IMG/VR virus record: IMGVR_UViG_3300032249_001365
Location: 1 to 21,302 of that record
DNA length: 21,302 nucleotides
Source of the DNA: a virus
Reading direction: 5' to 3' (one strand)
Made by a program: the position numbers and the translations under genes. Below the pieces are notes generated by a model. The model did not search any database and was not told the origin of the DNA. It saw only the letters and a program-made list of their open reading frames with translations. Below, piece after piece: positions 1-21,302 of the stretch (the first letter of the stretch is position 1; each line of letters starts with the position of its first letter).

Positions 1-1562
1 AGCGAGGCATACGCTTGCAAAATGTTATTTACGCTGGCCTGTGTTAGCGCTGCCCCAGAAATACTAAAAGTAGTTCCGCCATTTTTGAATGTTCCGTTGG
101 TCGGAAGCGTTACATTGGCGAGCGCTGGCAAGTTTGCCTGCACGCTGCCGCCTGCGATTGTAGCAAGCGATGGGAGAGACAGGGTTGTGAGCGCGTTCAT
201 GCCTAACATCATGATCGATGTACCGGCACTGCTGCCAATAGAACTCAGGGCGGGCAGCGACAACGTAGTAAGCGCGGCCAATGCGTTGGGGTTTAGGCTG
301 GTGCCAATAACAGTCAGCGCAGGCACCGATAACGTAGTGAGTGCGTTCAGTGTGCCGGGAGCGAAACTGCCGCCAACAGAACTCAGCACTGGCATCGACA
401 ACGTAGTGAGGTTGTTCATTATGCTGGGAGCGAAATTGCCGCCAACAGAACCCAGCGCTGGCATCGACAGCGTGGTGAGTGCGTTCATTGTGCTGGGCTG
501 GAAATTTGCGCCAACGAAACTCAGCACTGGCATCGACAACGTAGTGAGGTTGTTCATTGTGTTGGGATTGAAAGCGCCGCCAATGAAACTCAGCGCTGGC
601 ATCGACAGCGTAGTGAGCGCGGACATTGTGGCGGGGCCGAAGGTATTACGCACAGTAGCCAACGCTGGCATCGACAGTGTGGTGATCGCGGGGAGGGTAG
701 TGGGTTGAAAAGTCCCAACCTGACTCAAATTCGGGGCCGACAGCGTAGTGATCGAGTTCATGCCAATAGAAACGCCAGCGAAGCCGGGTTGGAAAATATT
801 TCCCACATAGTTCAGCGCCGGGAACGACAGTGTCGTGAGCGCGTGGGCCTGCGCGGCCATGATACTACCCCCCACATAGTTCAGCGCCGGGAACGACAGT
901 GTCGTGAGCGCGGCCATACCTGTTTGACCGAAACTCGTAATGCCGAACTGAAGATCGCCTCCCACAAAACGCACCGCTGGCATCGACAGCGACGTGAACG
1001 CGGTCGTGTTTGTGATTTGAAACGAACCGGCAACACCCTCTAGATCGTTGAAGGTGAGCGATGTCAGTCTTCCCGGTGTTCCGGTGGCGAAGTTTTCTGC
1101 ATAGCCCCAAGAGGAAATCCACTTGCCGCTGTAGCGAACGTAAGTGTCCTCAAACTGCACTGCCAGAGGCGGGACAACGAAGACCTGCGGGTGCATTCCA
1201 GCCGCTGGAAACCAATCACCAGTTTTCGTGATTGTTATGCCAGTTGCGGGCAAGGTTACGGGGCTAGCGTCCCATGCCCCGTCGCCACGAAGGAACGTAG
1301 TCGCGCTTGCCGTCCCGCTTCCAAGTCGCGCAGGGGCTACAGTGCCGCTTGTTATGTCGCTCGCCGCGTGAGTGTGTGACGCGGCCGCAGCCCCGATATC
1401 GGCCGCCGTGTTAAGGTACGGCAGCGCGTTGTAGCGCGTAACACCATCGCCAACCTTCATGCGGTTGGTGTCGGTTTCGTAGAGCAACTCGCCCGCGGCC
1501 GGTATTGGGTTAACTGCGGTTATATCAGCGGCTGTCCCGCGTTTGTTTTGAATTGTTGGCAT
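1..1562 (-). CDS. Leucine-rich-repeat phage tail fibre/adhesin, 3' end beyond window
   Basis: An open frame of 520 codons runs from ATG at 1562 off the left edge, so the C-terminus is missing. The N-terminus (MPTIQNKRGTAAD..., then KVGDG and ALPYL) matches the small N-terminal domain of phage fibres of the Mtd_N/hyaluronidase-fibre type, shared with the genes starting at 6621 and 9158. Next come typical fibre linker motifs: SHTHAASDI and TFLRGDGAW. From about residue 184 there are some twelve repeats of about 23 residues built on LTTLSMPALSSVGG, a leucine-rich-repeat pattern seen in bacterial surface proteins and some phage fibres. The final visible stretch, ALTQASVNNIL, resembles the usual end of phage LRR fibres, so little may be missing. 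It probably binds a host surface receptor as a trimeric fibre or fibre tip. The start is fixed by similarity to the paralogues; no good Shine-Dalgarno sequence precedes it. Confidence 0.85.
   Translation of the reverse strand, partial: MPTIQNKRGTAADITAVNPIPAAGELLYETDTNRMKVGDGVTRYNALPYLNTAADIGAAAASHTHAASDITSGTVAPARLGSGTASATTFLRGDGAWDASPVTLPATGITITKTGDWFPAAGMHPQVFVVPPLAVQFEDTYVRYSGKWISSWGYAENFATGTPGRLTSLTFNDLEGVAGSFQITNTTAFTSLSMPAVRFVGGDLQFGITSFGQTGMAALTTLSFPALNYVGGSIMAAQAHALTTLSFPALNYVGNIFQPGFAGVSIGMNSITTLSAPNLSQVGTFQPTTLPAITTLSMPALATVRNTFGPATMSALTTLSMPALSFIGGAFNPNTMNNLTTLSMPVLSFVGANFQPSTMNALTTLSMPALGSVGGNFAPSIMNNLTTLSMPVLSSVGGSFAPGTLNALTTLSVPALTVIGTSLNPNALAALTTLSLPALSSIGSSAGTSIMMLGMNALTTLSLPSLATIAGGSVQANLPALANVTLPTNGTFKNGGTTFSISGAALTQASVNNILQAYAS
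120..1010 (-). repeat. 69-bp tandem coding repeats (LRR units)
   Basis: About twelve diverged copies of a 69-75 bp unit encode the leucine-rich repeats of the fibre. Two segments are identical over 42 bp (802-843 and 871-912, exactly 69 bp apart). Another pair is identical over 40 bp (381-420 and 519-558, 138 bp or two units apart). Such identity at DNA level suggests recent duplication or gene conversion rather than only protein-level constraint. Confidence 0.85.
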
Positions 1563-1594
1563 GATAGTTTTCTATCTATTTAAAGTTTACTGCG

Positions 1595-1762
1595 TTACTC
1601 CGCAGCGTCTTCAATAGCCGATTCAATGTTCCTCACCCGACTAAGACCCGCCGCAACCACAGCCATCACCTCGTCGTAGGCGCCGGGCATCACTTGCCAG
1701 GCCCGCATGACGCAGTAGCCGCCGATGGCAGAGCAGATGAGTAGTTCCAAGGTGTGCCTCAC
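1595..1762 (-). CDS. Small hydrophobic protein, 55 aa
   Basis: A short frame begins with GTG at 1762, and this start overlaps the TGA of the sulfotransferase gene as GTGA, implying translational coupling. The product begins VRHTLELLICSAIGGYCVMR and ends IESAIEDAAE. Residues about 5-19 are hydrophobic and could form a short membrane-spanning segment; residues 25-40 are also apolar, followed by a charged tail. I do not recognise the family. The overlap and the absence of any other gene between 1563 and 1758 support it as real. Possible roles are a membrane anchor or partner for the enzyme encoded just upstream, but nothing in the sequence shows this. Confidence 0.6.
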   Translation of the reverse strand: MRHTLELLICSAIGGYCVMRAWQVMPGAYDEVMAVVAAGLSRVRNIESAIEDAAE

Positions 1763-2313
1763 TGCAACTCCTCCCAGAGCGAGATGTCGGCGGCGTAGAT
1801 TTTCCGCACGCTACCTTCCTCCGATGAAGTCAGCGTCGGCTTTTCTGGCACTGCGTTGATGTGCGGAAGCGAAGTCAGCCCCAGCGTTTTCGCGGCATCT
1901 TCCAGCCGCTCAAACGGAATCAACTGGCATCCGCTTCCTATGCGCGGAGACAGCGGTGCGTAGTGATACAGCCAGTCAACGCTTGTTTGCTCAATGCAAG
2001 GACGGCAGGCATCGCATCTGTCACCGATACCTAACGCCCAATATAGTTTCGATAGTGCTTTGTCTGGTGACGTATTGGATTTCGCGCACAAAGAAATAAA
2101 TCGCGCGACGGGGTTGCGAATTGAGATAACGCAATTGCTCCACTCGTCGTCAATGGTAAACGGCAATGCGCGATGAGCCGCTCCATCGGTCTGGTTGTGC
2201 CATTTGTCTGGAAAAAACTGCTGGACGGCGGCTGCGCCGAGACTGCTGGTTCCACTGCGCGGAGCAAATGCGAACGCCTTCCCATTCGGCAGGTTGTATG
2301 TCAGGGCGTACAT
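1759..2313 (-). CDS. Sulfotransferase-family protein, 184 aa
   Basis: Sulfotransferases move a sulfo group from PAPS (3'-phosphoadenylyl sulfate) to hydroxyl groups on sugars, proteins or lipids. Near the N-terminus, FAPRSGTSSL (residues 16-25) matches the 5'-phosphosulfate-binding loop (PKxGTTSL type). ISIRNPVARFISL (about 63-75) matches the 3'-phosphate-binding motif R-N-P-x-x-R-x-x-S (R66, R71, S74). Later LIPFERLED and the C-terminal KIYAADISLWEEL fit the conserved end of the Sulfotransfer_2-like fold. I chose ATG 2313 over an upstream in-frame ATG because the PAPS loop then lies at the usual distance and the overlap with the oxygenase gene is only 13 bp. It follows the 2OG oxygenase and precedes the 55-aa gene, inside a fibre block. 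The acceptor is unknown: fibre protein, glycan and host envelope are all possible. Confidence 0.75.
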   Translation of the reverse strand: MYALTYNLPNGKAFAFAPRSGTSSLGAAAVQQFFPDKWHNQTDGAAHRALPFTIDDEWSNCVISIRNPVARFISLCAKSNTSPDKALSKLYWALGIGDRCDACRPCIEQTSVDWLYHYAPLSPRIGSGCQLIPFERLEDAAKTLGLTSLPHINAVPEKPTLTSSEEGSVRKIYAADISLWEELQ

Positions 2314-2714
2314 GGCAGATACAGCCCCATCGAATAACGCCAACACTCGGTCCATACACAGTGCCAAGTAGGCGCAAGAAATTGCCGTACATTCCAACCC
2401 GGCTTGTCTTGGCACACCCGACGAACGCCGCCCTCCTCAAAGATCATTCCGCTTTCGCCTGTTTCGCTCCACGAAACGTATACCCGCCAGCCGGGATACC
2501 TGGCGTCATCGTGCCAATCAATTCCGCCGCCGGGTGGGTAAACAAAATGCCCAGCCATTCCGTTCACCATGTTCAAAGAGGTTCGGACTTCGTGCCTTTT
2601 GCTGTCCGCCGTGTCTCGGGAAAGCAATTTGTGTTTGGCAAGCGCGTCATTGATAAGAATCGCTTTGCAATTTTCGCGGCAGTACGAAGCCGATATGTCT
2701 GGTAGCGTAATCAT
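2301..2714 (-). CDS. 2-oxoglutarate/Fe(II)-dependent oxygenase, 137 aa
   Basis: Enzymes of this superfamily use Fe(II), O2 and 2-oxoglutarate to hydroxylate proteins, nucleic acids or small molecules. The facial triad is visible: H68-x-D70 in GGGIDWHDDARYPG, and the distal histidine H118 in APTWHCVWTECWRYSMGLYL. R126, eight residues later, with S128 is the expected 2-oxoglutarate carboxylate-binding R-x-S. The segment RVYVSWSETGESGMIFEE fits the central beta strands of prolyl-4-hydroxylase-like members. At 137 residues it is a minimal version of the fold. Its ATG lies 1 bp after the stop of the 1301-aa adhesin gene, and its end overlaps the sulfotransferase start by 13 bp, so the genes are probably co-transcribed. 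The substrate is not known; prolyl hydroxylation of the adhesin upstream is a reasonable guess. Confidence 0.78.
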   Translation of the reverse strand: MITLPDISASYCRENCKAILINDALAKHKLLSRDTADSKRHEVRTSLNMVNGMAGHFVYPPGGGIDWHDDARYPGWRVYVSWSETGESGMIFEEGGVRRVCQDKPGWNVRQFLAPTWHCVWTECWRYSMGLYLPCTP

Positions 2715-2715
2715 T

Positions 2716-5700
2716 TCAACTCGTCACCGTGATCGTCCCAGTCAACTGGGCAGACGAACCACCGTAGATAAACCGAAACACTGTGTAACCGGCTCGCGTA
2801 CTTGTGTCTCGCGTGTAAGTGGTTCCAAGAGTAAAGCCGGTTACGGTGGCCGAAACATTCCCGGGAACAGCGACCACCACAACGCCCGAGCCGCCCGCTG
2901 CGGCAGAGCCGCTCGAACCTCCGTTTTGCGCGCCGCCGCCGCCGCCCGTGTTTGCCGTACCAGCGAAGGTGGCTCCACCGCCGCCACCCAGCCCACCAGA
3001 GCCGGCAGGCACACCGTCGGGCGAGCCTGCACCACCACCGCCGTAGTAAATCGAACTACCTGTAATAGACGACTCTTTACCTATTCCACCATCACCCGCC
3101 CTGCTTGATGTCGCATTCTGACCTGCCCCGCCGGCACCTCCGCCGCCGCCGCCGGCCATGTATGCGTTGTCAACATAAGTATAATAGAACGCACCACCAC
3201 CACCGAATCCTTGCCCACTCACACCATCACCGGGCTGCGATTCAGTTCGGCCGTTTCCGCCGCCCGAGCCACCATCGCCACCTTTGACAATCGCGTAGGC
3301 CGCGCCGCCGCCGCCGCCGCCGATAGCAGTGAGTGAGCCGAAAACTGAATTGCTCCCAGCATTTCCTCTGGAGAACGCGCCGCTGCCGGGCAATTTCGTA
3401 CCGCCAGCACCCACAGTGACGGTATAGGTCTGCCCAGTATTTACGGATTGTGATCCAGAAAGCACACCGCCGCCTCCACCGCCACCGCCAGAACCGCCAC
3501 CACCACCGGCTACGACAAGATACTCAACAGGTATTGACGCAGAAGCGGTGGGTGTGGGAGTGGGTGTAGCTGTAGCTGTAGGTGTAGGTGTAAGTGTGGC
3601 CGTTGGCGTTGGTGTAGCCGTAGGTGTAGGTGTTGGTGTTGGTGTGGGCGTTGGTGTGGCCGTTGGCGTTGGTGTAGCCGTAGGTGTGGGTGTAGGTGTT
3701 GGTGTGGGTGTTGGTGTGGGCGTGGGTGTAGCTGTAGGCGCCGGCACGACAACCCATACTCTTGGCTGAACAAAATTTTCGCCGGTGGCTGACGCGCCGA
3801 ATTGAATTGTCTGGCCCGCGAGAACAGTTTGCATGATGCTGAATTGGTTTCCGGTGTACGTCATGCCTCCGATGTAGACGTACAGCGTGCTATTGTTTGA
3901 ACCTGAACTCGTAAATCGCAGAAACCCGGCTCTATTAATTGTAATAGTGTTGGGATTGGTGCTCGTGTTCTCTAGGGTACCTCGCGAAAGTCTGCTTCCA
4001 GTTCCGCCGTTGCCAGTCACAGAACTCAAGCCGTTTTTCCCCCAGCCAGTGGTGGAGGGGGAAAGAACCTTCGGCGCAACGGCACACACGCCAAGCGTAT
4101 TGCACGCAATTACTCCCTCAACGATGCCAAAATTGCTAGAGGAGTCGTTGAAGGTGCCGTCCCCTGCCACGCCAGCAAAATATTCGTCCCCCGGGGAAAG
4201 TCCCAAGTTCAATGCCGGATCTACTTCTACGAAAGCATTTACAGAACTATCGTTAAACGTAGCATTGCCATTAACGCGCCCGTGATTTTCGGAACTATCG
4301 TTAAAGGTCGCGTTGCCCTCCACGCCGCCAACCCATTCCGAGTAATCCCAGTAACCGATTGCTTCGTTCTTTGAACTATCGTTGAAGATCGCGTTGCCGT
4401 TATAAACTACTCCGCCTAACGAGGTTGTGTCGTTGAATGTGACGTTGCCGCGTAAGTTGTAAAATTCTCCGGCGCCAAATAACTGGGTGTTTGGGGAATA
4501 AATGAAAACAATGCCCGGATCAACAAAATCCGTAAGGCTAATTGACGCGCTGGCCTGCAGATCCGCACCGGCATCATTCCCGTCACCAGCGCTGTCTGTA
4601 GCGATGATTGAAGTAGCGTTTACAATGACATCGAACAAAAGCACATTGCTCAGAGTTACGACGCCAGCAACTATAATTCCAGGGTCGTAGTTTTCACTTT
4701 CATAGAAATTGGAAAGCGTTACTCCAGAGGCAGTCAGATTACGACAATAGAAAATTGGCCCGCCAGCGTTATTGGCGTCCTCGAGAAACACTACAGCGTT
4801 AAGGCTGGTGGGCAAGGCAGCGGCGGCGATCGTCCCGGCGGCATCCTGAAACCAGTTGTCCAGATTGCTCGCATGACTGTCTGCGGCGGCGGTGAAATAC
4901 AGCGTTGGCGGCATCACGACGCCGCAATCAATGACAAGCGCGTCATTAATTTTTGGCGTTGTCACGGCCCCGTTTGCGAGGTCGGCGGCAACAACCGCCC
5001 CGGCCTTGATCGCCCATGTTGCGCCACCGCCGGAAACGGAGATGTCGCCCTTGTCGCCATCGGTCAAACCGACCGCAGGCGTAGTGGCAACCCACGCTGT
5101 CCCGCTCCACTGCGGCACCTGTCCTGTAACTGCACTAGACTGTGTCAGTTCTGAGAGCGGATGCGTATGAACTGCGGCGGCGTAACTGCCCGCTATTTGC
5201 TTACCGTCGAGCGCGGTTTGTAATCCAGAGACGTTGGCAATCGTGTGCGTGTGTGATGACGCGGCCTTACCGTCGAGAGCGGTTTGAGTGGCCGTTGAAA
5301 TAGGCTTTGAGGCATCGCTGGTGTTGTCAACATTACCTAAACCAACATTATTTTTATCAAGAGTGACAGCGCCAGTTTTGCCGGCCACACTTTGTACCGG
5401 CGCAGCAGCACTTGCTCTAGCGTCAGTATAGTACTTGTTAACGCTTCCTTCTGGCACACTGTCTGTGCTGCCGGGCGAGGCGCTGATCTCTACATATGCG
5501 CTGCCGCTCCAACGGTATGTTTTATTGCTATCCAGCGTAACGTAAATTTTACCTGTTTCGCCAGTCGCGGGGAGCGCGGCTAAGTTGGCCGCCTCTACTA
5601 CATCGTCTACATAACTTGGAAGTTGGATTGCTGGAACTGTGCCGTTTACAAGAGTAGCGTAGCTGCCGCTGCCCTGCTTACCGGCAAGAAAAGTATCAAC

Positions 5701-6621
5701 TTCGCTTTCTGTATAATAGCGATCATCGTGGGTGTGACTTGAATTTGCTTTGCCATCTAAAGCTGTCTGCAGGCCAGAAATCGTGGACACAGCTTGCGTG
5801 CCGGTGTGATTTGCCCGCGACAGCAAAGTAGCATCAGAAGAATTTGCCGTCGCGCCAGTAGCAATTCCATCTAATTTCGTCTTTGCCGCGCTACTAGACC
5901 ACCAAGCCGCTACGGCCTGAAAGATTCTCTGTGGCGTGAAAGCGAATCGGCTTGTTGATGTGCCGGCTTCCGCGTCAGCTTGGCTAACAGTGCCGGCAAT
6001 CCATTCGCGTGAGTCGGCAAGGCGCGGGTCATTGCCTTGGCAGACGTTACCTGCCTGCGCGCCAAACTCACCACGACCAACAAAACTGCCAACCGCGTTA
6101 CTAAACACGACAGGTCCGCCAACGGAGGCGGGGGCAATTACAACGTTAATTCCACCAAACGGGTCAATGTTTCCGTGACTGTGCAGGCTCGCGGCTTTAC
6201 CGTCGAGAGCGGTTTGAGTGGCCGTTGAAATAGGCTTTGAGGCGTCGCTGGTGTTGTCGACGTTTCCAAGGCCCACCATGCTCTTGGTAATACCGCTAAC
6301 CGTTCCTGTAAATGTTGGGCTGGCAATTGGCGCTTTTAAATCTAATGCCGCCTGCAATCCGGTAACACTTGAAATACTGTGAATGTGCCCGATATCAGCT
6401 TTATTATTTAGCGCATCCTGCAAACCGACAATATTGGCAATGCTAACAGTTAGCGTAGATTGTGGATTTGCGTAAGGCAAACTAACCCAAGACCGAATGC
6501 CGTCGCCAATTTTGAATAGACCCGTGTCTTGCTCAAAAATAATTTCGCCAATGAGCGGCAGCGGATTAAGGGACAGCAAAGCAGCCGCGGTGCCACGTTT
6601 TAATTGAATGGTTGGTGGCAT
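2716..6621 (-). CDS. Large mosaic tail fibre/adhesin with Thr-Pro stalk and glycine-rich tip, 1301 aa
   Basis: Probable receptor-binding fibre. Residues 1-58 form the Mtd_N-like fibre domain ([23 protein letters not shown]). Residues about 60-500 hold tail-fibre collar repeats: GLQ-ALD-KA units with HTH or HSH, and two copies of [17 protein letters not shown] about 310 residues apart. Residues about 500-720 look like a beta-rich shaft. Residues about 725-831 carry repeats of NATFNDSS separated by short variable loops, likely a beta-solenoid. Residues about 961-1025 are a Thr-Pro/Ala tract. From about 1030 a glycine-rich domain begins with [13 protein letters not shown], of the polyglycine type used by some phage adhesin tips. 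A longer reading from TTG 6633 is open, but ATG 6621 gives the paralogue-like N-terminus. No clear Shine-Dalgarno is seen. Confidence 0.88.
3547..3738 (-). repeat. Hexanucleotide tract encoding the Thr-Pro stalk
   Basis: About 190 bp of nearly uninterrupted GGTGTN-type hexamers on the plus strand (ACACCN-like on the coding strand) encode alternating Thr-Pro with some Ala replacements. The third base varies, so it is an imperfect microsatellite. Gain or loss of one unit would change the protein by two residues without a frameshift. The long frames that appear here on both strands in other registers are by-products of this composition. Confidence 0.9.
5268..5313 (-). repeat. 46-bp direct repeat, copy B
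   Basis: Identical to 6198-6243 over 46 bp, and the match continues after one mismatch. It encodes part of the second [26 protein letters not shown] module of the 1301-aa adhesin. The copies are 930 bp apart, a multiple of three. Confidence 0.85.
6198..6243 (-). repeat. 46-bp direct repeat, copy A
   Basis: Partner of 5268-5313, encoding the first [26 protein letters not shown] module. Recombination between the two copies would remove 310 residues of the adhesin collar in frame. Confidence 0.85.
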
Positions 6622-6636
6622 TTTTACATACAAAAA

Positions 6637-7182
6637 TTACGGGACAAGTTCACCGCTGTCGATTGCGGCGTTTAGGTTTAATTTTTGGCCTAACAATGCA
6701 AACAAACCCACAATGTCAGCCGGGCTATGGGTATGCACTATATTTGCCTTACCGTCAAAAATTGGCGCTAAGTACTCAAGCGCCGCGGCATTTGACCTAG
6801 CCGACGTGTAGTACAAATTTGTTGCGCCTTCAACTACATTATCTGTTGTTTGAGTTTGCACATATGCGCGAACGTATGACGTAGTTGCAACAGCATTAGA
6901 ATTGTTTGAAACGTCCGGATTAGGCGCAAATACGTTACTATTAAATGTTACGGTGTTTGAAAATTGTTTGTCGCCGGCGACGGTCTGGTTACCGACTAAA
7001 CTTACAAAAGCGCCGGGGCCGCCAATTGCAATAACTGCCGTGGCGCGTGTATTTGCACCTAAGCCGGCGCCGTAATAAAGTACGCCGCCAACTTCGTTAT
7101 AGGCTAATTCGGCATTTAGAAGCGCGCTCGGTGGGCCGGCGGCACCAGTGCGGCGGCGTTTGATTCGTATGTTTTTTGACAT
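6637..7182 (-). CDS. Short tail-fibre-like protein, 181 aa
   Basis: The N-terminus (MSKNIRIKRRRTGAAG, then LLNAELAYNEVGGVLYYG) resembles the phage fibre N-terminal domain in diverged form. The middle (NQTVAGDKQFSNTVTFNSN) is a fibre repeat type common in phage structural proteins. NLYYTSARSNAAA and KANIVHTHSPADIVGL are further fibre motifs also present in the 1301-aa protein. It stops after a single collar-like segment and ends 15 bp before the next start, so it looks like a short fibre or an adaptor for a longer one. A chaperone-type role for the large adhesin cannot be excluded. No Shine-Dalgarno is evident before ATG 7182. Confidence 0.75.
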   Translation of the reverse strand: MSKNIRIKRRRTGAAGPPSALLNAELAYNEVGGVLYYGAGLGANTRATAVIAIGGPGAFVSLVGNQTVAGDKQFSNTVTFNSNVFAPNPDVSNNSNAVATTSYVRAYVQTQTTDNVVEGATNLYYTSARSNAAALEYLAPIFDGKANIVHTHSPADIVGLFALLGQKLNLNAAIDSGELVP

Positions 7183-7193
7183 AGCGCGGTTGG

Positions 7194-7940
7194 TTATGCA
7201 GCAACATCAATGTTAAACCGTTTTAATTCAGCCCGCACAGCTTCTTTTTTCGCGGCGTACGCAGCGGACAAATTTGCACGGTGTTGGCCATATTCTAGCA
7301 TAAGAAACGTAAGTTCTTCTACGCTAGAAAACACGTGCGGGATGCCGTCCAAGTCAATAATTGGCGGCACAGGTAAACCAAGCTCGGCCCCCGATTTTGC
7401 CAAAACAAAATTTCCAGTAAGCAACGCCACGTCTTCAGTCGTTAAGCCGAGCCGAAAGCCGCGACTAGTTGTAAAGCCGGCGGTAATTTGCTCTTTAAAC
7501 CATGCGTCGACCAGGTCGTAATTGTGGTTTGCGATGCGCTGCTGCTCGCGAACCATCGGCCATTTTTGCAAAAAAGCATTAGCCGCATTTATTTGCTCTG
7601 GGGTGGCGTCGGCGGCAAACTCCAGCTGGTACTGCGACATATCGTCAAGGGCGCCGGTTAAACTTATTACAGGCGCAATCTTAGATATCGCGGTTTGGAG
7701 TTGTTGTAGATTTAAAACGATAAACCGCCGCACAGCCAACGAATCTGCAAACTCGACCGGCAGCGGCGGCAAGGCCAAAAATGACCCGGGCACCGTAGTC
7801 GGCCGGGGCGGCGAGGTCGGGCCAGCTAGCTGCCGCCGCTCACCGATTAGCGTGGCGGTAAGGCCGGTTGGTTTAGCCGGGCGCATATTTACGTCAGTTT
7901 GTAGAGAATCTACTGCATCAATGTTACTGGCGTCAGTCAT
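7194..7940 (-). CDS. Fibre-associated protein of unknown function, 248 aa
   Basis: I do not recognise a named family with confidence. The N-terminal 60 residues are rich in Pro, Thr and Ala and probably flexible. The rest is mainly helical, with VRRFIVLNLQQLQTAISKI and a C-terminal part reading DLDGIPHVFSSVEELTFLML and then AYAAKKEAVRAELKRF. That last layout (a short beta segment naming a value, followed by a helix of charged and alanine-rich residues) recalls DUF4376-type C-terminal domains of phage tail-assembly or fibre-associated proteins; this is a weak resemblance. It lies between two fibre genes, 6 bp after one and 11 bp before the other, so a role in fibre assembly or attachment is likely. 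Confidence 0.65.
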   Translation of the reverse strand: MTDASNIDAVDSLQTDVNMRPAKPTGLTATLIGERRQLAGPTSPPRPTTVPGSFLALPPLPVEFADSLAVRRFIVLNLQQLQTAISKIAPVISLTGALDDMSQYQLEFAADATPEQINAANAFLQKWPMVREQQRIANHNYDLVDAWFKEQITAGFTTSRGFRLGLTTEDVALLTGNFVLAKSGAELGLPVPPIIDLDGIPHVFSSVEELTFLMLEYGQHRANLSAAYAAKKEAVRAELKRFNIDVAA

Positions 7941-7946
7941 TTTGGT

Positions 7947-9158
7947 TCACATTAGCAATAAAGCGTTGATATCAAAACCAGAAAACGTAGCGCTCGCGGG
8001 CGGCGTTGTACTACTGATTATGCCGCCAAATTGCAGCATGTTCAGAGTTTTAAAGCCAACGCCAGCCGTAGACGCCGCAAACACAGCTGTTTCTGTTTCG
8101 CCGGCTGTGTGCGCTGGCGGAAACACACGCGACAAGTCTTTTCCGCCAAATATGCTGTCGCCGCGCAGCGTTACCGTATTAGGAATAACAATGCTGCTGC
8201 TCAAGGTTGCCGTATTTGTCGTGCGGTTAATTGCCGTAATTCTAACCGGCGCGCCCACGAGGCCAACTTGCGCAACAACATCTCCAGGCATTACGTCAGC
8301 TGTTAGTGCACTAAACACCATACTACTAGACGTAACACCAGGATTAGTAAGCGTGTATGTGCCAACAGCGCCTGATTTCATAGATAACCTGTACGTGCCA
8401 AACGTAAGATTGCCAGAATAAGCTACAGATACAGCAGAAGGCGCACCAACAACAAATTCCGCATTGGTCGCCACTGTTCCGCTATAGAGTCGCCACGTTG
8501 TCGCTGTGTAGATATTTGCAACAGCCGACGCCGCAAATAATACGCGCGGCGCTTGGTTGTAATAGTTGTAAATATTCCTGTTGGTGTAAGTATCAGCCAC
8601 GGTTGTATTTGCTGACGCGCCGGCTACGTTTGTTTTAATTGTGCCTAAATACCTATGTGCGGCGTTACCCGACTTCACCATAACGCCGTTTAACAATACA
8701 AGATTTGACGCGCGTGTAGCAAAATCAGCCCACTGCGTGGCAATAAGCGTAACAACACCGTTGTTTTGATATGCAAAAATGTCAAACAACGAATTGACCG
8801 GCAGACTGATTAAACTTAACTGCGTAGCGCTGGTAAATGTGTAAGGCTGCCATTTCGCGCCATCCCACAAAACAATTTTGTCCGACGTGTACGGAACGTA
8901 GTAGATAACAGGGCTAGTCGAGTACGCGGCCGATTCATTTGGAATAACAGGGATTGTTGCCGCGCTGGATAAACGGCCGCCTGGCTGCATTACGTTAGAA
9001 TTGCCAGAACCAACGTACGGAAGAGACAGGTACGCTAGCGTACCGTCGCCTATTTTTAAATTGGCGGTGTCGCGCTCGAACGCCGGCTCGCCAGCGGCTA
9101 GCACGGGATTAGCCAACGCCCAATTTGCTACTGTGTCACGCCTAAACTGTATTGGCAT
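7947..9158 (-). CDS. Tail fibre protein with Mtd_N-type N-terminus, 403 aa
   Basis: Residues 1-50 (MPIQFRRDTVANW, LAAGEPAFERDT, LKIGDG, LSLPYVG) form the phage fibre N-terminal domain shared with the proteins starting at 6621 and 1562. Residues about 80-200 contain a widespread fibre segment: IVLWDGAKWQPYT, LPVNSLFDIFAYQNNG, RYLGTIKTN, NRNIYNYYNQAPR. The C-terminal half is Ser/Thr/Ala-rich beta sequence ending in GFDINALLLM and may be the receptor-binding part. A longer reading from GTG 9170 is possible, but ATG 9158 gives the conserved N-terminus and lies one base after the previous stop codon, with GGTGAG about 9 nt upstream. No reverse transcriptase or template repeat is seen, so the Mtd-like N-terminus does not imply a diversity-generating retroelement here. 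Confidence 0.82.
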   Translation of the reverse strand: MPIQFRRDTVANWALANPVLAAGEPAFERDTANLKIGDGTLAYLSLPYVGSGNSNVMQPGGRLSSAATIPVIPNESAAYSTSPVIYYVPYTSDKIVLWDGAKWQPYTFTSATQLSLISLPVNSLFDIFAYQNNGVVTLIATQWADFATRASNLVLLNGVMVKSGNAAHRYLGTIKTNVAGASANTTVADTYTNRNIYNYYNQAPRVLFAASAVANIYTATTWRLYSGTVATNAEFVVGAPSAVSVAYSGNLTFGTYRLSMKSGAVGTYTLTNPGVTSSSMVFSALTADVMPGDVVAQVGLVGAPVRITAINRTTNTATLSSSIVIPNTVTLRGDSIFGGKDLSRVFPPAHTAGETETAVFAASTAGVGFKTLNMLQFGGIISSTTPPASATFSGFDINALLLM

Positions 9159-9159
9159 A

Positions 9160-9516
9160 TTAGAACTCACCGCCGTCTAATGTTTCGTCAATGGTTGCGA
9201 CGTCGCGGCCTGTCCACGCCGCTAAAGTTTGATCGTATGAAAGTACAAAATTATTAGCCACGACAGGAATACTTACGCCGCCAATTTCCGCAAGATTTAA
9301 AACAACAGCGCCGCCTTTACCGTTTACAGACGAAACAATGTTAAGCTCTGCAATTTTTTCGTCAATGCGCGTGTCTGTTAGTGTGCTTAAAGCGCCGACA
9401 GTAGTTTTTTTGTTGACGTAATTTGCTGAACCAAATTGAACGTCAACAATAGGAATTACATCGGTGGCGTCTGGGATAGATTTTAACGGCAATGCAGAAA
9501 TTCGTTGGTTGCCCAT
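9160..9516 (-). CDS. Short fibre-like structural protein, 118 aa
   Basis: The sequence opens MGNQRISALPLKSIPDATDV followed by IPIVDVQ, a standard start of phage fibre or fibre-connector proteins (ISxLP...ATDVIPIVD). Residues about 62-80 (SSVNGKGGAVVLNLAEIGGV) match the VNGKTGAVVLTAxDVGA module of tail fibres. It ends soon after and leads directly into the 403-aa fibre, whose ATG begins one base after this gene's stop codon. It is probably a short connector or collar protein, or the N-terminal piece of a fibre encoded as two genes. A Shine-Dalgarno-like GAGGCG lies 7 nt before ATG 9516. Confidence 0.78.
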   Translation of the reverse strand: MGNQRISALPLKSIPDATDVIPIVDVQFGSANYVNKKTTVGALSTLTDTRIDEKIAELNIVSSVNGKGGAVVLNLAEIGGVSIPVVANNFVLSYDQTLAAWTGRDVATIDETLDGGEF

Positions 9517-9525
9517 AATAGCGCC

Positions 9526-9843
9526 TCAAAATTTGTACTGGTTGTCTTCGTCTTCTTCGTAGTGTGTGCGTTTTTTATTTTGCTTGGGCGGCTTTGTCGC
9601 GCCGTCTAATACGTCTGCTGCGCGCGTAAGCCATTTTGCCAGTTTTCTAGCGTCGTTGGCAGATAAAAGTAGCGGGTAGGCATCAGTGCCGGCCGCGTCT
9701 ATTACGATACCCGGTTCAAGTTTGCCGGCAATTTCCCAATCGCCCAGTTGCGCTGAAATAAACGGGTAGTCTTTTGCTTGCAGCTCTGGCCGAATGTTTT
9801 TGAACTCAAGCGTATCAGCGGTATTTATGTGCAATGTCGCCAC
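9526..9843 (-). CDS. Unknown protein with acidic tail, 105 aa
   Basis: It starts at GTG 9843, four bases after the stop of the preceding gene, with a GAGG stretch about 12 nt upstream. Residues 1-80 alternate polar and apolar residues and look like a small globular alpha/beta domain (VIDAAGTDAYPLLLSANDAR, then KLAKWLTRAADVLDG). Residues about 85-105 are charged and disordered (KQNKKRTHYEEDEDNQYKF). No family is recognised. It is the last gene before the fibre block, 9 bp from it. The phrase LSANDARKLAKWLTRAADVL resembles small phage and plasmid proteins in which a helix follows a SxxDAxxLAxWL pattern, without known function. Confidence 0.6.
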   Translation of the reverse strand: MATLHINTADTLEFKNIRPELQAKDYPFISAQLGDWEIAGKLEPGIVIDAAGTDAYPLLLSANDARKLAKWLTRAADVLDGATKPPKQNKKRTHYEEDEDNQYKF

Positions 9844-9847
9844 AGTC

Positions 9848-10117
9848 TTAATTATCCTCTAAAGTCATATCCCCAAAAACTATCGGCGTGTGCTCTCCGG
9901 CATTACGCTGTTCAATGTGCCAAGCATAGTATTCTGCAACTTCGAGCTCGCGCATGCCCGAATTTAGCAGGATGTCGTATATCTGTTTTTTGCTGTAAAT
10001 AGCCACAGGCGGCGAAAAAGAACGGTAACCGATACCTATAATAGCCGCAGTCAGCCGCCTATCGAGTAAGTCCGCCTCCGGATTTAGCCGTAGAAGTTCC
10101 TGAATAATTGTCGGCAT
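9848..10117 (-). CDS. Small conserved phage protein, 89 aa, function unknown
   Basis: Residues about 20-85 match a pattern I recognise from many small phage and bacterial hypothetical proteins: an apolar strand (AAIIGIGY), then Y-S-x(3)-I-x-x-I-L, then G-M-x(4)-A-x-E-Y, and a C-terminal N-A-G-x-x-T-P-I-V-F. Here it reads AIYSKKQIYDILLNSGMREL, then EVAEYYAWHIEQRNAGEHTP. No biochemical role is known to me for that group. Its first 59 bp overlap the end of the preceding gene in another frame; no better internal start exists, since the next Met lies inside the conserved part. Translational coupling to the upstream gene is likely. Confidence 0.65.
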   Translation of the reverse strand: MPTIIQELLRLNPEADLLDRRLTAAIIGIGYRSFSPPVAIYSKKQIYDILLNSGMRELEVAEYYAWHIEQRNAGEHTPIVFGDMTLEDN

Positions 10118-10526
10118 TGTTTAAATCCATTTCGCCATTTAATTCATCCAAGAACATTATGGCAATTTTGGCCGCTTTACGTAAACCGTCATTAACGCCG
10201 GCGTGAAATTCAGACTTGTGCCGTTTTGGCGTTTTGACGCCCAAATCGGCAATGGTGCCGAGCGCCGCCGCAAATTTGGCCCGCAGCAGGCGATACGCCG
10301 ACGATTGTTTAAGCACGGCTGGCGAGTAATCGTTAGCGGCGGCAGTTATTTTAGGCGCCGTCTCAACTGTAATCCCGGCTTCTCGTAATACCTTTGACAC
10401 ACTCAAAAGTTCCGCGGCGTCTTGAAAAGCGTTACTGGGCGTGTGCCGTTGCGCGATACTGTAAAGAACAGCGCAGACATCAGCTAGATTTTGCGAGTGC
10501 GCGGCTTTTACGCATTTTGTGCGCAT
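10059..10526 (-). CDS. Unknown protein, 155 aa
   Basis: The product is mostly helical and alanine-rich (NAFQDAAELLSVSKVLREAG, LRAKFAAALGTIADLG), with a second helical part (GLRKAAKIAIMFLDELNG) and a polar tail of about 25 residues. No catalytic motif or family is recognised. ATG 10526 lies inside the end of the thymidylate kinase gene (19 bp overlap), with AAGGA about 8 nt upstream, and its 3' end overlaps the next gene by 59 bp. The dense overlaps on both sides suggest one co-translated string from the kinase gene to 9526. Confidence 0.6.
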   Translation of the reverse strand: MRTKCVKAAHSQNLADVCAVLYSIAQRHTPSNAFQDAAELLSVSKVLREAGITVETAPKITAAANDYSPAVLKQSSAYRLLRAKFAAALGTIADLGVKTPKRHKSEFHAGVNDGLRKAAKIAIMFLDELNGEMDLNNADNYSGTSTAKSGGGLTR

Positions 10527-11149
10527 GTAACATCCTTGTAAATAGCGGGAAAAGCGTCTTTAACGATACGTACAATTTTGTTGTGCATATTATCCTGATC
10601 GTCGTCGGCGTCTGCGATTACTGTCTTTTTTGCACATGCGCGATTCTGGCTGTGTTTGATGTAACGCTGCCGCATAAACTGCTTTTTTTCTGTATTCACG
10701 CGCTCATAGCGATCTTTTCGTGTTTCGTGCGCTTTTCTAGCGTCGGCTACCGCGGGATCAATATCCAACAAAACACACAGATCAGGAACCACGCAGGTTT
10801 CTTTAAACACATTCATCACAAAATTGTGACTGATGCCGTTTAGATCTGCCTGATAAACCAACGTAGACAGGATCCACCTATCGCAGATGATCATTACACC
10901 TGCGGCTACCCTTTCGCGTATGTGCTGGCTAAGTTCAGCGCGGGCAGAAGAAAACAGAAGCATTTGCGCGTGCGGCGAAATTGGGTCGTCGCAATCTAGA
11001 ACTAACTGGCGAATGGTTCTGCCAAGCTTTGTAGTGCCTGGGTCGCATACCAATTCAACAGCGTAGCCTCTACGTTTAAAGTAATCGTGTAGTAGCCGGG
11101 ATTGAGTAGATTTACCGGCACCGTCAACGCCCTCTAAACATATAAACAT
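10508..11149 (-). CDS. tmk: Thymidylate (dTMP) kinase, 213 aa
   Basis: It phosphorylates dTMP to dTDP with ATP, supplying dTTP for phage DNA synthesis in the host cytoplasm. The Walker A loop GVDGAGKST is at residues 7-15 and follows FICLE, as in dTMP kinases. D36-P-G-T-T occupies the place of the usual (R)EPGGT dTMP-binding segment. The D-R motif is D90-R91 in IICDRWILSTLVYQ, where DRY is more common. The LID region is arginine and lysine rich (HETRKDRYERVNTEKKQF). The length is typical of the family. A TTG at 11155 would add two residues, but ATG 11149 has AGG at a proper distance and is preferred. The gene overlaps the stop of the 105-aa gene region closely and lies within a small-gene string. 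Confidence 0.88.
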   Translation of the reverse strand: MFICLEGVDGAGKSTQSRLLHDYFKRRGYAVELVCDPGTTKLGRTIRQLVLDCDDPISPHAQMLLFSSARAELSQHIRERVAAGVMIICDRWILSTLVYQADLNGISHNFVMNVFKETCVVPDLCVLLDIDPAVADARKAHETRKDRYERVNTEKKQFMRQRYIKHSQNRACAKKTVIADADDDQDNMHNKIVRIVKDAFPAIYKDVTCAQNA

Positions 11150-11151
11150 GG

Positions 11152-11469
11152 TCAACCTTTGTTTCCTGTGATTTGAATTTGTGTGTTATCGACGCGGACA
11201 CGGTCGCCACGCCCAGCAATGCCGCTAATAGACACAGACGTACTGGCATCCGCTGTTTCAGGCGAGACTGTAAGCAGATACTCGTTACCGTCGGCTACCC
11301 GGACAGCAAAACCTTCAACTGTCTGACCTACGCCAATCACGCATTTATCATTAAGCCAGCTATTCGCAAACGCGCAAAACGAATAAACCAAGTCGCGGGA
11401 GGCGGCCTGATCTACCTGTTGTGCCATAAATGCGTCACGAACTTCGTCGATTAGTGCGTTTTTTGCCAT
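11152..11469 (-). CDS. Unknown protein, 105 aa
   Basis: ATG 11469 is preceded by a strong GAGGAGC Shine-Dalgarno, and the gene start lies inside the last 35 bp of the HD-like gene. The N-terminal third is helical (NALIDEVRDAFMAQQVDQAA, then YSFCAFANSWLND). The rest appears as short beta strands (CVIGVGQTVEGFAVRV, EYLLTVSPE, RGDRVRVDNTQIQITGNKG). No family is recognised. The stop is three bases before the dTMP kinase ATG, so translation of the two is probably coupled. Confidence 0.65.
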   Translation of the reverse strand: MAKNALIDEVRDAFMAQQVDQAASRDLVYSFCAFANSWLNDKCVIGVGQTVEGFAVRVADGNEYLLTVSPETADASTSVSISGIAGRGDRVRVDNTQIQITGNKG

Positions 11470-12178
11470 TTTTTTGCTCCTCTTGGTTAATGCCGTTTTT
11501 TGCCGCTTGACGACTTTTTATACCGGCTATTTGTTTTTCTACTGTACGCGCCATTCGGGCGTCTGCTTTCAATTTTTTAATCAACTGATTAGCATCACTG
11601 ATCGCGTTTCTGGCGGCGTGCGCATAGAGGCGCAGCGTGTAATAACGAGAAGCGGCATGCGCGCACAATAAGTCGCCATCTAATTGGGCGATGATTTTAC
11701 GCGCTTTTGGAATCGCCGCAACAGCTTTATTTTTTAAAAGTGCGACTGTCTCGTTTGCTGTGCATATGATTGACGCTACCGCTACAATTTGTGTCGCAAC
11801 AGGGCTTTGACTCATGCGCCCGCGGTATTCAATATCGCGTTTAGTCTCAACGAGTCGCAAATCCCGACTAAGCGTCGATACCATTGAGGCGACCTGGACG
11901 TTTGTGGCGTCGGCTACACCCTCGAATGTTTTGCGTTGAACCTGTATTGATTCAAGCAGCAGGCCTGTATGCACAATTGCCGCAATAATGTCAGATACGT
12001 CACTTGGAACAGCGTCTCCGCGCATGTCTTGAAATAGCGTTTGCGCAATTCGTTCTGCTAATCTTGCAACGCGCCAACAATGGTCAAACAAAGACACGTC
12101 TGTAGCTGTTTGCGCGTCGCCGTAAATCTGTTTGGCAAAACTAACCGTATTATCAATGCTTAGTTCTTGTTTGCCCAC
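11435..12178 (-). CDS. Degenerate SpoT-like HD-domain protein, 247 aa
   Basis: Residues about 25-150 follow the layout of the HD hydrolase domain of RelA/SpoT-type proteins: FDHCWRVARLAERIAQ (first His helix), DIIAAIVHTGLLLES (place of AALLHDxxEDT), ATNVQVASMVSTLSRDL (place of VAxLVxGVTKL), and ATQIVAVASIICTANETVAL (place of VKLADRLxNMRTL). The key acidic residues are not conserved: HD reads H-T, and the later A-D reads A-S, while His and Asn remain. If the assignment holds, this is a non-catalytic relative that might bind a nucleotide or act as a decoy or regulator. The C-terminus is helical and ends in a basic tail. GTG 12178 is fixed as start by AGGAGG six nt upstream. An unrelated helical protein remains possible. 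Confidence 0.5.
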   Translation of the reverse strand: MGKQELSIDNTVSFAKQIYGDAQTATDVSLFDHCWRVARLAERIAQTLFQDMRGDAVPSDVSDIIAAIVHTGLLLESIQVQRKTFEGVADATNVQVASMVSTLSRDLRLVETKRDIEYRGRMSQSPVATQIVAVASIICTANETVALLKNKAVAAIPKARKIIAQLDGDLLCAHAASRYYTLRLYAHAARNAISDANQLIKKLKADARMARTVEKQIAGIKSRQAAKNGINQEEQKNGKKRTNRRSS

Positions 12179-12184
12179 TAGGCA

Positions 12185-12190
12185 CCTCCT
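12185..12190 (-). promoter_or_regulatory. Strong Shine-Dalgarno fixing a GTG start
   Basis: AGGAGG, within AAGGAGGTG, lies six nt before GTG 12178 and decides the start of the HD-like gene; it falls in the 24-bp gap after the glycosyltransferase coding region. Confidence 0.85.
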
Positions 12191-12202
12191 TGCGCCTGGC
12201 TG

Positions 12203-13243
12203 TCACGTGTCAAAAATATTGTTCCAACTCATTTCAAACGCATTCCTGCGCGAAGCTAAGTTGTAGTTCGTTTTTTGATTCATTTTTTGTATGTACCTGG
12301 GTTCCGTAATCAGCTCCTGCAAAAGATACACAAATTGCTCATAATCGGGTAGAGCGTGAACGACCCCGTTTTCGTCGTAGTCTAACTTTGTCTGCAGAAG
12401 CACAGCATTATTGTCTGGAAATAGAAAATCTGTTTGCGGCGGGACGGCTGTAGTTAGCACGGGCGTCCCCATAGTTATTGCCGTAAGCGCGCAAATACCG
12501 TAATTGTCACATTCAGCCGGAATTAGAGCTAAATCATTGGCGGCATAAAGTTGCGGGCGCTTATCGACTGGGACGCCGCGAACTACTTGTAACCGGTCGG
12601 GATACGCTTTTGACAAAGTTTTAAAGCACTTTGCTATAGCGGGGGAAAACCGGCTTGGGGAGATAGCTACCGTTAACGTTAGTTCTTCCATGTGCGTGAT
12701 AATAAAACGCAAAGCATCAATAAACAGGCCGCCGGTGCACCTAGCATTACGGTCAAACCACGGCAGCAGTACTTTTATGTTACGTGGATTTACGCCAGCG
12801 GTTTTTTTAGTTATCGGCAGCCCGGTGTCGAATGGAATCAATTCAGCTGTTTTGACGCGATATATGTCAGTAAACAGTGTTTGGCATTCCGCGCTCATTG
12901 CGACAACGTGATCCGCAGCGCGCAGTGTGCGGCGAAAAGGCTGCCGCAAATCCTGCCACATAGGCGCAATGACTGTGCGAATACCGTTTCTTTTAGCAAA
13001 CGTAATTTGCTCAATTTTTGGCACCGTCGTCCAGACAATTACGCTGTGGCGTTTGGCCCAATCTGTAAATTTGACAATGTTTTTTGTCAGAATCAGATTG
13101 TCGTACGGAAGCCCGAGTTTTCCAGGCTGCTTGTCTGAGTATATATCAAATTCAAGCCCGTTTTTACGCAATAGCTGAGCCAGCCGCACGACGAGATAAG
13201 CCTCGTCGCAATGTGCGTAATGCGTGTAAAACCCGATGCGCAT
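12203..13243 (-). CDS. GT-B fold glycosyltransferase, 346 aa
   Basis: The protein transfers a sugar from a nucleotide-sugar donor. Its layout is two Rossmann-like halves: an N-terminal acceptor domain (MRIGFYTHYAHCDEAYLVVR, LIPFDTGLP near 135-143) and a C-terminal donor domain starting near NIKVLLPWFDRNARCTGG. Residues 235-265 (AANDLALIPAECDNYGI followed by TMGTPVLTT) match the donor-binding signature of GT4-like enzymes. At the usual EX7E positions I read D246 and T254, so the second Glu is missing. The length is normal. The gene starts 19 bp after the portal stop. Possible acceptors are virion proteins, modified DNA bases or host surface glycans; the window gives no direct clue. Confidence 0.78.
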   Translation of the reverse strand: MRIGFYTHYAHCDEAYLVVRLAQLLRKNGLEFDIYSDKQPGKLGLPYDNLILTKNIVKFTDWAKRHSVIVWTTVPKIEQITFAKRNGIRTVIAPMWQDLRQPFRRTLRAADHVVAMSAECQTLFTDIYRVKTAELIPFDTGLPITKKTAGVNPRNIKVLLPWFDRNARCTGGLFIDALRFIITHMEELTLTVAISPSRFSPAIAKCFKTLSKAYPDRLQVVRGVPVDKRPQLYAANDLALIPAECDNYGICALTAITMGTPVLTTAVPPQTDFLFPDNNAVLLQTKLDYDENGVVHALPDYEQFVYLLQELITEPRYIQKMNQKTNYNLASRRNAFEMSWNNIFDT

Positions 13244-13262
13244 GACTTGTCCGCGTTAGGCG

Positions 13263-15176
13263 TTAACCGGGCTGTCCGCCGCCAAACTGCTGCGCCATTA
13301 ACATAGCGCCGCCTTGCGTCTGCGCCTGCTGCCGTATATCGTCGATGATGCTACTTACTAAGGCATGCATCGTTGCATCTGACCGTTTGAGCTTAATAAG
13401 CTGACTGTCTTTCTGGCTTTCTGGCAGCGAGAGCACTTGTTGCGCAATCATCTGCGCTTGTGCCTGCATATCTTCTGGTGTGCGCGGCACGTTTGGTGAG
13501 TTTTGGCGCTGCATTAAGAACTGATCTACGGGGTTTGGCGGCGGGGCGCCAGGCGCGGCCGGCATCATGCCAGCTTGTTGCGGATTCATTCCAGTCGCGC
13601 CGGCACCAGGATCGCCCATGCCGCCAAACTGTTGCCCGGCAGACTGCGCCAGCGCATCCATTTGCTGCGCCTGCTCCATTTCCTTCTGCATCTTCGCCTG
13701 CTCTTCGGCGTAGATACGTTCTTCTTCCAACATGCGCTTTGTTTCTTCGTCGTAGTCCAGGCCAACAGATTTGAGGCCGGTCGACTTGCTGATCTGCTGT
13801 CCCATCATGAGCTGCAGCTTGGCCATTTGCCGGTTGAGGTCGTCGGCGTGCGTAACGCGCATGAGTTTGACGTTTGCCGGCTCCCAAGACTTGATCTTGG
13901 CGACGGAGTCTGCAATGTGCGACAGAAACCTATTTAGATTGTGCGGCAAGTGCGCCCAGTTTGCTTCAAACAAACGCAACGCCGCAGGCGCGGCCTGCAG
14001 CGTCAAAGAGCCGTTAAACAATTCAACCGGCATACCGATGCACTTTAATAACGTATCAAAGCCCTGATCTAGTAAATCTTTAGGCGCTAGCTGGCTGGCA
14101 TCGCCGCCAAGTGCCTGGTAATTCACCGGAAACGGTAGCACGTTCCAACGCGCAGGATCTGAGCGACGCGCGCGCAACATTGCCTGCACACGTGCCGTAA
14201 AGTTGCCAAGATTAATTGTGTGCACCGGATCGCTGGATGCCGCGTCACCTCCACGCGGCGCGGGCGTAATCACGCGAAACGGAATAACATAGTCGAGCGC
14301 TACGGCTTCGTTATACCGCATTAAAATTTGAACATACCAAGCCTGGCGGAAATTTGCCAATATACGCGAGATACCCCAACCACGATTGCGTAAGCCTGCG
14401 AGCGCATCTTCCTTCAAATGAAAAACGACGTCCTTATCGAACATCAAGTTTTGATTTGTTTTTACTGCTTGAATAACTTCCCAGCTAGCGCGCTCAAGAT
14501 GATGCAAGTGCCCCTGTTTGATTAACGTTCTGTAATCTTCTGGAATACGCCACACATACCGCACATCGTCTGTGTATGGATCCCAAAGGAGCTCGATTTC
14601 GTGTGGGCTCCAGCGTTTGATTTTTATCTCGCCGGAGTCACCGCTGCGCCTATCGATGTGGGAAAACACGCCCGAATAATGGCACTGCGGACAGGTTGCG
14701 TGAAACTCAAATTCCTGCCATTTAAAATTGCAAGCCTGTTTGTTGAATATCTGCGCAAGCGGCATTTCAAGTCCGCATTTTTTGCATGACAGATAACGCT
14801 TAAACGGCACCAGCAAACTTGTGAACGAATTGCCGTACGTCAGATAGTCCATCGCGACAGAATGCAGGGTATTTTTAATCCCAAGCGTCTGCTCGAAAAA
14901 CTCTTGGTATTTTTCTTTTTCTTCTCCGCTAAGCTCGCTGTCACCAAAATCGACAATTTCAACATCGGTCAAAAAGTACGACACAACGCGGTCGATGGCC
15001 TGCCGGTACAGGCCGTTGCAATTCATTATGAATTCACACCACCGCAGCGCAGCCTGAATAGACTCGGGCATCGACAGCGAGGCAATATCGCAGAACGGAT
15101 CCGGAAAACGGTCGTCGGCTGACATCCCCGGGCCAGAAGACGCAAACTGCCCGGTCATGTTGTTAGGTGAAGGCAC
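13263..15176 (-). CDS. Portal protein with zinc-ribbon-like insertion, 637 aa
   Basis: Portal proteins form the dodecameric ring at the capsid vertex through which DNA is packaged. Portal features are the helical N-terminal part with LRWCEFIMNCNGLYRQAIDR, then SVAMDYLTYGNSFTSLL, the wing-type segment KRWSPHEIELLWDPYTDDVR, and KEDALAGLRNRGWGISRI. The stem/crown part follows with NLMFDKDVVFHL and the C-terminal MGQQISKSTGLKSVGLDYDE. An unusual CxxC-x27-CxxC set (C131, C134, C162, C165) is inserted in the clip/wing region and looks able to bind zinc. The last 130 residues are Gln, Met, Gly and Pro rich and probably flexible. The start is GTG 15176; ATG 15158 is an alternative. The portal call rests on overall pattern, not on a single diagnostic motif. 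Confidence 0.75.
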   Translation of the reverse strand: MPSPNNMTGQFASSGPGMSADDRFPDPFCDIASLSMPESIQAALRWCEFIMNCNGLYRQAIDRVVSYFLTDVEIVDFGDSELSGEEKEKYQEFFEQTLGIKNTLHSVAMDYLTYGNSFTSLLVPFKRYLSCKKCGLEMPLAQIFNKQACNFKWQEFEFHATCPQCHYSGVFSHIDRRSGDSGEIKIKRWSPHEIELLWDPYTDDVRYVWRIPEDYRTLIKQGHLHHLERASWEVIQAVKTNQNLMFDKDVVFHLKEDALAGLRNRGWGISRILANFRQAWYVQILMRYNEAVALDYVIPFRVITPAPRGGDAASSDPVHTINLGNFTARVQAMLRARRSDPARWNVLPFPVNYQALGGDASQLAPKDLLDQGFDTLLKCIGMPVELFNGSLTLQAAPAALRLFEANWAHLPHNLNRFLSHIADSVAKIKSWEPANVKLMRVTHADDLNRQMAKLQLMMGQQISKSTGLKSVGLDYDEETKRMLEEERIYAEEQAKMQKEMEQAQQMDALAQSAGQQFGGMGDPGAGATGMNPQQAGMMPAAPGAPPPNPVDQFLMQRQNSPNVPRTPEDMQAQAQMIAQQVLSLPESQKDSQLIKLKRSDATMHALVSSIIDDIRQQAQTQGGAMLMAQQFGGGQPG

Positions 15177-15192
15177 GGCGGCAATCCAGTTG

Positions 15193-15366
15193 TTATTGTC
15201 GCAGTTTACCGCTTATACGGTCAGCGGCCTGTTTGCGGAAGTCTTCGTCAAGTTGCGCAATTTTAAGCTTTTCATTATCCACAGTATCAGATTTTACACA
15301 ATCTGCGGCTTTTTTCTCATCAGATTCCGGCGTGATATCCGGCCGAACAACGCCCAGTTTTTCCAT
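15193..15366 (-). CDS. Small charged protein, 57 aa
   Basis: ATG 15366 begins MEKLGVVRPDITPESDEKKA and the frame ends DRISGKLRQ. GGAG lies about eight nt upstream of the ATG, overlapping the end of the 306-aa gene, whose stop is four bases before this start. The protein is highly charged and probably helical in its C-terminal half. No family is recognised. It fills the otherwise empty stretch between the 306-aa gene and the portal and may be a small structural or assembly factor, by position only. Confidence 0.6.
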   Translation of the reverse strand: MEKLGVVRPDITPESDEKKAADCVKSDTVDNEKLKIAQLDEDFRKQAADRISGKLRQ

Positions 15367-15370
15367 AACA

Positions 15371-16291
15371 TTACTCCGCTGTAACAGCTTTTTCTACCGC
15401 TAAAACACAAAATTCACGCGAATCGTAAACATACTGAAAACCGGTAGTATGCACAAGATATAGCCGCCTGTCGTTATTTATTTGAACAGCCCACGGACGT
15501 TTATAAGGATCGTCTGCGGGCGGGAACCAGCGGGCGGCAGCTTGTTCAAATCGGAGATCGTATATCAGCACGATGAATCCGGTCTCGGTAATCCCGTCTT
15601 CGCCGATATCGACCTCAATAATGACGTCGTGAAAAAAGGCGGGAACTGTCCCAATCCCCTCTTTTTCAAAGTATACGAGTTTTTTTGGCGGGCCGGCTTC
15701 AGCGGACTTATTGACCGGCGCAGTGCGATGGGCGGCGCTGCTTTGCTTTTTAAGCCCAAAGGCCGCCATAGGGCTATATGCTCGGTCTACGGCTTCGGGC
15801 TGCTGATATGGCCCTAAAGCCGCCGTATCATCAGCTAACGCGGCTATAGTTCGCATTGTCTCGTCGTGCGCATCGTCGGCTTCTTGCGCCGGCTGTGGTT
15901 TAGGCGGCTGACGAGATCCCGCAGAATTAACTCTTTGTACACCTGAGTTGTTAAATTTTGAAAGCTCCTCAAATGCCACAGCTGTTCTCTCCCTAATGTC
16001 TTCAATACCGCTGCCGGGGATTTTTTCGTGGGCAGTAGCGAGCGCCTGATTAACAGCCGCTTTAGTAAATTGCGCCAAAGACAATTTGGCACTATTAGGA
16101 TTATCCGGCTCGATATTTATCTGTATAGACCCAGGATCGTGGGGGTCGAACGCCGTAGACCGCCCGTCAATTCGGGCTGGCGCCACGATTAAGCCAGGCA
16201 TGCCTTTTCCGCCGCGTGCGCCAATTACATCCGCAACAGACCGCCCGCTAGCCAGTGTTTCTGTTTTTGGGTCTTTATAGCCGCCGGACAT
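15371..16291 (-). CDS. Unknown protein upstream of portal, 306 aa
   Basis: Two parts can be seen. Residues 1-190 are rich in Gly, Ala, Pro, Gln and Asp and largely disordered (SGSRQPPKPQPAQEADDAHD region), with a helical piece around FTKAAVNQALATAHEKIPG. Residues about 200-306 are a beta-rich domain (KLVYFEKEGIGTVPAFFHDV, TETGFIVLIYDLRFEQAA, RRLYLVHTTGFQYVYDS). No family is recognised. GGAG sits about nine nt before ATG 16291. The gene starts 18 bp after an intrinsic terminator and leads into the portal, so it may be the first gene of the structural transcript. A head-completion, neck or scaffold role is conceivable from position alone. Confidence 0.6.
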   Translation of the reverse strand: MSGGYKDPKTETLASGRSVADVIGARGGKGMPGLIVAPARIDGRSTAFDPHDPGSIQINIEPDNPNSAKLSLAQFTKAAVNQALATAHEKIPGSGIEDIRERTAVAFEELSKFNNSGVQRVNSAGSRQPPKPQPAQEADDAHDETMRTIAALADDTAALGPYQQPEAVDRAYSPMAAFGLKKQSSAAHRTAPVNKSAEAGPPKKLVYFEKEGIGTVPAFFHDVIIEVDIGEDGITETGFIVLIYDLRFEQAAARWFPPADDPYKRPWAVQINNDRRLYLVHTTGFQYVYDSREFCVLAVEKAVTAE

Positions 16292-16309
16292 TGTAAAGCT
16301 CCAATAGCT

Positions 16310-16340
16310 AAAAAAAGGGGTTGGCTGTTAAGCCTACCCC
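16310..16340 (-). terminator. Intrinsic transcription terminator
   Basis: On the coding (minus) strand the sequence is GGGGT-A-GGCT, a four-base loop, AGCC-A-ACCCC, then seven T. The stem has nine pairs with one internal mismatch. The TAG stop of the 94-aa gene lies within the ascending arm. It should end, or attenuate, the transcript that starts upstream near 20.6 kb. Confidence 0.85.
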
Positions 16341-16618
16341 ATAAAAGCCTGTTCCGATAGGTTTGCGCAAACCCGAAACAAATCTTTTTTGTTAACACGG
16401 AAGAACAGCCGACCAAACGGAAAGCCTTTTCCACAGATAACGCGCAACTGCGACACAGTTGGCACGACCTCTGCGTAAACAAGCCCGTTTAAAAGATACG
16501 CAACTACCAGCCCGATGTTCTCATCATCTGAGAACGACGGCGCAGCACTTGGCTTGTCATCTTGTTTGAAAAGCCAAGGCAACACCGCGTTATTTTCGGG
16601 CTGGATTACGTATCTCAT
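16334..16618 (-). CDS. Unknown protein, 94 aa
   Basis: The start codon ATG 16618 overlaps the TGA of the 419-aa gene as ATGA. The protein has a polar, likely flexible N-terminal part (MRYVIQPENNAVLPWLFKQD) and a compact alpha/beta-looking part (NIGLVVAYLLNGLVYAEVVP, VSQLRVICGKGFPFGRLFFR). No family is recognised. It is the last gene before the terminator, whose stem includes its stop codon. Confidence 0.6.
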   Translation of the reverse strand: MRYVIQPENNAVLPWLFKQDDKPSAAPSFSDDENIGLVVAYLLNGLVYAEVVPTVSQLRVICGKGFPFGRLFFRVNKKDLFRVCANLSEQAFMG

Positions 16619-17874
16619 TCCGTCTCGGTTTCAGTGGTCAACTGTAGATCCTGCGCCTGCGGCGCCGCGAAGAAACTGCCAGCGGCGTAATTCGGAAGGT
16701 CTTGCAACTGTTCCGTGGGGAATAGCTGCGTCTTCGCGTACGCACCAACAAGCAGCGGCTTGTCTGGATTTCGGGCTGCCTCGAGCAGCTCGGTATCCGT
16801 AGCCTGTCGGCGAAGCGCGCTGTTCGGCGAGAACGTAGCGCGCATTGCTCGAACAATTACCGAGCTGGGAAGTTGCGCCAGGGCGGCTGAGAATCTCAGC
16901 ATCCTATCTGGAGAGCGCAAACCCTCAACTAAGTCGTCGTCGAGCGCCACTTCGGACAGCGGGAGATGTTCCCGCATTTTGAGAAGAAGCGATTGCACGA
17001 GAGGCTCGTCCGCAGACGCAGCCCAATCAGCAGGCAATTGCGCTTCTTTCAGTATTTTTCTTGCCGGATTTGCGGCCATGAAAACCTTACGCGCCGGATT
17101 GGGCTCTTCCGACCCAAGCAAGGTTTCATAATTTTCATACGCACGCTGCTGCTTGAACGCTGCTGCAATCTCGGCGTCACGCACGAGCTCCGCGTCAACG
17201 AACAGCTCACCGCACGATATGATTTCCGCAGACTCACGCCGTTTTTGCGCGTACATGAGTCGCAGTTCCGGCGGTTCAATTTTTTGCGCCAGCCTGGCTA
17301 GTTTTACCTCGTCAAGCTTCACGCGATCAGTCATGATGACCAATTGGGGAAGCATGACGTTCGCAGGCGGCTGCTCCGCAGTGTTTACCAGCTGCTGCAG
17401 CAAGTTATTTGCCGTAGTCAGCCAGACGGGATTTCCGCAATCAAGCACGTTGCCTGTTGCGCCTGGCGCCGGGACCAAGTTGAAGTCGTGGCAGGCGATA
17501 GGCCTGTACATGAGCTTCGCCCCGCTCGGCTTGCTTTCAACCACGGTTAGCGTCAACTGCCGCTTAGCCTCGACTGAAAGCACAACAAACTGCGGCCGGC
17601 TGCAATACTCCGGCTGCTCGCGATGCACGGGACGGAACATATCCGCCGAGTGCTTACTCCCTCTGCCGGCGAGCACGACCAGCGCTGACCGTCCAACCAA
17701 CCTGTCCGCAACATATTGAAACTGATCGAGCAGGTCGTCGCGCCGCTTGAGCTGCCCAGCGGTGCGTTCGTCGCCTGCCCACGCGCGCCACTCGCTCATC
17801 GGCTTTTTGTGGCGCATTGACTTTTTGTACCTTTTGGTACTTGCGGCGTGCTGTTGGTTGTTATGGGTTTTCAT
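16615..17874 (-). CDS. Unknown protein, 419 aa
   Basis: ATG 17874 is preceded by GGGAG eight nt upstream, directly after the TAA of the 83-aa gene; a longer reading from 17958 would overlap that gene and lacks this site. The first 35 residues are basic (KRYKKSMRHKKPMSEWRAWA). A mixed alpha/beta domain follows (RSALVVLAGRGSKHSADMFR, FVVLSVEAKRQLTLTVVESK, MLPQLVIMTDRVKLDEVKLA). The C-terminal half is helical and charged (DLVEGLRSPDRMLRFSAALA), ending in an acidic TTETETE. I recognise no family or catalytic motif. The basic start and helical repeats would suit a nucleic-acid or virion-interior protein, but this is only a guess. Confidence 0.65.
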   Translation of the reverse strand: MKTHNNQQHAASTKRYKKSMRHKKPMSEWRAWAGDERTAGQLKRRDDLLDQFQYVADRLVGRSALVVLAGRGSKHSADMFRPVHREQPEYCSRPQFVVLSVEAKRQLTLTVVESKPSGAKLMYRPIACHDFNLVPAPGATGNVLDCGNPVWLTTANNLLQQLVNTAEQPPANVMLPQLVIMTDRVKLDEVKLARLAQKIEPPELRLMYAQKRRESAEIISCGELFVDAELVRDAEIAAAFKQQRAYENYETLLGSEEPNPARKVFMAANPARKILKEAQLPADWAASADEPLVQSLLLKMREHLPLSEVALDDDLVEGLRSPDRMLRFSAALAQLPSSVIVRAMRATFSPNSALRRQATDTELLEAARNPDKPLLVGAYAKTQLFPTEQLQDLPNYAAGSFFAAPQAQDLQLTTETETE

Positions 17875-17882
17875 CAAAACTA

Positions 17883-17887
17883 CTCCC
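17883..17887 (-). promoter_or_regulatory. Shine-Dalgarno deciding the start of the 419-aa gene
   Basis: GGGAG lies immediately after the TAA stop of the 83-aa gene and eight nt before ATG 17874, favouring that start over the in-frame codon at 17958. Confidence 0.7.
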
Positions 17888-18139
17888 TTATGGTGTGTGA
17901 GACAGTACCAACTGACCAAGTTTGCGCCAATTTTTGACAACGTCTTTACGACTGCCATATTTTCTTGGCACTAACACTTTGCGGGAATGGGTCCTCCATT
18001 CCTGCTCTGAAACTGTAAGCCTTACTCTGTTGTAAAATGTTACCTCTACGCCGCCCCAGACACTTTTTTGATTTTGTACTGGTTCGTTTTTGTAGAGCAG
18101 CATTAAAAACTGCGAGTTGGTTACAGCGCTATCCACCAT
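17888..18139 (-). CDS. Small basic protein, 83 aa
   Basis: An AGGAGG Shine-Dalgarno lies 11 nt before ATG 18139, somewhat farther than usual. The first 30 residues are polar (MVDSAVTNSQFLMLLYKNEP), then a short beta segment (WGGVEVTFYNRVRLTVSEQE) and a basic stretch (RTHSRKVLVPRKYGSRKDVV) follow. The basic C-terminal half could contact nucleic acid. No family is recognised. It leads directly to the 419-aa gene, with its stop codon adjoining that gene's ribosome binding site. Confidence 0.6.
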   Translation of the reverse strand: MVDSAVTNSQFLMLLYKNEPVQNQKSVWGGVEVTFYNRVRLTVSEQEWRTHSRKVLVPRKYGSRKDVVKNWRKLGQLVLSHTP

Positions 18140-18231
18140 CTAACATACCACCTCCTCGTGACGCTAACTTTCGGGCAACGCGCGCACGTAAATAATGCGC
18201 GTATTTAATATGCCGTAATTTTGCCAAAAAT
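18140..18231 (-). promoter_or_regulatory. Intergenic leader with hairpin and ribosome binding site
   Basis: This 92-bp gap is one of the two longest between genes in the window. It holds a 6-bp inverted repeat (18181-18186 with 18196-18201, CGCGCA/TGCGCG, loop of nine) without a T-run, and AGGAGG at 18151-18156. AT-rich sequence at 18203-18230 could hold a promoter, but I find no -35/-10 pair with proper spacing. Confidence 0.4.
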
Positions 18232-18654
18232 TTAGCTGTCAGGATCAGGTAACACGCTGTCAAACACACCAAGTCCACCGTCATCTTTATCGTCAAAAAA
18301 TTCGTCTTGTTCTGTGTTATGCTCCCGCAGCGGTGTTTTTAATTCCGGCGGGTCAGCTAAATGGATCGGGTCTAGTCCGAGATACCCCGTATCGTCGACA
18401 GTAAAATTGTCGCTGGGGATATCAAAAAGCGGTTTTGCTCCCCACGGCGTCAGCAGATGCCGAAACGGCGGCTTTGACACGCGCAGTTGTGTGCCGGCAA
18501 ACGTAAACACAGATACGTCGCGGTCTATCAGGTCTTTAAGCCGCGTTACAAGCTCGTCAACTGAGTCAAACTGCTCGACGCGATAATCGCCGTCCGGGTG
18601 CAGAACTGCTGCGTAAAATTTGACGTCTTTAATATCTGCTGCTGCTTCGCTCAT
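18232..18654 (-). CDS. Unknown acidic protein, 140 aa
   Basis: ATG 18654 overlaps the TGA of the preceding gene as ATGA; a reading that starts four codons earlier exists but the overlap supports MSEAAADIKD as the start. Residues 10-75 look like a small alpha/beta fold (DVKFYAAVLHPDGDYRVEQF, VDELVTRLKDLIDRDVSVFT). The last 40 residues are acidic and disordered (NTEQDEFFDDKDDGGLG). No family is recognised. Its layout, a short domain followed by an acidic tail, resembles small phage regulatory or structural accessory proteins but proves nothing. Confidence 0.6.
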   Translation of the reverse strand: MSEAAADIKDVKFYAAVLHPDGDYRVEQFDSVDELVTRLKDLIDRDVSVFTFAGTQLRVSKPPFRHLLTPWGAKPLFDIPSDNFTVDDTGYLGLDPIHLADPPELKTPLREHNTEQDEFFDDKDDGGLGVFDSVLPDPDS

Positions 18655-19298
18655 GGCTTGTCCCAAAAATTTTGAAAGAGTTTGCCAGCCTGCTGTGTGA
18701 GTGGGTTAAGTTTAAAATCACCGCCGTTTAGATTGGTGTCGCCGGCATTCACTGTCGCGACTTTTGGTGGCGCGCTAAGCTGCGGCGCTAGGTACGTAAT
18801 AAGCTGATTAGCCATAACGCCAAAAATGTGCACGCGTATCGTGTCTACCGCGAGTCCGCCGACAAAAATATTCGTGGGGTCGGGGACGTCGAGCGTGTAG
18901 GCGACAGAACTCGCGAAAAAGTCTTGCCCGTGAAGGCCGATACCGCCCAAAAAATCTAAGCAAGCTTTAGCGCGGTCTGCAGTTATTGCGTAAAGCCGCC
19001 GATCCCAGTCTATAGTGTCGTTATTCAGTACCGATACGCCCAACCCCTGAAAAAACGGCGGGTGCGGGGCTTTGACTTCAAAACAAAACGGTTGCTGATC
19101 CGCTGGCGCTTCAAATCTACTGGCGAACTCGCGCACAGGGTCGAGGGGCATTTTGCCGTGCGTTACGAGTAGGGCGGGCGTAAAGCAAACAACCTCGCCG
19201 CGCCGCTCTTTTAGTGTCTCTGCGCACGATTGCCGTTTAATTGAGGCGGGGTCTTTAACGGTTTCCGCCTGATCGACTGTCTTGATAACTTCGCTCAT
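18651..19298 (-). CDS. Unknown protein, 215 aa
   Basis: Residues 1-35 are polar and charged. Residues about 36-185 look globular with beta strands and short helices (RGEVVCFTPALLVTHGKMPL, PFCFEVKAPHPPFFQGLGVS, NIFVGGLAVDTIRVHIFGVM). The rest is Asn/Gly-rich and ends in AGKLFQNFWDKP. No family is recognised. Its ATG lies two bases after the stop of the RuvC-like gene and its stop overlaps the next start, so it is part of the same tightly coupled string. A role in recombination or replication next to the nuclease is possible from position only. Confidence 0.6.
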   Translation of the reverse strand: MSEVIKTVDQAETVKDPASIKRQSCAETLKERRGEVVCFTPALLVTHGKMPLDPVREFASRFEAPADQQPFCFEVKAPHPPFFQGLGVSVLNNDTIDWDRRLYAITADRAKACLDFLGGIGLHGQDFFASSVAYTLDVPDPTNIFVGGLAVDTIRVHIFGVMANQLITYLAPQLSAPPKVATVNAGDTNLNGGDFKLNPLTQQAGKLFQNFWDKP

Positions 19299-19300
19299 TG

Positions 19301-19939
19301 CTATTTGCGCGGCGAGGTGGTGCTCGTTTTTACCTGCTGCAACAACATCATAAGCACAAACGCAGCGTCTACCACGTTGTCGATGCCGTCTGCTTTGTAC
19401 TTGGCGGGATCAAACGCTGTCTCAAAGTTTTTGTTAGCTGCGCGAATCATGTCCTCTTTGTTTGCGCGCCCGTTTCCTGTAGCAAACTTCTTAATTGTTG
19501 TCACGCCAAATCCCGTAGACGGGATATTGCTTTCTTGCGCCCACGTAGCCACTGTCACTTTCATACCGCCGAGCACTTCGGAGGCCGTGGCTACGCGCGA
19601 TAGAATAGCCGGAATACCAAACTTCTTGTTTACAAAAAACTCTTTTGGCGGCGTGTACTTGACGTCTTCGTAGGCTATGGCGTCCGGGTTGACAATATTT
19701 AAAAAACCGCGCAACCTAACAAACCTAGTCGCGCCAGAGTCCAGCCCGTTGCACGACAAGTCCCACTGAAATAACTGCAGCCGATCCCGTAAAAGGTTCT
19801 TGCCGGGAACAAAGTCGTATATGGCAACACCGCAGTTACTTCCTAGATCAAGGCCGAGACAGCGAATAGCGTCTTTTTCTAACGCCGGCAGCTTTGCCGC
19901 AAAAGCCGCCGGATCTTTATGCATTCGATATTTTGGCAT
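19301..19939 (-). CDS. RuvC-like Holliday-junction resolvase, 212 aa
   Basis: RuvC-family nucleases cut four-way or branched DNA during recombination and before packaging. The fold's acidic residues are visible: D31 in CLGLDLGSNCGVAIYDF, E91 in DAIAYEDVKY, and D187 with D191 in GIDNVVDAAFVLMMLL. The last pair is spaced D-x3-D, where E. coli RuvC has D-x2-D. A lysine-rich segment (TTIKKFATGNGRANKEDMIR) lies where RuvC has its DNA-contacting lysines. The length is slightly longer than bacterial RuvC because of a 25-residue N-terminal extension. ATG 19939 overlaps the preceding TAA by one base (TAATG). It may resolve replication intermediates of the phage; a different RNase-H-fold nuclease is the alternative. 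Confidence 0.75.
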   Translation of the reverse strand: MPKYRMHKDPAAFAAKLPALEKDAIRCLGLDLGSNCGVAIYDFVPGKNLLRDRLQLFQWDLSCNGLDSGATRFVRLRGFLNIVNPDAIAYEDVKYTPPKEFFVNKKFGIPAILSRVATASEVLGGMKVTVATWAQESNIPSTGFGVTTIKKFATGNGRANKEDMIRAANKNFETAFDPAKYKADGIDNVVDAAFVLMMLLQQVKTSTTSPRK

Positions 19940-20625
19940 TACGGCTTCCGTGAAAAATCGAGGTTAGTGGTTCGTGCTAGTTTCAAAACAGAAAAAAACT
20001 CACTCAGCCAACTTTTTTTAGTCGCGGGTTGCGGTATTTCTTTCTTATCTGCTTGTTCCGCAAGCAAAGCCGTAACTTTTTGCAGCTGGTCGTATGTCGC
20101 GCGAAGACGCGACTGCAGCACATCATTTGTAAGCTGCAACTGCGCGACAGTAGCATCAACCGGGGGCGCGGGTTGGCCGGCGCGACTAGCAAAAACGCTA
20201 ACTGCGGCCATAAAGTCGGCCATGGCGGGCGCTGCAGGAGAGTGCTCGGCCACCCGCGTAACTTCACGAACAGCGTGAAACCACGCGGCGCAGAATACTT
20301 CGCCAATAGAGGCAAATAAAAACTGCCGAACCGGGTACCGCACGTCGTAAAAATCGCGGCGCTGCAGAGCGTGCTCAAAACTGGATACAGGATCCGCAGC
20401 ATTCACAAAATCGCGCTGCGCCCTGGCAAGCGCCTCTACGACCGCAATAGTCTCGGCCTCTGTGATTGCATTTGTTTTCTTCCACTCGGCAACCTCTTCC
20501 GGCAAGGCAGCAGAGTCCATACGCTCAATGGCCAACTTCATAATAGTCGGCGTTGTGTATGCGTAATCGCGGTCTGGGTGATACGCCGGCCCCGACTCTC
20601 CCTTGGGTCTGTATCCAATAGCCAT
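19939..20625 (-). CDS. Unknown protein with C-terminal coiled coil, 228 aa
   Basis: The start is ATG 20625, set by AGGAGG four nt upstream; a longer reading from 20679 begins before that site. Residues 1-150 are helical (YTTPTIMKLAIERMDSAALP, ITEAETIAVVEALARAQRDF, FLFASIGEVFCAAWFHAVRE). Residues about 155-200 form a probable coiled coil (ATVAQLQLTNDVLQSRLRAT, YDQLQKVTALLAEQADKK). The tail is basic. No enzyme motif is seen. It precedes the RuvC-like gene with a TAATG junction, so it may be a partner in DNA processing or a structural adaptor. Confidence 0.62.
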   Translation of the reverse strand: MAIGYRPKGESGPAYHPDRDYAYTTPTIMKLAIERMDSAALPEEVAEWKKTNAITEAETIAVVEALARAQRDFVNAADPVSSFEHALQRRDFYDVRYPVRQFLFASIGEVFCAAWFHAVREVTRVAEHSPAAPAMADFMAAVSVFASRAGQPAPPVDATVAQLQLTNDVLQSRLRATYDQLQKVTALLAEQADKKEIPQPATKKSWLSEFFSVLKLARTTNLDFSRKP

Positions 20626-20629
20626 TTCG

Positions 20630-20635
20630 CCTCCT
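20630..20635 (-). promoter_or_regulatory. Strong Shine-Dalgarno fixing the 20625 start
   Basis: AGGAGG four nt before ATG 20625 decides the start of the coiled-coil protein and marks the head of the coupled gene string that follows the upstream hairpin. Confidence 0.85.
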
Positions 20636-20693
20636 AGCGTGAAACTACGATACGTTACTACAACGAGAAAAAAAGGCAATAGCGCTAATAGCT

Positions 20694-20728
20694 AAAAAAT
20701 AGCCGACGATTAATGGCCAGCTATTTTT
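20694..20728 (-). terminator. Probable intrinsic terminator (A/T-rich stem)
   Basis: On the minus strand AAAAATAGC (20728-20720) pairs perfectly with GCTATTTTT (20703-20695) across a 16-nt loop; the T-run continues one base past the stem. The TAA of the cysteine-rich gene lies in the loop. The T-tract is shared with the stem, so strength is uncertain, and the reversed stem would also work on the plus strand. A second T7 run follows at about 20668-20675. Confidence 0.55.
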
Positions 20729-21302
20729 GCGGACTGTATTGCCCGCCAACATACCACGCAGATTTCTTCGCTGCGTGTTAAATCAAAATAGGTGTCCGTA
20801 CAACATCTTGGACACGGCTGCTTTACAAGCTGCTTTGCAAATATGGCTGCAAAACAGCTGTCTTGTCCGACAACGCAACGGTCGCACGGGTGCTCAAAAT
20901 TTTGCGGGCACAAAGCGGCTCGAGTGCGAACAGCGATGATCTTTTGATTGTGCATTAGCATGCCAGTAGCACATTCAACTTGCTGGAACCGCGGAGACTC
21001 TATACTCCGCGCCGCTTCCACAAAAGCCCAAAAGCGCAAGTTTGTAAAATAGAGCGGATTTGTGTACGGCCGTGTTTTAGAAAAACCAACCATGCGAGCA
21101 ATAGCCGCGCAACTTGCTCGCGAGAAAAACTGTGTGAACACGCCCGGGCAATACGACCCGGCAAGCGCGCGGCAATAAAACAAATGCCCCGGCTTATCTT
21201 TACGTATAGCCGGATCAACACGTATAACCTGAACCGGCACCCATTCGTCGTCTAGCTGCCGCGACCAAGGAAGAATAGGCCGAGAATTAAGCAACAAGTC
21301 GA
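20710..21302 (-). CDS. Cysteine-rich, probably zinc-binding protein, 5' end beyond window
   Basis: The frame is open to the right edge, so the N-terminus is missing; a TTG at 21297 is an incidental start codon. About 196 residues are visible. The C-terminal third has two cysteine clusters: one in ALCPQNFEHPCDRCVVGQDS followed by C, and one in PCPRCCTDTYFD...EEICVVCW, a CxxC-x(~15)-CxxC zinc-ribbon pattern. Upstream cysteines occur in HLFYCRALAGSYCPG and QVECATGMLM. No enzyme family is recognised. A DNA- or RNA-binding or transcription-related role is plausible for a phage zinc-ribbon protein but not shown. The gene ends in a hairpin that may stop its transcript. Confidence 0.6.
   Translation of the reverse strand, partial: DLLLNSRPILPWSRQLDDEWVPVQVIRVDPAIRKDKPGHLFYCRALAGSYCPGVFTQFFSRASCAAIARMVGFSKTRPYTNPLYFTNLRFWAFVEAARSIESPRFQQVECATGMLMHNQKIIAVRTRAALCPQNFEHPCDRCVVGQDSCFAAIFAKQLVKQPCPRCCTDTYFDLTRSEEICVVCWRAIQSAKIAGH

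Follow-up and report, generated by a model that had tools for sequence, protein, structure and literature searches.

Predicted sulfotransferase and oxygenase-like genes as probable enzyme components of exchangeable adhesin-tip cassettes in phages

Introduction

Some viruses encode a protein hydroxylase of their own whose presumed targets are viral structural proteins; mimivirus, with its collagen modification, is one. PBCV-1, with a prolyl 4-hydroxylase, is another (cited in PMC9301287). Among phages, sulfotransferases (STs) have been reported as auxiliary metabolic genes in OM43 phages (PMC10580990) and in glacier-ice viruses (PMC8290583), and the former states that their role in phages is unclear; marine phages commonly carry 2OG oxygenases (PMC12774648). 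A full-text search, which covered part of the literature, found no paper joining a phage ST, an oxygenase and a tail fibre.

Here we analyze a phage fragment of 21,302 bases, the complete IMG/VR record IMGVR_UViG_3300032249_001365 (herein the window), in which an oxygenase-like gene and an ST gene directly follow a tail-fibre (adhesin) gene. Like PBCV-1 and mimivirus, this phage encodes its own protein hydroxylase-like enzyme; the two systems differ from it in belonging to eukaryotic viruses, in their collagen-like substrates, and in having neither an ST nor an exchange linked to an adhesin tip. The OM43-phage STs are Pfam-recognised (PF13469; PMC10580990), whereas the ST family described here lies outside Pfam; and while the OM43-phage and glacier-ice STs are not known to be linked to adhesin tips, the present family is almost strictly adhesin-linked. 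We propose that the oxygenase-like gene and the ST probably supply the enzymes of an exchangeable adhesin-tip cassette and that these modify the adhesin.

Results

Locus layout

The fibre gene, the oxygenase-like gene, the ST, a 55-aa ORF and a second fibre gene are all on the minus strand (Table 1). The fibre ORF (2716-6633) is open from a TTG at 6633, with a probable ATG at 6621; it matches the Pfam families Mtd_N (3.8e-6), PTR (7e-20) and Gly_rich_2 (1.4e-21) and also tail PHROGs. An initial annotation, made from the sequence alone, had described a tightly chained set of genes between two fibre genes, and the coordinates bear this out: the oxygenase gene starts 1 bp past the fibre stop, the ST overlaps the oxygenase gene by 13 bp, the 55-aa ORF overlaps the ST by 4 bp (GTGA), and the second fibre gene, with its Mtd_N domain, comes after the 55-aa ORF and runs off the contig. 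The Thr-Pro stretch upstream, put at about 65 residues, measures 72 aa with 23 TP.

Searches of Pfam, PHROGs and NCBIfam gave no convincing match for the oxygenase-like protein, the ST or the 55-aa ORF. The last is present as annotated, but its description as hydrophobic and membrane-like holds only weakly (best 19-residue Kyte-Doolittle mean of 1.35). It has no counterpart in the related cassettes described below, its only match being phrog_19893 at E 0.022, and it probably does not belong to the cassette.

The second fibre carries ~12 repeats of a TTLS-P-L unit and a weak Receptor L domain match, and may be β-solenoid or LRR-like. Elsewhere in the window (12203-13243), a GT4-type glycosyltransferase-like gene adjoins a portal-like gene.

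Table 1. Coordinates of the adhesin, the associated genes and their motifs in the window
Feature	Position	Strand	Description
Adhesin/tail-fibre gene	2716..6621	-	Mtd_N head, phage tail repeats, Thr-Pro linker, Gly-rich C-terminal tip
Thr-Pro linker	3529..3744	-	ORF residues 964-1035; 72 aa, 32 T, 26 P, 23 TP
Gly-rich tip domain (PF21722)	2869..3534	-	Residues 1034-1255; Gly_rich_2 E=1.4e-21; tip association in relatives
2OG/Fe(II)-oxygenase-like DSBH protein (predicted)	2301..2714	-	137 aa; family alignment, AF2 model, fold matches
Oxygenase residue H68	2511-2513	-	
Oxygenase residue D70	2505-2507	-	
Oxygenase residue H118	2361-2363	-	
Oxygenase residue R126	2337-2339	-	
ST (predicted)	1759..2313	-	184 aa; AF2 model, Foldseek and VIA-align matches
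ST 5'-phosphosulfate loop	2242-2262	-	
ST 3'-phosphate motif	2092-2118	-	
55-aa ORF	1595..1762	-	Weakly hydrophobic N terminus
Second fibre gene	3..1562	-	Mtd_N head, repeated TTLS-P-L units; cut by contig end

Fold and motifs of the sulfotransferase

The annotation as an ST with both PAPS-binding motifs is supported by modelling and alignment. The AF2 model of the window protein has a pLDDT of 87 and a pTM of 0.85; its top 10 Foldseek matches in the PDB are all STs, although at modest E-values (best 0.05), and so are its top 33 PDB matches in VIA-align, the first unrelated structure appearing at Z 4.0. The best of these is heparan sulfate (HS) 2-O-sulfotransferase (2-OST; Z 8.0 over 143 residues, rmsd 4.0), and 6-OST and NDST score Z 7.2 and Z 6.7-7.1, respectively. 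The motifs read PRSGTSS at residue 18 and RNPVARFIS at residue 66. Across 11 aligned STs, the relatives having come via the oxygenase scan, R19, S24, R66, P68, R71, F72 and S74 are invariant and make up the two PAPS-site motifs. The predicted structure shows a sulfotransferase fold, and ST activity, as predicted from it, is very likely.

The phage ST shares its fold across almost the whole chain with the HS 2-O, 6-O, N and 3-O glycan STs (PF03567-like and relatives), and has in common with them the 5' loop, the RNPxxRFxS motif and a C-terminal YxxDIxLW helix. Unlike these enzymes, the phage STs are much smaller (158-200 aa), soluble and phage-borne, have 6-18% identity to them and lie outside Pfam. 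PF03567 (Sulfotransfer_2) gave no match for the window ST and reached at best E 0.027, in two of eight relatives. Searches of Pfam, PHROGs, NCBIfam and PDB sequences with either enzyme or its family alignment returned no credible family, and no bacterial relatives of the ST were found in the bacterial genome contigs searched. A Microbacterium phage "adenylyltransferase" was rejected as a relative; the matches fall on an AAA_28-domain protein and were taken as chance P-loop similarity. APS kinase was found in none of 15 phage records by a search that was positive in 11 of 14 control genomes; PAPS would therefore have to come from the host, a point against the reading that we prefer.

Fold and family of the oxygenase-like protein

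The core of the AF2 model (residues 50-134, pLDDT 92-98) is a double-stranded β-helix (DSBH), so that structure prediction, which the initial annotation had suggested for both enzymes, gave a confident fold for each. VIA-align places GGCX first (Z 10.0), with PiuC (Z 9.0, rmsd 2.4, 91 residues) and AlkB (Z 8.6) below it, and Foldseek matches a P. putida prolyl hydroxylase (P4H) at E 1.2e-3; the fold matches mix 2OG oxygenases with plain, non-oxygenase cupins. The phage family comprises at least 522 tblastn-confirmed stretches in IMG/VR and is captured by none of the Pfam, PHROGs or PDB sequence profiles. No sequence relation to YbiX, Pfam or PDB sequences is detectable, and a profile comparison with E. 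coli YbiX showed no link. Like the Fe(II)/2OG oxygenases, among them prolyl hydroxylases and the PKHD-type PiuC/YbiX, the family has the DSBH fold and carries HxD/N...H...R in the order of the superfamily; it differs in its length (~130-230 aa) and in having Asn at the third position.

In the window protein the motif is W67-H68-D-D70, followed by H118 and R126, so the annotated HxD...H...R set is present. Y59, W67, H68, H118 and R126 are invariant in all 41 aligned family members (alignment A6), but D70 did not hold up as a family feature. Of the 95 ORFs that have a WHxx motif, 94 carry Asn at position 70 and the window protein alone carries Asp; the textbook HxD of the window is therefore an exception within its own family. 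Asn at this usual metal position counts against the reading that we prefer, as do the non-oxygenase cupins among the fold matches and the first place of GGCX. Lack of the carboxylate is compatible with activity because human AspH, to which most family members are similar in this respect, works with two His and a water replacing the carboxylate (PMC13168262); AspH-type structures are absent among the VIA-align matches listed, which is not evidence against a relation. We call the 137-aa protein oxygenase-like on the basis of its predicted fold and claim no substrate class for it. In marine phages the family often adjoins glycosyltransferase-like genes.

Recurrence of the enzyme pair behind adhesins

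The order adhesin, oxygenase, ST recurs in 10 other phages (L002, L008, L011, L012, L018, L025, L028, L090, L091 and L271), as direct neighbours whose ends usually overlap. Both enzymes are 27-42% identical to those of the window where computed, and the pairs measurable among close relatives show purifying selection (dN/dS 0.07-0.44). Chance does not account for the arrangement, since other phages again have the two enzymes adjacent to each other and following an adhesin. The oxygenase is also found without an ST behind fibres (L013-L016, L032, L033, L035), and in G003 and G004 there are two STs per genome, each following a different adhesin, the second ST being shorter and without an oxygenase. 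A scan with these two short STs yielded 55 loci; removal of near-duplicates by a rough ungapped criterion left 39 distinct STs, among them those of the first ten pairs, with the window counted as one pair. All but one of the 39 lie in an adhesin unit, that is, directly behind an adhesin, behind the adhesin's oxygenase, or as the tandem neighbour of an ST so placed, and mostly without an oxygenase; the sole exception, L262, has a 311-bp gap.

Variants of the layout occur. In two phages (L013:3875-7470 and L016:3876-7469) the fibre tip and the oxygenase are tandemly duplicated as a unit, with the second tip copy on a short gene; the copies are identical in L013. Three ST-like genes lie in tandem behind one adhesin at L224:5977-7521; the loop of the third, GLTRTGTTSL, is that of another sulfotransferase type. 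At L012:6902-9854, L008:4698-8220 and L091:8639-12200 the ST is followed by a conserved 325-aa protein, glycoside phosphorylase- or propeller-like in appearance, and by a large protein that is methyltransferase-like in parts (PF13578 in L008), possibly a longer glycan-building operon. An alginate-lyase domain gene (PF05426, 9e-52; L090:1353-2465, minus strand) is inverted between two adhesins in the cassette region.

Alternatively, the enzymes could target molecules on the host surface (LPS, capsule or other glycans), for instance in superinfection block or receptor reshaping. Pelagimyophage glycosyltransferases near fibres have been read in this way (PMC7029224), glycan STs are the best structural matches of the ST, and carbohydrate- or methyltransferase-like genes come after several cassettes. 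Nearly every ST is nonetheless the direct 3' neighbour of an adhesin or of the adhesin's oxygenase, genomes with two STs place each behind a different adhesin, and the enzymes swap together with the tip (see below); inspection of the sequences, moreover, made no membrane anchor or export signal evident. We regard this explanation as unlikely. Because the pair is tied to the adhesin gene, modification of the phage's own adhesin, which the initial annotation had put forward and which the recurring enzyme unit supports, is favoured over modification of host molecules.

Tip and linker composition of the adhesins

To compare composition, we set 34 ST-adjacent adhesins against 160 control ORFs, each ≥250 aa and taken from elsewhere in the short-ST loci, counting a tail as Gly-rich at ≥20% Gly in the last 150 residues. 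A Gly-rich tip is found in 20 of the 34 adhesins and 13 of the 160 controls (Fisher P 3e-10), and a T/S/P-rich linker in 11 of the 34 and 20 of the 160 (P=0.008), the P values being indicative only because the loci are related. Two ST-adjacent Gly tips that the script overlooked (L229, L253) probably sit among the controls, which makes the comparison conservative. Many tips have in common a recognisable domain ending GAVVLYFT. The common feature of ST-adjacent adhesins is the Gly-rich C-terminal tip, not Thr-Pro; against our reading, ~40% of these adhesins are without a Gly-rich tip at the threshold used.

Thr-Pro had been annotated as the natural target. On that explanation the oxygenase would be a prolyl hydroxylase acting on the linker, and the ST would place sulfate on the hydroxyprolines so formed, on the threonines, or on sugars attached to them. 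The many TP pairs of the window fibre, the P. putida enzyme among the oxygenase fold matches and the location of one second ST behind a TTTTTDAP-repeat protein would fit, and the survey of related phages that had been proposed does find the linker enriched, but in two thirds of the ST-adjacent adhesins it is lacking and thus not a shared feature. Cassettes also occur behind FN3-linked or linker-free adhesins (L002, L011, L025), and in three large genomes (G003, G004, G008) only 14 ORFs have strong T/S/P linkers, most of them without a cassette.

A natural exchange of tip and enzymes

The DNA of L028 and L234 is 97% identical in the fibre start and the first part of the Thr-Pro linker; downstream of the tip/enzyme region, 2.55 kb match at 91% identity. 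Between these conserved flanks, L028 has one Gly-rich tip, an oxygenase and a long ST, and L234 has another Gly-rich tip and a short ST, without an oxygenase. The tip-oxygenase-ST block of L028 is ~80% identical to L018 and L025 over ~2.07 kb; this homology begins just past the Thr-Pro linker, which L025 lacks altogether. The enzymes thus follow the tip, as L028 and L234 differ in tip and enzymes yet share the linker start and the downstream region. No other observation argues as strongly that the tip is the partner and that the Thr-Pro linker is not the cognate substrate, and we consider action on the linker quite improbable. The exchange likewise makes host molecules less likely to be the main target.

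A co-exchanged protein could also be an assembly factor, with which the swap is compatible. Fibre chaperones are typically encoded right behind the tip and co-exchanged with it. That the two proteins are tip-specific, chaperone-like assembly factors with enzyme folds but no needed catalysis would suit this position and exchange, as well as an oxygenase family without the usual carboxylate; it is very unlikely, given that R19, S24, R66, R71 and S74 of the PAPS site are kept across divergent STs and the His/His/Arg of the oxygenase throughout its alignment, both as expected for catalysis, and that AspH is active with its carboxylate replaced (PMC13168262). A Skp1-type hydroxyproline-GlcNAc pathway (P4H plus GT60/PF11397) was rejected, only 1 of 80 PF11397 loci having an oxygenase within flanks of ≤7 kb. 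A PF11397 glycosyltransferase occurs in 5 of 46 oxygenase records; at L035:4555-7602 a fibre, an oxygenase and PF11397 (GT60, the hydroxyproline GlcNAc-transferase family) stand in a row, a Skp1-like set that is not general.

Discussion

We favour an exchangeable cassette consisting of a C-terminal receptor-binding fibre tip, an optional hydroxylase-like enzyme and a PAPS-dependent ST. Because the genes overlap or abut, the fibre and the enzymes are probably co-produced. The ST would move sulfate from host PAPS to the cognate adhesin, most likely to the Gly-rich tip or a group on the tip; the oxygenase, where present, would hydroxylate the same adhesin, possibly creating the acceptor hydroxyl. 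The receptor-binding surface would thereby change in charge or in binding. It is from the folds, the gene order, the association with the tip and the block exchange that we infer the activity of both enzymes, the adhesin as their substrate, the modified residue, the order of the steps and the benefit. Adhesin tips diverge faster than the cassette enzymes, which may mean loose specificity and counts against the cassette.

More tentatively, the tips may be co-inherited with dedicated enzymes that sulfate them, some hydroxylating them first, as a heritable, swappable part of tropism, with an oxygenase family that uses His-x-Asn for His-x-Asp; this possibility we would put at somewhat short of even. 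We know of no sulfated phage virion protein, and such a tip would be the first.

For tailed phages, host range is usually deduced from nothing but the sequence of the adhesin. Should tips bear sulfate or hydroxyl groups added by enzymes, prediction from sequence only would miss part of the specificity, and so would recombinant adhesins made without their partner genes. The cassette would also offer a concrete role for phage STs, which were listed earlier as metabolic genes and whose function is called unclear in PMC10580990.
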